A stretch of 64,000 nucleotides of DNA from Gemmatimonadaceae bacterium (lineage in GTDB: Bacteria; Gemmatimonadota; Gemmatimonadetes; Gemmatimonadales; Gemmatimonadaceae). Where the stretch lies: assembly GCA_014379205.1 (NCBI GenBank), contig JACMME010000074.1, forward strand, positions 1 through 64,000, given 5' to 3'. The position numbers were made by a program, and so were the translations under genes. Below the pieces are notes generated by a model that saw nothing but the letters and a program-made list of their open reading frames with translations, was not told where the DNA came from and did no database searches. This document shows, piece by piece, positions 1-64,000 of the stretch; position 1 is the stretch's first letter, and every line of letters begins with the position of its first letter.

Positions 1-9
1 GCGGACCAA

Positions 10-114
10 CTGCAAACTGCGGACTGCGAGGAACCTCAACACAAGTCTGACTGCGTAGCCGCAGGGTCGTATTTGTCAGTTAATCCGCAATCCGCAATCC
101 GCAATCCGCAATCC
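10..114. repeat. Low-complexity inverted repeat pair (ATCCGCA type)
   Basis: The right arm (82-114) is four to five tandem copies of the 7-mer ATCCGCA. The left arm (about 10-30) carries the complementary words CTGCGGACTGCGAG. The arms are about 50 bases apart and could pair in RNA. The element lies just past the 3' end of the cation-efflux gene and resembles the GATTCCC pairs near 2500 and 45900. No gene is visible in 1-136. Confidence 0.7.
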
Positions 115-136
115 TCTCCGTAGTCCCGTCCGCCTA

Positions 137-1060
137 TCACAAATGCAGATGCATCTCCCTTTCGTACATCTCCTTGCGCTCGAGCTGAATCGTGACGTGA
201 TGGATGCCGAAGAGCTGCATGGCGTCGTGCACATGCTCCAGAACATGTTGGTGGCGATCCGGCTCGCGAACGATGGCGTGGGCGCTCATTGCGACAACGC
301 CGGACGTGACTGTCCAAACGTGGAGATCGTGTACCGACTCGATGCCGGGAATGGCTTCGATTTGCGCGCGTACCGCGCCCGCGGAAATGTGGGCCGGCGT
401 GGACTCCAGGAGGATGTCTACGGATTCTCGCACCAGTGCCCACGCGCTACGCATGACCACCACGGTTACGAAGATCGATGCTATCGGGTCAGCGGCGAAC
501 CATCCCGTATACCGAACAAGCAGGGCGGCGGCCAACGTGCCCACCGAACCCAGCAGGTCGCCCAGGACGTGCAAGTATGCCCCGCGCACATTCAGACTGG
601 TGCCGCGTGAAGGGCGCAGAATCAACGCCGACGCCACGTTGATCAGCAGCCCGCCGGAAGCGACGATGAGCATTATTCCGTTCACGATTGGCTCCGGGTC
701 ACGTAGACGAGAAAACGCTTCCCAGATGATCCACGCCGAAAGGAGCAGTAACGTGGCGCCGTTGATGAAGGCCGCCAGAATCTCCAGGCGGAGGTAACCG
801 TACGTCCTTTTGGGGGTCTCCGGGCGTTTGCCGAACCATGCGACAAAGAGCGAGAGTCCAAGCGCCGCCACGTCCGTAAGCATGTGACCCGCGTCCGCGA
901 GCAGCGCAAGCGAGTTCGACATGATGCCGCCCACAACCTCCACGACCAGAAAGACGGACGTCAGTGCCAGCGCGATTCGCAAACGTCGCACGCCGTCCTG
1001 TGAACCAGGCAAAGGGTGATGATGCGAATGTCCCGCATGCGAGTGACCTGTCGCGTGCAT
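137..1060 (-). CDS. Cation diffusion facilitator (zinc/cobalt efflux)
   Basis: Inner-membrane H+-coupled exporter of Zn2+/Co2+-type divalent ions. The 307-residue protein opens with a His-rich cytoplasmic segment (residues 2-15), then shows the six-helix CDF core with both transport-site HxxxD pairs: H59/D63 in helix 2 and H164/D168 in helix 5. A C-terminal ferredoxin-like cytoplasmic domain carries further His residues. The reading frame extends upstream to 1504, but that part is antisense to the divergent gene. The ATG at 1060 just before the His-rich start is the sensible start. Start and neighbour are separated by a 75-base divergent promoter region. Metal specificity cannot be read from the sequence. 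Confidence 0.9.
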   Translation of the reverse strand: MHATGHSHAGHSHHHPLPGSQDGVRRLRIALALTSVFLVVEVVGGIMSNSLALLADAGHMLTDVAALGLSLFVAWFGKRPETPKRTYGYLRLEILAAFINGATLLLLSAWIIWEAFSRLRDPEPIVNGIMLIVASGGLLINVASALILRPSRGTSLNVRGAYLHVLGDLLGSVGTLAAALLVRYTGWFAADPIASIFVTVVVMRSAWALVRESVDILLESTPAHISAGAVRAQIEAIPGIESVHDLHVWTVTSGVVAMSAHAIVREPDRHQHVLEHVHDAMQLFGIHHVTIQLERKEMYEREMHLHL

Positions 1061-1135
1061 CACCTGGTTGCGTCCATTGACGCCAATGCCATGTCTATCT
1101 GGCGACCAGCGCCGCCAGTGGGGTAAGTTTCCGCC

Positions 1136-2452
1136 GTGAGTTTGCGGCTCCTGGCCATCGCGCTGCTGGTTTTGTTCAACGCGTTTTTCGTGTGCGCGGA
1201 GTTTGCGCTCGTGCGCGCCCGGCGGGCACGCCTCGAAGCGATGGCACGCAATGGAGACAGGTTGGCCGCCCGCGCCCTGAAGGCAATCAGCTCGCTCCCA
1301 CGGCTCCTGTCCGCGAGCCAGGTTGGTATCACGCTCTCCAGCCTCGGCCTCGGCTGGCTGCTTTCGGCCTGGTTCTTCGCGACGGTTTCGTTCGCTGTTG
1401 GCTCGGTGGGACGCCTGGTGGGAGCCATCCTCGCCCTGGTGGTAGTAGCGTACCTGCACATCCTGTTCGGCGAGCTGGTACCGAAGGTGGTGGCGCTCGG
1501 CCAACCTGAGCGCATCGCGCGTATTCTCGGCCCCCCGTTGTCAGCATTCGCATGGCTCACCCTGCCCTTCACATGGCTGCTGGGAAAGTCCGTGAGATTG
1601 GTAACGCGACGCGTGCGCGAGCAGGTGCCCGCAGAGGAGGAGAGCGTCCATTCGTCCGACGAGTTGCGCCTGCTCGTTGAGCGCAGCCAGGAAGGCGGCA
1701 CCCTTGGCCGCAAGGATGCAGACCTGTTGGAGGGCGTTTTCGAGTTCTCCGAAAAGAATGCCCGAGGGGTCATGACGCCTCGGACCGAGATCGTCGCACT
1801 GCCGCATGAAGCCACGCTGGATGAAGCTCTCGCAGAGATCGAAGAGTCGGGGATGTCGCGCTACCCAATTTACGATGGCTCGATCGACAACATTGTTGGC
1901 GTGATGCTGGCAAAGGATCTTCTGCCGCATTTAAGAAGAGCGTCGGATGGCTTTTCGCTCAAGACCGTCATGCGAGACGTGCACTTTATCCCGGGCACAC
2001 GTGAGGTGGAAGATGTGCTGGCCGATTTCAAGCGCCTTAAGGAGCATCTGGCGATTGTTCTTGACGAGTATGGTGGCACCGCAGGCCTTGTCACCATGGA
2101 AGATCTGCTGGAGGAAATAGTCGGCGAGATCCTGGACGAGTACGACGACCCTCTGGAGCCTCTAGGTGCACCTCGCGCCGGAGAATTTCTCGCTCCCGGC
2201 GACACCAACATCACGGAGCTGAACGAGCGTTACGGCCTCTCGGTACCAGACACCGACTGCACCACGATCGGCGGGTTCGTATTCGGAAACCTCGGACGCG
2301 CTCCGAAAGTAGGCGACAGAATCACCGCTGGTGGCGCCATCTTCACGGTGCGCGCAGTGGATGGACACAGAGCCTCGACACTCGCCGTGAAGCTCCTGTC
2401 GACTGGAGAAAGCGGCGAGAAGCCGGGCGAAGGAAAGCCGGCCCGCGAATAG
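1136..2452 (+). CDS. CNNM/CorC (HlyC) family transporter-like membrane protein
   Basis: Family of membrane proteins linked to Mg2+/Co2+ homeostasis, often labelled hemolysin-like. The 438-residue protein has an N-terminal DUF21 transmembrane domain (about 1-190), a CBS pair (about 210-330, with the MTPRTEIV and YPIYDG segments) and a C-terminal CorC_HlyC domain (about 345-425). The start is GTG at 1136. It is divergent from the cation-efflux gene, so the two could share metal-responsive control, although no operator is evident. Length matches the family. The precise substrate is unknown. Confidence 0.88.
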   Translation: MSLRLLAIALLVLFNAFFVCAEFALVRARRARLEAMARNGDRLAARALKAISSLPRLLSASQVGITLSSLGLGWLLSAWFFATVSFAVGSVGRLVGAILALVVVAYLHILFGELVPKVVALGQPERIARILGPPLSAFAWLTLPFTWLLGKSVRLVTRRVREQVPAEEESVHSSDELRLLVERSQEGGTLGRKDADLLEGVFEFSEKNARGVMTPRTEIVALPHEATLDEALAEIEESGMSRYPIYDGSIDNIVGVMLAKDLLPHLRRASDGFSLKTVMRDVHFIPGTREVEDVLADFKRLKEHLAIVLDEYGGTAGLVTMEDLLEEIVGEILDEYDDPLEPLGAPRAGEFLAPGDTNITELNERYGLSVPDTDCTTIGGFVFGNLGRAPKVGDRITAGGAIFTVRAVDGHRASTLAVKLLSTGESGEKPGEGKPARE

Positions 2453-2458
2453 CGAAAT

Positions 2459-2647
2459 CGGGACTCGGGACTGGGGAATCGGGAAACGGGAATCGGGAAA
2501 AGGGAAACGGGAATGGGGACTCGGGAATCGAGAATATTTCGCGAGATCGAAGCCGTAGAACCTATTTCTCTTTGAAGTCAGGCCCGCTTCCACCAGCCCC
2601 TATCATCTCTTTCGATTCCCGATTCCCGATTCCCGATTCCCGATTCG
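2459..2647. repeat. GGGAATC / GATTCCC inverted repeat pair between convergent genes
   Basis: The left arm (2459-2533) is a run of GGGAATC-type words with small variations. The right arm (2612-2647) is at least four tandem GATTCCC units. The arms are reverse complements, so a transcript from either convergent gene could form a long hairpin here. The right arm lies inside the 3' end of the M28 peptidase gene and is translated into the [11 protein letters not shown] segment of that protein. The same family occurs upstream of pckA. Confidence 0.85.
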
Positions 2648-4163
2648 CGGTCTTCTTCGCGTTCCTCGGCAATAATTCCGGAAGATTGGCGAGTTGGTAC
2701 GCAGTCGCAGCCATTACGGTTGCGGCCTGCTTCACGTCCTCGAGGACGGCGTGATCGTAGGTGTCGGCCTGAGAATGATGCGTGTGTCCGTAGCCGCGCG
2801 ACTCCTGGTCGTAGTTGAAGGCTGGTACGCCGTACCGCAGGAATGGAAGGTGATCGGTGCCACCCTTGTTCCCCGAGCGTACAGCGAAAGGACCAAGCTC
2901 CTCCACGGCCGCGAAGAGCGATTTCCATAGCTCGCCAAGCTCATCGCGTCCCTGAAGCGCCATTCCCTTGATGCGCCCGGTGCCGTTGTCGAGAACGGCG
3001 ACGGCCTGAAATCTGTTCAGCTCCTTCTCGTGCGCTTCCGCGTACTTCGCCGACCCGTACAGTCCCTGTTCCTCGCCGCTGAACAGGACGAAGCGGATAG
3101 TTCTTTTCGGTTTCACCCCGGCCGCCTTCAGGATGCGCGCTGCCTCCAGCACCGCAATGGAGCCGGTCGCGTTGTCAGTGGTCCCGGTCCCCAGGTCCCA
3201 CGAATCGAGATGTGCGCCAAGTAGCACTACCTCATCGGGCTTTTCGCTGCCACGAATCTCTGCAACGGTGTTCCACTGAAGCAGTGAATCCCTGCCCATC
3301 GTATTCGTGATTCTCGCCTCGATGCGTACGATCTCGCCGAGCGCCAGCAGCCGGTGGAACTGGGAATAGGTTTCCTGCGAGACAACGATTTGCGGTACGG
3401 GCGAGATTGAAGACGGCGAGCCGCTCATGGTCATGAGCGCGAACTCCTTTGATCCGCTGAGAATGATGCCAGCGATGCCTTCAGCGGCCAGAAGATCGCG
3501 CCGCTCAAGGCGATATCGCTGCTCGTCGGCGTTGGCCGCGGGCGCGAATAGCACCCTTCGCACAGAGTCGCGCGCGACTGAGTCGCGTTGAGTCATTGGA
3601 GGTCCATCCGGGTTCCAGACCGGAACTGGCGCGGCAACGAGCACCCATCTTCCCTTCAGCTTGCCCCCGAAGCGCTGCTTGAGCTCCGCGATTGTTTTCG
3701 CATCGACGTACACGACATTTCCGGCAAGCGGGCCTTTCGTTCCGGGCGACCACGCCCAGGATTCGGCGTATAGCTGGCGCTTGTGGGGGGCCAGGAGCGT
3801 CAGCGTCAACGGTCCACGCTCCCAGCTCTGACCGAACTTCCACGGCTCGAGCCACGTACTGTCCATCCCGTACTCACGAAACTTGCGCGCGGTCCAGTCG
3901 TTTGCGCGACGCATTGCGACGCTTCCCGTGAGCCGCGGGCCAATGACGTCGGTAAGGTACTGCAGATCGGCAGGAACGCGGGACTGCTTGATTCCCTCGT
4001 CCATTATGGCACGAATGGCTGGCGTGTCAGCCGCGGAAGTGATGCTGGCTTGTAGCGCTGCCTCGGAACGCGCTGGAGGGGCTGCGACCTGAGCGGAGGC
4101 AGTCACGAACAGAATGGACACAAGTGTACTGAGCGCGACACCAGGCTTCAGTATTTTATTCAT
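2562..4163 (-). CDS. Secreted M28 family zinc aminopeptidase
   Basis: Extracytoplasmic di-zinc exopeptidase. The 533-residue protein has a signal peptide (about 1-25, ending ASA-Q), a PA-domain-like insertion (about 140-290) and the M28 catalytic domain. Visible metal ligands are H318, D330, E364, D392 and H462 or H463, with catalytic E363. The start overlaps the pdxA stop by 8 bases, so it is translationally linked to pdxA. The last 30 residues include a translated GATTCCC repeat ([11 protein letters not shown], 507-517), which is not family sequence and suggests the repeat was inserted and shifted the native stop. Peptide substrate is unknown. Confidence 0.88.
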   Translation of the reverse strand: MNKILKPGVALSTLVSILFVTASAQVAAPPARSEAALQASITSAADTPAIRAIMDEGIKQSRVPADLQYLTDVIGPRLTGSVAMRRANDWTARKFREYGMDSTWLEPWKFGQSWERGPLTLTLLAPHKRQLYAESWAWSPGTKGPLAGNVVYVDAKTIAELKQRFGGKLKGRWVLVAAPVPVWNPDGPPMTQRDSVARDSVRRVLFAPAANADEQRYRLERRDLLAAEGIAGIILSGSKEFALMTMSGSPSSISPVPQIVVSQETYSQFHRLLALGEIVRIEARITNTMGRDSLLQWNTVAEIRGSEKPDEVVLLGAHLDSWDLGTGTTDNATGSIAVLEAARILKAAGVKPKRTIRFVLFSGEEQGLYGSAKYAEAHEKELNRFQAVAVLDNGTGRIKGMALQGRDELGELWKSLFAAVEELGPFAVRSGNKGGTDHLPFLRYGVPAFNYDQESRGYGHTHHSQADTYDHAVLEDVKQAATVMAATAYQLANLPELLPRNAKKTANRESGIGNRESKEMIGAGGSGPDFKEK

Positions 4164-5094
4164 GTATGGGCGCGAGACGAGACAGGCGTGTCGCTATGCG
4201 AGCGCACTCCAGAATAGCGGCTATCATGCTTGCAGGATTGGCGATGCCTCGACCCGCGATATCGAGTGCGGTGCCATGATCCGGCGACGTACGCGGAAAC
4301 GGCAGTCCGAGCGTCACGTTCACGGCGCTTCCGAATGACGCGACCTTTATGGCGGTCATTCCGATGTCGTGATATGGCGCAATAACGGCGTCGAACTCCC
4401 CACTCAGGGCTCGCACAAAAACAGTGTCTGCAGGCAACGGTCCAGCGATCCCGCACTCACGTGCGGCGGGCGCCAACACTTCGTCATCCTCATGTCCGAA
4501 GCGGCCTCCATCACCGGCGTGAGGATTCAGTGCGCAAAGCGCGATCTTCGGGTCTTCAATGCCGTACCAATCATCAAGTCCCCGACGGGTTATGGTAGCG
4601 GCCTGAATGATTGCGTCGCGCGTAACCGCTCGCGGCACGTCTCTGAGTGGGAGATGCGTCGTCGCCAGTACGACGCGCAATGCAGGACCGTCTGATCTCG
4701 TCGACGCGAGCATCATTGCGACACGGGCTCCGGTGAGCGCACCAAGCATTTCGGTATGTCCAGGGTAATCGTAACCGCCCTGCTGAAGCGCGAGCTTGTC
4801 GATGGGAGCGGTAACGATTCCGTGCACTTTATCCGCGCGAACCAGGTCGACTGCGCGCTCGATAGCCAGGCCACTCAAAAGTCCGGCTTGTCGAAGTCCG
4901 GAGCCTGGCCTCCATTCGCCAATCGATTCGTTAACGCTGGATAAACCGGCAGGCCCCACGACGTGAAGCTCGCAGACTTCGCGCACCCGCGAATCCGCAA
5001 GCGCCTTGGCGACAACCTCGGGTCCGATTCCGCGAGGGTCGCCAAGCGTGACGGCTAGTCGCGGCAAAACGACGGACTCACGCAACCGGCTCAT
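4156..5094 (-). CDS. pdxA: 4-hydroxythreonine-4-phosphate dehydrogenase (PdxA)
   Basis: NAD-dependent oxidation of 4-phosphohydroxy-L-threonine in DXP-dependent vitamin B6 synthesis, in the cytoplasm. With the ATG at 5094 the protein has 312 residues, close to E. coli PdxA. The three metal-binding histidines are present as H147 (THLPL), H192 (NPHAGDG) and H242 (YHDIG), with the TSPDHGTALDIAG motif near the end. The frame is open to 5130, but 5094 fits the domain start and gives a 17-base overlap with the S4-domain gene upstream. The surA-pdxA association is also classical in enterobacteria. Confidence 0.93.
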   Translation of the reverse strand: MSRLRESVVLPRLAVTLGDPRGIGPEVVAKALADSRVREVCELHVVGPAGLSSVNESIGEWRPGSGLRQAGLLSGLAIERAVDLVRADKVHGIVTAPIDKLALQQGGYDYPGHTEMLGALTGARVAMMLASTRSDGPALRVVLATTHLPLRDVPRAVTRDAIIQAATITRRGLDDWYGIEDPKIALCALNPHAGDGGRFGHEDDEVLAPAARECGIAGPLPADTVFVRALSGEFDAVIAPYHDIGMTAIKVASFGSAVNVTLGLPFPRTSPDHGTALDIAGRGIANPASMIAAILECARIATRLSRLAPIHE

Positions 5095-5338
5095 CCCTAA
5101 TGACGCGATACAGCTGCCTGGCAGCGGCACGGCTCACATTCTTTCCAATCACGTCGAGCAACTCGATTTCCAGCGTCCGCTTGGCATACTCAACTCGAAT
5201 GATGTCGCCCACCTCCACTTCGGCCGATGCCTTTGCTGTCTTTTCGTTGAGAAAGACCGATCCGACATCACACGCCTCCTTCCCCTCCGTTCTGCTCGCG
5301 ACGAGAAGCAGGCGTTTGAGCGCGAGATCTATGCGCAG
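5078..5338 (-). CDS. S4-domain RNA-binding protein, apparent CTG start
   Basis: An 86-residue RNA-binding protein of the S4/Hsp15/RqcP type, likely binding rRNA or the ribosome. The translation runs LRIDLALKRLLLVASRTEGK, then a GSVFLNEKTAK segment, then VEVGDIIRVEY, the standard S4 alpha-L fold. The gene sits between surA and pdxA in the same frame as the surA stop (TAG at 5357-5359). No ATG, GTG or TTG occurs between that stop and the conserved start of the domain. The best start is CTG at 5336-5338, with an AGG 11 bases upstream. Other options are an ATG lost to sequencing error or mutation. Domain identity is firm. The start is not. Confidence 0.72.
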   Translation of the reverse strand: MRIDLALKRLLLVASRTEGKEACDVGSVFLNEKTAKASAEVEVGDIIRVEYAKRTLEIELLDVIGKNVSRAAARQLYRVIRDEPVA

Positions 5339-5356
5339 AGAATTGGTAGACCTGGT

Positions 5357-6673
5357 CTACAGCCGCACGGACACGTACGTCTGCTCGCGTAGTCTGGCAA
5401 GCAAACGCAAATACGCACGCTCCTGCGCAAGCTGCTCCCTGAGCTGCTCCTTCCAGTCCACCAGCGTTGGCTCGCGCTCCTCGCCTACCGCGGTCAACTG
5501 GGCTACGACGAATTTCGGCACATCGCGTGCCTTGTCATCGATTGGGAAAGGATCAGTGATATCGTTGACATTCTTGCCTTCGAACGCGGTTACATAGGGC
5601 GGCGGCAGCTGCGCACGAGGAAACGCCGTCGGAATATTCTTGTCTTCGCCCGGATCGTGATACCTGGCAACCAGCGTGTCGAAGGATGCGCCAGCTCGCC
5701 AACGCATCACAACGGAATCAGCCTGTGCGCGGGCACGGGCAACGTCGGTGGAGTCAATAGCGGGGCGCAGCAGAATCTGACGCACCTTGAACTCCGCGAG
5801 CTGCACGCGATCGACGCGCATGATGTGAATCCCGTACGTCGTTTCGACAGGCGGGCTTACCCGGCCGGGTGGCAGGACTACCATCATACGCTCGAACTCC
5901 GGAACAAGATTGCCACGCCGCAGCCAGCCGAGATCCCCACCGATGTCCTTTGAGTTGGGGTCCATGGACTCGCGCTTGGCTATTTTCTCGAAGTCTCCAC
6001 CGGCCCTCAACTCGGCGATTAGCGAATCGGCCTTGGCGAGCGCGGCGCGCCTCGCTGCGGGTGATGGCTGAACGGTGATAATGACCTGGCGGAAACTGAC
6101 TGTCGAAGGGCGGCGCGGCATCTGCGCCCGATTCTCCTCGAAATACTTGGCTATGTCCGCGTCGGTTACCGGAGCCGCGGGCAGCTTCTGCTCCTGGCGC
6201 AGCTTGGCGATATAGCGTTCCTGCAGCGCAGATCTACGCTGCTGATCGGAAAACCATTTCCGGTATTCCTCGGGAGTTCCGAAGCCGGAACGACTCAGGT
6301 CCTCACGAAATTCCTCGTCGGTCTTGTACTGGGCCTGAATACGGTTGAGCTGCTTTTCAACAGTGGCTGATATATCAGCCTCCGACACTTCGACTTTCTC
6401 CTCGACCGCCTTTTGAACCAGAAGCTCCTCATTGACGAGCTGCGTCAGGATCTGTTGAGCCTGCAACCGGAACTCCGCAGAATCGGTGGGGAGTGGCTGG
6501 CCGTTCGCGCGCCGGTTCATCGCCTCGAGCACATGGCTCCAGAGCAATGGTTCCTTGCCAACCACGGCTACGATTCGATCGATGGGAACCGAGCCGGCGA
6601 CAGCCGTGGTGTCCTGTGCGCCTGCCGCAGCCGAACTCGCCGCCATCACTAGCGCCGTAAGCAATTTCTTCAT
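5357..6673 (-). CDS. surA: SurA-like periplasmic peptidylprolyl isomerase
   Basis: Chaperone and prolyl isomerase for outer-membrane proteins in the periplasm. The 438-residue protein has a signal peptide (1-19, ending AGA-Q), a SurA N-terminal domain (about 30-170), one clear parvulin domain (about 185-290, with the GGDLGWLRRG and TYGIHIMRV motifs) and a second degenerate parvulin-like region (about 292-400). Length equals E. coli SurA. It follows a second PpiC protein by 34 bases and precedes the S4 and pdxA genes, so all are likely co-transcribed. Confidence 0.88.
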   Translation of the reverse strand: MKKLLTALVMAASSAAAGAQDTTAVAGSVPIDRIVAVVGKEPLLWSHVLEAMNRRANGQPLPTDSAEFRLQAQQILTQLVNEELLVQKAVEEKVEVSEADISATVEKQLNRIQAQYKTDEEFREDLSRSGFGTPEEYRKWFSDQQRRSALQERYIAKLRQEQKLPAAPVTDADIAKYFEENRAQMPRRPSTVSFRQVIITVQPSPAARRAALAKADSLIAELRAGGDFEKIAKRESMDPNSKDIGGDLGWLRRGNLVPEFERMMVVLPPGRVSPPVETTYGIHIMRVDRVQLAEFKVRQILLRPAIDSTDVARARAQADSVVMRWRAGASFDTLVARYHDPGEDKNIPTAFPRAQLPPPYVTAFEGKNVNDITDPFPIDDKARDVPKFVVAQLTAVGEEREPTLVDWKEQLREQLAQERAYLRLLARLREQTYVSVRL

Positions 6674-6707
6674 GCAGCTGCTACCCCTGGTTCAGCCGGA
6701 TGTCCCA

Positions 6708-8201
6708 TCATGGCACCTGCTTGGACGGAGGAACCGGCGGCGCCTGCTGGGGCTGGGGCTGCTGGGCGGGTGGCGTGCCCGGCTGCAACGGAACCTGCGA
6801 CGCTGGGCGCTGTGACGCCTGCGTGGAGTCGGAAGCCGCACGGATCTTTGTCGCCTTCTCAACAGCGCGCGCAATACCCGCCGCGTTCACCTTGTAATCG
6901 TACTTTTCGCGCAGGACCTCCTGGAGCGGCTGCGGAATCGGTACAAACTGCGCCTGGTCGTGCACAAGCTTCTCCAGATATCCCTCTATGTGTGCCGACG
7001 CGATGCGCTCTCGATCGGACGTCGTCTTGGCGCTGTCAGCGAGTGTTTTCGGCGCGATACCCAGCTCGGTCCACACGCGCGTGACGAGACTCGCAAAGTT
7101 GTTCCGAACGTCGGCCAGCTCGGCGGGACTCAGCGTCACTTTCGCGCTGTCAGCCTGATGCAGCACAAGCTCACCGCGAATGAAGCTGTGCGTCGTAAAC
7201 TGCATCACCAGACTGTCCGCTGCCTGACCGATCTGCGCGCGCAGCATTCCCTGCTGCTGTGGCGGATAGGCGCTTATCCACTGAGCCAGCCGCTCGGCTG
7301 TGAAGTTCCCTGCCTTGGACGTGGCTATGACCGTCTTGTCGTCGCTATGGTCAGCCGGCTTGGCAATCACTTCCTTGATTTTCGCGATTGCGTTGTCCTT
7401 GAACTTGATCTCGCCGCCACTCTCCAGTTTGGCAAGATAGGTACTCTCGGCCTTCTGCATTACGACGCCCGCATTCTGATTGGCGAACTCATCCTTTACT
7501 TCACTGAACTGGGCTCGGCGAATGATGTGGTAGCCGAACTGCGTTTGAACGAGACCTGGCGCAATCTCGCCCGGCTTGATAGAGCGTACGGACTCCTCGA
7601 ACTCCTTCACCATTGTACCGCTCGTGAACACAGGCAGCATTCCGCCTTTTTCCTTTGAGCCTGGATCCATGCTGAATTCCTTCGCCAACTGGGCAAAGTT
7701 CGCAGCCGTAACACGCTTGCGCACCGACTCCGCTTGACGGCGAACTGAATCTCTGGACGCCGCTGTCAGACCCTGTTCGGGAAGGAGGAAGAGGATGTGC
7801 GATGCGGCCAGCGCGTCCCCCTGATTGAAGCGGGCTTCGGACGCGGTGGTATCGACATTCCATGTCTTCACCAGCATGTCGTGCCATTTGGACGCCTTCT
7901 GCTGCGCGAGAACAGGCCAGAGGGCGTCGTCAATGAGCTTGGTATCCTTGAGAGAATCGCCCTGGGCGGACGCGTGGGCCAGCAATTGATAGTTCACCCA
8001 CACATCGGCGAGCGCCCTGGCATTGTCTTCCGACACCGGGATCTTGGATGTGCCGAGCAGCTCGGCCAGACGATCAACCGATAGCTCCTGCGAGGGTGTG
8101 CGCGCGACAACATCGACGTGCGCTGTCATCGCTTCCTTGAAACCATCGCATCCAGCGAGAATAGCGAAGGAGGCTGCGAAGGCGAAAAGAGGACGATTCA
8201 T
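6708..8201 (-). CDS. PpiC/parvulin-type foldase lipoprotein
   Basis: Membrane-anchored periplasmic prolyl isomerase of the PrsA/PpiD type. From the ATG at 8201 the protein has 497 residues and starts with a lipobox signal (FAILAGC, lipidated C18). A SurA_N-like helical part precedes a parvulin domain (about 130-235, with GGMLPVF and FGYHIIRRA). The C-terminal 40 residues are Pro/Gln-rich and probably disordered. The frame is open to 8267, but only the 8201 start gives a lipoprotein signal. It lies just upstream of surA, so two foldases with different anchoring are co-encoded. Confidence 0.82.
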   Translation of the reverse strand: MNRPLFAFAASFAILAGCDGFKEAMTAHVDVVARTPSQELSVDRLAELLGTSKIPVSEDNARALADVWVNYQLLAHASAQGDSLKDTKLIDDALWPVLAQQKASKWHDMLVKTWNVDTTASEARFNQGDALAASHILFLLPEQGLTAASRDSVRRQAESVRKRVTAANFAQLAKEFSMDPGSKEKGGMLPVFTSGTMVKEFEESVRSIKPGEIAPGLVQTQFGYHIIRRAQFSEVKDEFANQNAGVVMQKAESTYLAKLESGGEIKFKDNAIAKIKEVIAKPADHSDDKTVIATSKAGNFTAERLAQWISAYPPQQQGMLRAQIGQAADSLVMQFTTHSFIRGELVLHQADSAKVTLSPAELADVRNNFASLVTRVWTELGIAPKTLADSAKTTSDRERIASAHIEGYLEKLVHDQAQFVPIPQPLQEVLREKYDYKVNAAGIARAVEKATKIRAASDSTQASQRPASQVPLQPGTPPAQQPQPQQAPPVPPSKQVP

Positions 8202-8312
8202 TGAAATCACGTGATGGGGACCAGGGAAAGAGAAATACCGGGAACTGGAATATCGGCTCAAAGACAACCGATAAATGTAACACGCTAGGCGCTGCTAAAG
8301 CTCCAGCGTTGC

Positions 8313-11300
8313 TTACGGTATGAGACTGCGAAGCGCCCGCACCAACCCCTCGAGGATGCCAGCGCCTCCCAACCGCGTCAGCTTGAGAGATAACGGATGG
8401 GCGCGGCGAATTTCCGCCTGGAACTGCACTTCGTGGAATGCCGCCGTGAGCCCCTTCAGCCGGGGAACGGCATCCTCGCGGAAGGTGACTCTGGCTTCGT
8501 TGCCGCGCACCAGAATTCCTTCTATCCCCAATTGCCCTCCCATGATCCGCAGGAGCGCCGAGGAAAGAAAGGCGTCCGCCTGGGGAGGAAGGGGGCCAAA
8601 GCGGTCCCGCAACTCCAGACGAAGCGACTCGACGTCGGCCGGATCGGTGAGGTTGGTGAGGCGACGGTAGACGTCGAGCTTGGCTTCCTGGAAGGGAATG
8701 AAGGTGTCCGGCAGGTATGTGGCAATGTCCATCGACACGTCCGACGGCACAAGCTTGGGGCCTCCTCCTCCATGCATGATACGGCGAACCGTATCGTCGA
8801 GCATGCGCAGGTACAGATCGAAACCGACCGCCTGCACGTGCCCCGACTGTTCCGCGCCCAGCAGGTTGCCTGCGCCACGCATCTCCAGATCCTTGAGCGC
8901 GATGCGGTAGCCGGCGCCGAGCTCCGTGTGGTGCTCCAGCACCTGCAGGCGACGTTCTGCGTCATCGTCGATCGCATCGGGCACCATGAGGTAGCAGTAC
9001 GCGCGCCGGTATGACCGGCCAACGCGGCCACGCAGCTGGTACAACTGCGCCAGCCCGAAGCGATCCGCGCGATTCACGAACATGGTATTGGCGTTGGGAA
9101 CGTCGAGGCCGGACTCCACGATCATGGTGGACACGAGCACGTTCACTTCGCCCGCCACGAATCGTCCCATTATCGCCTCGAGGTCGCGTTCCCGCATCTG
9201 GCCGTGCGCGACTCCGACATTGGCCCTTGGAGCGAGCCGTTTCACATGATCCGCGATCGCCTCGATCGTCTCGATGCGGTTGTGCACAAAGAACACCTGC
9301 CCCCCTCTGTCCAGCTCGCGTGCTACTCCCTCCTCGATCAGTCCGTCGTCCCATGGCTCCACGAACGTCAGGACTGGCGACCGGTCGCGCGGCGGAGTCT
9401 GGATGAGCGTCATGTCGCGCAAACCTGCGAGCGACAGATGCAGGGTCCGCGGGATGGGAGTAGCGGTCAGAGTGAGAACGTCTACGGCCTCCCGCAGCTG
9501 CTTGAGTCGTTCCTTGTGCTTGACGCCAAAGCGATGCTCCTCGTCCACCACAAGCAGGCCGAGATCTCCGAACACGACATCGGGACTGAGAATGCGATGC
9601 GTTCCTATGACGATGTCAATTTTCCTGGAGGCAAGGTCGCCGAGCAGCGCCTGCTGCTCCCTGGCAGTCTGAAAGCGGCTCATGGTCTCGACGCGAACAG
9701 GAAAATCGGCAAGCCGGTCGGCAAACGTTCGCGCGTGTTGTTCAGCGAGAATGGTGGTGGGGACGAGGACGGCGGCCTGTCGGCCGGATTGCACCGCCTT
9801 GAATGCCGCTCTTATGGCAACTTCTGTCTTTCCGTACCCAACGTCGCCCACAAGAAGTCGGTCCATCGGTCTGGGCGACTCCATGTCCTGCTTGACTTCG
9901 TCGGTTGCCTTTCGCTGATCCGGCGTATCCTCGAAGAGGAAGGACGACTCCAGCTGCCGCTGCCACGCGGTGTCGGGGAGGGACTGCTGCTTCGTGGCAA
10001 CCTTCCGTCTCGCGTAGAGGTCGAGCAGCTCCACCGTCATCTCGTGCAGCGCAGCGCGAGTCTTGTCGCGCTGTTGCGCCCAGCGCTTGCCTCCGAGCTT
10101 GTGCAGCCTTGGCGGCGGGGCTTCGTCGGAGACGTCGGTAGCCGACCGGTAGCGCTCGATCTGGTCTACGCGGTAGAGCGGAACGTTGAGACGGTCTCCG
10201 CCTTCGTACTCAATGACCGCGACCTCGATAGTGCTTTCGCGTACGAACACGGTCTCGATGCCACGGTAGATCCCAACACCATGCTCCAGATGCACGACGA
10301 AATCACCGGACTTGAGCGCGGTAATGGTTTCCAGCGACGTACCACCGGCGTAGCGGCGCTTCCGGCGAATGCGGCGCTCACGCCGGAAGATTTCATGATC
10401 GGTGAGGATCCGCAGTCCGCTCCGGCCGCCAAAACCGGCTTCGCCGCGCGGGGGAATGAGAAAACCACCGTGTAGCACGCCAACAGTGAGCGCGGCAGGC
10501 GTTTGCCGGGTGCCGCCATCCGTGAGCAGCTCGTCCAGCCGCTCGGATTGTCCCTTGTTGTCACACAGTATGATCGTGGGGACTCCACCGGCGAGCAGCG
10601 CCTTGAGTCGTTTGATGTCTCGATCAATCGATTCAGGCGGGAGAATTGGAAAAGCGACGGCAGGTGGGCGATCGGACGCCTCGATGCGCTCGATGATGCG
10701 CATGACTCCGAAGCCATTCAGCCCCGCGAGAGTGTCGGTCGGAGACTGGTACAGCTCATCGCGAGAAGGCGCATCTTCGCCGCGGCGGCGAGCGAGGTCG
10801 ATGTGATGCTCAGCCTCTTCCCACGTGCGGCGCATTTCTGGCTCGAGATGCGCGCCGCCAGGTATCACTACCAGTGTATCCGGACTCAGCAGTCCGGCGA
10901 GAGAGCCTCGCTCCTCCGTCTCACCAGCGTTGCCGTGACGGCCATCGACCGGAAGGATGAGCGCGAAATCGGCGTCACGTGTCGAGCGCTGCGTGAGTAT
11001 CTCGAAGTGCCGCAGCTCCGTGATCTCGTCGCCCCAGAACTCGAGCCTTACCGGATTCGTCATCCCGAAGCTGTAGACGTCGAGAATTCCACCGCGCACG
11101 CTGAACTGGGCAACGTCCTCAACGATGTCCACGCGCTCAAAGCCTACCGCCTCGAGGTGTACCGCGATGTCTTCGGGACGGCGTACATCGCCGCGACGGA
11201 GCTCCAGCCGTGAAGTGCTCAGCGCGGCCGGGAGACGGGTCCGCTCCAGCACTGCGCGAGCTGTTGTGACCAGCAGACGGATCTCGCCGCGGCCAATTCG

Positions 11301-11630
11301 CTCCAGCGTCTCTACGCGTTCTCCCGCTACTTCCAGGTGCGGCTCGGCTTCGCCGAAACCTTCCCGGGGAGGATACAGCGCGGCTCCAACTTCGCCCACC
11401 AGCGCGTCGAGATCGGCAAGCCAACGTTCCGCGTCAGGCAGGGTCTCAGTGACAACGACCAAGAATCGGCGCGCGCCCAGCTTCCGCGCCAGCGCAGCGC
11501 AGAGTGCGGCGTCGCTGGATCCCGGCAACCCGCCAACAGTAAGCTCATCACCGGGTTGGGGAAGCGTGTTGAATACGCGTGCAAAAGCGGGGAGCTGCTC
11601 GATAGCGTCGAGCAGACTGTCGAGAGCCAT
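8313..11630 (-). CDS. mfd: Transcription-repair coupling factor (Mfd)
   Basis: Superfamily 2 translocase that removes RNA polymerase stalled at DNA damage and recruits UvrA. The 1105-residue protein has a UvrB-like N-terminal module, an RNA polymerase-interacting RID domain (about 440-500), helicase motifs with Walker A GDVGYGKT (595-602) and DEEH box (696-699), translocase motifs including QLRGRVGRS, and a C-terminal regulatory domain. Length is close to E. coli Mfd (1148). It lies 9 bases after the BatA-like gene. uvrA is encoded about 41 kb away in the same window. Confidence 0.97.
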   Translation of the reverse strand: MALDSLLDAIEQLPAFARVFNTLPQPGDELTVGGLPGSSDAALCAALARKLGARRFLVVVTETLPDAERWLADLDALVGEVGAALYPPREGFGEAEPHLEVAGERVETLERIGRGEIRLLVTTARAVLERTRLPAALSTSRLELRRGDVRRPEDIAVHLEAVGFERVDIVEDVAQFSVRGGILDVYSFGMTNPVRLEFWGDEITELRHFEILTQRSTRDADFALILPVDGRHGNAGETEERGSLAGLLSPDTLVVIPGGAHLEPEMRRTWEEAEHHIDLARRRGEDAPSRDELYQSPTDTLAGLNGFGVMRIIERIEASDRPPAVAFPILPPESIDRDIKRLKALLAGGVPTIILCDNKGQSERLDELLTDGGTRQTPAALTVGVLHGGFLIPPRGEAGFGGRSGLRILTDHEIFRRERRIRRKRRYAGGTSLETITALKSGDFVVHLEHGVGIYRGIETVFVRESTIEVAVIEYEGGDRLNVPLYRVDQIERYRSATDVSDEAPPPRLHKLGGKRWAQQRDKTRAALHEMTVELLDLYARRKVATKQQSLPDTAWQRQLESSFLFEDTPDQRKATDEVKQDMESPRPMDRLLVGDVGYGKTEVAIRAAFKAVQSGRQAAVLVPTTILAEQHARTFADRLADFPVRVETMSRFQTAREQQALLGDLASRKIDIVIGTHRILSPDVVFGDLGLLVVDEEHRFGVKHKERLKQLREAVDVLTLTATPIPRTLHLSLAGLRDMTLIQTPPRDRSPVLTFVEPWDDGLIEEGVARELDRGGQVFFVHNRIETIEAIADHVKRLAPRANVGVAHGQMRERDLEAIMGRFVAGEVNVLVSTMIVESGLDVPNANTMFVNRADRFGLAQLYQLRGRVGRSYRRAYCYLMVPDAIDDDAERRLQVLEHHTELGAGYRIALKDLEMRGAGNLLGAEQSGHVQAVGFDLYLRMLDDTVRRIMHGGGGPKLVPSDVSMDIATYLPDTFIPFQEAKLDVYRRLTNLTDPADVESLRLELRDRFGPLPPQADAFLSSALLRIMGGQLGIEGILVRGNEARVTFREDAVPRLKGLTAAFHEVQFQAEIRRAHPLSLKLTRLGGAGILEGLVRALRSLIP

Positions 11631-11639
11631 ATAGGACGC

Positions 11640-13475
11640 CTAAGCCGCCCGACGCACGCCTGTGCCGGCGATCACCGATTCCGCGAGCACCAGCACCAGC
11701 GCAGCAACGACCAGCGGGATCAGAAGCGATCTCCGCGGTGCCGACGATAGAACCATCGCCGCCAGCGAGGGCGCATCGTGCGCAACGCCAACCTGGCGCG
11801 TGCCCAATGTCGCTTTCAGCGCATCGTCCCCTAACCTGGCCAGCACCGACTCCTCGGGCTCCGCGTTAACCACCAGCGCCCCAACCCGCGTGCCACCTCT
11901 ATAAAAGAAGTAAGCTCCAGCGCGATCAGGTGCCTGCAACGTGTCCGCGGTCAGGGGCAGTCGCGCGCCTCCCGCAACCTCCAGCTCTCTCGCGATTGCT
12001 GGGCGGGGAACGGCGCTCGCCGGCGTCGCCATCACAACCGAACCTGTCGTGCCCGTGAGCCCGTGCGATAACGCGTCACCCAGCCACGGTACGAAAGACG
12101 CCCGGATTGGAAACGTCGTCGCGGCCGGCAACAGCGGAGACGCTATCAGCACGTAGCCGGCGCCCCGAACAATCCACGGCTCTCCGCCAGCCGTAGCAAG
12201 CACTTCTCCACTTTCGCCGGGCCTTCTTATCAAAGTGTAGCGCAGTGTGGCAGACACATTCGCGAGGCGTTGAGCGGCTTGCGCATCGCGCGCACCTGGA
12301 CCGCGAACAGCGCTTTCTCCGCGCTTCAGCGGGCCAAGCCGCCAGGGAACACCAAGCCTCTCCAAAGCACGATTCGCGGCTCCGATCCGCACGGGATCAG
12401 ACGGCACGACAAGGAGCGCCGGCAATCGGACAGCCTCATCAACCGGTACGAAAGCGATGTCGTTTCCTGAGGTTACTCGATCCGCCTGGATGAGCGCATC
12501 GATCGCGCTCTTCGCGAATTCACCGACTGCGGCGTGCACGGCAATCCCTGGCGGCGCACCGATCCAGACGGCGAAGTGACGCACGTCATCACCGCGCAGC
12601 TCATCCGGCTCGATCTCCACGCCGCCGGCGGTCCACCCACGCTCGGCTGGCGCCGCGCGCACCGCGACCTCCTCGTCACGGCCCGCCGTTCCCCGCGCCA
12701 GCGTTCGGCCATCGAGCGTTATTCTGTAGGTCGCGGAATCGGGTGTTAGAATACGCGCCCGCACAGCGCCGCGAGGCGTCCAGCGAACAGGCACAGCGTC
12801 CGCGGAGGTCACGCCGCGGTTGCGCGATAGCGGAGATGAGGGAACGAATACCCTCAAACGCACATCCCCCAGAATGACCGGAGACCGCCACGTCGTTGCT
12901 TGCGCGTCAGTGAATAGCGCGACCTCATGCTCCTGTCGCGCGTCCTGGCGCACCAGAGCCGCAGCGGCAGCCACGGCCCGCGCGGGTGCGCCGGCGCCAG
13001 CGAGCGGCTCGAGCCGATCGATGGCGTCCAGTATGGTTCCTCGCGATCCGCCGGCGATCGCCCCGTCCGCTGTGAAAAGCCACACTTTATCTTCCGCCGT
13101 CGCACGCCTAACAACTTCCCGAGCCCTGTCCTTCAGTGCGCCCAGAACTGGTTGCCCGTTGGAGACGAGTGATGAGCTGAGGCCGTTGTCGATCACGAGC
13201 GCGAGCGCCGTTGGGGCATGTCCGGTGCCTGCTGCCCGCAGAACGGGTCGCGCCGCCGCCAGCACTATCACTAGGACAGTGAAAACGCGCAGCAGCATGA
13301 GAAGCAGGTTGCGCAATTTCAGCTTCCGGCTGTGCTCCCGTTCCGCTCGAGCCAGGTATCGAACCGCCGGGAACTCCACACGCGTTCCAATGCGGCGACG
13401 CAAGAGATGAATGAGAAGCGGTATCGCGGCGGCAATGCCCGCAATGAGCCAGAGGGGAGTAAGGAATCCTATCAC
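11640..13475 (-). CDS. BatA-like aerotolerance/VWA-type membrane protein
   Basis: The GTG at 13475 overlaps the stop of the DUF58 gene (GTGA), giving 611 residues that begin with the typical BatA helix (FLTPLWLIAG, then PLLIHLLRRR). A second N-terminal membrane segment (about 50-70) and a C-terminal helix (about 580-600) flank a large extracytoplasmic part. A von Willebrand A-like stretch begins LALVIDNGLSSSL, but the MIDAS motif looks degraded (DNG-S-S rather than DxSxS). Such proteins occur with DUF58 and MoxR ATPases in metal-insertion or stress complexes. No MoxR gene is next to this pair. The role is inferred from family only. Confidence 0.75.
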   Translation of the reverse strand: MIGFLTPLWLIAGIAAAIPLLIHLLRRRIGTRVEFPAVRYLARAEREHSRKLKLRNLLLMLLRVFTVLVIVLAAARPVLRAAGTGHAPTALALVIDNGLSSSLVSNGQPVLGALKDRAREVVRRATAEDKVWLFTADGAIAGGSRGTILDAIDRLEPLAGAGAPARAVAAAAALVRQDARQEHEVALFTDAQATTWRSPVILGDVRLRVFVPSSPLSRNRGVTSADAVPVRWTPRGAVRARILTPDSATYRITLDGRTLARGTAGRDEEVAVRAAPAERGWTAGGVEIEPDELRGDDVRHFAVWIGAPPGIAVHAAVGEFAKSAIDALIQADRVTSGNDIAFVPVDEAVRLPALLVVPSDPVRIGAANRALERLGVPWRLGPLKRGESAVRGPGARDAQAAQRLANVSATLRYTLIRRPGESGEVLATAGGEPWIVRGAGYVLIASPLLPAATTFPIRASFVPWLGDALSHGLTGTTGSVVMATPASAVPRPAIARELEVAGGARLPLTADTLQAPDRAGAYFFYRGGTRVGALVVNAEPEESVLARLGDDALKATLGTRQVGVAHDAPSLAAMVLSSAPRRSLLIPLVVAALVLVLAESVIAGTGVRRAA

Positions 13476-14383
13476 GGCAAGCGCTGCCTGGCGGCGAAGG
13501 CGCGACGGAGCGGAACACCGAAAGGAGAATCGGTTGAGATAAGCTCGTACGCCGTCCCCGAGGCGGAGAGCGCAGAGCGCCATTCGTCAATCGCCTCGCC
13601 GACAGTCGTCCGGTAAGCCGCCCTCACTTCTGCCACCGACGCAGGCACTTCCAGCTCGCTCTCAGAGTCGATGAAGACAGCATCGTGCGAAAATGGCAGC
13701 TCGCGTTCAGCTGGATCCATGATGTGCAGCACCGTAACCTGATGACCCGCCCCCCGCAGACCACGAACCACGCGCAGCACGCTATCCGCCTCGACGAGGA
13801 GATCGCTTATGAGAACAATCATGCCCCGGCGCGTGATCTGACGTCCGGCTGCCTCGAGCCCCTCGGGAGCGCGCGAGGCTCGCCCAGAGCCGCCCTCGTT
13901 CAATGCTGTAACGATTCGCTTCCATTGCGCGGATCGCGCGCGCGGAGGAAGCACGGTCCTCACCGAGTCGTCAAACCGAATGAGCCCTACCGCATCTCGC
14001 TGGCGGAGAAAGAGTAGCGCCAGACACGCCGCAAGCCGCTCCGCGTATGCCAGCTTGGTGAGGCGAGCCGGAGATCCCGTCCATTCCATGGAGCGGCTCA
14101 CGTCCAGGACAATGCTGGCGCGAAGGTTTGTCTCTTCTTCGTACTGTTTTACCACCCAGCGATCCGAACGTGCCGCGATCTTCCAGTCGAGGTACCGCAG
14201 CTCGTCGCCCGGCTGGTATGGACGATGTTCGGCGAACTCAACCGAGAAGCCTTTGCGAGGAGAGCGGTGCATGCCGGCGAGGAAACCGTCCACGATCCAG
14301 CGCGCCACGAGCTCTATGTGTCCGAGCGCAGCGATGGTGGCGGGATCGATCATATCGGCGCGCCTGGCGCGCATGGTTTCCAT
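13472..14383 (-). CDS. DUF58 family protein
   Basis: About 303 residues. The DUF58 signature is clear in the first third: FAEHRPYQPGDELRYLDWK followed by QYEEETNL. A VWA-like fold follows, with DVSRSM as a complete MIDAS-like DxSxS motif. The protein is soluble and is usually the partner of BatA-like proteins and a MoxR AAA+ ATPase. It overlaps the BatA-like gene by 4 bases (GTGA), indicating coupled translation. The start is uncertain: ATG at 14383 is used, ATG at 14353 (MIDPATIAALGHIEL) also fits the domain, and a TTG at 14422 is possible. Confidence 0.82.
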   Translation of the reverse strand: METMRARRADMIDPATIAALGHIELVARWIVDGFLAGMHRSPRKGFSVEFAEHRPYQPGDELRYLDWKIAARSDRWVVKQYEEETNLRASIVLDVSRSMEWTGSPARLTKLAYAERLAACLALLFLRQRDAVGLIRFDDSVRTVLPPRARSAQWKRIVTALNEGGSGRASRAPEGLEAAGRQITRRGMIVLISDLLVEADSVLRVVRGLRGAGHQVTVLHIMDPAERELPFSHDAVFIDSESELEVPASVAEVRAAYRTTVGEAIDEWRSALSASGTAYELISTDSPFGVPLRRAFAARQRLP

Positions 14384-14481
14384 AGGAGCACGCAAGGTAG
14401 ACGGCGACACACCGAGGGTCAATTTGCCATGCTCGATAACAGCGTGGATTACTGCTGCAATGTCCCTGGACTAATGCCGGG

Positions 14482-14560
14482 GTCACTGATCACTGGCCCC
14501 CGAGACTGCGACTGACACTAGCCACTGCTACTGCGACTGGCACCGGCACTGGCACTTACC
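14482..14560. repeat. Low-complexity ACTGGC/ACTGCG-word repeat
   Basis: Irregular tandem words of the form CACTGGC, GACTGCGACTG and CACCGGCACTGGCACT fill the gap between the divergent DUF58 and cobalamin-binding-type genes. The unit is near 6-7 bases with frequent substitutions. No promoter motif stands out, although both divergent promoters should lie in 14384-14672. Confidence 0.5.
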
Positions 14561-14672
14561 CGAAAGTCGGGTGGATCCTGCGCGACTACGGCCGGAGCAC
14601 GGTCTTCGCGCTAAAGACGAGTTCAGTTGGCCGTACGCACCTCGCCACTGCGCGCGGTATACATTTCGCCTC

Positions 14673-15560
14673 ATGCCCCGCATCGTTTCCTTTCTCCCAG
14701 CAGCTACCGAGATCGCCTTCGCTATCGGCGCCGGCAGCGATCTCGTTGGCCGATCGCACGAGTGTGATTATCCGGAAGAGGTGAAGAACCTTCCTGTCGT
14801 CAGCAAACCCACGTTACCGATCGGCGAGATGAGTCTGGAAGAGATAGATCGCGCGGTCGCGTCACAGCTTGCGAGCGGTGAAAGCCTGTACAAAGTGGAC
14901 GAGGTTCTGTTGCGCCAACTCGATCCCGACATTGTCCTCACTCAGGATTTATGTCAGGTCTGCGCTCCATCGGGCAATGAGCTTGGCCGCGCTCTGCGTG
15001 AGCTTCCTGCGAGTCCCGAGGTTGTGTGGCTCACGCCGCGCACGCTCGGTGAGATAAGGGAAAACATCGGCCAGATCGGACGCGTTACGGGCCGCATGGC
15101 TGGAGCGGATGACGTCATCGCGGAATTCCTCGCCCGGACCGCTACTGTCGCTGATGCCATGCGTGATGTTGTTCCACGGCGTATGGTTTTCCTCGAATGG
15201 ACGGAACCACCATTCTGCGCAGGTCACTGGGTTCCTGAAATGATCGCGATAGCCGGCGGAGTCGATTCCCTGAGCCAATTCGGAGCGGATTCGCTAAGGG
15301 TTACGTGGGAGGCAATCACTGCAGCCTCGCCGGAGATCATCGTTGTCGCTCCGTGCGGCTACGGACTGCAACAGTCGCGAACGGCCGCTGCGGGTATTCC
15401 GCGGCTACCGGGCGCAAGGATATTCGCGGTGGACGCCAATGCCTACTTCGCGCGTCCCGGACCGCGTGTCGCTGAAGGAATTGAGCTACTTGCGCATCTC
15501 TTTCACCCGGACCGTGTCGCGTGGCCGCATGCGCACCGTCCGTGGGCGGACGTGACGTAG
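14673..15560 (+). CDS. Cobalamin-binding-type periplasmic-fold protein lacking a signal peptide
   Basis: 295 residues of the BtuF/FhuD-like ABC substrate-binding fold (COG0614): the N-terminal RIVSFLPAATEIAFAIGAG, the HECDYPEEV segment and LDPDIVLTQDLCQVCAPSG. The start is ATG at 14673. The upstream extension to 14571 has no family similarity. No signal peptide or lipobox is visible, so unlike a true BtuF it should be cytoplasmic. A conserved CxxC (CQVC) could bind a metal or cofactor. No transporter or permease genes are adjacent. It ends 11 bases from the convergent corA gene. Confidence 0.72.
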   Translation: MPRIVSFLPAATEIAFAIGAGSDLVGRSHECDYPEEVKNLPVVSKPTLPIGEMSLEEIDRAVASQLASGESLYKVDEVLLRQLDPDIVLTQDLCQVCAPSGNELGRALRELPASPEVVWLTPRTLGEIRENIGQIGRVTGRMAGADDVIAEFLARTATVADAMRDVVPRRMVFLEWTEPPFCAGHWVPEMIAIAGGVDSLSQFGADSLRVTWEAITAASPEIIVVAPCGYGLQQSRTAAAGIPRLPGARIFAVDANAYFARPGPRVAEGIELLAHLFHPDRVAWPHAHRPWADVT

Positions 15561-15571
15561 TCGCAGCGAGG

Positions 15572-16546
15572 TCACAGCCAACCCAGCCGCCGGGAATGGA
15601 AGAACCCCCACGCGACCATCACCATCAGGAATGCGCCAACCGCAAAGAAGCTGTATGGCCATTCGCTGGGCGGCATGAGATGGGCGAAGTTCATTCCGTA
15701 CATGCTTGCAACGAAGTTGGGAACCATGATGATTACCGTTACCGCGGTCAGCCGTTTCATAACCAAGCCCAGGCGGTTAAAAGCGTAGAACACATGCACG
15801 TCGAGTGCAGCGCCGAGGAGGTCTCGATAGGTGTCCAGCTCAGCCATCACGTGCAAGGCATGGTCCTGGACGTCGCCGAAATAGGGCCGCAACTCGTCCG
15901 GAATCCCGCGTTCGCGGCGTAGCACCTCGGCTAACACGTGGCTCGTGGGAGCGAGTAGGCGGGGAACATGAAGCAGTTCTTTTCGGAGACGGAAAAGGTC
16001 TTTGGCCGCCCCCTCCCTCCCCTCGAAGATCGCCTCTTCGATACCATCTATGCGCTCGCGCACCCGATCTTCCACAGCGAAGTAGCCGTCGACCAGGCTC
16101 TCGAAAAGCGCATACGTCAAGGACGCCACGCCCAGGACGTGACGCCCTTCGTGCTGCTCCCAGCGGTCTCGCGCTTCGTTGAGTACAGCAAGCACGGCTG
16201 CGGGACTGCGATGGATGGTCACGAGGTAGTTCTCGCCCCAGAAGAGGTTCAGCTCTCGCGGCAGAAACTCTTTCCCTGAATGCTCGGCCGCGTAGACCAC
16301 AATGAAGTAGTAGCTGCCGTACGCATTGCACCTCGGGCGTTCGTGCGGTCTGGTGACCTCCTCAAGCGCCAGCTTGTGGAACGCAAACTCACGCCGAAGT
16401 ATTGCGACCTCAGCCGGGCCTGGATCGCTGATGTCGAGCCACAGCCGATTTTCGCGCCTGGCCAGCAGCTCGCCCAGTCGGTCGACGCCGACCTCCACCG
16501 GCTGGGTTTGATCGCTCGCGTCAAGCACAAGTCGCATCGTTCCCAT
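15572..16546 (-). CDS. corA: CorA family magnesium/cobalt channel
   Basis: Pentameric inner-membrane Mg2+ channel. The 324-residue protein has a large N-terminal cytoplasmic funnel domain, a long stalk helix and two C-terminal transmembrane helices. The signature GMN loop is at 284-286 (YGMNF), followed by the periplasmic loop PPSEWPYS and the last helix. The C-terminus is basic (HSRRLGWL). The start is ATG at 16546. Four short palindromes lie in the 120 bases upstream and may be regulatory. Confidence 0.92.
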   Translation of the reverse strand: MGTMRLVLDASDQTQPVEVGVDRLGELLARRENRLWLDISDPGPAEVAILRREFAFHKLALEEVTRPHERPRCNAYGSYYFIVVYAAEHSGKEFLPRELNLFWGENYLVTIHRSPAAVLAVLNEARDRWEQHEGRHVLGVASLTYALFESLVDGYFAVEDRVRERIDGIEEAIFEGREGAAKDLFRLRKELLHVPRLLAPTSHVLAEVLRRERGIPDELRPYFGDVQDHALHVMAELDTYRDLLGAALDVHVFYAFNRLGLVMKRLTAVTVIIMVPNFVASMYGMNFAHLMPPSEWPYSFFAVGAFLMVMVAWGFFHSRRLGWL

Positions 16547-16584
16547 TGTGATCCTCCCGGTATTGGTCTGTGATCGCGGGTGTT

Positions 16585-16666
16585 GGCTAGCCGGAAAAAC
16601 ACCGAAAGACTCTCGAGACTAGCCGACTAGTCGGGTCGAACCATCTGTCTTCGCTCGCTTCGAAGC
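16585..16666. promoter_or_regulatory. Cluster of four perfect palindromes upstream of corA
   Basis: GGCTAGCC (16585-16592), TCTCGAGA (16611-16618), CCGACTAGTCGG (16623-16634) and GCTTCGAAGC (16657-16666) lie between the corA start and the end of the aminotransferase gene. They could be operators for corA or a processed hairpin region. No regulator is identified. Confidence 0.35.
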
Positions 16667-16705
16667 AAACACCGAGTCAGGCAAACTCGATGAGAATGGA
16701 CCGGC

Positions 16706-17956
16706 TCAGACAGCGCTTGTAATGGACTCGATCGCGGTCCTCACCCTGGGCAGCACCCGCTCGATTTCGGCGAGCGACACCGCACCGACTGACAGGCGGA
16801 ACCACCCGTCCTCTTGCATCGCTCCGAACGCCTGAAAGGGCACGATCGCCAGGCCCGCCGTTCGTAGCAAGTAACGGCGAATGTCCTCATTAGTGTGGAG
16901 CACAACACCGTCATCCGTTCGCATGCCGTTGAGAGCGAATCGGGCACTCAGGTAGATCGCTCCCATGGGAGAGAAGGAGTCGACGGGGAGACCGGCTCGG
17001 CGGAGGTCGTGCAATCCATCGTGCAGTGAGTCGAGTCGCTGCCGCAAGCCGCGCCTGAGATCGCCGAGGTATGTGCTCACCTCTTCCGTAGCATTGAGGA
17101 GCTGCGCCGTCGCCGCCTGCTCGGCGCGAGGCGCCCATGCTCCGATGTGGCCGATGAGACTCGACATTGGCCGGATGACTTCCGCCGGCCCAATCACCCA
17201 TCCCACGCGCACCCCAGTCGCAGCGAACGCCTTCGAGATCCCGTCGACGAATAAAGTGTACGGACCCATCTCGGGACGCAGGCTCACTGGGTTCACGTGC
17301 GCGGTGTCGCCGAAGGTGAGCGTCCAGTACACCTGGTCGTAAAGCACATAAAGGGGACGCTCGTGTTTGCCGCGCCGAGCGTTCTCCTCGAGCACCAGAT
17401 CACAAATCGACGCCAGCGTTTCGGCCGAGAACGCCGTACCGGTGGGATTTGCCGGGGAGTTGAGCACCAGCAGGCGCGCGCCACGTACCTTTCCCTCGAG
17501 TAACCCGCGTGTGGGAAGAAACGCTGTGTCGTTTCCGCAAACCACCGGGACGCCGACCGCACCGGCCAGGTAGCAGTAATGGTTGTTGTTCCACGATGGC
17601 ACGCCGTACACCACGCGATCCCCTGGTTCGACCAGCGTCAAAAAGGTCGCGTAAATCCCTGGGCGGGATCCCGAAGTGACCAGTACTGACTCCAGCGGGA
17701 AACGCAGGCCGAGCCAACGCTCATAGAACGCCAACACGGCTTGCCGGAGCGGCATAGTGCCGTCCGAAGGCGGGTAGTTCGTCTCACCTCGTCGCAGTGC
17801 TTCCTCGATCCGATCCTCGAGATATCGCGGGATGCGAAACTCCGCGGGGTCGAAGTCACCGACGGTGAGATTGCAGATTTGTGCCCCTGCGGCCCGGAGA
17901 GCGCGGACTTCCGCGCCGATCTTGAGGATCTCCGATCCGGTTAGTCCGTCGGCCAG
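16706..17956 (-). CDS. PLP-dependent class I/II aminotransferase, start codon unresolved
   Basis: Fold type I aminotransferase acting on an amino acid such as aspartate or a related substrate. The PLP lysine is in DGISKAFAATGVRVGW and NSPANPTG is the cofactor-binding turn. The first in-frame ATG (17755) would delete the family N-terminus. The same frame upstream encodes LADGLTGSEILKIGAEVRAL, CNLTVGDFDP and ETNYPPSDGT, which are clearly homologous. Between that ATG and the upstream stop (TGA, 18146-18148) there is no ATG, GTG or TTG. CTG at 17956 is the best conserved-length option (about 416 residues). A mutated or misread start codon is the alternative. Confidence 0.75.
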   Translation of the reverse strand: MADGLTGSEILKIGAEVRALRAAGAQICNLTVGDFDPAEFRIPRYLEDRIEEALRRGETNYPPSDGTMPLRQAVLAFYERWLGLRFPLESVLVTSGSRPGIYATFLTLVEPGDRVVYGVPSWNNNHYCYLAGAVGVPVVCGNDTAFLPTRGLLEGKVRGARLLVLNSPANPTGTAFSAETLASICDLVLEENARRGKHERPLYVLYDQVYWTLTFGDTAHVNPVSLRPEMGPYTLFVDGISKAFAATGVRVGWVIGPAEVIRPMSSLIGHIGAWAPRAEQAATAQLLNATEEVSTYLGDLRRGLRQRLDSLHDGLHDLRRAGLPVDSFSPMGAIYLSARFALNGMRTDDGVVLHTNEDIRRYLLRTAGLAIVPFQAFGAMQEDGWFRLSVGAVSLAEIERVLPRVRTAIESITSAV

Positions 17957-18182
17957 GTGCGATAAGCGAGGCGTTGCAGTCGAATCAGGTGACGAGGGAA
18001 CAAGCGCCTCGCGCGCGACGTCGGCGGTGGTGTGCCTTGGAACGGTGATTTGCGTGGTCGCCTCGACTCTTTGGGTGGATTGTCGGAGGAAATGCAGTGC
18101 GGGACTGTGCTGAAACGACGCATCGCCATGCGCATGCCTGCGGTCTCATTTTTCTCGTACAATCATCTCTCCGTTAGTGGAT

Positions 18183-18293
18183 ATGCACAAGGTCGTCCAG
18201 GCCCTCCCTCTCATCGACAGGGCAGCACATGCAATCCTTGCCGACGCGGCAGTGGTTCAGGTAATATTTGAGGTATCGCAAAGGAGTGAGTAG
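18183..18293 (+). CDS. Possible 36-residue leader ORF
   Basis: A small ORF starting ATG at 18183 (MHKVVQALPLID...) and ending TAG at 18291-18293, whose last base is the first base of the next gene's GTG. A TACAAT -10-like hexamer lies at 18158-18163, about 20 bases upstream, without a good -35. The strong AAAGGAG ribosome-binding site of the next gene lies inside its 3' end. It may be a translated leader or chance. No family is recognised. Confidence 0.35.
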   Translation: MHKVVQALPLIDRAAHAILADAAVVQVIFEVSQRSE

Positions 18294-18550
18294 TGACCAC
18301 TTTTCGAGGACACGAGCTGGTAACGGAGGTCACTGTTGAGCTCAACGGTGGACCACTGGGCGGAGAGTTCAGGCGGCTCCCGCGATACCAGAATTGGTAT
18401 GACGGTACCGTCGTGCAGGTCATGTCCGGCGGCAAAGCCCTGAGCCAAATAACGGCGGTGTACTGGCGCCGCACCGATTACGCCGGCCCTGAGCCGATTC
18501 CGTTCGATCATCGCCGAACGCTGACTGCGCTAAGGCGCAGCAGGGCGTAG
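18293..18550 (+). CDS. Small hypothetical protein
   Basis: 85 residues, starting at GTG 18293 behind a near-perfect AAAGGAG Shine-Dalgarno 9 bases upstream. This supports real translation. The sequence is soluble, with a central aromatic/basic segment (RYQNWYDGTVVQVMSGGK) and a basic C-terminus (RRTLTALRRSRA). No family is recognised. It overlaps the preceding 36-residue ORF by one base. Its 3' neighbour is convergent. Confidence 0.55.
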   Translation: MTTFRGHELVTEVTVELNGGPLGGEFRRLPRYQNWYDGTVVQVMSGGKALSQITAVYWRRTDYAGPEPIPFDHRRTLTALRRSRA

Positions 18551-18601
18551 GTATAGCACCGGGAGATTGCGGAGGGCGGCCGCGTGACAGTCCAGCATTC
18601 C

Positions 18602-19186
18602 TCACAGCCGCAAAGTAACGCCAACACGAATTCTGCGATTGTCCAGGAACGCGCTCTGTGCGAAGGGGCGCAGAGGTACGACCCGCCAGCGGTCTGCACC
18701 GAGGACCAAGCCAATAATTGATCCACCAAGCAAGCCTGCGCCTGCACCTGTAAGCCCCCCGTAGAGGGACCAGTCCCAGTCGGAGTCGCTTCTGCTGATC
18801 GCGATAGCGGCGATTCCCGAGCCCGCCAGCGTACCAATTAGCGCACCGATGCCCATAGCGGCTCCCATCCCCTTCTCCTCTCGAACCAGAAGCCTTGTGA
18901 TGTCGCGCTGAAGCAGTGTCAAAGAGTCCGATTGTTTGCGAGGGACGAAGACAATTGTGTCGCCCGCTACACCGACAACAGTGCCCGTGTACGGCGAGTG
19001 TTTTCCTGAATCCGATGTCCACACGCGGATAATGTCACCTAAGCTAACCGGCGCCTGCGCACCTACGGCGGCCGCGCAACTGAGAAGTACGCCGAACGAA
19101 AGAACCAGCTTCCATAACCCACTCGGCGGCAACTCGCGTCGAACGGCTTCGCGCTGAGTCAGTAGTTGCATGTTCACGATTCTCAT
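18602..19186 (-). CDS. Exported glycine-rich hypothetical protein
   Basis: 194 residues with a signal peptide or membrane anchor (about 25-44, ending VGAQA). A small beta-rich domain follows (GDIIRVWTSDS, TGTVVGVAGDTIVF), then a Gly-rich hydrophobic double segment (MGAAMGIGALIGTLAGSGIAAIAI and GGLTGAGAGLLGGS regions, about 106-162) resembling glycine-zipper membrane helices. The ATG overlaps the stop of the FrnE-like gene (ATGA), so the two are translationally coupled. Function is unknown. A role in the envelope is inferred from the signal. Confidence 0.6.
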   Translation of the reverse strand: MRIVNMQLLTQREAVRRELPPSGLWKLVLSFGVLLSCAAAVGAQAPVSLGDIIRVWTSDSGKHSPYTGTVVGVAGDTIVFVPRKQSDSLTLLQRDITRLLVREEKGMGAAMGIGALIGTLAGSGIAAIAISRSDSDWDWSLYGGLTGAGAGLLGGSIIGLVLGADRWRVVPLRPFAQSAFLDNRRIRVGVTLRL

Positions 19187-19857
19187 TGTCTCTCGGAATC
19201 AGCAACGACGCGATCATCTCCGGACCTCTCGCTCCACGCTTGCCGAAGGGCGTCCAGCAGCGCCTCCGGCGGCTGTGCGCCAGACACTCCGTAGCGCTCG
19301 TCTATCGCGAAAAAGGGCACGCCGCTTATACCAAACAACCGCGCCCGGTTCTCGTCCGCCCGCACATCGCTGGTGAATGCCTCGCTTTCCAGTGCCGCTC
19401 GAGCCGCGCCAATGTCGAGGCCTGTCTCGCCCGCGAGGCGCACGAGCACATCGAGATCACCGAGTGCCGAACCTTCGGTGAGGTAAGCATGAAATAATCG
19501 CTCCACCATCGCTTCGCGTTTGCCCTGTGTCGCCGCGAAGTGGATGAGACGGTGGGCGTCGAACGAATTGCCCACCTTCACACGATCGAAGTCGAAATTC
19601 AATCCCTCCTTCCTCGCCTCGGCGGTCATGTTCGCGTTCATTTCACTGGCTCGCTCGAGCGCAACTCCGTACTTCCTTGCCAATAGCTCAGCTTGAGGCT
19701 CGGAGCGTGTGCGTGGAGCCGTCGGATCGAGCTCGAAGCTACGCCACAGGACGTCGACTTCCTCTCGGTGTGAGAAGCTCGCCAACGCGCGCTCAAATCG
19801 CCGCTTGCCGACGTAGCACCAGGGGCAGGCAATGTCGGACCAGATCTCGATTTTCAT
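19183..19857 (-). CDS. DsbA/FrnE-like thiol oxidoreductase
   Basis: Thioredoxin-fold DsbA subfamily (FrnE, 2-hydroxychromene-2-carboxylate isomerase-like). From the ATG at 19857 the protein has 224 residues and begins MKIEIWSDIACPWCYVG, with the redox motif CPWC at C11-C14 and the cis-Pro in GISGVPFFAI. There is no signal peptide, so it is a cytoplasmic oxidoreductase. The frame extends to 19923 but adds unrelated residues. It is first in a two-gene unit with the exported Gly-rich protein. Confidence 0.88.
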   Translation of the reverse strand: MKIEIWSDIACPWCYVGKRRFERALASFSHREEVDVLWRSFELDPTAPRTRSEPQAELLARKYGVALERASEMNANMTAEARKEGLNFDFDRVKVGNSFDAHRLIHFAATQGKREAMVERLFHAYLTEGSALGDLDVLVRLAGETGLDIGAARAALESEAFTSDVRADENRARLFGISGVPFFAIDERYGVSGAQPPEALLDALRQAWSERSGDDRVVADSERQ

Positions 19858-20015
19858 GGTTTTCCGCTCTAAAAAAAGCCGTCGTGTGACTGCGCGAATA
19901 AGATGGCGAATGTGTGGATGCAATCAGGCAAGACCAAGCCGGGATCGCTCCTTCGGCCGATTGGCTCACCAGATTCGATCAGTCTTCAGGTAATCATGCT
20001 GAGCCAGGAGCGACT

Positions 20016-20573
20016 TCACGCCAATTCCACTTTGTGCCGCTCAATGATGTCAAGAAGACTCAGCATTTCCACTTCGACACCGTGGACTGCCGAAACCTCG
20101 AGAATCGACGGCACATCAGGTGTCGCGCCATTAGGCACAAGCGCCGCTACGGCTGCATAGTACCGTTCCAATCCGCCGGGAGCGAAGACGGCCAGCAGCC
20201 GGAGGGCTTCGCCTGGCCCCTTCCCGTCGCGCTCCAGCATTGCTTCTGGCCGAGCGTTCCAGAACGTATGCGGGGTCCCCATTGGCAAGTGTACCGTCGT
20301 TCCAGCGGATGCTGTGACAACGCGTTTTCCAATGAGCATTGTCGCAATGCCCGCGATCACGTACAGCGTCTTGGTTTCGCGCAGGTGCCAATGAACCGGC
20401 ATCGCGACGTAACCTGGAGCAAGCGTATGCTCCAGGACACTGTATAGTCCGCCAGTCTCCTCCGCGCGAACCTTGGCGACGGTCGTGAAGTTCCGAATCC
20501 TGGCTACGGAGCCACTTCCCGGCGGTACGATGCTGGGCGCTTGCTTACCGGGTTCGTGCACGAATCGATACAC
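20016..20573 (-). CDS. Cupin-domain protein
   Basis: 185 residues with one cupin beta-barrel. Motif 1 is HWHLRETKTLYVIAG (about 62-76), giving the HxH-x3-E-type metal site, and motif 2 is the PMGTPHTFWN turn (about 97-106). The C-terminal third is helical. There is no signal peptide. Small cupins of this kind can be enzymes or ligand sensors, and nothing adjacent narrows the choice. Start GTG at 20573 has only a GGAG right beside it, so it is moderately uncertain. Confidence 0.75.
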   Translation of the reverse strand: MYRFVHEPGKQAPSIVPPGSGSVARIRNFTTVAKVRAEETGGLYSVLEHTLAPGYVAMPVHWHLRETKTLYVIAGIATMLIGKRVVTASAGTTVHLPMGTPHTFWNARPEAMLERDGKGPGEALRLLAVFAPGGLERYYAAVAALVPNGATPDVPSILEVSAVHGVEVEMLSLLDIIERHKVELA

Positions 20574-20725
20574 TCCGAGAGAAAACGTCGCGACGCAATC
20601 GGGTCGCCCACCGGGCTGAACTTACACGATGATCAACAGGAAGCACTTGAACTCCAAATGAGCGATCATTCTACAGATCGTGTTAATGGATACAAACAAT
20701 CCCATTGTGAACACGCAAGCGGGAT

Positions 20726-20749
20726 GCTTCGCGTACCGGCGCGCGAAGC
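20726..20749. repeat. 8-bp stem hairpin in intergenic region
   Basis: GCTTCGCG (20726-20733) and CGCGAAGC (20742-20749) form a perfect stem with an 8-base loop, 47 bases before the YdjM-like gene. No T-run follows, so it is not a typical terminator. The rest of 20574-20795 is relatively AT-rich and probably carries the divergent promoters. Confidence 0.4.
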
Positions 20750-20795
20750 GTGACCAACCACTCATGCGCCCGCTCAGCGACGCGTAAATTCCGGC

Positions 20796-21767
20796 ATGGA
20801 TAACATCTGCCACACACTCGTGGGCGCCGCGCTCGGCGAAGCTGGACTGAAGCATCGGACGGTGCTAGGGGCGGCTACCCTCATGATAGGGGCCAATTTC
20901 CCCGATATCGATATCATCGCTGTCCCGCTCGGACATGGGCTGGAATTCCGGCGTGGCTGGACGCATGGCATTCCTGCACTGATCGTACTTCCCTTTCTGC
21001 TCACCGGATTAATGCTCGCCTGGGACCTGCTAGTACGCCGGCGCAGGAAACCTGTTGCCAGTGCGGCGCGTCCCGGCCAACTTCTGCTCCTGGCAACAAT
21101 TTCGATTCTGACGCATCCGGTGCTCGATTGGCTCAACGTGTACGGCATGCGGTGGCTAATGCCGTTCGACGGCCGCTGGTTCTATGGCGATGCACTCTTC
21201 ATAGTGGACCCGTGGATCTGGGGCTCGCTCGCTGTCGGGATCGTCTGGACTCGACGGCTGCTACGGTCGGCCCGTGATCCCGCTAAAGTGCGCGCCGCCC
21301 ACCGTCCCGCCCGCTGGGCACTCGCTGGCGTAGCGACGTACATTCTTGCCATGCTTGCTGCCAGCGTCTCCGGCCGCCGTCTGGTTCAGCGTGAGCTGGC
21401 CGCAGATGGCAGGGCGAATGCGAACCTCATGGTAGCGCCGGTGCCAGTCAATCCGTTTCGCAGGATGGTGGTGTTCGACGACGGCTCAGAGTACCGCTTC
21501 GGGGAATTGTCATGGCTGCCCCTGCCACGTTTCGGCATCGACGAGCGGGTTGTACAAAAGGGCGCCGCTGCACCTTCGATCGCTGCCGCGCGAGCGACGC
21601 CGGAAGGGCGGGCCTTCCTCAACTGGGCGAGATTTCCCTTCTTCGTTGTAGAGCGTGACGCCCAGAGTTCCCTGGTGAGGATTGGCGATGCGCGGTACAC
21701 CGTGGATGCGGAGGAATCGTGGGCTGCGACCGCCGTTCGAATTCCAAATATCACCAACGACCGCTAG
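20796..21767 (+). CDS. YdjM-type membrane-bound metal-dependent hydrolase (DUF457)
   Basis: 323 residues with about five transmembrane helices and the conserved metal-site motifs of the YdjM/DUF457 family: HTLVGAALGEAG at the N-terminus, FPDIDI, GWTHGIPAL, and THPVLDWLNVYG. A soluble C-terminal part (about 200-323) is exported or cytoplasmic depending on topology. The family is poorly characterised. E. coli YdjM is a LexA-regulated inner-membrane protein. It is 13 bases upstream of the serine hydrolase and may be co-transcribed with it. Confidence 0.8.
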   Translation: MDNICHTLVGAALGEAGLKHRTVLGAATLMIGANFPDIDIIAVPLGHGLEFRRGWTHGIPALIVLPFLLTGLMLAWDLLVRRRRKPVASAARPGQLLLLATISILTHPVLDWLNVYGMRWLMPFDGRWFYGDALFIVDPWIWGSLAVGIVWTRRLLRSARDPAKVRAAHRPARWALAGVATYILAMLAASVSGRRLVQRELAADGRANANLMVAPVPVNPFRRMVVFDDGSEYRFGELSWLPLPRFGIDERVVQKGAAAPSIAAARATPEGRAFLNWARFPFFVVERDAQSSLVRIGDARYTVDAEESWAATAVRIPNITNDR

Positions 21768-21780
21768 AGGAGCGCTTCCA

Positions 21781-23310
21781 ATGACGCCTCACAACCAGAT
21801 CCGCACTCTCGCAGTCATTCTCGCTGTCGCGATCGCCACGTCGAGCGCGGTAGCGCAGCTCCCCACCGACTCATCGCGACGAACATCGCTCATGAGCCAT
21901 CCGCGCGTCACGCAGGCGCTCGAGTTCCTGAATATCTGGCTCGATGCTCAACGCGCTTACGACCAGATCCCGGGCGTATCAGCCGCGGTCGTGCACGACC
22001 AGACGATTCTTTGGAGCTCTGGTTTTGGTCACGCGGACGTCGCGCGCAAGACTCCCGCAACGCCCGCTACAATCTACAGCATTTGCTCCATTTCCAAGCT
22101 CTTCACCAGCGTTGCCGTGATGCAGCTACGCGATGCTGGGAAGCTGAGACTCGACGACCCTGTTGGACGGCACCTCCCCTGGTTCAACATCAAGCGCAGC
22201 GTCGCTGGCGCTCCCGAGATCACCGTCGAAGGACTGCTCACTCATTCCTCCGGGCTGCCCAGAGAGTCTGACTATCCATACTGGACGGGGCCGAGCTTCA
22301 CTTTTCCGACGCGCGAGCAGATCGTCGAGAGGATCGCCAGTCAGGAAACGCTTTACCCGGCGGAGACCTACTTCCAGTACTCGAACCTTGGTATCTCACT
22401 CGCTGGAGAGGTAGTGGCTGCCGCGTCGGGCGCGCCGTACTCCGCCTACATTCAGCGCAATATCCTGGACCCGCTGGGCCTGAGCAGTACGACCCCCGAA
22501 ATGCCTGAGCTCCATCGAGGGACGCGTCTCGCAACAGGGTACGGCGCCCTCACACGCGACGGAACGCGCTCGACTCTGCCATTCTTCGCGACCCGCGGGA
22601 TCGCACCCGCTGCGGGCTTCGCCTCCACCGCGGAAGACCTCGCCCGATTCGCATCATGGCAGTTCCGGGTTCTCTCCGGCGGGTCAGCCAACGGCAACAC
22701 CGTCCTGAAGGCGAACACATTGCGTGAGATGCAGCGCGTGCACTGGATGGATCCGAACTTCGAGACGAGCTGGGGGCTCGGCTTCGCTGTGTGGCGAAGC
22801 GAGGACAAAACGTTCGTGGGACACGGAGGTTCGTGCCCAGGCTACCGTTCGCAATTGCTTCTCAAGCCGGACGAGAAGGTCGCCACTGTGTTCATGGCCA
22901 ATGCGCTGGGTGTCGACTCCGACGAGTTCGCGCAGCGAATGTACGAAATAGTGGCGCCGGCTTTGAAAACAGCCGCGAAGGATACCATCAATCTGCTCCG
23001 CAAAGACTCTCCCAAGGCTACGCAAACCGATACTGCACTCCAGACGCTGCGCAAGTATGCGGGTGTGTACGAGTCGTCGTTCGGAGGCGAGATCGCGGTG
23101 CTTCCCTGGGAAGAAGGGTTGGCAGCCCTCTTTCTCCCAACAATGAACCCTGTGAAAGAACTCGTAAAGCTTCGCAAGGTGGGCGAGCACACATTCCGTC
23201 GAATCCGAAAGGATGATGCCCTCGGCGAAGCCATCATATTTGAAATGAAAGCTGACGGACGCCCAAGCCGCTTCATCTGGCACAGCAACCACTACAGGCG
23301 CATGAGGTAA
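21781..23310 (+). CDS. Secreted serine hydrolase (beta-lactamase class C family)
   Basis: 509-residue exported protein with a signal peptide (about 1-26, SSAVA-Q). The penicillin-binding-protein/class C fold carries the SxxK nucleophile motif at S103-K106 (SISK), YxN at 200-202 (YSN) and HGG at 348-350 in place of KTG. A C-terminal DUF3471-like beta domain (about 420-505) is present, as in esterase or peptidase members. The ATG at 21781 has a GAGGAG ribosome site. Substrate is unknown: an esterase or D-amino-peptidase is more likely than a true beta-lactamase. Confidence 0.85.
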   Translation: MTPHNQIRTLAVILAVAIATSSAVAQLPTDSSRRTSLMSHPRVTQALEFLNIWLDAQRAYDQIPGVSAAVVHDQTILWSSGFGHADVARKTPATPATIYSICSISKLFTSVAVMQLRDAGKLRLDDPVGRHLPWFNIKRSVAGAPEITVEGLLTHSSGLPRESDYPYWTGPSFTFPTREQIVERIASQETLYPAETYFQYSNLGISLAGEVVAAASGAPYSAYIQRNILDPLGLSSTTPEMPELHRGTRLATGYGALTRDGTRSTLPFFATRGIAPAAGFASTAEDLARFASWQFRVLSGGSANGNTVLKANTLREMQRVHWMDPNFETSWGLGFAVWRSEDKTFVGHGGSCPGYRSQLLLKPDEKVATVFMANALGVDSDEFAQRMYEIVAPALKTAAKDTINLLRKDSPKATQTDTALQTLRKYAGVYESSFGGEIAVLPWEEGLAALFLPTMNPVKELVKLRKVGEHTFRRIRKDDALGEAIIFEMKADGRPSRFIWHSNHYRRMR

Positions 23311-23543
23311 ACTGTTCGGCAACCGGGGCAGCAAAAGCATACTGCACTCAACATCCAGCGTCTTACAGACTCCTGGACATGTCCCCTAGCGCCTGTGTCG
23401 CTGCGTCACCCCGGAGGGACAGTGACGGTTGTTTGGATGGTTTGTAAGCGACTTAACACATTGCCCCACAGCTTCATAGGAGAATATTCACAGCCCGGCA
23501 CGCAGGGTGCCCGAGTGATTAATGTCACCTACGGAGACCTCCG

Positions 23544-24791
23544 ATGCTGGACTTCGCTTCCGCTCTTCTCGCCGCCACCACGCTCGTTTCGTCCGCCCCC
23601 ATCGCGACAGACGCGCGCCAGGTCCTGTTACCACATACGGCCGGCTTCTCCCGATCCGAGCCGCCTTCCATTCGACTATGGCTGGCGAGTGATGATGTTC
23701 TTCGCTACGGCGAAAGGGCGGACGTCTACTTTCGCGCGGACGACGACGCATTCGTTGCGGTCGTCAGAATCGATACAGACGGGCGGATGCACCTGCTGTA
23801 TCCAGAATCGGAGCACCGGTCCGGGAGAATTCGCGGCGGCCGCACTTATCAGGCGTCTCCAGGAGGCTACGGTTCCTTCACCGCTTCCGAACCCGCCGGT
23901 CTCGGATTCATCTTCGCAATGGTGTCGCACGAGCCCTTCGATTTCGGCAACGTCGGGCTGGGGAACCGCTCACACTTTGCGGGTCTGGGCCGCGTAGGAG
24001 GTGACCCCTTCTTCGCCATCGAGGAGCTCGCCAACCGTCTACTCGACGGCGGGGCTGCCTACGCGCTCGACTATGTCGAGTATCACGTGGGCCGGCGCGC
24101 GAACTATCCGAGGTATGTAAACTACGACTGCTATGCCGGACGCATTTCAATTTTCTGGAACCCATTCTCGTACCGGTGTCGCGACTATCACGTTGCTTAC
24201 CACGATTCGTACTACTACTCCAACCGATACTACTCCGGCCGGCACGTGGTTTACGTGCGCGAGCCGCGACGCCCGCACTTTGATTTCAAGACTGAGACCA
24301 GTGCAGGGGGTGGGTCGAACGAGTCATCCGTTGGATATCGTGGGCGAGAAGATAGCCGGGACTATCGTCGCCCAGGCTCTCCGGCCAGCGATCCTAACAT
24401 TCCCTTGCGAAGCTCCCAATCCAATCCGGGCGCCACACGTCCAGGGGACGATGTCTCAACTGGAATTGAGGGCCGCCGCCGAGTCATAGTGCCCGAGACC
24501 GAGGATCGCGACAGGACCGGACCGGATGCAAGACCCCCGCGCAGGGACGACGACGACCGCAGGGACAACGACGACCAGAGCTCGCCGAACACCCCTCGTC
24601 GCGACGATCGCAAATCGGAACCGCGAAACGAGCCGGCGAGTGACCGGGAGCAGACCCAGCCGCGACGTAGTGAACCGTCAACGGATCGGCGCAGCCCACC
24701 GTCGGCTGAGCGGCGCCCCCGCAGCAAGGATGCGAAGCCCGCTCAGCCTCGCACAAGCGGCGAATCGCGCAAACGCCGCACACCCGAATAA
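23544..24791 (+). CDS. DUF4384 domain exported protein with disordered Arg/Asp/Pro tail
   Basis: 415 residues. After a signal sequence (about 1-24) comes a DUF4384-type domain (about 40-150, RYGERADVYFRADDDAFVAVVRIDTDG). A Tyr-rich stretch (about 175-240) follows. The C-terminal 150 residues are highly charged and low in complexity (Arg, Asp, Pro, Ser), so likely disordered. A GGAGACCTCCG site precedes the ATG. DUF4384 proteins are surface or secretion associated. No specific function can be assigned. Confidence 0.7.
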   Translation: MLDFASALLAATTLVSSAPIATDARQVLLPHTAGFSRSEPPSIRLWLASDDVLRYGERADVYFRADDDAFVAVVRIDTDGRMHLLYPESEHRSGRIRGGRTYQASPGGYGSFTASEPAGLGFIFAMVSHEPFDFGNVGLGNRSHFAGLGRVGGDPFFAIEELANRLLDGGAAYALDYVEYHVGRRANYPRYVNYDCYAGRISIFWNPFSYRCRDYHVAYHDSYYYSNRYYSGRHVVYVREPRRPHFDFKTETSAGGGSNESSVGYRGREDSRDYRRPGSPASDPNIPLRSSQSNPGATRPGDDVSTGIEGRRRVIVPETEDRDRTGPDARPPRRDDDDRRDNDDQSSPNTPRRDDRKSEPRNEPASDREQTQPRRSEPSTDRRSPPSAERRPRSKDAKPAQPRTSGESRKRRTPE

Positions 24792-24872
24792 AAGCGGGAA
24801 ATTGTGATGTACGAGAATGACGACCTGCGAACTGCGAAGGGAGACCAGAAGTTGCTGAGTTGATACAGCACG

Positions 24873-24978
24873 GTGAACACCCCGGGCACCGAACATCGCG
24901 CTTTCCCAACCGCGCACCGAGTACCGCGCTGTACCAACCGGGCACCGTGCACCGGGCACCGAGCACCACACTCGTGCC
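24873..24978. repeat. CACCGGG-type dispersed repeat, copy 1
   Basis: Irregular words CCGGGCACCG, GAGCACC and GTACCAACCGGGCACC fill the gap between convergent genes. A related copy in the opposite orientation lies at 60614-60671: its reverse complement shares CCAACCGGGCACCG and CACTCGTG in the same order. Confidence 0.75.
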
Positions 24979-24990
24979 ATCTCGGGCTTG

Positions 24991-25878
24991 CTAGTCCGAC
25001 CACGTCAACCGTACAGCAGTTCCCCAGGGATCTACCAGCATCCACCCCGCCTCCGCGCGGGTCACTGAATAACCTGCCTCTTCGACACTTCGAGCGGCGG
25101 CATCTGCATCACTGGCGGTGGGCAGAAGAATCTCCCATTCCAATAGCCGTGCGTCATCTGCTTTTGGCCACGCAGCGCCAGGTCCTGCCCACGTATTGAT
25201 GCCCAGGTGGTGATGATATCCACCCGCCGAAAGAAAGAGAGCGCCAGGATAACTCCAGACCGTTGGGTCGAGGCCCAAAGCGGTGTGAAAAAAGGCCCTT
25301 CCCTCGTCCAGGTCACCGACGTGCAGATGGACGTGTCCGATCACGGTACCCACGGGCATTCCATCCCACGGCGTTTCGCCAGCCGCTCGAGCAAGGTCGG
25401 ACAGGTCAAGCGGATTCGTCGCCATGACGAGCTCATTTCCATTTCTGCCCCACAAGGCGCGCGGCCGGTCGGCGTATACCTCGATGCCGAGTCCATCTGG
25501 ATCCGGCAGATACAGCGCCTCGCTCACGAGGTGGTCCGCGGAGCCGGCTCTTATTCCGAGCTCGGAGAGATGTGCTACGAACCGTCCAAGCGCCGCACGA
25601 TCCGGCACGAGTATGGCAAAGTGAAAAAGTCCGAGCCTGCCTCGTCGCGGTACGGGAGTGGAGCCTGCGAGCTCGATGAGTTCCACGATGGGAGTAGCGT
25701 TACCGGGCACACCGAGCGTTGCGCGTTTTTCGGACTGGTCCAATTTCTGAAAGCCGACAACGTGGCTGTAGAAAGACAGTGAGCGCGTAAGGTCGGCCAC
25801 CTGAAGGCGTACCGTGCCGAGTCTTGTCGCGTCCGGCAAACGATACGCGCGCGGCAGTTTGTCATACGCACTCTCCAC
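24991..25878 (-). CDS. Two-domain VOC (glyoxalase/extradiol dioxygenase-like) protein
   Basis: 295 residues with two vicinal-oxygen-chelate domains (about 20-140 and 180-290). The domain arrangement resembles the CatE-type catechol 2,3-dioxygenase subfamily. Candidate metal ligands are H86 in LFHFAI, H181 or H183 in GHVHLHVGD and acidic residues at the domain ends (GIEVYAD). No aromatic degradation genes are adjacent, so the substrate is open. It lies 11 bases after the helix-hairpin-helix lipoprotein gene on the same strand. Confidence 0.8.
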   Translation of the reverse strand: MESAYDKLPRAYRLPDATRLGTVRLQVADLTRSLSFYSHVVGFQKLDQSEKRATLGVPGNATPIVELIELAGSTPVPRRGRLGLFHFAILVPDRAALGRFVAHLSELGIRAGSADHLVSEALYLPDPDGLGIEVYADRPRALWGRNGNELVMATNPLDLSDLARAAGETPWDGMPVGTVIGHVHLHVGDLDEGRAFFHTALGLDPTVWSYPGALFLSAGGYHHHLGINTWAGPGAAWPKADDARLLEWEILLPTASDADAAARSVEEAGYSVTRAEAGWMLVDPWGTAVRLTWSD

Positions 25879-25889
25879 CGCAGCCCTCT

Positions 25890-26435
25890 CTAGCGAATGG
25901 TCACGTATCGCTCCAGCCGAGCAACTTCGGCCTTGTCAACATATTTGCCCATTTCGCGTCTGAACTGCTCGATTCCACGGTACGGGCGATACTCCTCAAA
26001 CTCATGCTTCATCTTGTCGCCCACGCCAGGTATGAGAAGTATTTCTTCGCCCTTTGCGCTATTCAGGTCGAGTGGTTTCCACAGGCGTGCGTATACCGCT
26101 GCGCGCTCCGGTTCGCTCATGTGCTTGGCGAGCACTCCGTCCACAGCGATCATGTTGTCGAACGGGCGAGCGCCGATAAGAGCGTCGGCGGCAGCGGCGC
26201 TCATCCCTGGTAGCGCGAGCAACTGCTCCTTCGATGCGGCACCGGGATCCAGCATTCCGTCCGAGACCGTGGCGTCGCCAGCGGGCTGCGAAGCCGGGGC
26301 AACATCTGCCGGTTGAGTGGAGGCTACCGTGTCGGCGGGTGCTGCCTCGTCATCGGAACCGCTCTGGCAGCCGGTAACAACAGCAAGAAAAGTGGCTGTG
26401 CACAACAGCGTCATTGAAATGCGCGATGGATTCAT
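25890..26435 (-). CDS. Lipoprotein with helix-hairpin-helix repeats (ComEA-like)
   Basis: 181 residues. The signal ends in a lipobox (VVTGC, lipidated C23). A Ala/Thr/Pro linker follows (25-65), then a helix-hairpin-helix region: residues about 66-110 resemble one pair (AASKEQLLALPGMSAAAADALIGAR) and about 120-155 a second (LDLNSAKGEEILLIPGVGDKM). ComEA-like proteins bind DNA in the periplasm during uptake. No competence genes are nearby, so DNA binding is a family inference only. Confidence 0.72.
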   Translation of the reverse strand: MNPSRISMTLLCTATFLAVVTGCQSGSDDEAAPADTVASTQPADVAPASQPAGDATVSDGMLDPGAASKEQLLALPGMSAAAADALIGARPFDNMIAVDGVLAKHMSEPERAAVYARLWKPLDLNSAKGEEILLIPGVGDKMKHEFEEYRPYRGIEQFRREMGKYVDKAEVARLERYVTIR

Positions 26436-26690
26436 CTTGATCTCCCAGTGGTGGTGGTGTCTGAAGCGTTGAACGCAAGAGCAGACAAACAGCGTGTGAA
26501 CAACGTTGCGCGATGCCAGCTACGCCCGCGCGTAATATGTGCACTGACATTGGTCCCTGCGAATTCGGTCAGACACCCGCCAGCATTGCCTGTCAGCTCA
26601 GATACAAGAATGGCAACGCGACTACAGCGCCCGACTATATTTCTTGATTGCTGTCAAATCACCCGCTATTCCTGAATCACGAGAGCGCCG

Positions 26691-28487
26691 TTGAAGCTAG
26701 ACTCTATCCGCAATTTCTGCATTATCGCGCACATCGATCACGGCAAATCGACCCTCGCGGACCGGCTCATCGAATCGACCGGGACCGTCGAGAAGCGCGA
26801 GATAAAAGAGCAGATGCTCGACACCCTGGATCTGGAGCGCGAGCGCGGCATCACGATCAAGCTGAACGCGGTGCGCATGACCTACGTGGCCAAGAGCGGA
26901 ACAAGCTACGCGCTGAATCTCATAGATACGCCCGGACATGTAGACTTCACGTACGAAGTGTCGCGCTCTCTCGCGGCTTGCGAAGGTGCCATTCTCGTGG
27001 TGGATGCATCGCAGGGAGTGCAGGCGCAGACGCTGTCGAATCTGTTCCTTGCGCTTGATGCCGGACTCGAGATAATTCCGGTGCTCAACAAGATCGATCT
27101 TCCGGGCGCGGAGCCCGAGCGCAGACACAAGGAGCTGCACGACCTTCTGGGCGCAAACGCCGACGATATCCTGCACGTCAGCGCCAAGGTCGGGCTGGGA
27201 ATCAGCGAGCTGCTGGAGGCGATAATCAGGCGAGTCCCACCGCCGGAGGGGGATCCCGGTGGTCCCCTCCGTGCGCTGATCTTCGACTCGTACTACGATC
27301 GGTATCGCGGTGCCATTCCGATGGTGCGGGTAGTGGACGGAACGCTGGCGCCAGGAATGCGAATCGCCTTCGGGGCCAGCGGCGAGGAATACGATGTCAT
27401 CGAGGTCGGTTACAGCCAACTGCGCCAGGTAAAAGCGGAGGCACTGCTGCCCGGTGAAGTTGGGTATGTGATCGCCAATGTCCGGCGGGTGCAGGAGACT
27501 CGCGTGGGCGACACGATTTTCGACGTCAGCAACCGCGCAACCGAAGCCCTTCCGGGTTACCAGGACATCAAGTCAATGGTTTTCGCCGGAATGTATCCGA
27601 CGGATACCAATCAGTACGAGAATCTGCGTGACGCGCTGGAGAAGCTGCAGCTCAACGACGGATCGCTGCATTACGAACCCGAAACTTCTACCGCGCTGGG
27701 TTTCGGCTTTCGCGCCGGATTTCTGGGTCTTCTGCACATGGAGATCGTGCAGGAGCGGCTGGAACGCGAGTTCGACCTCGACCTCGTGACGACGGTGCCA
27801 AACGTGGAGTATCACGTGTACTTGAACGATGGTTCCATGATGCTGCTGGAGAATCCCTCCCTCCTCCCGCACGGCAGCACGGTTGACCGGATCGAGGAGC
27901 CGTTCGTTAAGGCACGAATCGTGGCGCCGGCGGAGTACATCGGCAACATCATGACGCTCGGCACCGACCGGCGCGGTATCTACAAGAACATGAGCTACGT
28001 CGACGCAACGCGCGTGGAGTTCGATTTCGAGTTTCCATTGGCGGAGATAATTCTGGATTTCTACGACAGGCTAAAAACCATAAGCCGCGGCTACGCGAGC
28101 CTGGATTATGAGTTACTGGATTATCGAGAAAGCGCCCTGGTGAAGCTGGACATGCTCATCAATTCGGACGCGATCGATGCATTCTCCGTCATTATCCACC
28201 GCGACAAGGCCTACGAATGGGGACGCAAGGTCGCCGACAAGCTCAAGGAGTTGATTCCACGGCAACTCTTCGAGGTCATCATCCAAGCGGCAATCGGAAC
28301 CAAGGTCATTGCCCGCACCACGGTGAAGGCACTTCGCAAGAACGTGCTCGCCAAGTGCTACGGCGGCGACATCACGCGCAAGAGGAAGCTCCTGGAGAAG
28401 CAGAAGGAAGGAAAAAAGCGAATGAAGCAGGTGGGGTCAGTGGAGATTCCCCAAGAGGCATTTCTCGCCGTGTTACAGGTCGACTGA
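26691..28487 (+). CDS. lepA: Elongation factor 4 (LepA)
   Basis: Ribosome-associated GTPase that assists translation initiation and back-translocation. The 598-residue protein has G1 AHIDHGKST (13-21), G3 DTPGHVDF, G4 NKIDLPGA, domains II and V like EF-G, and the LepA-specific C-terminal domain ending in [20 protein letters not shown]. The start codon is TTG at 26691, matching the family N-terminus ([19 protein letters not shown]). It heads a long plus-strand run. The 255 bases upstream hold no gene. Confidence 0.97.
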
Positions 28488-28488
28488 A

Positions 28489-29640
28489 TTGGCTGCACCG
28501 GCTGTTCGCACCTCCGGCAAAACGCAGACCGAGCCTCAGGAAGCCTGGCAGGCGAGCGGTGACGAGCCACGCGAAGCTCTGGTGGTGCAGACAAGCTTTC
28601 TGGGCGACGCGGTGCTCACTACGCCATTGATTGCGGAGCTCGCTATGCGCGGTCCGGTGGATGTCGTTCTGACACCAGCGTCAGCACCGCTGCTGGCGAA
28701 CAATCCGGCCATCCGGCATCTCTTCATATACGACAAGAGGGCGGATGCCGCCGGGCTCATGGGGCTTTGGCAGACCTCCATGCGTCTGCGTGGACGCCGG
28801 GCGGCGCCGCCCGCTCCAGCGCGGCGGGAGCGCCGTGCGACAAGAATCGCGTATCTCGCGCAAGGTTCCGTGCGGAGCGCCACGCTCGCGCTCCTGGCTG
28901 GTTGCGAAGAGCGTGTCGGATTTGCGACATCGCCTGGTCGCCTGCTGTATACCACACGCGTTACGTTCCGCGATGACCGGCATCACGCCGAGCGCCTCTG
29001 GCGTCTGGGTTTTCCATCCCAGCCCGGGATCGAGCCACCCGAGGGCTCCTTGCAGCCGCGCCTGTATCCTTCGGTAGCAGATACTCTCGCAGTCGACAGT
29101 TTGCTCGCTGGGACGTCCGATGATCGTCCGCTCGTAGCGCTCGCACCTGGAAGTGCCTGGGGAACCAAGCGCTGGCCATTTTACGCTGATCTCGCCCGGC
29201 GCCTCGCTCCACGAGCCCGAATTGCGATAATCGGAGGCGCAGGTGACACAGACCTCGGAAAAGAAATAGCCGAATCGGCTCGAAGCGCGGTCCCGCGGAA
29301 ACACGCCGCCCAGTCGGTGATCGATGCCACGGGCCGCCTATCCTTGCTCGGATCCGCCGATCTCATCGGGCGGGCTTCTGCTCTCGTAACCAACGATTCA
29401 TCGCCGTCGCACCTTGCGTCCGCGATGGGAACGCGCACCATTACCATATTCGGACCGACAGTGCCTGAATTTGGCTTCGGCCCGCTGGCACGCCGCTCGA
29501 AGCCAGCTGGTCTGGACGGGCTCCCTTGCCGCCCCTGTCACCATCATGGTCCCGACCGGTGTCCGCTAGGACACTGGCGGTGCATGCGCGATCTCGACGC
29601 TGAACGTGTCGAGGCACTGCTGACCTCCATCCTGGACTGA
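28489..29640 (+). CDS. Glycosyltransferase family 9 (heptosyltransferase-like)
   Basis: ADP-heptose:LPS heptosyltransferase-like enzyme of GT-B fold, 383 residues. The N-terminal VVQTSFLGDAVLTTPLI is the acceptor-side glycine loop. The C-terminal half carries LAPGSAWGTKRWP and the TNDSSPSHLASAMGT nucleotide-sugar motif. The Cys-rich C-terminus (PCRPCHHHGPDRCPLGHWRCM) matches the conserved cysteines of many GT9 proteins. The TTG start at 28489 is one base after the lepA stop. It probably adds a heptose or related sugar to lipopolysaccharide core in the cytoplasm. Confidence 0.85.
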   Translation: MAAPAVRTSGKTQTEPQEAWQASGDEPREALVVQTSFLGDAVLTTPLIAELAMRGPVDVVLTPASAPLLANNPAIRHLFIYDKRADAAGLMGLWQTSMRLRGRRAAPPAPARRERRATRIAYLAQGSVRSATLALLAGCEERVGFATSPGRLLYTTRVTFRDDRHHAERLWRLGFPSQPGIEPPEGSLQPRLYPSVADTLAVDSLLAGTSDDRPLVALAPGSAWGTKRWPFYADLARRLAPRARIAIIGGAGDTDLGKEIAESARSAVPRKHAAQSVIDATGRLSLLGSADLIGRASALVTNDSSPSHLASAMGTRTITIFGPTVPEFGFGPLARRSKPAGLDGLPCRPCHHHGPDRCPLGHWRCMRDLDAERVEALLTSILD

Positions 29641-29643
29641 ACG

Positions 29644-30672
29644 ATGCCTCGCATCAAAAGCAGGACCGCACCGCGCGGTAAAAAGGGCGAGAAATTCATA
29701 CTCGGTGTCGACCTGGGCGGAACCAACATCGTCGTTGGCGCGATGCCCGTCGATGGCGGCCGCGAGATTGCGGTTCATTCCGAGGCAACCCATGCGGAGC
29801 GGGGTGCCGAAGCGGTAATGGACAGGATCACCGCGATGATTGAGCAAGTCGTTGCCGAAGTGCTGGAAGGCGAAAACGCCATGCGCAAGGACATTCTCGG
29901 CGTTGGTGTGGGAGCGCCCGGACCACTGGATCGCAAGCGCGGAGTGGTGGTTGTCGCACCCAACCTTGGATGGCATGACTTTCCACTGCGCGATGCGATA
30001 GCTGATCGCGTGCGTCTGCCGACAACTCTGGATAACGACGCAAACTGCGCCACTATCGGTGAATGGTGGTGCGGAGCCGCCCGTGGCGGACGCAATGTCG
30101 TAGGCGTGACAATCGGCACCGGAATTGGTGGGGGACTCATCCTGGATGGACAACTCTACCACGGCTCCTCCGACGTCGCGGGAGAGATTGGGCATACGAC
30201 CATCGACATCACTGGTCGGTACTGCAAATGCGGAAATTACGGGTGCCTTGAGGCGTACGCGTCGGGTCCCGCGATAGCGCAGCGTGCCCGTGAAGCGCTG
30301 GGGCGTGACGAAAAATCCATACTCCCCAAGCTGGTGGACAACCACCTCGACCGCATCACCGCAGCCACGGTTTACCAGGCCGCGAATCAGGGAGACACTC
30401 TCGCGAGCGAGATCGTGCGTGACACCGCCACCTTCCTGGGCGCGGGGATCGCTAACCTCCTCAACATCTTCAATCCTGATGTAGTGGTGCTGGCTGGGGG
30501 AGTGGCAATGGCGGGTGACAGGTTGTTCGAGCCGCTTCGCGCGGAAGTGAAGCGGCGCGCCTTCAGGCCGGCGGTGGAATCCTGTCGCATCGTGCCTGGA
30601 AGTCTCGAGGGAACGGCTGGAATGGTAGGCGCTGTCGCGACGTTCAAGACGCAGAAGCTGGGCGGAGTGTGA
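29644..30672 (+). CDS. ROK family sugar kinase (glucokinase-like)
   Basis: 342-residue cytoplasmic hexose kinase. The ATP phosphate motif DLGGTN is at 23-28, the catalytic Asp D132 is in DNDAN, and the ROK zinc site is H184 with C194, C196 and C201 (GHTTIDITGRYCKCGNYGCLEAY region). Glucose is the most likely substrate given resemblance to ROK glucokinases. A fructokinase or N-acetylhexosamine kinase is possible. It ends with TGA overlapping a GTG that could start the PfkB gene. Confidence 0.88.
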   Translation: MPRIKSRTAPRGKKGEKFILGVDLGGTNIVVGAMPVDGGREIAVHSEATHAERGAEAVMDRITAMIEQVVAEVLEGENAMRKDILGVGVGAPGPLDRKRGVVVVAPNLGWHDFPLRDAIADRVRLPTTLDNDANCATIGEWWCGAARGGRNVVGVTIGTGIGGGLILDGQLYHGSSDVAGEIGHTTIDITGRYCKCGNYGCLEAYASGPAIAQRAREALGRDEKSILPKLVDNHLDRITAATVYQAANQGDTLASEIVRDTATFLGAGIANLLNIFNPDVVVLAGGVAMAGDRLFEPLRAEVKRRAFRPAVESCRIVPGSLEGTAGMVGAVATFKTQKLGGV

Positions 30673-31745
30673 GGTTGGGAGTGGGGGGTGGGGGATGGGG
30701 AGTAGGAAAACCAGGATTGAATTCCAGAGCTTCGAGCGCCGTGACGCCACTCCCCACCCCCCATCCCCCACTCCCCATTCGCAAGCGTCTCGGCGCCATC
30801 GGCACCTTCGTCTGGGATACGATCTATGGCCGCGATCCGCGTTCCGAGCCCGTCCAGGAATGGGGCGGCGTTACATATGCCTTGAGCGGTCTGGATGCAG
30901 CGCTTCCGAACGACTGGGAAATCGTGCCGCTCATGAAGGTTGGCGAGGATCTCGCGCGGCGCGCCAGGGACTACCTCGGCGACTTGCGGCGACTCAGCCC
31001 CGATGCGGCACTAATCGAGGTCCCATATCCGAACAACAAGGTGGAGCTTCGCTACGTCACGAGCGAGCGAAGGGCCGAGCGCTTGACCGGGGGAGTTCCC
31101 GGTTGGACATGGCTGGGACTCAAGCCATTGCTGCGTGACCTCGACGCTCTGTACATAAATTTCATCAGCGGTTTCGAGCTGGACCTCGAGACGGCGCAGC
31201 TGATCCGACAACACTTCAAGGGACCGATTTACTGCGATCTGCACATGTTGGTAATGGCGGTGCAGCCGGGCGGGTTACGGACTCTCCAGCCACTGCCGAA
31301 TGTCGCCGAATGGTGCCGCTGCTTCGATCTCTTGCAAGTGAACGAGGATGAAGTCTCCGCGATGGCGCCAGACCCCATGGCGCTCGCGGCCACAGCCCTC
31401 GCCGCCGGAGTCCGCTGCCTCGCGGTCACACTGTCGAGCCGGGGCGCCGTATACTTCGCCGCGCCTGGCTTCGACCAACTGTCGGACCTTACCGGCCAAC
31501 CCGAGCTCGGGCCCGCCAGCGGCGCGGTTCGGACTGCGCTCGTGCAAACCGTTCCGGTGGAAGTCGACGGCGATCCAACCGGTTGTGGCGACGTCTGGGG
31601 AGCGACATTCTTCTCGCGTCTTCTCGCTGGCGACCAGCTCGAGGCTGCCATCCGGCGTGCCCACGAGGCGGCGGGGCGCAATGTAGGACACCGCGGCGCG
31701 AGCGGTTTGTCGCGTCACCTGCGGGGCGAGCTGAGCTTCCGGTGA
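30669..31745 (+). CDS. PfkB family carbohydrate kinase
   Basis: Ribokinase-fold sugar or nucleoside kinase. With GTG at 30669 (overlapping the upstream TGA) the protein has 358 residues, but residues 1-37 are just the translation of a G-rich/C-rich inverted repeat. The family fold starts at about residue 39 (LGAIGTFVWDTI). The anion-hole motif is DPTGCGDVWGATFF near residue 305, with Cys where Ala is usual. Start alternatives such as GTG at 30741 exclude most of the repeat. It is probably co-translated with the ROK kinase. Confidence 0.78.
   Translation: MRLGVGGGGWGVGKPGLNSRASSAVTPLPTPHPPLPIRKRLGAIGTFVWDTIYGRDPRSEPVQEWGGVTYALSGLDAALPNDWEIVPLMKVGEDLARRARDYLGDLRRLSPDAALIEVPYPNNKVELRYVTSERRAERLTGGVPGWTWLGLKPLLRDLDALYINFISGFELDLETAQLIRQHFKGPIYCDLHMLVMAVQPGGLRTLQPLPNVAEWCRCFDLLQVNEDEVSAMAPDPMALAATALAAGVRCLAVTLSSRGAVYFAAPGFDQLSDLTGQPELGPASGAVRTALVQTVPVEVDGDPTGCGDVWGATFFSRLLAGDQLEAAIRRAHEAAGRNVGHRGASGLSRHLRGELSFR
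30677..30776. repeat. G-rich/C-rich inverted repeat at the ROK-PfkB junction
   Basis: The left arm (30677-30703) is GGGAGTGGGGGGTGGGGG followed by ATGGGGAGT. The right arm (30749-30776) is its near reverse complement. The 45-base loop lies in frame with the PfkB gene. The RNA could form a stem of roughly 27 bp, or the left arm alone a G-quadruplex. Either could limit PfkB translation. Confidence 0.8.
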
Positions 31746-32632
31746 GCACAGTGATTGTGCTGCCACCGTCGCTGAACGAGCGGAGCTTTGAGACAGTTCT
31801 GGGTCAGCTTGCACCTTTGGGAGCCGCCGACAAAGTCCTCCTCGACGCGCGTCACACGCGCTGGGCGTCTCCTTATGGCTTGACGGCGCTACTCGCACTC
31901 GCGCAGACTCGCGCTGAAGTTCCGGGCTTGTATGTCCCGGAAGCCGACGAAACGGCATCGTACTGGGCGAGAGCTGGATTTTTCAGGCACGCGGAAAGAC
32001 TCTTCGAGATGCACGGTAGCGTGCCTCGCAGCAGGGCGGCGGGTGAGTCCGACGTTCTGCTGGAGATCACGTCCGTGGCCGGGAGCGATGACGTGCATGA
32101 CGTCGTCGGAAGAATACAGGGAAAGGCGCACGCAATTCTTTCGAAGGAGCTGAGACTGGACAGCAAGGCGACGATGGGCTTTGCCATGACCCTCTCGGAG
32201 GCGTGTCAAAACATTGTGGAGCACGCGGGGCTGGGTGGATGGGTTGCCGTTCAGGCGTATCGCCGGGGACAGCGGATTGGTGGACGCCGGGTAGTGGTGA
32301 TTGCGGTGTGCGATGCGGGAATTGGTTTCAGGCAGTCTCTCGAGACGAACTCCACGGCACGCTCACGCGATGGCAGATGGGACGACGCCATGGCTCTGGA
32401 AGACGCCGTCATTCGCGGCGTCAGCCGTTTCCGTGACCCTGGCCGGGGACAAGGGTTGGCTGGTGTCCGTCGCTACATTGGACGGTGGGAAGGGAAATTG
32501 TCGGTTCGGAGCGGAACGGCGCGCATTTCCATTGTGCCATCGTGGGATGATGACGTACCGTTGCGGGAGAAATTACCACCCTTTCCAGGTGCGCAGATGC
32601 AAATCACGATTCCCGAGCGAGTGAGCGAGTGA
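31742..32632 (+). CDS. STAS-like plus GHKL ATPase (HATPase_c) regulatory protein
   Basis: GTG at 31742 overlaps the PfkB stop (GTGA), giving 296 residues. Residues about 1-90 look like a STAS/anti-sigma-antagonist fold (LLDARHTRWASPYGLTALLALA). Residues 140-290 form an anti-sigma-type GHKL ATPase: N-box E153 to N157 (SEACQNIVEHA), G1 DAGIG (191-195) and G2 GRGQGLAG (234-241). There is no His-kinase dimerisation domain or transmembrane segment. It is probably a cytoplasmic partner-switching kinase. The next gene encodes a second STAS-like protein. Confidence 0.78.
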   Translation: MSTVIVLPPSLNERSFETVLGQLAPLGAADKVLLDARHTRWASPYGLTALLALAQTRAEVPGLYVPEADETASYWARAGFFRHAERLFEMHGSVPRSRAAGESDVLLEITSVAGSDDVHDVVGRIQGKAHAILSKELRLDSKATMGFAMTLSEACQNIVEHAGLGGWVAVQAYRRGQRIGGRRVVVIAVCDAGIGFRQSLETNSTARSRDGRWDDAMALEDAVIRGVSRFRDPGRGQGLAGVRRYIGRWEGKLSVRSGTARISIVPSWDDDVPLREKLPPFPGAQMQITIPERVSE

Positions 32633-33180
32633 ACGGACACATCGACGTTGGCACAGTCCTCAGGCGGACAGTTTGCGATCTGTACTCGGACCTGGTGACA
32701 CGCCCAACGGGCGCCGCGGTGCGCACCGGCATCGAGCAACAGCTTGCGGAGCTTGCAGACAGGACTGTGACGATCATTGATTTCGCGCATGTCGGCCTCC
32801 TGGATTTTTCGTGCGCCGACGAGATCGTCGCCAAGCTGCTTCTCAGAATTCCAACGGGTGGCACGCGCGACGCGTACTTCCTGTTTCGCGGAGTGAGCGA
32901 CTCGCATCTCGAGGCGATCGAGGTGGTTCTCGAGCGTCACGGCCTGGCTGCGGTTGCTCAGGGGGACAATGGAGAGCTCATGTTGCTGGGAGATCTCGGC
33001 GACACACAGCGACAGGCATGGGACGCCATCAATCGCCTCGGTCGCGGCGACCTGGCCGAAGTGGCAAGGGAGTCAGACATCCCCGCGGATGCAGCAAGCC
33101 AGGTGCTGGATGACCTATGGCGGCGGCGTCTCATAATGAGAACGGATCAATGGTACGTAGCTCTCGCCGCGACGGCATAG
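32629..33180 (+). CDS. STAS-like (DUF4325-type) protein with C-terminal winged helix
   Basis: 183 residues. GTG at 32629 overlaps the preceding stop by 4 bases (GTGA). Residues about 15-110 form a STAS/DUF4325-like fold (TVTIIDFAHVGLLDFSCADEIVAKLL), where the Ser in DFSCADE is at the position phosphorylated in SpoIIAA-type proteins. Residues about 125-178 resemble a winged-helix DNA-binding domain (GDLAEVARESDIPADAASQVLDDLWRRRLI). It is most likely the output partner of the upstream ATPase. This pairing is an inference from order and folds. Confidence 0.7.
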   Translation: MNGHIDVGTVLRRTVCDLYSDLVTRPTGAAVRTGIEQQLAELADRTVTIIDFAHVGLLDFSCADEIVAKLLLRIPTGGTRDAYFLFRGVSDSHLEAIEVVLERHGLAAVAQGDNGELMLLGDLGDTQRQAWDAINRLGRGDLAEVARESDIPADAASQVLDDLWRRRLIMRTDQWYVALAATA

Positions 33181-33506
33181 GCGGTGCGCGCGGCCCAGAT
33201 TCCGCGCCGGGCTACAACCCGCCGTTGCAAATCGTCGGTTTGATCGCCACGCGGAAAGGAGATCCCGAGCGCGGTCCAATGATTCGCATGCGGGCGGCCG
33301 AGGCGAGAATTCGCCTCCTGGTCGACGGTGAGCTCGTCTGGGTTTATGGTCCACGCCGGCACGAGCTGGCCACGCTCAAGGTCGATGACACACTCGCTCG
33401 AGGTGCAGTGGTGCTGAGAGATGTTTTCGGCGCGTCGCCGTCCGAGGTGATAAGGGTAGTCAAGGCCGCGGCTGACGAGCCGCCAGCTCGCGGCAACTAT
33501 GTCTGA
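33117..33506 (+). CDS. Small conserved-looking protein of unknown function
   Basis: Up to 129 residues. The ATG at 33117 overlaps the previous gene by 64 bases, and an alternative ATG at 33150 gives 118 residues. The core (LQIVGLIATRKGDPERGP, LLVDGELVWVYGPRRHELATLKVDDTLARGAVVLRDVFGAS) is predicted beta-rich and looks like a small double-psi barrel such as a molybdopterin-dinucleotide-binding C-terminal domain. That resemblance is weak. No catalytic motif is evident. Codon use and tight packing argue for a real gene. Confidence 0.6.
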   Translation: MAAASHNENGSMVRSSRRDGIGGARGPDSAPGYNPPLQIVGLIATRKGDPERGPMIRMRAAEARIRLLVDGELVWVYGPRRHELATLKVDDTLARGAVVLRDVFGASPSEVIRVVKAAADEPPARGNYV

Positions 33507-33517
33507 CGAGACGACAA

Positions 33518-34675
33518 ATGGCCCGCGGTAATCGGGAGTACGGTCTGGCAACAACGGTACTTCATGGCGGAAGAATTTCCACGTCTCCGGGCTCGCCGGT
33601 TGTCAAACCGATCTTCCAGAGCGTTATCTTCGGTCAGGAGACGGGTACCGCGAATGGACTGGTGTATCCGCGATACGGCAATAATCCGAATGCGGAGTCG
33701 GTTCAGAGCCGGTTGGCTCTACTGGAAGGCGCGGAAGCCGCGTTGGTGCTCGCAAGCGGCATGGGCGCCACGGCCTGCGCAATGCTGGCGCTCCTGCGAC
33801 CCGGCGATCATCTGGTTGCGAGCTCGTGGGTATACGGCGGCACTCGCACACTGCTCGAGTCCGAGCTCGCGCTCATGGGTATCGATGTAACGTTCGTCGA
33901 CCCAATGGAGACTCGAGGCTGGCGGAAAGCGCTGAGGAAGAAGACGCGCGCCATCTTCCTCGAGACACCGGTCAATCCAACTTGCCGGGTGCTCGATTTG
34001 CGACCCGTTCGCTTTCTGACTGAGTCCAACGGCCTTGCTCTTGTAGTCGATTCCACTTTTGCTTCGCCCATCAATTTTCGCCCCTTCGAGCATGGGGCCG
34101 ACGTCGTCATCCATTCAGCCACCAAGTATCTGAACGGTCATCATGATGTACTCGCCGGCGCCGTGCTTGGAACGGCACAGTACATCGAGGAAGTCCGGCA
34201 GAAGATGATTTTGTGGGGGCAGGCACCCGACCCGTTCGCCTGCTGGCTGCTGGAGCGGGGACTGAAGACGCTCAGCGTACGCGTGGAGAGGCAGAACTCG
34301 AATGCGATGCGCGTCGCCGAGTGGTGTGCGACTCGCAAGGAGGTACGCCTCGTGCATTATCCCGGACTTGAAACCCATCCCGACCACGAGATTGCGCTCT
34401 CCACCCACCAGGGTTTTGGTGGAATGCTGGCAATCGAGCTGGCCGGTGGCGCCAGGGCGGCCGAGAAGTTGTTGCGCCGCCTCTCGCTCATAACGCACGC
34501 ACCGAGCCTCGGCGGGGTCGAATCGCTGGCATCGGAGCCGCGGTTTACATCGCACACGCATCTGAGCGCGGCGGAGCGTGCAGCCATCGGGATCCCGGAT
34601 GGGTTCGTGCGATTAAGCATTGGTATCGAGGATTCAGCCGATCTCATTGCGGATCTCGAGCAGGGGCTGCGCTGA
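33518..34675 (+). CDS. Cystathionine gamma-synthase/lyase family PLP enzyme
   Basis: PLP-dependent trans-sulfuration family enzyme (MetB/MetC/O-acetylhomoserine sulfhydrylase group), 385 residues. The PLP lysine is K203 (SATKYLNGHHD), phosphate-binding residues are in YPRYGN (50-55) and ASGMGAT (79-85), and VVDSTFASP supplies the ring aspartate. The gamma-synthase and lyase activities cannot be separated by sequence alone. The stop TGA overlaps the ATG of the next gene (TGATG). Confidence 0.9.
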   Translation: MARGNREYGLATTVLHGGRISTSPGSPVVKPIFQSVIFGQETGTANGLVYPRYGNNPNAESVQSRLALLEGAEAALVLASGMGATACAMLALLRPGDHLVASSWVYGGTRTLLESELALMGIDVTFVDPMETRGWRKALRKKTRAIFLETPVNPTCRVLDLRPVRFLTESNGLALVVDSTFASPINFRPFEHGADVVIHSATKYLNGHHDVLAGAVLGTAQYIEEVRQKMILWGQAPDPFACWLLERGLKTLSVRVERQNSNAMRVAEWCATRKEVRLVHYPGLETHPDHEIALSTHQGFGGMLAIELAGGARAAEKLLRRLSLITHAPSLGGVESLASEPRFTSHTHLSAAERAAIGIPDGFVRLSIGIEDSADLIADLEQGLR

Positions 34676-35814
34676 TGCCCGAATCCATCCTCAGGGATTC
34701 TTCCGAGCGTCGGCGGGTCGAGCGACGCACCAATCAGATCATTGCGGAGCTGACGCTCCCCGAGTTTCGTCGAATCGCTCTGACATCGCTGCTGTTCACC
34801 ATCGTGCTGTTCCTGTTTCTCTGGATGGTGCGAACGGTGATCATAGCGGGAATTCTTGCGATAATCGTCGCGACTTACATGCGCCCTTTTTACAAGTGGA
34901 TTCTGCGCATGGTGCACTCCTCTACAGGCGCCGCGTTGCTCACAATTTTGTGCGTCGCAATCCCTCTGATCGCCATAATCGTTTACAGCTATATCGAGCT
35001 CAGCGGAGCCGCGGGATATCTGTCGAAAAATGAAGCCGAGATAGTCGAGCGCATTGACGCCGCACTGCGGCGCTTGCCCTTTTTCGAGGGGAAAAGCCTG
35101 ACCGACCAGATACGGAACGGAGTGCTGGCAGCTTCGAATTACGGTTCCAAACTGGTAGGCGGCATCAAGGCAACGATGGCCCAGATCGCCGTTTCGACGG
35201 CAGTTTTCCTCTTCACGGCATTCTACTTTTTTACCTCCGCGCACTCCATCGCCGCCTATATACGCGGCAAGATTCCACCGAGATACGGAGAGATCTCGAA
35301 TGCGCTGGAGCGAAATGTGCGCGGTGTACTGTACGGCGCCATCTACGCCACGTTAATGACCCAAACCATCAAGTCGATCGTCATTCTGGCAATGAACCTG
35401 GCGTTCCAGGTACCTCTCGCTCTGGTACTTGCGATCCTTTCCTTCGTAATCGGCTTCTTTCCGATCGTGGGCTCGTGGAGCGTTTACGTTCCCGTAGCAC
35501 TCTGGCTCGGAATCTTTCGCGATGCATGGGGATCGGCGCTTGCCATGCTGGTTATAGGATTTCTGGGGAACACGCTCTTCATGTCGATGTACATCCGTCC
35601 AAAGATTGCCGCGGAAAAGTCGAAGGTGCTCAACTTTTACTGGATGTTCATAGGGCTGGTCACGGGTGTTTACACCTTTGGACTCGTTGGAGTCCTGCTC
35701 GGTCCAATCGTGATCGGTCTGCTCAAGGCCACCGTGGACACTGTCACCGCGCAAGGCAGCTGGAAGCTTCTCGACGCCGATGGTGACACCGCGGAGCTTG
35801 TCATTCCTAAATGA
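34675..35814 (+). CDS. AI-2E family membrane permease
   Basis: 379-residue inner-membrane protein of the AI-2 exporter/YdiK/PerM family, with about 7-8 transmembrane helices: a hairpin near 35-75, a cytoplasmic insertion about 110-150 and the terminal helix cluster (about 220-365, with GFFPIVGSWSVYVPVALWL). The substrate in this branch is unknown: autoinducer-2 or Na+/H+ exchange have been proposed for relatives. The start overlaps the CGS stop. It ends 4 bases into ftsE (ATGA). PerM-like genes beside ftsE recur in other bacteria. Confidence 0.88.
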   Translation: MPESILRDSSERRRVERRTNQIIAELTLPEFRRIALTSLLFTIVLFLFLWMVRTVIIAGILAIIVATYMRPFYKWILRMVHSSTGAALLTILCVAIPLIAIIVYSYIELSGAAGYLSKNEAEIVERIDAALRRLPFFEGKSLTDQIRNGVLAASNYGSKLVGGIKATMAQIAVSTAVFLFTAFYFFTSAHSIAAYIRGKIPPRYGEISNALERNVRGVLYGAIYATLMTQTIKSIVILAMNLAFQVPLALVLAILSFVIGFFPIVGSWSVYVPVALWLGIFRDAWGSALAMLVIGFLGNTLFMSMYIRPKIAAEKSKVLNFYWMFIGLVTGVYTFGLVGVLLGPIVIGLLKATVDTVTAQGSWKLLDADGDTAELVIPK

Positions 35815-36503
35815 TCCGTTTCGCGCACGTCACAAAGGAGTATCCCAGAACGGGCGCGGCTCTAAAGGATGTGTCCTTTCGAATTGCGAAGGGCGAATTC
35901 GCGTTTCTTACCGGACCCAGCGGATCCGGAAAATCCACGATCCTCAAGCTCATCTTTCTCGAGGAGCGACCCACAGCTGGTGAAATCCGCGTCGCCGGAA
36001 TGCACGCGGCAAAGATACGCGGCAAGGAAATCGCCCTGCTTCGCCGCAAGCTTGGGATTGTTTTTCAGGATTTCCGCCTGCTGGAGGACCGGACCGCCGA
36101 AGATAACATTGCCTTCGCCCTCGAGGTCACCGGCGCGCCCCGCGACACGATCGGCACCAGAGTGGGCCGCTTGCTTACGCAGGTCGGGCTCGCGTCCAAG
36201 GGCACCAGCTATCCGAAACAGCTTTCGGGGGGCGAGCAGCAGCGCATAGCCATTGCACGCGCTCTTGTTAACGACCCGTTCGTGCTGATAGCGGATGAGC
36301 CTACAGGCAACCTGGATGACCGCGCTACGCGTGGAATTTTTCAGCTGCTCGGTGATATCAACTCGTCGGGTACAGCCGTCCTCATGGCTACACACGACCT
36401 GGAACTGGTCCGCCGTCACGAGCATCGCGTCATAGAGATGAATCGCGGGCAGATTGTTTTCGACTCGACCGACCCGGCGCCACGCGCCGCGCAGGAGCGC
36501 TGA
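35811..36503 (+). CDS. ftsE: Cell division ATP-binding protein FtsE
   Basis: ABC ATPase of the FtsEX divisome complex that drives septal peptidoglycan hydrolysis. The 230-residue protein has Walker [10 protein letters not shown] (35-43), signature LSGGEQQR (about 141-148), Walker [13 protein letters not shown] and the H-loop ATHD. The length and the [12 protein letters not shown] start match FtsE. ATGA overlap with the permease and TGATG overlap with ftsX indicate coupled translation. Confidence 0.95.
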
Positions 36504-37348
36504 TGCGACTGACGCTGCGCGAAGCCGTGATGTCATTCGCGCGAGCGCCGTTACTAAGCGCGCTCAGCATCATGATGATCGCATTCAGCCTCTACAGCTT
36601 CGGCCTGTTCGGATTGGTGGCACTCAATTTCAGGCAGCGCTTTGGAGCCGTGGAGGAACGCATAGAGATCGAAGCATTCGTCGATGACAGCACGAACGTT
36701 GAGACACTGGCGAACGCTGTCTCGGAAATCGCCCGGTTTCCCGAAGTGGCCAGGGCCCTTCCGGTTACCAAGGACGAGGCTCTGGAGCGCGCCAGGCGTG
36801 ACATGGGCGAATTCAAGGATGTATTTGACGCTTCGTTCCTGCCCGCGTCCATAAAGGTGCAGGTTCGCGAAGGATTTCGGGATCCCGCGACGGTACAAAG
36901 GGTGGCGGACCGCATCGCGGCTTACGCTTTCGTCGACGACGTGCGCTACGGAGCCGAGTTCGTCGAGCGGCTGCATGACATTCGCAACGTCGCGACAGGC
37001 ACCGGCATAGTTCTGGGTATCGCCTTTGCCGCGGTCGCGATAATCATCATTGCCGCAACCATCCGGATCACCGTACTTGCGCGAGCCAGGGAGATTTCGA
37101 TCATGCGGCTTGTGGGCGCGACGAACGGATTCGTCAGGCGGCCATTTCTTCTGGAAGGACTCGCGACGGGAGTACTGGGCGGGGGATTGGCGCTCCTGCT
37201 GCTGTGGCTTTCGTTCGCTTTGATCGGCCGCTACATACCGCTGGTTTTTCTCGAGCGCCCAATGGCAATCGGCGGGATCGCGTTCGGCGGCATGATAGGT
37301 TTGCTGGGCAGTGCACTATCTGTGTGGCGGCACCTGCGGCGGATATGA
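36503..37348 (+). CDS. ftsX: Cell division permease FtsX
   Basis: 281-residue membrane partner of FtsE. The first transmembrane helix (about 20-40) is followed by a large periplasmic domain (about 45-165) that binds the EnvC-type activator, then three C-terminal helices (about 170-280) with the MacB/FtsX-like LVGATNGFVRRPFLLEG segment. Length is near E. coli FtsX minus its N-terminal extension. The ATG overlaps the ftsE stop. The stop overlaps the envC-like ATG. Confidence 0.94.
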   Translation: MRLTLREAVMSFARAPLLSALSIMMIAFSLYSFGLFGLVALNFRQRFGAVEERIEIEAFVDDSTNVETLANAVSEIARFPEVARALPVTKDEALERARRDMGEFKDVFDASFLPASIKVQVREGFRDPATVQRVADRIAAYAFVDDVRYGAEFVERLHDIRNVATGTGIVLGIAFAAVAIIIIAATIRITVLARAREISIMRLVGATNGFVRRPFLLEGLATGVLGGGLALLLLWLSFALIGRYIPLVFLERPMAIGGIAFGGMIGLLGSALSVWRHLRRI

Positions 37349-38538
37349 AAACATTGATTGCCTTCGTCGCCTTCGCGGTGGCGTCGGCCAGTATCCCAAT
37401 AGCTTCAGCGCCTGCGCAGGAAGGGGAGTCCGCGCGGATGCGCGGCGAACGGGAGCAGCTGAACAAGATCAGGCAGGAGCGGCGAGAGCTGGAACAGCGC
37501 ATGCGCGACCTCCAGGGCAGCGTGCATGATCTGTCCGAGGAGGTAACCAATCTCGATCGTCAGGCAGATGTCACATCACGTCTGCTGCGTTCGCTCGAGG
37601 GCCAGTTGGCGTCGATCAGCACGGAAGTGAACGAAGCCACCACGGAGCTCTCGAAGAGCGAACGGGAGCTGTTCGAGAAGCGTGGCACTCTCCGCCGCCG
37701 GCTCGTCGATATCTACAAACGCGGGCCCCTGCATACATACGAGGCGCTGCTTTCTGCGGGCAGCTTCGGCCAGATGGTCGCGCGCTACAAATATCTGCGG
37801 CTGCTTACCGACCGGGATCAGCAGCTGGTGACCCGAATACAGGGCTTGCGCGACAAGACACGCCGCCAGCGTGGCAACCTCGTCCGTTTCCAACAAGACA
37901 TAGAGCTCGCACGCCAGGAGAAGGCGGAAGAGGAGAAGCGGCTCCGCGCGCTCGAGCACCAGCGCGCGGCCAGCCTTGTGCGCACCAAGCGAAGCGCGAA
38001 GCAGGTAGGTGAGCGGCTGAAGCGCATCGCTCGGGACGAAGCTCGGCTCAACAACGTTATTGCATCCTTTGAGGTTGCCCGGCGGCGAAACGAGCGCACC
38101 GCTCCCAATGTTCCGCGGCCTTCGAGCACTCTACGCACAAGCGACCTGGGCCGGCTTGATTGGCCGGTCGATGGAACGATCATCTATAACTTCGGCCGTG
38201 TGGTGAACCCGAACAACACGATGACTCGCTGGAACGGAATAGGTATCAGCGCGGCTATGGGCACCGCGGTGCGGTCCGTGGCGGCGGGAAAGGTAGTACT
38301 GGCGGATGCATTGGGTACTTACGGACCCACGGTCATCGTGCAGCATGGTGGTGGCGATTATTCAGTGTACGGGTCGCTCGACCGCCTGTCGGTGCAGAAG
38401 GGGGCGCTTGTAAGCAAGGGACAGACAGTCGGAACAGTGGGCTCGGCAGACCCCGAAATGGAGCCACACCTGCACTTCGAGATTCGGCCCGAAGGGCGCG
38501 CGGTTGACCCGCTCGAGTGGCTCCGCGGCGTGCGTTGA
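37345..38538 (+). CDS. envC: EnvC-like murein hydrolase activator with degenerate LytM domain
   Basis: 397 residues from ATG 37345 (ATGA overlap with ftsX): signal peptide (1-25), a long coiled coil (about 28-245) and a C-terminal M23/LytM domain (about 285-395). The last metal motif HLHFE is kept, but the first His motif reads NGIGIS rather than HxGxD and YGSL replaces the usual YxHL. As in E. coli EnvC, the domain should therefore be inactive and serve to activate amidases under FtsEX control. It sits directly after ftsEX. Confidence 0.88.
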   Translation: MKTLIAFVAFAVASASIPIASAPAQEGESARMRGEREQLNKIRQERRELEQRMRDLQGSVHDLSEEVTNLDRQADVTSRLLRSLEGQLASISTEVNEATTELSKSERELFEKRGTLRRRLVDIYKRGPLHTYEALLSAGSFGQMVARYKYLRLLTDRDQQLVTRIQGLRDKTRRQRGNLVRFQQDIELARQEKAEEEKRLRALEHQRAASLVRTKRSAKQVGERLKRIARDEARLNNVIASFEVARRRNERTAPNVPRPSSTLRTSDLGRLDWPVDGTIIYNFGRVVNPNNTMTRWNGIGISAAMGTAVRSVAAGKVVLADALGTYGPTVIVQHGGGDYSVYGSLDRLSVQKGALVSKGQTVGTVGSADPEMEPHLHFEIRPEGRAVDPLEWLRGVR

Positions 38539-39389
38539 AGGGTTTGGGTCCGCTCGGCGCTCATGTCTCCTCTGCTGGCGGTACCGTTGCAGCGCCCCCT
38601 CGGGCCAAGGCACTCGATGCAACCGCGATGCAGCTGTTCACCAAACAGGCCAGCCGTTGGGCTGAGCGTGAATGCGCGCCCGAGGAGTCCAGCGCCTTCG
38701 TCGCCGCCGTGTCGGACTCGGGAGTGCACGTTACTACTGCACATGACAGCTATCTCATCAATCTCGCCTCTCCGAACCCGCTGCTCCGCTCGCGATCGCT
38801 TGAATCCTTCGTGCGGGAGCTTGGGCGCTGCGAGTCGCTGCGGCTCGATTTTCTGGTTTCGCATCCGGGCAATTTCATGGATGACAGGGCTGCCGGCATC
38901 GCGCGTAACGCCGAATCCATCTCGGAAGGACTAGCGCGTGTTCCTGGACGCACGACGTTGTTGCTGGAAACCACAGCTGGATGCGGGACTGCGATTGGCT
39001 CCACGTTCGAGGAGCTGGCCAGCCTCATTGACGCAGTTGACGTATCAGTGCGCGCAAGGGTCGGCGTTTGCGTCGACACAGCGCACATTTTCGCCGCTGG
39101 CTACGATCTCGTTTCCGACTTCGATGGTGTATGGGCACGCTTCTCCGATACCATTGGCTGGCCGCGGCTGCACATGCTCCATCTGAACGATTCAAAAGTG
39201 CCACACGGGTCGCGACGTGACAGGCACGAGCTGATAGGCGAAGGTGCAATTGGCGCCGAAGCGTTTCGCCGCATCATGACGCACCAACGCCTTGCGCCGC
39301 TGGCCAAGGTGATCGAGACACCAAAGCTGGACGATGCGGAAGTCACCGACCGTCGCATGTTGTCGTTATTGCGAAGCTTCGCTGCTTAG
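38535..39389 (+). CDS. nfo: Endonuclease IV (Nfo)
   Basis: AP endonuclease of the base-excision repair pathway, TIM-barrel with three zinc ions. The TTG at 38535 overlaps the envC stop (TTGA) and places the family N-terminus LGAHVSSAGG correctly, giving 284 residues. Zinc-ligand motifs are present: SHPGNF, LETTAG (Glu), VCVDTAH, HMLHLNDSK and DRHELIGEG. It is the last gene of the long directon. A 53-base gap precedes the zinc cluster. Confidence 0.95.
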   Translation: MKGLGPLGAHVSSAGGTVAAPPRAKALDATAMQLFTKQASRWAERECAPEESSAFVAAVSDSGVHVTTAHDSYLINLASPNPLLRSRSLESFVRELGRCESLRLDFLVSHPGNFMDDRAAGIARNAESISEGLARVPGRTTLLLETTAGCGTAIGSTFEELASLIDAVDVSVRARVGVCVDTAHIFAAGYDLVSDFDGVWARFSDTIGWPRLHMLHLNDSKVPHGSRRDRHELIGEGAIGAEAFRRIMTHQRLAPLAKVIETPKLDDAEVTDRRMLSLLRSFAA

Positions 39390-39442
39390 CGCTCCGGCGC
39401 ACACTGGCGCGGGGAGCGGAACGGCCTTAGCATCGTGGTGGT

Positions 39443-39811
39443 ATGACCAGGATGCCGGATACACTACTGCAACGTCGGCGAGGCAGCGCATTTCGTTTCG
39501 CCTCCCTTCTGGCGTTCGTCGCGCAACTCATGGTCGCGCTGGTGGCTCCTACAGCGGATGCTAGAGCGGACCGGAGCGGCCAGGCGCACGTGGAGGTTCC
39601 CGGCAGTGACCACCACGTTGCCCATGTCGACGCTCTCTGTCCCCTCTGCGCCGCGCAACTCCTCCTGGCCCGCCCCGAAGCTGCATTATCGCTAGCCGGG
39701 GATACGACGCAATCTGAGCCCGGCCAGCCGCCAGAGCCGCTTCACCACACACTCCTCCTTAAGGGCGGATCCGCACCCCGCGCGCCCCCGCGAGACGACG
39801 CTACCGGCTGA
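39443..39811 (+). CDS. Small exported Cys/His protein, possible metal-binding
   Basis: 122 residues. A single hydrophobic segment (about 18-41) looks like a signal peptide or membrane anchor. The mature part carries DHHVAHVDALCPLC, with H57, H58, H61, C66 and C69, a plausible Zn or Cu site, and then a Pro/Gln-rich tail. It resembles the DUF2946 type (short exported protein with CPLC), which often sits by metal-uptake genes. It is first in the zinc cluster. Its function is unknown; periplasmic zinc binding is an inference from neighbours. Confidence 0.6.
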   Translation: MTRMPDTLLQRRRGSAFRFASLLAFVAQLMVALVAPTADARADRSGQAHVEVPGSDHHVAHVDALCPLCAAQLLLARPEAALSLAGDTTQSEPGQPPEPLHHTLLLKGGSAPRAPPRDDATG

Positions 39812-39976
39812 GCACACAACCCGTGTGCTCGCGTGGCAAACGCGATCGTCGTGCGCTTCCCATGAGTAAAGTCGTACGTAACACAAGCGTGTCGGTAAGT
39901 AACGATACGGGAAGCGCCCATTACAACTACACATGCAGGGCTGACGAGAAAGGTCCTGCCGGGCACTCGGAGATTT

Positions 39977-41335
39977 ATGCGCTTTACTTGCATGGCCGCT
40001 GCCGCTTTCATCGCGTCAGGCGCGGCGTACGCGCAACAGCCAGACACTACGCGCCGGCCACCGGTTACGAAGGCGGATTCGTTACGCGCCGATAGCATCG
40101 CCGCAGCCGACTCAATCCAGCTCGTAAGAGAGCTCGAGCGAATTGGCAACGAGCCACGTCCCGTCGTTGGCGCACAAGCAGGCGGTACACCCGGCCCGCA
40201 AAATCCGCGGCTGCTTCCCGACATTAGTGCGATTGGAGACCTGATCGCCGACTTCTCTCCGGACGGAAGCACTCAGGAGAGCGCGAACCGCTTCGACATT
40301 CGCGAAGTCGAGATTGCCGTGCAGGCGGCCGTCGACCCGTATTTTCGCGGAGATGTTATCCTCGGCCTCTCCGATCTCGAGGGGATCGCGATAGAGGAAG
40401 CGTATCTGACTACGCTTTCCCTGCCGAATCAATTCCAGATCAGGGGTGGGCGTTTTCACATGCCAGTGGGGAAGCAGAACACAACCCACCGTGCCGAGCT
40501 TCACACCATCGAGTATCCCTATGTCATCCAGCGATTTCTTGGGGCTGAGGGCCTCAAGGGCACCGGTCTCTGGGTAAGCAGGATCTTCGCGCCTTTCGGA
40601 TTTTTTCAGGAACTTCAGCTTACCGTGGTGGACAGATTCGGTGGTGAGGCGCACGGGCATGAAGAGGAGGAAGGCCATGTGGAGCCGGTCGCCGAAGAGC
40701 CGGCGAACAAGCGATTGAGCGGACTCGGCTACTCAGCGCGATTCCGGAATTACTGGGACCTTTCTGAAGCGACCAACATCGAGCTGTCGGCAAGCGCGGC
40801 GACGGGAAAGCAAATTCAGGGAGTGGAGTGCTTCGGGTTCGACGATCCTGGGGATCCGATTTCCTGCGCCTTACCCGGCGATGCAACGGGCGTGAATGTG
40901 CGGCAGAGTCTCGTTGGTGCAGACTTCACGTTTCGCTGGCGCCCGCTGCAGCAGGGTCTCTACAAGTCGTTCATTTTCCAGAGCGAATACTTTCGTCAGC
41001 TGAACGACAAGACCCCCCCCTTCAGGCGTAACCCGGGGGTGTTCACGGTGTATGATGGTCCAGTGCGCAATTTTGACGGAGCGTACGCCTTCGCCCGCTA
41101 TCAGGTAACGCGCCGAGCCTTTGTCGGGGGCCGCTTCGACTGGCTCCGGGATCCGGAAGCGGATGGCGAGACTTTCTCTGCCGCATCCGCATATCTGACC
41201 TTTTTCCCCAGCGAATTTTCCAAGCTCGTCGCGGGGTACGAAAGAACCTTCCCGTCGGGTGATCTCAAGGGGCTCAATCGCGTCCTGATCCAGGCCACTT
41301 TTGCGCTTGGACCGCACCGTCCCCATCCGTTCTGA
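39977..41335 (+). CDS. Outer-membrane protein of the zinc-uptake cluster
   Basis: 452-residue exported protein with a signal peptide (about 1-20, YAQQP). The rest has beta-barrel character: alternating aromatic/polar strands, many Gly and an aromatic end (HRPHPF). A His/Glu-rich loop (about 224-241, EAHGHEEEEGHVEP) looks like a surface metal-binding segment. There is no TonB box or plug, so it is a porin-type channel. It immediately precedes znuA, suggesting outer-membrane zinc entry. A run of eight C residues (41013-41020) lies in the coding region. Confidence 0.78.
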   Translation: MRFTCMAAAAFIASGAAYAQQPDTTRRPPVTKADSLRADSIAAADSIQLVRELERIGNEPRPVVGAQAGGTPGPQNPRLLPDISAIGDLIADFSPDGSTQESANRFDIREVEIAVQAAVDPYFRGDVILGLSDLEGIAIEEAYLTTLSLPNQFQIRGGRFHMPVGKQNTTHRAELHTIEYPYVIQRFLGAEGLKGTGLWVSRIFAPFGFFQELQLTVVDRFGGEAHGHEEEEGHVEPVAEEPANKRLSGLGYSARFRNYWDLSEATNIELSASAATGKQIQGVECFGFDDPGDPISCALPGDATGVNVRQSLVGADFTFRWRPLQQGLYKSFIFQSEYFRQLNDKTPPFRRNPGVFTVYDGPVRNFDGAYAFARYQVTRRAFVGGRFDWLRDPEADGETFSAASAYLTFFPSEFSKLVAGYERTFPSGDLKGLNRVLIQATFALGPHRPHPF

Positions 41336-41369
41336 TATCTGGCGGCGCTAGCGCCGGGGAGTTCATTGC

Positions 41370-42290
41370 ATGAAAAAGTTATTCACGCTTGCTTGTTGCC
41401 TGCTCGCTGTGTCGGCGACGTTGGTGGATACCACCGCTGCCCAGAAAAAGCTCAAGGTGGTAACGAGCACCACCGATCTGCACGCAATTGCGCACGAGGT
41501 GGGAGGAAACCGCATCACCGCAACGGCTATCAGCGCCGGCTATCAGGATCCCCATTTCGTTGAGGCGAAGCCGAGCTTCGTGCTGCAGCTTCGAGATGCG
41601 GACGTCTTTGCATTCGTGGGTCTTGACCTCGAGATTGGCTGGATGGGGCTATTGATCGACGGCGCGCGCAATGTGCGCATCAAGCCGGGCGGCTCGGGAT
41701 ACCTCGATGTTTCGAAGGCGATTCCGGTGCTGGATCTTGCATCAGGGCGGGTCGACCGGTCGCAAGGCGATGTGCATCCGCTGGGGAACCCGCACTACTG
41801 GCTCGATCCCGAGAATGGAAAACGCATAGCGCGGCTGTACAAGGCGACGTTCACGCGTCTGGATCCGGCGGGAGCAGCGGAATATTCCCGGAACCTCGAA
41901 GCGTTCGAGAAGCGGCTCGATGCTGCCCGGTCACGCTGGGCACCGATGCTCGCTCAAATCAGGGGCAAGCCAGTAGTGGCCTGGCATACCTCGTGGCGGT
42001 ATTTCGCCAACTATACTGGAATGAACATCGTCGGATTCATGGAGCCCAAGCCCGGCGTGCCGCCATCGGCGCAGCATCTTGCGGGGCTGGTCCAGACCAT
42101 GAAGCGGACCGGCGCTGCCGTTATCATCATGGAGCCGTTCTACGACCGCAAGACGGCGGATCGTGTCGCGGGATTTGCGGGAGCCAAGGTTCTCGTGCTT
42201 CCACCGTCGGTCGGCGGCATCAAGGGATTGAAGGACTACATAGCGCTCCTGGATCACGACATCAAGCAGCTATCCAACGCTCTCAAGTGA
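41370..42290 (+). CDS. znuA: Zinc/manganese ABC transporter substrate-binding protein
   Basis: 306-residue periplasmic metal chaperone of the ZnuA/cluster A-I family. After a signal peptide (1-24) the metal ligands are H62 (QDPHFVE), H142 (NPHYWLDP), H206 (AWHTSW) and an acidic residue near E255. It lacks the His-rich loop typical of ZnuA, so Mn2+ or Fe2+ cannot be excluded. The fourth ligand position Glu rather than Asp is compatible with zinc. It is followed directly by its ATPase and permease (GTGA and ATGA overlaps). Confidence 0.9.
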   Translation: MKKLFTLACCLLAVSATLVDTTAAQKKLKVVTSTTDLHAIAHEVGGNRITATAISAGYQDPHFVEAKPSFVLQLRDADVFAFVGLDLEIGWMGLLIDGARNVRIKPGGSGYLDVSKAIPVLDLASGRVDRSQGDVHPLGNPHYWLDPENGKRIARLYKATFTRLDPAGAAEYSRNLEAFEKRLDAARSRWAPMLAQIRGKPVVAWHTSWRYFANYTGMNIVGFMEPKPGVPPSAQHLAGLVQTMKRTGAAVIIMEPFYDRKTADRVAGFAGAKVLVLPPSVGGIKGLKDYIALLDHDIKQLSNALK

Positions 42291-43051
42291 GCGCACTCGT
42301 CACGTTCGACCGCGCATCGCTGGGCTACGGTCGGCGCGCGGTGCTTTCGAATCTCTCCTTCGAGATACGCGAAGGAGATTTTCTCGGCCTCGTCGGACCG
42401 AACGGGTCGGGAAAGACCACAATTCTTCGCGCCATTCTGGGCGCGCTCCAGCCGATCACCGGTTCCGTGACTCGAGCGGATGGCCTGCGCTTCGGTTATG
42501 TACCTCAGCGCGATCAGGTGGATTACGGCTATCCACTGTCGGTTGTGGATGTCGTGCTCATGGGACGATACGACCGGATCGGACTCGGAAAGCGACCTTC
42601 CAGCGCGGACCGTGAGCTCGCATGCGATGCGCTCGAGCACGTAGGAATTCGCGACCTTGCCGATCGTCCCCTGGCGAATCTATCTGGCGGTCAGAAGCAG
42701 AGGACTCTGATCGCTCGTGCTCTCGTGGGTGACCCCAATGTGCTGATTCTCGACGAGCCCACGAACGGGATGGATCTCGTATCCATGACACAGATACTTG
42801 GACTCGTTCGCGAGCTGCACGAACGTGACGGACTTACGGTACTCATGGTCAGCCACGCATTGAACGAAGTGGCGAACTATGTGGAACGCATAGCGCTGGT
42901 CGCGGATGAGAAAGTACACATCGGTTCGACCGACGAGATAATGAGCGAGGAAACGCTCTCCAACATGTACGGCATTCCCGTTGATGTGAGCTCCTTCAAC
43001 GGGCTCAAGATCGTTGTCGCGCGGCGCGGAAGGGACACTCGCCGCTCATGA
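42287..43051 (+). CDS. znuC: Zinc/manganese ABC transporter ATPase
   Basis: 254-residue ABC ATPase of the metal uptake system. GTG at 42287 overlaps the znuA stop. Walker A GPNGSGKTT (37-45), Q-loop PQRDQVDY, signature LSGGQKQR, Walker B LILDEPTNG and the H-loop VSHAL are intact. An upstream in-frame extension to 41993 overlaps znuA and is not real. The enzyme energises metal transport across the inner membrane. Confidence 0.92.
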   Translation: MSALVTFDRASLGYGRRAVLSNLSFEIREGDFLGLVGPNGSGKTTILRAILGALQPITGSVTRADGLRFGYVPQRDQVDYGYPLSVVDVVLMGRYDRIGLGKRPSSADRELACDALEHVGIRDLADRPLANLSGGQKQRTLIARALVGDPNVLILDEPTNGMDLVSMTQILGLVRELHERDGLTVLMVSHALNEVANYVERIALVADEKVHIGSTDEIMSEETLSNMYGIPVDVSSFNGLKIVVARRGRDTRRS

Positions 43052-43872
43052 TCGATGCCATACTTCTGTTCGCGGATGCTCTGTATGGTGCGCTCGTAAT
43101 TGCGGTCGCGTGTTCGACGCTGGGCGTCTATGTAGTGTTGCGTAGAATCGTGTTCGTAGGCGCCGCGCTCGCGCAGATCTCCTCCGCAGGCATTGCGCTA
43201 GCGCTTTTTCTATCCGGAATCGGGATTGGCGCATTCGGCCTGACACGGCATCCGGTTGCCCTGGCACTAATCGTGACGCTGGCAGGCGCAATGGTCTTCG
43301 CGGGCAGTGGGCGCCAGCGTGTACCTCCGGACGCGACGATCGGTGCTGCGTACGCCATGGCCGCAGCTGCAGGCATTCTACTCATTGCCAAAGCCGCGTC
43401 GGGCGAGGCTCACGACATCTTCCTTCAAGGCAACATACTGGGCATCACGCGTACGGACACGTACGTGCTGATGGCGATTGCGGCTCCGGTGCTGATCGTG
43501 CATGCCGTATTCTACAAGGAATTTCTTTTCATCTCTTTTGACCGCGAGACGGCGAGAACGCTCGGCTATAACGTTACTTTCTGGAACCTGTTTTTCTATC
43601 TGACGTTGGGGTTGGTGATCGCGTTTGCAATGCAGTTTGCAGGCGTGTTGCTTGTTTTCAATTTCCTTGTTCTTCCAGCGGTCGCGGGACTTCTCATCGC
43701 GCGCAGCATGCGGGGCATGTTCGCAGTCGCTATCATCGCCAGTCTGGCGGCATCAATCATCGGCTTTTCTCTCTCCGTCGTATTTGATCTTCCCACAGGG
43801 CCCGCCATTATCGCGGTCTCCGGCGCGCTGCTGCTTATCGCATGGCTCATTCGAATCGCTCAACAGAGATAG
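43048..43872 (+). CDS. znuB: Zinc/manganese ABC transporter permease
   Basis: 274-residue integral membrane permease of the ABC-3 family with about 8 transmembrane helices and the conserved GVYVVLRRIVFVGAALAQISSAGIA segment. ATG at 43048 overlaps the znuC stop (ATGA). The C-terminus overlaps the start of the following beta-barrel gene by 31 bases. No Zur operator is obvious upstream of 39443 or in 39812-39976. Confidence 0.9.
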   Translation: MIDAILLFADALYGALVIAVACSTLGVYVVLRRIVFVGAALAQISSAGIALALFLSGIGIGAFGLTRHPVALALIVTLAGAMVFAGSGRQRVPPDATIGAAYAMAAAAGILLIAKAASGEAHDIFLQGNILGITRTDTYVLMAIAAPVLIVHAVFYKEFLFISFDRETARTLGYNVTFWNLFFYLTLGLVIAFAMQFAGVLLVFNFLVLPAVAGLLIARSMRGMFAVAIIASLAASIIGFSLSVVFDLPTGPAIIAVSGALLLIAWLIRIAQQR

Positions 43873-44474
43873 CTCTTGCGGTTGTGCTGACGCTGGCATC
43901 CGCGCCGAGTGCGTCGGCGCAGCGAAGCACTCGAGCACCAAACTGGTACGCCGAAGCAGCGGTAAGTATCGCACGTCCATTAGTAGAGGACGGAAATGGA
44001 ACCACAGTACGGCCGGGCATTTCGCCAGTGGGCGGGATTACTGCGGGCTGGCTAACGGGAGTGCGGACCATGGTGACGGTCGGGCTCCAGGGCGGCGCAT
44101 TCTCCCTTCGGCTTGAAGACGGCGGCGACTCCTGGAATGGCGGCAACGCCTGGCAGGTTGATATCATGGGTGGCGTCGAGTACCAGATCGCCGGATGCGC
44201 GGAACGGAGCTCCCGCGGATGCACGTCGGCACGTGGCGCCCTCGGCGGTACATTGCTGGCCGGATCGGACGACGTTCTTCCGTTTCGATTTGGCGGCGGC
44301 CGCCTGCATCCCGCTGGCGCGCTTGGCGTGACTGTTCGCCTCTTGGAGAAACGAGCTCTGTCCGCAAATCTGTTGGCTCACGCGTTCCGCCTTGGCGGGA
44401 GTGGAGCGGATAATCCAATAAGCACAAGCGGAACGGCATTGCAGTTTCGCGTCGGAGGCCGGTATGGCCTATAG
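43842..44474 (+). CDS. Exported beta-barrel-like hypothetical protein
   Basis: 210 residues with a signal peptide (about 1-26, SASAQ). The remaining sequence has alternating hydrophobic strands and many Gly residues, ending VGGRYGL, like a small outer-membrane barrel. Two Cys (about 118 and 126) could form a disulphide. It overlaps znuB by 31 bases. No metal motif is visible. Its link to zinc uptake is positional only. Confidence 0.6.
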   Translation: MAHSNRSTEIALAVVLTLASAPSASAQRSTRAPNWYAEAAVSIARPLVEDGNGTTVRPGISPVGGITAGWLTGVRTMVTVGLQGGAFSLRLEDGGDSWNGGNAWQVDIMGGVEYQIAGCAERSSRGCTSARGALGGTLLAGSDDVLPFRFGGGRLHPAGALGVTVRLLEKRALSANLLAHAFRLGGSGADNPISTSGTALQFRVGGRYGL

Positions 44475-45147
44475 GGGAATTTCCGCAGCTGCACTCGTGC
44501 TGGTGCTGTGCGCCTCCTGCGAGCTGCCAACCGTCCCGAGCGAGAGTCCGGCATATGAGCCATCGCTGTTTGTAGACTTTCAAACCCGCCTCATCTACCA
44601 CTGGCCACTCGGTCGTACAATCTCCATCTACACCGGCATTGCTGGTGGGAGTGCGGATGACGATTTACGCGCCGCGATCCTGTCCGCTGCAGCTGGCTGG
44701 AACCGCGCGGTGTATTACCGCGAATTCGATATCCGGCTTGTGAACAGTCCGCTGGATGCAGACGTCATCTTTCACCTCGATGTCGCGCCGCCAATTGTCG
44801 ACACCAACAGCTGCGAGGGTATTCTATTGGGCGCCGGTGGAGTGACTTACTTCTGCGTCGATGAAGGGTTGACCGCAATTCTTTCACTGCCCCTGGCGGG
44901 ATCGTCGAGCGCTCAGAGCAGGGTCAAGTTCGACGTCACCATCAGCAGCGATCCGCTTCAGGTCCCAACCAGGGAGCGATTCTTTGGCATTGTCGCGCAT
45001 GAGATGGGGCACGTGCTCGGAATCGCCAGTCACAGCAGTGATTCTGCTGACCTGATGTTCACAGCGCCCAGCATTTCACAACCATCCGCGCGTGATGCGC
45101 GAACTCTACGATGGTTGCTGCACCAACCGTCCGATCTCGATCTGTGA
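44464..45147 (+). CDS. Matrixin-like zinc metalloprotease lipoprotein
   Basis: 227 residues with a lipoprotein-type signal (about 1-19, ending CASC). The catalytic motif is HEMGHVLGIASH: H179-E180-H183, with the third histidine one place later than the canonical metzincin HExxHxxGxxH (HExxHxxGxxxH form seen in bacterial M10-like proteins), and a downstream Met in DLMFT. It overlaps the previous gene by 11 bases and the RpiB-like gene's GTG by 4. Substrate is unknown. Confidence 0.72.
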   Translation: MAYRGISAAALVLVLCASCELPTVPSESPAYEPSLFVDFQTRLIYHWPLGRTISIYTGIAGGSADDDLRAAILSAAAGWNRAVYYREFDIRLVNSPLDADVIFHLDVAPPIVDTNSCEGILLGAGGVTYFCVDEGLTAILSLPLAGSSSAQSRVKFDVTISSDPLQVPTRERFFGIVAHEMGHVLGIASHSSDSADLMFTAPSISQPSARDARTLRWLLHQPSDLDL

Positions 45148-45836
45148 CGCGGCGGCGTGTCGTCACAGAGCGCGACGTGCGGCGCGCAGCGCAGGACGGT
45201 ACGAAGACGCTCGACGCGCGAGATGCCGTGGTTACGCCAAGCGCGCGCGACGTGGCGCGGGCGCTGGGAATTGAGTTGCAGCGCGTGGAGAAGCCGGTGG
45301 CCAGGGGGGCGGGGGGCCCCCCCCAACAGAAAGTTAAGGCAGAGGTAGCCTCCCTTCCGCAACCTTCCGTCTCGAGGGCAAGCACTTCATCGCCTTCCGG
45401 GCTCAGCATCGCGCTGGGGGCGGATCATGGCGGAGTAGCCCTGAAGGACGCGCTTGTGGCACGGGTCCGCGAGCTCGGCCACATCCCCAACGACCTCGGC
45501 ACAACAGGCGCCGCTGCCGTTGACTATCCCGACTTTGCGGTCGCCGTTGCGCGCGAAGTCGCCGAAGGACGTGCACAATTCGGCATAATGGTGGATGGTG
45601 CGGGGATTGGAAGCTGTATGGCCGCCAACAAGGTGAGCGGCGTGCGCGCGGCAATGTGCTACGATGTCACGACAGCCCTGAACGCGCGGGAGCACAACGA
45701 CGCCAACGTGCTCACGCTGGGAGGTGGGCTCATTGGAACACGACTCGCACTGGCGATCGTGGAAGCGTTTTTGGCAACACCATTTGCGGGTGGGCGGCAT
45801 GCTGCTCGAGTCGCCAAGATCGACGCACTGGATTAA
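45144..45836 (+). CDS. rpiB: RpiB-like protein with EutQ-like N-terminal extension
   Basis: The GTG at 45144 overlaps the preceding stop (GTGA), giving 230 residues. The C-terminal part (about 88-230) is RpiB/LacAB-like: GADHGG (93-98), DGAGIGSCMAANK and EHNDANVL. The N-terminus (1-48, VVTERDVRRAAQDGTK then VVTPSARDVARALGIELQRV) resembles the N-terminal segment of EutQ-type proteins. The catalytic Cys of E. coli RpiB (ICGTG context) is replaced by Asp (D151, MVDGAG). A GC-homopolymer linker joins the domains. The sugar-phosphate isomerase role is therefore uncertain. Confidence 0.75.
   Translation: MTRRRVVTERDVRRAAQDGTKTLDARDAVVTPSARDVARALGIELQRVEKPVARGAGGPPQQKVKAEVASLPQPSVSRASTSSPSGLSIALGADHGGVALKDALVARVRELGHIPNDLGTTGAAAVDYPDFAVAVAREVAEGRAQFGIMVDGAGIGSCMAANKVSGVRAAMCYDVTTALNAREHNDANVLTLGGGLIGTRLALAIVEAFLATPFAGGRHAARVAKIDALD
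45302..45325. repeat. Homopolymer tract G6-C-G6-C8 in RpiB-like gene
   Basis: Six G, one C, six G and eight C residues encode the Gly/Pro linker between the N-terminal segment and the RpiB fold. G6C8 is self-complementary and prone to slippage. A frameshift here would leave only the N-terminal segment. Confidence 0.7.
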
Positions 45837-45860
45837 AAATTGCCGTTTCGGATGTGAACT

Positions 45861-46039
45861 GATCGGGAATCGGGAATCGGGAAACGGGAACCGTCTTCTC
45901 ACGAAGTCCTGGTGAGCGAACAAGTTCCCTGACGCAAGTGATCAAGGTAGCGTGGGGGAAACGAGCTCTTTTCTTCCCGATTCCCGATTACCGATTCCCG
46001 ATTCCAGATTCCCGATTCCCGATTCCCGATTCCCGATTC
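45861..46039. repeat. GGGAATC / GATTCCC inverted repeat pair upstream of pckA
   Basis: The left arm (45861-45892) has GGGAATC words and the right arm (45973-46039) has at least seven GATTCCC-type units with small variants. The arms are inverted with an 80-base spacer. The element ends 16 bases before the pckA ATG. It is the same family as 2459-2647. Confidence 0.85.
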
Positions 46040-46054
46040 ATACACTCAACGATC

Positions 46055-47716
46055 ATGGGTACAGAAACCAAACCGCGCGCCGAGCGCTCCGAACGAAAGG
46101 GAAAGACGGGCCTCGAGAAGCAGGGATTGAAGCCGACTGGAACTCTGCACTGGAACCTCGTTGCACCGGAGCTCCTGCAGGCAGCCATGCGCCGCGGGGA
46201 GGGCGAGATCGCGGATATGGGGCCTTTCGTCGCGGTGACTTCGCCGCACACGGGCCGGTCTCCCAACGACAAGTTCGTGGTGGAGGAAGCGGGCACCAAA
46301 GATGACATCTGGTGGGGGAAGGTGAACAATCCCTTTCCCCCGGAGAAGTTCGATATCCTCCTCAAGGATGTGCAGCAATACCTGAACGCCCAACCGGAGC
46401 TCTTCGTTCAGGATCTCTACGTCGGCGCAGATCCCAAGCACAGGCTCAGCATTCGCTACGTACTGCCAAACGCGTGGCATGCGAGCTTCGTTCGGAACAT
46501 GTTCATTCGGCCTGAGCTGAGCGACCTCCCGACGTTCGAGCCAAATTTCAGTGTCATTCATGCACCTGAATTTCAGGCGATGCCCGACAAGCATGGTACC
46601 CGGTCGGGAACTTTTATCATTCTGAATTTCGCCAGGCGGATAATTCTCATCGGCGGTACCCGATACGCCGGCGAGCTCAAGAAGTCGATTTTCACGGTGA
46701 TGAACTACATGATGCCGAAAAAGGGCGTGCTCTCCATGCACTGTTCCGCCAACATCGGGAAAAGCGGCGACACCGCGCTTTTCTTCGGCTTGTCCGGCAC
46801 TGGCAAGACTACGCTCTCGGCGGATCCCGAACGATCCCTGATCGGGGATGACGAGCATGGCTGGGGAGATGACGGGGTGTTCAACTTCGAGGGCGGGTGC
46901 TACGCCAAGGTTATCAACCTGTCGGCGAGCAGCGAGCCGGACATTTTCCAAACCACGCAAATGTTCGGGACAATTCTGGAGAATGTGGTCCTCGATCCGA
47001 ACTCAAAGCGCGTGGAATTTTCGGACCAGTCGATCACCGAAAACACTCGTGCTTCGTACCCGCTGCACTACATCCGCAACCACGTGCCGAGCGGGCGCGG
47101 AGGACATCCCAGAAACGTGGTATTTCTGACGGCGGATGCATTTGGCGTACTGCCGCCTATCGCCCGGCTCACTCCGGAGCAGGCCATGTACTACTTCCTT
47201 TCGGGCTACACCGCCAAGGTGGCCGGGACGGAGCGTGGTGTGACCGAGCCGCAAGCTACGTTTTCAGCGTGCTTCGGCGCCGTCTTTCTCGTGTGGCATC
47301 CCTCCAAATACGCGGACATGCTGGGGGAGCTTCTCAGGAAACACGACTCGCGCATGTGGCTGGTGAACACCGGCTGGACAGGTGGGCCTTACGGAGTCGG
47401 TTCCCGCATGAATCTCGACCACACTCGCGCAATGATTCGCGCGGCTCTGTCGGGAGAGCTGGACAAGGTGGCGTCTGAAACCGACCCTGTGTTCGGTCTC
47501 GCCGTGCCAACCAGAATTACCGGCGTGCCGGAGGAAGTCATGCGTCCTCGCGACACGTGGAGTGACACGGCAGCGTACGATGCGCAAGCGAGGAAGCTCG
47601 CCGCCATGTTCGACGACAACTTTAGCCAATTCGCTGAAAACGTCTCTGCCGGCGTACGTAAGGCGGGTCCCAAAGAGTTGGGACGCAAGTCGGTGCTGGG
47701 AGAGGGCAGCAAATAG
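46055..47716 (+). CDS. pckA: ATP-dependent phosphoenolpyruvate carboxykinase
   Basis: Decarboxylates and phosphorylates oxaloacetate to phosphoenolpyruvate with ATP at the start of gluconeogenesis. The 553-residue protein has R68 in GRSPNDKF, lysines in YAGELKKS, the P-loop GLSGTGKTT (245-253) and the ADGE-like GDDEHGW segment. The start is ATG at 46055. The in-frame extension to 45938 is only the GATTCCC repeat translated as FPIPDSR units. No Shine-Dalgarno is clear before 46055. Confidence 0.94.
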
Positions 47717-47827
47717 TCTGCTCGATCCGAAACCGCTTCGAAGTCCAGCGGTCAAGGCGACCAAACCTGGAAGCGTGGGTTAGAAGTTCGCTTCTGTGCA
47801 ATACATACTTCTGATTCACGATACCGA

Positions 47828-49084
47828 ATGAAGGTCATTCGCGATCCTTTGTGGAACAATATTCGTGTCGATCCGCTCACATTGAAGCTGATCGACACGC
47901 GTTTGTTTCAGCGACTTCGATACATTCGGCAGCTGGGCCACGCGTACCTGGTTTATCCGGGCGCTACACACTCACGGTTCGAGCACGCTCTGGGCGCGTA
48001 CCATCTCGCGCGGCAGACGCTCACGATCCTGGGGGAGCGTGGCGAGCTCGCTTCGGTTCGCACGGACGACATTGCCATCATACGCGCCGCCGCCCTCCTG
48101 CACGACATCGGTCATTATCCTTTCTCGCACGCCCTGGAGGAAATAGGCGTCGTCGACCATGAAGAGGTTGCGGGACCGCTGCTTTGCAACGGAGAGATTG
48201 CCGGAATTCTTCGCTCCGAAATCGCGCCCGATGCCCCGGAACGAGTGCACGACCTGATGCGCGGCAAGTCCGGCAGCCCGCTACAGGGCTTGATATCAGG
48301 ATCTCTCGATCTGGACAAGATTGAATATCTCAAGCGCGATGCCCTCATGTGCGGCGTGCCTTATGGCGAGATCGACGTTGACCGCCTCATCAATTCGCTC
48401 ACTGTTGTCGCCGATCCGGAGTCAGGGCGCCTCGTAATGGGTGTGCTCGAGAAGGGGCTTTCGGCTCTGGAGTCGTTACTCTTCGCGAAGCACCAGATGT
48501 ACCGCAATGTGTACTGGCATCACGCCGTGCGCGGAGCCACGGCGATGTACAAGAGGTTGGTGGGAGAGGCATTGAATACAGGTACAGTGGATGCGCGGCA
48601 GCTGGTTGGCCTCACAGACGAGGGTCTGTTGAATCGTCTCGAGGCGGGCGGGCCGCAGCCTCTGCTCAATTCACTGCGCGAACGCAGGCTGTTCAAGCGA
48701 GCGCTCGACGTGCCGGCTGCGGAGCTGGAAGAAGGTTGGGGAGAATGGATCGCAAGCGATCGTAAGCGCACGGTCGCCGCGGAAAGCGCGTTGGCGGAAC
48801 AGCTTGGCTTGGGTTCCGGCGAGTTGCTTATCGACTACCCGGCGAAGCCGAGGATGCTGGGGATCGATCTTCTTGTTCTCAGGCAGGACGGCGGTCTCAG
48901 AAAGCTTACAGCGGCAGGCTGGGCCGCCGAGATCAATCTTCCAAGCCTATCGGACGAGCTGTATCGGTCCGCCCGCCGTCTTAGAATCTTCGTAAGCCGA
49001 CGAATTGATATCGCGGATCGAGATCTGCTGGACTTGCTGCGAGCCGTGGGAGAATCGGCATCGCGATCAGCATCCGATCACTGA
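47828..49084 (+). CDS. HD superfamily phosphohydrolase
   Basis: 418 residues of the COG1078/SAMHD1-like HD family that includes dNTP triphosphohydrolases. The HD metal motif is H53 (SRFEHALGAYH), H92-D93 (LLHDIGH) and D161/D163 (SLDLDKIEYLKRDA). The C-terminal 200 residues are typical of this group, with a small alpha/beta region at the end. Substrate could be a dNTP or a cyclic dinucleotide. No nearby gene decides it. The start follows a 111-base gap after pckA. Confidence 0.85.
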   Translation: MKVIRDPLWNNIRVDPLTLKLIDTRLFQRLRYIRQLGHAYLVYPGATHSRFEHALGAYHLARQTLTILGERGELASVRTDDIAIIRAAALLHDIGHYPFSHALEEIGVVDHEEVAGPLLCNGEIAGILRSEIAPDAPERVHDLMRGKSGSPLQGLISGSLDLDKIEYLKRDALMCGVPYGEIDVDRLINSLTVVADPESGRLVMGVLEKGLSALESLLFAKHQMYRNVYWHHAVRGATAMYKRLVGEALNTGTVDARQLVGLTDEGLLNRLEAGGPQPLLNSLRERRLFKRALDVPAAELEEGWGEWIASDRKRTVAAESALAEQLGLGSGELLIDYPAKPRMLGIDLLVLRQDGGLRKLTAAGWAAEINLPSLSDELYRSARRLRIFVSRRIDIADRDLLDLLRAVGESASRSASDH

Positions 49085-49174
49085 TGGCGGGGCCCTGAGC
49101 CTAAGACGGGCGCCGGCACCGTCCCGCAGATCAAGGGGTTAGTGTCAGGAACTGCACCGCCTTCATTGCTGAGG

Positions 49175-49975
49175 TCAGCGGGGGGTCGCGGTTTCCTTGG
49201 TGACTGCGTCGCGAGGAGGGTCGTCCAGCGAAATCACCTGGACCACTATGGCGGTTATGTTGTCCAGTCCGCCGCGGCCATTCGCTTCTGATATGAGCGC
49301 TTCGACAAGGCGCTGCGGCGTGGCTCGTGAGCTGAGCAAACGATGCAGCCTGCGGTCGTCCACCATTCCCGTCAGGCCGTCACTGGCGATGAGAAACAGA
49401 TCGCCCGTCCTTATGTCACCTTCGTAGGTGTCAGGCTCGACATCCGCGCTCGCACCCACGCAACGCGTAATCACGTTGCTGTACGGATGATACCGCGCTT
49501 GTTCGGGCGTCAACACTCCCGCGTCGACCTGCTCCTGGACGTACGAATGGTCCTTCGTGATCTGCTTGAGATCCCCGTTGCGCAGCAGGTAGATCCGCGA
49601 ATCACCAACCTGTCCGATGAGGTATCGGCCTCGGGCCACAATCAGGACGGAAGCCGTGGTTCCCATTCCCTGCTTCTCCACCTCGGAAATGGTCCGATCG
49701 TACACGGCTCGATTTGCGCGCTTGAGTGCCTCCGCGACTTCCTCGGTTGCGCCGTCGGTTCGCAGATCACGGACACCAGCGAGCGAGCGCGAAAGTAGCT
49801 CCACCGCCATCTCGCTGGCCACCTCACCCGCCGCGTGTCCTCCCATCCCGTCGGCGACGACAAAGAGGCCAGACTCGACGGCCAGTTGGCCATTCCGAGG
49901 TTCCGCGAAGAAGCTGTCTTCGTTACCCGAGCGGATCATACCGGTATCCGTCCGGGCGGCTACGGCAAGCTGCAC
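49175..49975 (-). CDS. PP2C-type Ser/Thr protein phosphatase
   Basis: 266-residue Mn2+-dependent phosphatase of the Stp1/PrpC type. Metal-ligand motifs: SGNED (to D20), DGMGGH (42-47), GDSRIYLLRNG, SDGLTGM and LDNITAIVV. There is no transmembrane segment or extra domain. A cognate Ser/Thr kinase is not in the window. It ends convergently to the HD gene. The ABC exporter lies 45 bases upstream on the same strand. Confidence 0.93.
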   Translation of the reverse strand: MQLAVAARTDTGMIRSGNEDSFFAEPRNGQLAVESGLFVVADGMGGHAAGEVASEMAVELLSRSLAGVRDLRTDGATEEVAEALKRANRAVYDRTISEVEKQGMGTTASVLIVARGRYLIGQVGDSRIYLLRNGDLKQITKDHSYVQEQVDAGVLTPEQARYHPYSNVITRCVGASADVEPDTYEGDIRTGDLFLIASDGLTGMVDDRRLHRLLSSRATPQRLVEALISEANGRGGLDNITAIVVQVISLDDPPRDAVTKETATPR

Positions 49976-50020
49976 TAGCCTCTCTGGGATCTGGTTCGCA
50001 TTGGAACTCGCTGGACGAAA

Positions 50021-51985
50021 CTACGTGGCGCCTCGGAGGCTGGCAAGCACACTATCCACGGCGCCCGTGTCACCATTGGAACTGACGGGAAAACCAGCCT
50101 GAAGGCGAAAAAGCCTCTGATACAACCCTTCACGTGCGAGGAGCTCGCGATGCGTTCCGCGCTCGCGAATCTGCCCGTGATGAAGGACCAATATCTGGTT
50201 GGCGCTGACGACTGTGCTAAGTCTGTGCGCAACCGCCACGGTAGTGCGGCCACGCATTAGCACCGTCAGAGCTCGCTGAATTTCGGCCTCGATCTCGCTG
50301 TCGACCGAACTGGTAGCCTCGTCGAGAAGCAGGAGCGCCGGATCGGCTGCTATTGCTCGCGCAAACGACAGGAGCTGGCGCTCGCCGACGCTAATGGATG
50401 TGCCGCGCTCCCCGAGAACATGGCTGTAACCATCGGGAAGACGCCGGATGACGCGGTCGGCGCCAACGCTTGCGGATCGCTCGGAAAGCGTGGCGTCATC
50501 CAGCGGCGAGGACAGCCGGATGTTGGAAGCAATGTCACCGGCGAAAAGAAATATGTCCTGCTGGACGTACCCTATCAGCCCGCGCAGCTCGCTGAGCGGG
50601 ATCTGTCGGATGTCAGTTCCATCGATTCTGATCGCGCCACGCTGTGGCTCATAGAACCGGAGAAGCAGGTTGATAGCTGTGGTCTTGCCCGCGCCCGTGT
50701 GACCCACGAGAGCCACCGTCTCGCCGGGCCGCGCCACAAAGCTCACGCCCCGCAGCACCCACTCAGTATTCGCGGCGGCAGCGCCGCCGCGTGCCATATG
50801 CGCCATATCGTAAGCAAACCATACATCGTCGAACTCGACGGTCACTCCGGCTGCGGCCCGTTCGGCGTGCGTAAGAGGCTGCGGAGAAACGATGCTGGCG
50901 GCACCGATTCGATGCCGGCCTGACGCTGGCGCCGAGCGATGTTGTAATGCGGGGGGGGACCCCATGACCGAGTCCGCCGCGGGCTGAGTATCCAGAAGAG
51001 TAAAGATTCTTTCGGACGATGCCATAGCCGCCTGGAGAATATTGTACTTCTCCGCGAGGTCCTGGAGAGGCTGGAAGTACCGGCGCACGAACTGCAGAAA
51101 CGCCGCCACTGTTCCTACCGATGCGACGTCCATCTCCACGCGCGATGCTCCGGCGACGATCACGCTCGCAAGAGCAACCGACGTCAGAATCTCGATTGCA
51201 GGAAAGTACAGTGCGTAGATGGTTATCGACTTCATTTGGGCCGACAGGTGATCCCGATTCACCTTGTCGAAGCGGCGTGCTTCCTCGGCTTCCCGCCCGA
51301 AAAGCTGAACAACACGCATCCCGGTCAAACGCTCTTGCAATACCGCGTTGATTCGAGCCAGGCGGGTTCGAATCTCCCGATACGCCTCGCGCACGCGTGT
51401 CTGGAACAGGCGCGACACGAGCATCACAAACGGTATCGCGGCGAATGCGGCGAGTGCGAGGCGCCAGTCTATCGTCAGCATGACCACGCTGAAGACGACC
51501 AGGGTAAACAGGTCTCCTATTCCGGCGACCACTCCCGCGGTGAACAACTCGTTCAACGCCTCGACATCCGACGTGACGCGAGTAATGAGCCGACCCACCG
51601 GATTGCGGTCGAAGAAAGAGATCGGGAGCCTTTGGAGATGCCGGAAGATCTGCATCCGCAGATCGCGCATAACCCGCTGCCCGAGGAGACTCGTAAGCAT
51701 TGTCTCCGCATATGACAGCCCGAATTGCGCGACTACCGCCAGCGTCAGAAGCAATGCGCAACGGGTGACCAGACTCGTATCGCCCTTCGGCAGGGCAACG
51801 TCGATGACGAGCCGGGTCAGGAGCGGGCCGACCAGCTGAAGCGCCGCATCCGCGAAAAGCGCAGCCAGTGCTGCAACCACCAGCCCTCGATACGGCCGGA
51901 GATATCCGAGCAGCCGGCTCATCAAAGCGCGGTCGTAAGCCTTGCCGAGCGCTTCCTCTTCGTGCATCGTGGCTGGGTTGGTCAT
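50021..51985 (-). CDS. ABC transporter, fused permease and ATPase (MsbA-like exporter)
   Basis: 654-residue half-transporter. Six transmembrane helices (about 30-320) precede the ATPase domain (about 400-640), with Walker A GHTGAGKTT, signature SVGERQLL, Walker B LLLLDEATSSVDSE and H-loop VAHRLST. A Pro/Arg/Ser-rich insertion (about 345-385) joins the domains. An eight-G tract (50951-50958) encodes part of it. The ATG at 51967 (MHEEEALG) is an alternative to 51985. The substrate may be a lipid or peptide. It is divergent from the YeaQ genes. Confidence 0.88.
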   Translation of the reverse strand: MTNPATMHEEEALGKAYDRALMSRLLGYLRPYRGLVVAALAALFADAALQLVGPLLTRLVIDVALPKGDTSLVTRCALLLTLAVVAQFGLSYAETMLTSLLGQRVMRDLRMQIFRHLQRLPISFFDRNPVGRLITRVTSDVEALNELFTAGVVAGIGDLFTLVVFSVVMLTIDWRLALAAFAAIPFVMLVSRLFQTRVREAYREIRTRLARINAVLQERLTGMRVVQLFGREAEEARRFDKVNRDHLSAQMKSITIYALYFPAIEILTSVALASVIVAGASRVEMDVASVGTVAAFLQFVRRYFQPLQDLAEKYNILQAAMASSERIFTLLDTQPAADSVMGSPPALQHRSAPASGRHRIGAASIVSPQPLTHAERAAAGVTVEFDDVWFAYDMAHMARGGAAAANTEWVLRGVSFVARPGETVALVGHTGAGKTTAINLLLRFYEPQRGAIRIDGTDIRQIPLSELRGLIGYVQQDIFLFAGDIASNIRLSSPLDDATLSERSASVGADRVIRRLPDGYSHVLGERGTSISVGERQLLSFARAIAADPALLLLDEATSSVDSEIEAEIQRALTVLMRGRTTVAVAHRLSTVVSANQILVLHHGQIRERGTHRELLAREGLYQRLFRLQAGFPVSSNGDTGAVDSVLASLRGAT

Positions 51986-52087
51986 CGGATTGGTATGGTA
52001 CCAACCGCCTTGGCGCCGGTCAACGACTAGCCGCGCGTGAACGTTTGGTACGCTGGTTGCATTACCGCGAAGCGCGGTGGCATGAGC

Positions 52088-52116
52088 CTGTCAACCTGGT
52101 GACAGCCGTGTTTAAT
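52088..52116 (+). promoter_or_regulatory. Predicted sigma-70-type promoter and inverted repeat for the GlsB/YeaQ gene
   Basis: A -35-like CTGTCA (52088-52093) and a -10-like TTTAAT (52111-52116) are separated by 17 bases. The -35 forms one half of a perfect inverted repeat CTGTCA-N6-TGACAG (52088-52105), which could be an operator covering the promoter. The predicted start at about 52123 leaves a 22-base leader before ATG 52145. Confidence 0.45.
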
Positions 52117-52144
52117 GAGCGCCACACTCTTTGAGGAGGAGAGG

Positions 52145-52402
52145 ATGTCCATTATTGCCTGGATCGTCGTCGGTCTTATCGCCGGCGCGATCGCCAAAGC
52201 CATCATGCCCGGTAATGACCCGGGCGGAATCATCGTTACGATGATCATCGGCGTCGTCGGCGCTATTCTCGGCGGGTTTCTCGGAAATATGTTGTTCAGC
52301 ACCGGTCTGAGCGGCTTTTCGATTCAGACCATCCTGCTCGCCATAGTAGGCGCGCTACTCCTTCTCTTTATCTACCGTATGGCGACACGGCGAACGCCGT
52401 AG
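52145..52402 (+). CDS. GlsB/YeaQ/YmgE family stress membrane protein
   Basis: 85 residues with three transmembrane helices and the family sequence IAGAIAKAIMPGNDPGGIIVTMIIGVVGA. The ATG at 52145 is preceded by GAGGAGGAGAGG, a very strong ribosome site. An upstream in-frame start at 52115 adds non-family residues. Members are acid or envelope-stress responsive small inner-membrane proteins of unknown mechanism. A second family member follows at 52450. Confidence 0.85.
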   Translation: MSIIAWIVVGLIAGAIAKAIMPGNDPGGIIVTMIIGVVGAILGGFLGNMLFSTGLSGFSIQTILLAIVGALLLLFIYRMATRRTP

Positions 52403-52449
52403 CTTACGGTAGCGCAGTAGCACGGTAGCACGCATCGCGGAGGGATCGG

Positions 52450-52731
52450 TTGCCGCTCTGGCTGCATTGGATCCTGCTTGGCTTGCTGGCGGGAGCTCTT
52501 GCGAAGTTCCTGGTGCCAGGGCGGGATCCCTCCGGATGCATCGTGACGATCGTTCTTGGGATAGCAGGTGCTTTTATTGGTGGCTGGATCGGAACCAGAA
52601 TGGGGTGGGGGTCGGTTGGCGCCGCCGACTTGAATTTGCGGTCGCTTGGGCTCGCGACGCTCGGTGCAGTAGTCCTTCTTCTCGCAGGTAGAGTCCTGTT
52701 CCGCAGGCGGAGGGGTGATCCGGAACGCTGA
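52450..52731 (+). CDS. Second GlsB/YeaQ/YmgE family membrane protein
   Basis: 93 residues with the same family core (LLAGALAKFLVPGRDPSGCIVTIVLGIAGAFIGG), TTG start at 52450 behind GGAGGG. It differs from the first copy at many positions, so it is an old paralogue rather than a recent duplication. The C-terminus is basic (RRRRGDPER). It lies 47 bases downstream of the first and is probably co-transcribed. The uvrA start follows after 53 bases. Confidence 0.8.
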   Translation: MPLWLHWILLGLLAGALAKFLVPGRDPSGCIVTIVLGIAGAFIGGWIGTRMGWGSVGAADLNLRSLGLATLGAVVLLLAGRVLFRRRRGDPER

Positions 52732-52784
52732 CCCGGATCGATGGCAGGCGCGACCGTAGCCGCCCGGCGAGTTAACTTTCGCTC

Positions 52785-55661
52785 GTGAAGTCAAAGATCG
52801 TCATCCGCGGCGCGCGGCAACACAACCTCAAGAATATTCACCTGGAAATACCACGGCGTAGCGTCGTGGTAATTACAGGGCCATCGGGCTCGGGAAAGTC
52901 TTCCCTCGCCTTCGATACGATTTACGCCGAGGGCCAGCGGCGTTACGTCGAGTCGCTGTCTGCTTACGCGCGACAGTTTCTAGAGCGAATGGAGAAGCCC
53001 GATGTCGATCATATCGACGGACTTTCTCCATCTATCGCGATAGAGCAGAAAAACCCCGTCAAGACTGCCCGCTCGACCATCGGTACAGCGACGGAGATTT
53101 ACGATTACCTGCGTCTATTGTGGGCGCGCGTAGGTCATACTTTTTGCCCGGTCTGCGGCCGCGAGATGCGTCCCGATACGGTGCAGTCTGTTGTGGATTC
53201 CGTGCTCGCCCTGCCGAACGGAACGCGGTTTTCTGTCGCTTTTCCACTGGTGCTGAGCAATCTCGTAACGCAGGAAACCATAATCGAAAATCTTCGCGCC
53301 CAGGGGTTTGTCAGACTCTCAATCGATGGGATCACGAAGCACGTGGATGAGCTTTCCGCCAGCGGAAAGGAGGTAACCACCGCATCAGACTTGCTCGTGC
53401 TGGTTGATCGGCTCGTGGTCGCTGCCGACGCAGAACGCCGCCTGACTGATGCCGTAGGGACGGCGTTTGCCGAAGGCGACGGCGAGTGCGTGATCCTCCT
53501 CGCGACGCCAGCGGCGGCGCGTCCAGGCGCCCCACCGCTTGACCGTCTTCGCTTCACCGAGCGATTCCAGTGCGCGTACGATGGAACCAGAGCCCCAACC
53601 CCAGCGCCGCAGCTCTTTTCATTCAATAATCCGCGTGGGGCCTGCCCGACATGCAATGGCTTTGGCGCGGTGCTGGAGTACGACGAGGCGCTCATCGTCC
53701 CCTATCCAGATCGCAGCCTGCGCAAAGGTGCGATCGACCCGTGGACCAAGCCCAGGTATGAAAAAAAACGCCGGGCGCTGGCTGATTTCGCCAAGCAGAA
53801 TGGCATCTCTCTCGACGTGTCATGGCAAGAGCTCCCGCCCGAGCAGCGGCAGGCTTTACTGAAGGGGCGCGCGCGCGGATTCAGGGGGATTCTGCTATTT
53901 CTCAGGGAGCTCGAGGAGAAACGCTACAAGCAGTACATCCGCGTATTCCTCCGGCAGTATCAGACCGCACAGGAATGCCCGGATTGTCACGGTGCGAGGC
54001 TGCGCCCCGAGGCGCTTCTGGTCAGGATAGCGGGAACAACCATCGCTGAGGCATCCGCGATGCCGCTGGACCGCCTTGCCATCTGGCTGGACGAGGTTTC
54101 GTTCTCCGACTTCGAGCGCAAGATCGCGGAGAACGTGCTGCGTGAAGCACGGTCGCGTACGCGCTTCCTTCTCGACGTGGGACTTGGATACCTCACACTC
54201 GACCGCGGAATGCGTTCGCTTTCGGGTGGTGAAGCGCAACGCATTGGGCTCGCGAATTCCCTTGGATCTCAGCTCGTTGACACACTGTACGTGCTTGATG
54301 AGCCATCAATCGGACTGCATCCGCGAGATCTGGGCAGACTGCTCACACTGTTGCAGCGTCTGCGTGCCATGGGAAACTCCGTGATCGTGGTAGAGCACGA
54401 CCTCGAAGCCATTCGCGCCGCGGATTACATGATCGAGCTGGGGCCTGGCAGCGGAGAGCATGGCGGACAGGTCGTATGGGCAGGGCCGATCTCACGCGTC
54501 GCGGAGAGTCCCTTGACCGGGGCATATCTCACGGGGGCAAAGAGCGTCCCGATTCCAGCGGATCGGCGCCCGGTGGGTCCGCGATGGCTGACTCTGACCG
54601 GAGCGCGCGAGCACAACCTCCGGGCCGTCACCATGAAAATTCCTCTTGGTGCGCTCACCGTGGTGACCGGCGTGTCGGGCTCCGGAAAAAGTACGCTAGT
54701 TCACGATGTTCTATACAGGGCGCTGGAGCAGCGTCTTCGAGGAGAACACAGTGCGAAGCGGCACCTTGGCGAACGCGTTGGAGGTTTCAGCGAAATGGAG
54801 GGCTACGAGTCGCTCGACGATGTCGTCCTCGTAAGCCAGGATCCAATTGGCCGGTCCGCGAGGTCGAATCCCGTGACATACGTAAAGGCTTTCGACGAGG
54901 TACGCCGGATTTTCGCCGACACCCCTGCCGCTCGACAGCGAGGGCTGTACGCCGGTGCATTCAGCTTCAACGTGGCGGGGGGCAGGTGTGACAACTGCGA
55001 GGGAGCCGGACATCTGCAGGTCGAGATGGTGTTCATGGCTGACGTTTTCGTCCCATGCGACGTCTGCGGAGGCAAGCGTTACAAGCCCGACGTGCTCGAT
55101 GTCCGCGTTCGCGGAAAAAACATCCACGAGGTGCTGCAGCTCACGGTGGACGAGGCAATCCGATTCTTCCCCCGGGAGGAGAGACTTGGCCATGCGCTAT
55201 GGCAATTGCAGCAGGTCGGACTCGGGTATCTGAGACTGGGCCAGCCCGCCCCCACCCTTTCAGGTGGTGAGGCGCAGCGCATCAAGATTGCGCGCGAATT
55301 GGCGCTTTCGGGCCGGACACGCGGGCGGAAGCTGTACATCCTGGACGAGCCGACGACGGGACTGCATCTGGAGGACATTCGCAAGCTTTCGCGCGTCCTC
55401 GACCGTCTTGTCGAACAGGGTAACACGCTGGTTTTGATCGAGCACAATCTCGACGTCATCAAGCTCGCGGACTGGGTGATCGACCTCGGTCCCGACGCTG
55501 GCACTGCGGGCGGCGAGATCGTTGCTGCCGGCCGGCCGGAAGACGTCGCAAAGGTGGAGCGGTCACACACGGGACGATGGCTTCGGACGGTACTCGGCGG
55601 CGAGGGTCGTGACCCAGAGTCCGTTGCGGGGGCGGAACGACGAGCGGAGGCTGTTCGCTAG
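52785..55661 (+). CDS. uvrA: Excinuclease ABC subunit A (UvrA)
   Basis: Damage-sensing ABC ATPase of nucleotide excision repair. The 958-residue protein has two ATPase domains, with Walker [10 protein letters not shown] at 32-40 and GVSGSGKST near 629-637, UvrA signature motifs (LSGGEAQRI, twice), and zinc-binding Cys pairs CPVC, CPTC, CDNC and CDVC. GTG at 52785 starts the conserved N-terminus. Its partner pathway protein Mfd is encoded in the same window. uvrB and uvrC are not. Confidence 0.97.
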   Translation: MKSKIVIRGARQHNLKNIHLEIPRRSVVVITGPSGSGKSSLAFDTIYAEGQRRYVESLSAYARQFLERMEKPDVDHIDGLSPSIAIEQKNPVKTARSTIGTATEIYDYLRLLWARVGHTFCPVCGREMRPDTVQSVVDSVLALPNGTRFSVAFPLVLSNLVTQETIIENLRAQGFVRLSIDGITKHVDELSASGKEVTTASDLLVLVDRLVVAADAERRLTDAVGTAFAEGDGECVILLATPAAARPGAPPLDRLRFTERFQCAYDGTRAPTPAPQLFSFNNPRGACPTCNGFGAVLEYDEALIVPYPDRSLRKGAIDPWTKPRYEKKRRALADFAKQNGISLDVSWQELPPEQRQALLKGRARGFRGILLFLRELEEKRYKQYIRVFLRQYQTAQECPDCHGARLRPEALLVRIAGTTIAEASAMPLDRLAIWLDEVSFSDFERKIAENVLREARSRTRFLLDVGLGYLTLDRGMRSLSGGEAQRIGLANSLGSQLVDTLYVLDEPSIGLHPRDLGRLLTLLQRLRAMGNSVIVVEHDLEAIRAADYMIELGPGSGEHGGQVVWAGPISRVAESPLTGAYLTGAKSVPIPADRRPVGPRWLTLTGAREHNLRAVTMKIPLGALTVVTGVSGSGKSTLVHDVLYRALEQRLRGEHSAKRHLGERVGGFSEMEGYESLDDVVLVSQDPIGRSARSNPVTYVKAFDEVRRIFADTPAARQRGLYAGAFSFNVAGGRCDNCEGAGHLQVEMVFMADVFVPCDVCGGKRYKPDVLDVRVRGKNIHEVLQLTVDEAIRFFPREERLGHALWQLQQVGLGYLRLGQPAPTLSGGEAQRIKIARELALSGRTRGRKLYILDEPTTGLHLEDIRKLSRVLDRLVEQGNTLVLIEHNLDVIKLADWVIDLGPDAGTAGGEIVAAGRPEDVAKVERSHTGRWLRTVLGGEGRDPESVAGAERRAEAVR

Positions 55662-55731
55662 CACTGTGCGGCGCCGTAAACGCAACGTTTCGCCATTGTG
55701 ACTATGGACGGCACCGCCATGTGTGAATTGG

Positions 55732-55760
55732 TTGATTTCGGCTTGCTTCCGGCTTAGTTT
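55732..55760 (+). promoter_or_regulatory. Possible tRNA promoter
   Basis: TTGATT (55732-55737) resembles a -35 box and TAGTTT (55755-55760) a weak -10, with 17 bases between. It sits 12 bases before the tRNA. The -10 match is poor, so this is a guess. Confidence 0.3.
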
Positions 55761-55771
55761 TCCGTGTTCGA

Positions 55772-55844
55772 TCCCGAGTAGCTCAGGTGGTAGAGCAGGT
55801 GACTGTTAATCACCGGGTCGGGGGTTCAAGTCCCTCCTCGGGAG
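55772..55844 (+). tRNA. tRNA-Asn (GTT)
   Basis: A full 73-base cloverleaf: acceptor stem TCCCGAG/CTCGGGA with discriminator G, D-arm GCTC...GAGC, anticodon stem GGTGA/TCACC around the loop CTGTTAA with anticodon GTT (55805-55807), and T-arm GGGGG-TTCAAGT-CCCTC with one G-U pair. CCA is not encoded. The anticodon stem-loop and identity nucleotides fit asparagine. Confidence 0.96.
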
Positions 55845-55870
55845 CTGTTATGCAGAACGCAGGCAAGTCG

Positions 55871-55902
55871 CAAAAAGGCCGCTCGACAGAGCGGCCTTTT
55901 TG
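55871..55902. terminator. Bidirectional Rho-independent terminator
   Basis: AAAAAGGCCGCTC-GACA-GAGCGGCCTTTTT forms a 13-bp stem (8 GC-rich pairs plus A/T flanks) with a four-base loop and a T-run on each strand. It ends the tRNA transcript and the convergent minus-strand operon that stops at 55920. Confidence 0.93.
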
Positions 55903-55919
55903 CATACCGGAGTTGTCAG

Positions 55920-56891
55920 TCACTCAGGTCCAGGCTTGAGCGAGCCCGCAATCAGGCGCCACACCACGCCATTCCACAAGGTGAACGGGCGCTCAGCACC
56001 GACAACGATCGAGAATCCATACTGCTCAGCGTAATCGCGGATAGCGTGGCTGTGCTCCGCCAAGCTACCCCGGTAAGCGTAATTCAGAATCGCGAGATTG
56101 CCGCCCTGTTTCAACACTCGCCGCCCCTCGCGAAAATGAACGTCCACCAGGGCCGCTCCAGCCTGCACGAGATACGGGAAAGAGTCCACGGCATACACCA
56201 GATCAAACATCCCATCCGCGAACATGGAAAGATCCCGTCCATCAGTCTTCGTTAGGTGCACGTTCGAGAGACTGCTGCAGCGGAGCCGCGCGCGCGCAAT
56301 CATCTCTCCGGATACATCGACGCCGTATGCGTCACGCACCAACGGTGAGAAAGCGGCCTCCATTCTTCCAGTACCGCAGCCGATTTGCAGAATGCTGCTG
56401 CCAGTACCGACCACCTCCCACCGCTGGAAGAGCTCAACGATCTCTGTCGTCGCTCGCTCCAGAACTTCCGGATCTCCAAGAGAATACAGCGCTACGCTCG
56501 CTTCCTCACTCTGCCGTACACTCCAGTCAAACAGGCGCTCGGTGAACGCCAGCCCCTCCTGCACTGTCTTTGCCGGCTCGCCGGAGTCCACGCCGGAATT
56601 CAGCATGCGAGCGATGTGCGAACACCCCTTTTCGTGCCGCGCTGCCACTCTTGCCAGCACATTCAGCAGGGCATGCACGTCACGTTCGGATATCTCGCCA
56701 AAGTTGGCAAATTCCGTTTTCGCGATGCCTATCGCGTCCTGAACGGCTTCCGCGCTCTCGCTTTCACACAGCATCTGCATGAGCGCCACCTCGGGCGAGA
56801 TCGCCCCGCCGAGGTAGCGGTAAAGCACATCGGCCAGTCCTGGCGCCAAAGCCGATGCATGCGTTGGAGCGCTCTCATCAGCTGCAGACAT
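55920..56891 (-). CDS. SAM-dependent methyltransferase with unknown N-terminal helical region
   Basis: 323 residues from ATG 56891, which is one base after the ATP-grasp gene's stop. Residues about 1-150 are mostly helical and match nothing I recognise. The C-terminal half is a class I methyltransferase: motif I ILQIGCGTGRMEAAF, acidic loop GVDVSGEM and motif II MFDLVYAVDSFPYL. It is the last gene of the three-gene minus-strand operon. The substrate is unknown. Operon context suggests a small carboxylate or amine product. Confidence 0.8.
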   Translation of the reverse strand: MSAADESAPTHASALAPGLADVLYRYLGGAISPEVALMQMLCESESAEAVQDAIGIAKTEFANFGEISERDVHALLNVLARVAARHEKGCSHIARMLNSGVDSGEPAKTVQEGLAFTERLFDWSVRQSEEASVALYSLGDPEVLERATTEIVELFQRWEVVGTGSSILQIGCGTGRMEAAFSPLVRDAYGVDVSGEMIARARLRCSSLSNVHLTKTDGRDLSMFADGMFDLVYAVDSFPYLVQAGAALVDVHFREGRRVLKQGGNLAILNYAYRGSLAEHSHAIRDYAEQYGFSIVVGAERPFTLWNGVVWRLIAGSLKPGPE

Positions 56892-56892
56892 G

Positions 56893-58254
56893 CTACTGCT
56901 GCCTCGCCGTGCAATCAGCGCCGGTTCGCTGCCCCTCCCCGCCCGGCTGCAACCATCCCCACTTGACCAATAGATCGCGGTCTCCCCTAATGAACCTGTC
57001 ACCTATGTCAGTTCGGTATCGAACATTCGGGATGATCACCTTCCTGGCCAGCGAATACGCCCGGTCGCGGGCTTGCTCGGCGCATTCACCGCGACCTGTC
57101 ACCACCGTTACGTATCCGATAGAGCCGGCAGTCACGAGTCGCCCCCCCTGCATCGCCACCTCGCTATGGTGCAGCCCGTCCCGGTCCTCCTCCGACATAT
57201 CCGCGCGAAATGAGATCGGCATTCCCTTGGACAGGTTCTCATACCCGAACGAGTACGGAAATGGTGGAACAGTGAGCACCACACCAAGCGCATACCCCGG
57301 ATGCGTCGGGAACGTTAGCGTCGTTTTCCTGACCATGGCAGAGAATATTTCGGCCCAACCTCCGCCGAAATGCAGCGCGTCGAGGATGGCGAAGCCCGGA
57401 TACCCAAAGCGGGTAGTGAACTCCAACGGGACGATTCCTCGTTCGGACACTATCGTATTCACATTTATGTATCCGACGTATCCATCCTGCGCGAGCAATG
57501 GCGCCATGCGCGCGAGAGTGCTCTCGAAGAGCCTTTCGTAGCCGCGATAGGTGACCAGTGTTCCCATTTCGCCTGTCAGCTCGCCGAGGTCGCCGTTGAA
57601 AAAGCGTTTGTGTTCCCAGTCCAGACAGGCTGGCTGCAGGAAATCCGTGCCGTTGAAGTACGCACCTATGCCAATCTCGACACCCTGGATGTGCTCCATC
57701 AAAACGAAATCCGGTGTTTCCTCATAAGTCCACCGGTCGCGCTGCAGGGACAGCATCGCCACGACGTCGGTGCCGTCGGCCATCTCGCCAACGTAGTTCC
57801 GGAATGAGGCGTAACCCGCACCGTTCATCTTGAATACGAAGCGGCCGGGATGTTCGCGCAGGAACCGAATACCTTCGTCGAAGCCGGCGAAGCGATGGGT
57901 CGCGACAGCCTGGATGTCCATGGTGTCGCGCATCACTTGCTGCCCGTAGGCACGGTCGATCTCCAGGCGCGTCCCGACTGGGCTTCCCCCAATCACGTTG
58001 TAGCCTTGCGCACGCAACTCAGCCTGAAGGTCACCGTGAGTGCTCGTTTCGAAGAGAATGATTCCGTCGGCGCCGGCCGATCTCACCCAGTCCAGCTCGT
58101 TCTTCCAGTCAGTGGTGAATTGCAGCATGCCGCGCATGATGTCATCGCGCGTCTCCACATCGTCCACGTAGACACGCACCTCATGTCCCCGAGCGGCAAG
58201 CCGCAAGTACATGTCCCCGAGCGCCACGTGCTCCCCCATACCCAGGAATCGCAT
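56893..58254 (-). CDS. PurD-like ATP-grasp ligase
   Basis: 453 residues of the ATP-grasp fold, most like phosphoribosylamine-glycine ligase (PurD): N-terminal MRFLGMGEHVALGDMYLRLAARGH, HKRFFNGDLGELTGEMG (PurD HKR...TGGMG counterpart) and the VPLEFTTRFGYPG metal-site motif (PurD EFNVRFGDPE counterpart). The central ATP-grasp core is intact, but the PurD residues for phosphoribosylamine are not evident. Position between two methyltransferases points to an amide- or ester-forming role outside purine synthesis. ATG 58254 is used; TTG 58260 overlaps the upstream stop less cleanly. Confidence 0.8.
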   Translation of the reverse strand: MRFLGMGEHVALGDMYLRLAARGHEVRVYVDDVETRDDIMRGMLQFTTDWKNELDWVRSAGADGIILFETSTHGDLQAELRAQGYNVIGGSPVGTRLEIDRAYGQQVMRDTMDIQAVATHRFAGFDEGIRFLREHPGRFVFKMNGAGYASFRNYVGEMADGTDVVAMLSLQRDRWTYEETPDFVLMEHIQGVEIGIGAYFNGTDFLQPACLDWEHKRFFNGDLGELTGEMGTLVTYRGYERLFESTLARMAPLLAQDGYVGYINVNTIVSERGIVPLEFTTRFGYPGFAILDALHFGGGWAEIFSAMVRKTTLTFPTHPGYALGVVLTVPPFPYSFGYENLSKGMPISFRADMSEEDRDGLHHSEVAMQGGRLVTAGSIGYVTVVTGRGECAEQARDRAYSLARKVIIPNVRYRTDIGDRFIRGDRDLLVKWGWLQPGGEGQRTGADCTARQQ

Positions 58255-58261
58255 GCTCAAG

Positions 58262-59311
58262 TCAGGGTGAGACCGTATACACCGGTGCGGCTATCGGGCC
58301 ATGAAGTATGGCGCGTAGCGTAATCTCGTCCCAGCGATCCAGAAGCCAGATGCGACCCTCTATCGAGCTCCGAAATCCTTCCAGAGCGCTGGCACCCTGA
58401 TCCCTGAAGCTGGTGCAAAGGGAGCGCATGGCTTCACGTCCGTCATGGGACGTCGTTGCCGTACGAGAGAAGCAACCGGACATCAGTAAATACCCGAAAC
58501 GCGCCGCGCCGTCGGGTGCGACAACGCGCAGCGTCTCATGCGAGCTGTTCAGGAAGGCGGTCGGCAGGGTCAGCAGGTAGTTGTGTACCGATCCGGAATA
58601 CTCACCGTCGGCAATCAGGACAACGAACAGCTCATCGAGCTGATAACCAGCATCTTCTACGTCGCCCACGACCCCTGCAGGATCACATAGCGAGCACCAC
58701 GAAAGGACGAGAGTTTCCGGTTGCGTAGCATATGCCAGTGCGGTCACACGCCGCAGATGCGCGCTGCCGTCCGCTCCCGCCCCCGCCTCCACGGGAAGGC
58801 CGGCCTCAGGAGGTTCGGGGATGTAAGGAGGATTGCAAACGAGGATGTCGGTACGCTGACCTCGGAGCACCGCCTCCATGACGGGGTCCCAGAGACTCAT
58901 GCACACGAATCTCGCTCTGCCGGCGTAGCCTAGTCGCTCCGCATTCGCTCGCGCGCAACTCTCCGCATCCGGATCTATGTCAACACCAAAAAGCGTGGCG
59001 CTGGGCCCGAGACTCAACAGACGGAAGCCGACGAGGCCGCTCCCGGAGGTCAGCTCGACAATACCGGGGCTCGAACCGAGGTGTGCCGCCAGCGCTCGCT
59101 CACCCGCCAGGACACAGAGCAGTGTGTCCTCCGGTGAAAAAAAACTCGAGAACTGGAAGGGTGGCTGGAATTGCTCGAGCCGGCTTGCTTCCGCGGAAAA
59201 TGCCGCGAGTCGAGACCAGGGTGGAACCGGACGTACAAAGGCTGTACTGCGGGCTTGCTGCGAAATGGATATATTCCTCGCCGCTGTTGGTCGGGGGCAG
59301 GAGACTTGCAC
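58262..59311 (-). CDS. NPPY-motif (HemK/PrmC-like) SAM-dependent methyltransferase
   Basis: About 349 residues: SAM motif I IVELTSGSGLVGF (84-96), acidic VDIDPDA (110-116) and the catalytic NPPY (160-163) characteristic of N-methyltransferases acting on Gln, Asn or planar amines. The C-terminal 150 residues do not follow PrmC. The N-terminus (1-65) is variable and the GTG start at 59311 is uncertain. It is first in a three-gene operon and divergent from the diiron oxidase gene. Substrate is unknown. Confidence 0.78.
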   Translation of the reverse strand: MQVSCPRPTAARNISISQQARSTAFVRPVPPWSRLAAFSAEASRLEQFQPPFQFSSFFSPEDTLLCVLAGERALAAHLGSSPGIVELTSGSGLVGFRLLSLGPSATLFGVDIDPDAESCARANAERLGYAGRARFVCMSLWDPVMEAVLRGQRTDILVCNPPYIPEPPEAGLPVEAGAGADGSAHLRRVTALAYATQPETLVLSWCSLCDPAGVVGDVEDAGYQLDELFVVLIADGEYSGSVHNYLLTLPTAFLNSSHETLRVVAPDGAARFGYLLMSGCFSRTATTSHDGREAMRSLCTSFRDQGASALEGFRSSIEGRIWLLDRWDEITLRAILHGPIAAPVYTVSP

Positions 59312-59392
59312 TGAGCGCGGCTGCGAATCCTAGGCGCCGCAACGCGACTCGCAAGTGGCGTGCGAGCGGAAGACCGTTAACCGGATACCATA

Positions 59393-60589
59393 ATGCCGAG
59401 CATTCGGAGTGAAGGCGTTGCCGCACTTGCCAACGCGGACCACGAGCTTGACGAGACGCAATCCCATGCGGCCGATCGCGCGCGGCCGATCGCGCGCTTT
59501 ATCGAGCTGCCGGATCTCCGCCTCCTCCACCCGGCCGGCAAAGCTGATTTTCCTGCGAGACTGCGCGGGATTCTCTCCGCGGGCTCTCTGGATGCGACGC
59601 TAGCGGAAGAGCCGGGGCTTGAGCAGGAAGTCATTGAACAGGCGATGTCGCTCGCAGCGCGCGCATATCCCGCACACGCCACCACGGAGCGACAGAGCGC
59701 TCGCTGGATTGATCACTCCGCTCGCGACATGCACCACCGTGCACTTCTCGCTTTGTATCAACAGCACATGCGCCTGCCAAATCATGGCCTGGCGGTCAAT
59801 CAGTTCCATCCCCTCGCCTGCAGGCTGGTCGGAATACTGGAGTCGGCATGGGAGCGAGACACTCTCGCGAGAGCTCGTGCGTCAAACCCTCTCTCGGATT
59901 CCGACCTGCCAAGGGATCCGGGTTTGTTCGTGGACTGGTACCGGCGCACCGCGTTCAATCATCCCCTGTACGAGCACGAACTGTACAGTTTTCTGGCCAG
60001 CGAGGCGACTCGCGAGCAGATCCACTGGTTCTTCACCATGGAAAGCGCCGGAGAAGCGGCGTTCGACGATCTGGTGGCCATGTCGCAAGTCGGCACGCGG
60101 GGTGACGTCAAGATGGAGATGGCGAGCAACTACTGGGATGAAATGGGGAACGGTAAGGAGCACGCCGTGCACACCTACCTTTTCCATCGACTCGCGGACG
60201 ACCTCGCGGTTACCGCTCCGTCCGCCGACGAGCTGCCCTGGCAGGTATTGTCAGGCGTGAACCTCATGCTCTGGTGCTCCATTTCGCGGAGGAATGCATT
60301 TCGGGCGCAGGGAGCGTTGGGCGCCGTCGAGCTACTCGCCCCGCAGCGATGCACTCGCGTGGTGCACGGCGCCCATCGCGTAGGCATTCCGAAGAAGACG
60401 ATGAGCTACTATGGAGCGCACGCGATCATTGATATCGGCCACGCGGAAGGGTGGCTTGAGCACGTGGTTCGCGCGCAGGTCGCCGATATCCCGGACGCGC
60501 GTGTTGGCATTGCCGAGGGACTTGTTACGCGCGCGAACGCCAGTCTGGACTATTTCGACTACTGCCTCGCTTCTCTGCGAGCGATGTAG
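59393..60589 (+). CDS. Heme-oxygenase-like diiron (iron-containing redox) enzyme
   Basis: 398 residues of the heme-oxygenase-like diiron oxidase/oxygenase group (iron-containing redox enzyme, PF14518-like). Ligand candidates along the helical bundle are H190-H195 (HPLYEHEL), E217 and E221 (MESAGEAAF), D249/E250 with H257 (NYWDEMGNGKEHAVH), and H343, D347, H350 (YGAHAIIDIGHAEGW). Relatives make nitro, N-nitroso, alkene or cleaved-chain products from amino acids. It is divergent, with an 81-base promoter gap, from a methyltransferase/ligase operon. The function is unknown. Confidence 0.82.
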   Translation: MPSIRSEGVAALANADHELDETQSHAADRARPIARFIELPDLRLLHPAGKADFPARLRGILSAGSLDATLAEEPGLEQEVIEQAMSLAARAYPAHATTERQSARWIDHSARDMHHRALLALYQQHMRLPNHGLAVNQFHPLACRLVGILESAWERDTLARARASNPLSDSDLPRDPGLFVDWYRRTAFNHPLYEHELYSFLASEATREQIHWFFTMESAGEAAFDDLVAMSQVGTRGDVKMEMASNYWDEMGNGKEHAVHTYLFHRLADDLAVTAPSADELPWQVLSGVNLMLWCSISRRNAFRAQGALGAVELLAPQRCTRVVHGAHRVGIPKKTMSYYGAHAIIDIGHAEGWLEHVVRAQVADIPDARVGIAEGLVTRANASLDYFDYCLASLRAM

Positions 60590-60613
60590 TGCCCACTTGG
60601 CCGACTACAGTCG

Positions 60614-60671
60614 CCACGAGTGCGGTGCCCAGTGTTCGGTGCCCGGTTGGCACCACGCGGTGTTCGGGGCT
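60614..60671. repeat. CACCGGG-type dispersed repeat, copy 2 (inverted)
   Basis: The words GGTGCCCGGTTGGCACC and GTGTTCGG appear here. The reverse complement shares an ordered core with 24873-24978. It lies between the convergent diiron oxidase and carboxypeptidase-regulatory-domain genes. Confidence 0.75.
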
Positions 60672-60694
60672 CAGGCAACTGATGCAGGAATGAA

Positions 60695-62497
60695 TCAGGG
60701 CCGGTTGGATTCTTCTCCCGGCTGTATTCTAAAATGGACTATCGACACACTCGCCGGACTAAGCTGAACGCGGCGAGAGTCGCTCGGTCGCTTGGCATGT
60801 TCGCCTCGCACCACCACGCGCGTGTTTGGCGGAATTCCGCAAATAGCGTAGCGACCCGACGCATCACTCGTTGCGCTCGCGTTGTCCCTTTCCTTCCCTC
60901 CCGCCTGCCGCAACCACTGAGCTGTAATAATGGCGTTCGCGAGAGGTTCGTCATTCGACGCGTCCTGAACCTGGCCGCGAATCATGCCAGCCCCAGCGGC
61001 TACCGAGACAGTGCCTTCACCGCATTCCGCCGCCATCAGCGCAACACTGGAAGGAACCGAGAGTTCTGCAACCAGCCGCTCACCGTGACGCAACGCAAGC
61101 TCTTTTTTCGCGACCGTCATGCCAAGGGAATCGATGCGCGGATGCGTGAATGTCAAAGAAACGGGTCCAGCTGCGAGGCTATCTATCTCGAAGCGTCCGT
61201 CGCTGGATGTCAACGCGGTTCGTGAGCTACCGGACGCCGAGACCTTGGCACCGGCAAGCGGTGCTCCGCTGGTGCTGTCGAAGACCACTCCTTCGATAAT
61301 CGCATCGGGTGCTTGCGACGCTTCCTCTGGCGTGCCCGCTGTCGAGCCCGCCTCGATTGTAGATGCCGAAGTCCTGGGGCTATTTCCGGCAACCGTACGT
61401 GAGCCCAGAGGAACGACTGTCGCGCCACGCTCACGCACTCCCACGAACACCTGACCGATTCGAGCTTCGCTGACGAGCGCGCCCCCTGGCACGGTTGAAT
61501 CCCGACCGGGCAACCGCGTCTGCACAAGGATGGGCATCTTGATCACCCACTTGTCGACGAACCAGGCGCCACTCGGAAGCTGACTGAAGGAAATCCGCCC
61601 CCCAAACTTGTCGCGCGGAATTTTGCGCACGAGCTCGGTATACAGGAAGTCGAGGTACAGTAGCTTGGCGGAGCGCGGGTCCAGCCATAGAACGCCTTTC
61701 ACGTCGGGCAGCTTGCGCCCCTTCACAGGCTCGAAAGCAAGTCCAATTAGCGTGTCCTTCCCTGCCGCGGAGCGCTGAACTCGAAAGCAGTGGTCGGCGA
61801 TGAAGGTCTCCGACAAAAGAATGTGCGCATCAGGCGCGTAGTAGATGTACTCTGCCGTGTTTATGGAATCGCGGTGCACATACCCATGCCTGGAAAGGTC
61901 GTCCGCTGGAATGCTGGCGAAGGCGTTTTCGCTAACGGCCGCCCATTCGTCCCACGTTTTCTCCCATTCGACGCGAACGCCCCGCTTGTCGAGACCCCGT
62001 TCGTGCTGCGTGATTTTGGTCTCGAAAGCTCGCTTGTCCTGGGTGAGCGATGTCGCGTACAGCACTATTTTGGCTTCGTCCCAGAGCTTGGCTACTTCGG
62101 ACCCTTCTCCCAGTCCACCCCCCATGCACTTCCCCCGATTTGCTGAAACGACGACATCAGTTAATCGGGAAGCAATGGAAGACGCCGTCAGGCGTCTTTC
62201 GACGGTCTCACCCGCCGCCACATCGAAGGGTGCCGAAGTTGTGCTCTTGAACCCGACGCGCATCGTCCGAAGCGAATACGTGCCATGCGCCGGAACGACC
62301 AGCTCGAAGTGGCCGAGGTCGTCTGTCAGTACCTCCGTGACCTGCTTGGTGCCGGAGAGCAGACCCACCACCACGCCCGGTATGCCTGCTCCGCCCTCGT
62401 CCCAAACCCCTCCGCGAACGCGCTGCGCGTCCAGGGATTGAACGGCGAATGCGCTGAGGAATAGGGGGATCAGGGATGAGAAGCGCTTCTGGGGCAC
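60695..62497 (-). CDS. Exported protein with carboxypeptidase-regulatory-like domains
   Basis: 600 residues from GTG 62497, which gives a proper signal peptide (about 1-25, ending LDAQ). Immunoglobulin-like carboxypeptidase-regulatory repeats are visible at about 28-110 (VRGGVWDEGGAGIPGVVVGLL) and again at about 395-465 (IIEGVVFDSTSGAPLAGAKV) and 515-595 (MIRGQVQDASNDEPLANAII). A central region of unknown fold lies between. No SusD or TonB barrel is attached. It is a secreted or surface protein of unknown function. The frame extends to 62578. Confidence 0.7.
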   Translation of the reverse strand: MPQKRFSSLIPLFLSAFAVQSLDAQRVRGGVWDEGGAGIPGVVVGLLSGTKQVTEVLTDDLGHFELVVPAHGTYSLRTMRVGFKSTTSAPFDVAAGETVERRLTASSIASRLTDVVVSANRGKCMGGGLGEGSEVAKLWDEAKIVLYATSLTQDKRAFETKITQHERGLDKRGVRVEWEKTWDEWAAVSENAFASIPADDLSRHGYVHRDSINTAEYIYYAPDAHILLSETFIADHCFRVQRSAAGKDTLIGLAFEPVKGRKLPDVKGVLWLDPRSAKLLYLDFLYTELVRKIPRDKFGGRISFSQLPSGAWFVDKWVIKMPILVQTRLPGRDSTVPGGALVSEARIGQVFVGVRERGATVVPLGSRTVAGNSPRTSASTIEAGSTAGTPEEASQAPDAIIEGVVFDSTSGAPLAGAKVSASGSSRTALTSSDGRFEIDSLAAGPVSLTFTHPRIDSLGMTVAKKELALRHGERLVAELSVPSSVALMAAECGEGTVSVAAGAGMIRGQVQDASNDEPLANAIITAQWLRQAGGKERDNASATSDASGRYAICGIPPNTRVVVRGEHAKRPSDSRRVQLSPASVSIVHFRIQPGEESNRP

Positions 62498-62659
62498 TGG
62501 ATACCGGACTGAAAAAACGGTTGTTGGTGCAGGAATCGCATTGCAGGATAGCCGCTCGACACTGGGCTGCGCCACCACAGGATGCGAGGCCTGGCAGCGC
62601 CAATGATTTCAGCTCCTTACGGGCCTTTTCATCGGCAGCTCGATAGGGCGGCAAACTCA

Positions 62660-63505
62660 ATGTCCATCACATCCAGGGTGTCAGAAAAATATACCACCCC
62701 AACAGGCGAGTTCGTCTTTCACGTTGAGTTCCGCTCAAGGCATCTGGCTGGAGAGCGGAAAGTCCTCATCTACTTGCCGCCTGGATACTCAGCTCAGCCG
62801 CTCCGCCGCTTCCCTGTTTTGTACTTGCACGATGGTCAAAATCTGTTCAACCACCCCCAGGCGGATGGAAGTGTCGAACGCTGGTCTTGCGAGCTCACCA
62901 TAGACGCGCTCCTCCAAAAGGGAAACGTAGAGCCCCTCATTGTCGTGGGCATCTGGAATGCCGGGCACGAACGCATTGAAGAATACGCTCCCACTCGAAA
63001 CGAGCGGTTGGGCGCGGGTGGCAAGCTGGTTCAACATGGTGAGATGATCGTGCGGGATCTCAAGCCGTTCGTCGACAGCCACTACCGAACGCTGTCCAAT
63101 GCGTCCAACACCGGAATTGGCGGGTCGTCACTCGGCGCACTCGCCTCCCTGTATCTCGGAATCTCGAATTCCGCCACCTTTGGCAAAATCCTGGCAATTT
63201 CGCCCTCGATTTGGTGGGATGACCGAATGATCTTGCGTGACGTCGAGGCGCTCACTGAGAGACCTCCACTCCGAATCTTTCTGTCAGCCGGTACTGCTGA
63301 AGGCCGAGAGGTGGTGCCAAATGCTCGGCGGCTGAGGAGGGCGCTCGTGAAAAAAGGCTGGCGTGTCGGGTCCGATCTCGAATATCTCGAGGCAAGAGAC
63401 GGCCGCCACCATGAAAGCTCGTGGGGGCTGGCTTTCGCGCCGGCGCTTCAGTTCCTGTTCCCTGTTGGGCAAGGGGTCGATCTTGGAGGTTTGGAGCGCC
63501 TGTAA
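62660..63505 (+). CDS. Esterase (putative, Fes/YieL-type alpha/beta hydrolase)
   Basis: 281 residues of alpha/beta-hydrolase fold (esterase D/IroE-type). The nucleophile elbow is GGSSLG with S157, the oxyanion region is YLHDGQNLFN and the C-terminal His is in DGRHHESSWG. ATG at 62660 (MSITSRVSEK) starts the family fold; the frame is open to 62582. Substrate is unknown: siderophore or carbohydrate ester hydrolysis is seen in relatives. It is divergent from the preceding gene. Confidence 0.82.
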   Translation: MSITSRVSEKYTTPTGEFVFHVEFRSRHLAGERKVLIYLPPGYSAQPLRRFPVLYLHDGQNLFNHPQADGSVERWSCELTIDALLQKGNVEPLIVVGIWNAGHERIEEYAPTRNERLGAGGKLVQHGEMIVRDLKPFVDSHYRTLSNASNTGIGGSSLGALASLYLGISNSATFGKILAISPSIWWDDRMILRDVEALTERPPLRIFLSAGTAEGREVVPNARRLRRALVKKGWRVGSDLEYLEARDGRHHESSWGLAFAPALQFLFPVGQGVDLGGLERL

Positions 63506-63604
63506 GGCGTGCCTGACCTGAAATGTGACAATGACCTTAAACTGCGCGGGTTGAACGTGTCAGGCGTCAGTGATCGCCTCAGGAACCACCTACAGCCGTA
63601 CCTG

Positions 63605-64000
63605 TCAGCCGAACATCGCCTCACGAGCAGCCAACATTACCGGCGGATAGTTGGTAATGATCCCGGCGACACCCCGACTCCATAGCCGGCGCGCGGCGAA
63701 CGGACTGTTGACGGTCCAGACGTGCACGGGGCAATCCATGGCGCGGGCGGCGCGTACAAAACTTCGCGTAGGAACCGGGAGTCCCCAGTACCACTCCGGC
63801 ACGAAAAGCCCGCGATAGCGCACGGCATTCGCGCGCCGTCCGAAAAGCATGGGAAATTTCAGCCTGCCTATCTCCTTCTGCGCGGCACCCAGAGACCAGG
63901 AGGAAACGTCGAACTGATCGAGCGCCGTCACTTCAGAGGAAGCCACAATGCAGCGCCGCATCGCGCCATGCTCTCCAAGAACGCGCTGGACGACCTCCTG
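63605..64000 (-). CDS. Glycerophosphodiester phosphodiesterase (C-terminal part)
   Basis: Partial: the reading frame continues past the window end at 64000. The 132 visible residues have the C-terminal motifs of a GDPD TIM barrel: HVWTVNSPFAARRLWSRGVAGIITNYPP, the conserved VNT-type substrate strand and late GxxGxxTxxP ending. The active-site His pair is upstream of the window. It hydrolyses glycerophosphodiesters to glycerol-3-phosphate and an alcohol. The 99 bases between its stop and the esterase hold no gene. Confidence 0.82.
   Translation of the reverse strand, partial: QEVVQRVLGEHGAMRRCIVASSEVTALDQFDVSSWSLGAAQKEIGRLKFPMLFGRRANAVRYRGLFVPEWYWGLPVPTRSFVRAARAMDCPVHVWTVNSPFAARRLWSRGVAGIITNYPPVMLAAREAMFG

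Follow-up and report, generated by a model that had tools for sequence, protein, structure and literature searches.

A conserved four-gene set with a HrmI-like diiron oxidase/oxygenase and a PurD-like ligase in Gemmatimonadaceae, a candidate NRPS-independent small-molecule cluster

Four adjacent genes in the window (the whole stretch of DNA analysed, 64,000 nucleotides from a Gemmatimonadaceae bacterium) encode a heme-oxygenase-like diiron oxidase/oxygenase (HDO), an ATP-grasp ligase and two class I methyltransferases, and raise the question of whether they act together in a biosynthetic pathway and, if so, of what kind. A sequence-only reading had described three packed minus-strand genes divergent from the diiron gene, and this layout was borne out (Table 1). 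The ATG of the ligase gene (58254) lies 7 bases past the end of the NPPY methyltransferase gene (58262), with an alternative TTG possible at 58260, and the ATG of the second methyltransferase gene (56891) is separated by a single base from the end of the ligase gene (56893). Two start codons are uncertain, as homology begins at residue 33-37 of the HDO ORF (about 59489), where its orthologues begin, and at about residue 25 of the NPPY methyltransferase ORF (about 59240). The divergent layout around the shared intergenic region is kept in all orthologous loci; a search of this region for a sigma-70 consensus gave no match.

Table 1. Features of the four-gene locus, in window coordinates
Feature	Position	Strand	Basis
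HrmI-like heme-oxygenase-like diiron oxidase/oxygenase (HDO) gene	59393..60589	+	PF14518, HrmI match, orthologues
Divergent intergenic region between HDO and NPPY methyltransferase genes, presumed to hold both promoters	59312..59392	.	Sequence, gene layout
HemK-type (NPPY) class I methyltransferase with long C-terminal extension	58262..59311	-	TIGR03534 (below cut-off), fold match, orthologues
PurD-like ATP-grasp ligase of a separate subfamily (EFT...RFGYP)	56893..58254	-	GARS_A/GARS_C, orthologues, motifs
Second class I methyltransferase (Methyltransf_11)	55920..56891	-	PF08241, orthologues

The four ORFs did not arise by chance, since their orthologues in relatives are 44-66% identical (HDO, 60-66%; ligase, 55-59%; NPPY methyltransferase, 44-51%; second methyltransferase, 44-48%). 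Compared with these orthologues, synonymous sites are near saturation (pS 0.67-0.78) and non-synonymous change is low (pN 0.15-0.39); as the proteins remain this alike at near-saturated synonymous divergence, all four genes are under purifying selection. No transporter, regulator or resistance gene was found within the four-gene set. A RiPP reading was rejected because the cluster has no conserved space for a precursor ORF, and anti-phage defence was rejected because the matches to mad2 reflect a generic methyltransferase only.

Families of the four gene products

The diiron enzyme belongs to the HDO superfamily, with a match to PF14518 (Haem_oxygenas_2) at 1.4e-33 and 116.7 bits (cut-off, 28.9), and is encoded by the only PF14518 gene in the genome. 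Among solved structures HrmI was its sole good match (2.2e-39; profile, 6.7e-45), at an identity of only about 30%, and the NYWDEMGNGK and ISRR blocks are present in both proteins. Residues E217, E250, H260, H343, D347 and H350 align with HrmI, in which all six are kept; the last five are invariant in 24/24 aligned HDOs, while position 217 is E or D. These residues are the predicted metal ligands, assigned by alignment and by the 3His/3carboxylate rule (PMC13108848). In the HDO tree, the Gemmatimonadaceae proteins form a branch of their own beside the HrmI/Streptomyces and proteobacterial groups. HrmI and BelK, the lysine N-oxygenases of hormaomycin and belactosin, have the same fold family and 3His/3carboxylate ligands in common with this HDO; they are, however, only about 30% identical to it, and their clusters are of the NRPS type, whereas the present HDO is accompanied by a PurD-like ligase and methyltransferases. 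A parallel in pairing is offered by streptozotocin, where SznE and SznF, a methyltransferase and an HDO N-oxygenase, act on one amino acid. SznF nevertheless carries a cupin domain and a 3His/4carboxylate ligand set (also in PMC13108848), and its sequence does not match that of the HDO described here. HrmI converts L-lysine to 6-nitronorleucine, HDOs with the same ligand set catalyse differing chemistries, and only about a dozen members of this fast-growing family have been characterised (PMC13108848).

The ligase contains the GARS_A and GARS_C domains, and thus has the ATP-grasp fold in common with PurD (GAR synthetase), but its TIGR00877 (purD) score of 92.5 bits is far under the cut-off of 288. 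In a comparison that included the genome's own PurD, which has the GGREHA loop and EFN...RFGDPE, the ligase was found to lack the GGREHA loop and to carry EFT in place of EFN and RFGYP in place of RFGDPE. The true PurD is encoded on contig C178 and scores 468.5 bits, over the cut-off. A housekeeping PurD identity was therefore rejected, and the concern that the ligase might be the organism's only PurD does not hold. Members of this subfamily related to the ligase were found in Roseomonas, Sphingomonas, Halarchaeum and other Gemmatimonadota; those with complete sequence lack GGREHA, and all have EFT together with RFGYP or RFGNP. The ligase is thus a member of a separate PurD-like subfamily and an extra paralogue rather than the housekeeping copy, and the same applies to the PrmC-like methyltransferase of the set (see below). 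Ligases of the EFT/RFGYP type at 35-40% identity also occur outside the family, both elsewhere in the phylum and in a haloarchaeon (L003, L004, L047, L050 and, from Halarchaeum, L031). Inspection of L003, L004 and L031 revealed no HDO near the ligase, so that the subfamily has another role there.

The NPPY methyltransferase has an MTS/HemK-like domain and scores 57 bits with TIGR03534 (PrmC), under the cut-off of 199.1, while the genome's true PrmC, on contig C71, scores 206.9 bits and exceeds it; a housekeeping PrmC identity was rejected on these grounds. Its AlphaFold2 model (pLDDT 80.5) has MmtN as best fold match and TrmM and PrmC as the next ones; the matches of this predicted structure also include the carbamoyl N-methyltransferase Asc-Orf2. 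MmtN acts on free methionine. The HemK-type fold is common to MmtN, Asc-Orf2, PrmC/HemK and the present protein, whose NPPY motif is as in PrmC; the known enzymes differ from it at about 17-20% identity and TM-scores of 0.35-0.46 over the query, and they lack its long C-terminal extension. The second methyltransferase matches PF08241 (Methyltransf_11) at 5.3e-16 and has a helical, conserved N-terminal region with no assigned function. Its AlphaFold2 model was poor (pLDDT 62.6), and fold matches were therefore left out.

Conservation of the set within and beyond the phylum

Co-occurrence was assessed in a draw of 395 genomes sampled from the phylum and in a search of 179 genomes of the family. 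The HDO was present (61-66% identity) in nine genomes of the phylum draw (the window's own included), all of the same family, and across the draw ligase orthologues (>55%) were found only in HDO genomes, beside the HDO. All four genes occur in the same order in four relatives (L016, L017, L018 and L020), where the second methyltransferase likewise adjoins the cluster, which upholds the proposed four-gene neighbourhood and removes the objection that such homologues never co-occur elsewhere. L015 carries the first three genes, with the second methyltransferase reduced to an N-terminal ORF of 101 aa, genome G429 (L063) carries the HDO, NPPY methyltransferase and ligase genes up to the point where its contig stops, and G014, G186 and G030, from two other genera, carry HDO and NPPY methyltransferase without the ligase. 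Matches to the NPPY methyltransferase were obtained in 11 of the 179 family genomes, ten of them with HDO and one as a decayed copy. In this last genome, G431 (L064, about 8137-8711), the NPPY methyltransferase survives in fragments and the ligase as its first 37 residues, the HDO is gone and the genes flanking the decayed copy are intact. Since the ligase and second methyltransferase are absent from some genomes, the genes do not form an obligate unit of four; they do form a conserved set that is inherited together and is under purifying selection, with the HDO and NPPY methyltransferase as its core. When 84,980 genomes were scanned with the HDO alignment, only five loci were returned, four of them from Gemmatimonadaceae MAGs or Roseisolibacter; as the scan relied on two very strict peptide patterns, it does not establish absence elsewhere.

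Outside the phylum the set recurs in part on plasmids. A plasmid of Sphingomonas daechungensis encodes a ligase relative of 43% identity (41805-43063, minus strand), divergent from an HDO (43143-43999, plus strand) and an NPPY methyltransferase (44014-44838, plus strand), and thus carries the trio in rearranged form; its HDO and ligase were each matched in two pieces and may be frameshifted. On plasmids of Komagataeibacter, Sphingobium, Variovorax and Legionella, the HDO adjoins an NPPY or NPPF methyltransferase. In Sphingobium yanoikuyae pKN1 (L028 1215-7681), this pair follows genes for cyanophycin synthetase, isoaspartyl peptidase and cyanophycinase, which suggests a link to cyanophycin-type dipeptides, and in Legionella sainthelensi (L035 3917-5746) a 609-aa protein with an arginine-deiminase/DDAH-like N-terminal domain fused to an NPPF HemK-type methyltransferase is encoded directly upstream of the HDO. 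The pairing is not universal, as several Novosphingobium and Sphingobium plasmids have only one of the two genes, and no relative of these methyltransferases or of the ligase was found near the more distant HDOs carried by plasmids of Klebsiella, Streptomyces, Paraburkholderia and Burkholderia. On Paraburkholderia aromaticivorans pBN2 (L026 1757-7843), a distant HDO was observed near a PGM1-type peptide ligase, a 2OG-Fe dioxygenase and an Asp/Asn beta-hydroxylase, possibly another HDO/ATP-grasp cluster.

The HDO-paired methyltransferases of the two lineages are only distantly related, so that the pairing is either very old or has arisen more than once, both of which favour a functional link. 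That the four are ordinary, unrelated genes and chance neighbours is very improbable. Each of them does come from a large family, and the distant ligase relatives in other families of the phylum do stand without an HDO; in at least six relatives, order and adjacency are nonetheless conserved although the sites are not syntenic, the trio recurs in an alphaproteobacterium, and the co-occurrence itself already contradicts chance. A more doubtful extension is that HDO and NPPY methyltransferase may constitute an old, widely transferred two-enzyme module making an undescribed N-oxygenated, methylated amino-acid unit, with partners that vary by host: Gemmatimonadaceae and Sphingomonas would use a new PurD-derived amide ligase, Sphingobium a cyanophycin-type gene set and Legionella an arginine-deiminase-like domain.

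Proposed chemistry and its alternatives

Clusters that combine an HDO with an ATP-grasp ligase are a documented kind of peptide pathway, with at least 25 types including mangotoxin (PMC13185094), which makes a pathway of this sort plausible here. As in the mangotoxin mbo cluster and other members of this kind, the HDO gene lies beside an ATP-grasp ligase gene, the two are conserved together, and NRPS and carrier-protein genes are absent. In the mbo cluster, however, MboA is another type of HDO and makes an alkyne (PMC13185094), whereas the ligase here is PurD-like and the set includes methyltransferases, of which none is mentioned for mbo or the HDO/ATP-grasp clusters in PMC13185094. No pathway described in the papers searched matches the four-gene set, in agreement with the sequence-only reading, which did not recognise it as a known pathway. 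The general kind of cluster is known, and the combination of parts appears to be new.

A dedicated small-molecule pathway is probable. Judging from the enzyme families, the HrmI-like HDO would carry out an O2-dependent oxidation of an amino-acid side chain, most likely by turning a primary amine into a hydroxylamine or nitro group, the reaction that HrmI performs on L-lysine. An amide or dipeptide would be formed by the PurD-like ligase, which would activate a carboxylate as an acyl phosphate for coupling to an amine. The NPPY enzyme would place a methyl group on a nitrogen (or O/S) of the small molecule, while the second methyltransferase may add one further, dispensable methyl group. We give about even chances to this scheme in full, namely an NRPS-independent cluster for a small amino-acid-derived metabolite built by HDO oxidation, amide formation by the ligase and methyltransferase caps, the product most likely being a small modified amino acid or dipeptide. 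Given a dedicated pathway, we lean slightly towards an N-oxygenase role for the HDO. Against the scheme stand the low identity to HrmI, the varied chemistry of HDOs that have this ligand set (PMC13108848), the lack of transporter, regulator and resistance genes within the set, and the genomes in which the ligase and second methyltransferase are missing.

It is possible, at a clearly lower probability, that the cluster does make a small molecule but that the HDO acts on carbon once the intermediate has been ligated or methylated, through desaturation, C-C cleavage or a rearrangement, as in MboA, BesC, UndA or AetD. All of these reactions are performed by 3His/3carboxylate HDOs with near-identical ligands (PMC13108848); moreover, MboA acts on a tripeptide that is assembled by ATP-grasp ligases encoded in the mbo cluster itself (PMC13185094). 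Conversely, the sole sequence match among solved structures is the N-oxygenase HrmI, although structures of MboA, BesC and UndA exist. Much less probable is a role in macromolecule modification, with the NPPY methyltransferase acting on protein, tRNA or rRNA in the manner of PrmC and TrmM and the HDO and ligase serving a protein-modification or self-sacrificial route. Release factors or RNA are the usual targets of HemK-type methyltransferases. Self-sacrificial HDOs exist as well, for example CtCADD (PMC13108848). The genome nevertheless has its own PrmC, the top fold match is MmtN, an extra PurD-like ligase is better suited to small-molecule amide formation, and a distribution as patchy as that of the NPPY methyltransferase in the family is unlike a housekeeping modification.

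The chemistry of Gemmatimonadota is little known, and a small-molecule cluster of four genes without carrier proteins is small enough for reconstitution in a single experiment. Such a reconstitution would assign a function to the pairing of an HDO with a HemK-type methyltransferase, which is seen repeatedly across several phyla, and also to a PurD-like ligase subfamily present in an archaeon as well.

Genomic context of the cluster

A tRNA-Asn gene lies at 55772-55845, and direct reading of the sequence revealed a perfect hairpin with a T-run at about 55877-55905. The suggestion that the tRNA marks an integration context was not sustained: no second copy of the tRNA-Asn 3' end was found in the window and no flanking direct repeat, hence no att repeat, and the clusters of relatives lie at other places. 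A tRNA-linked island was rejected for these reasons, and the position of the tRNA-Asn is incidental. In genus g4, most loci have an ECF sigma/anti-sigma pair on one side of the cluster and an amino-acid permease on the other, while the permease orthologue of the window's genome (69%) is on another contig. The permease was accordingly rejected as a fifth member, also because G431 keeps it beside the decayed cluster, and it is a resident neighbour. The cluster is patchily distributed, and its differing contexts indicate that it has changed place, by transfer or rearrangement.

Beside the HDO gene, the window encodes a carboxypeptidase-regulatory-like domain protein (60695-62578, minus strand) with no sign of membership in the set. 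Elsewhere in the window, two similar small membrane proteins are encoded in tandem on the plus strand (52115-52402 and 52450-52731); they share GLIAGAIAK / GLLAGALAK...PG.DP.G and resemble a duplicated transglycosylase-associated (GlsB/YeaQ-like) protein.
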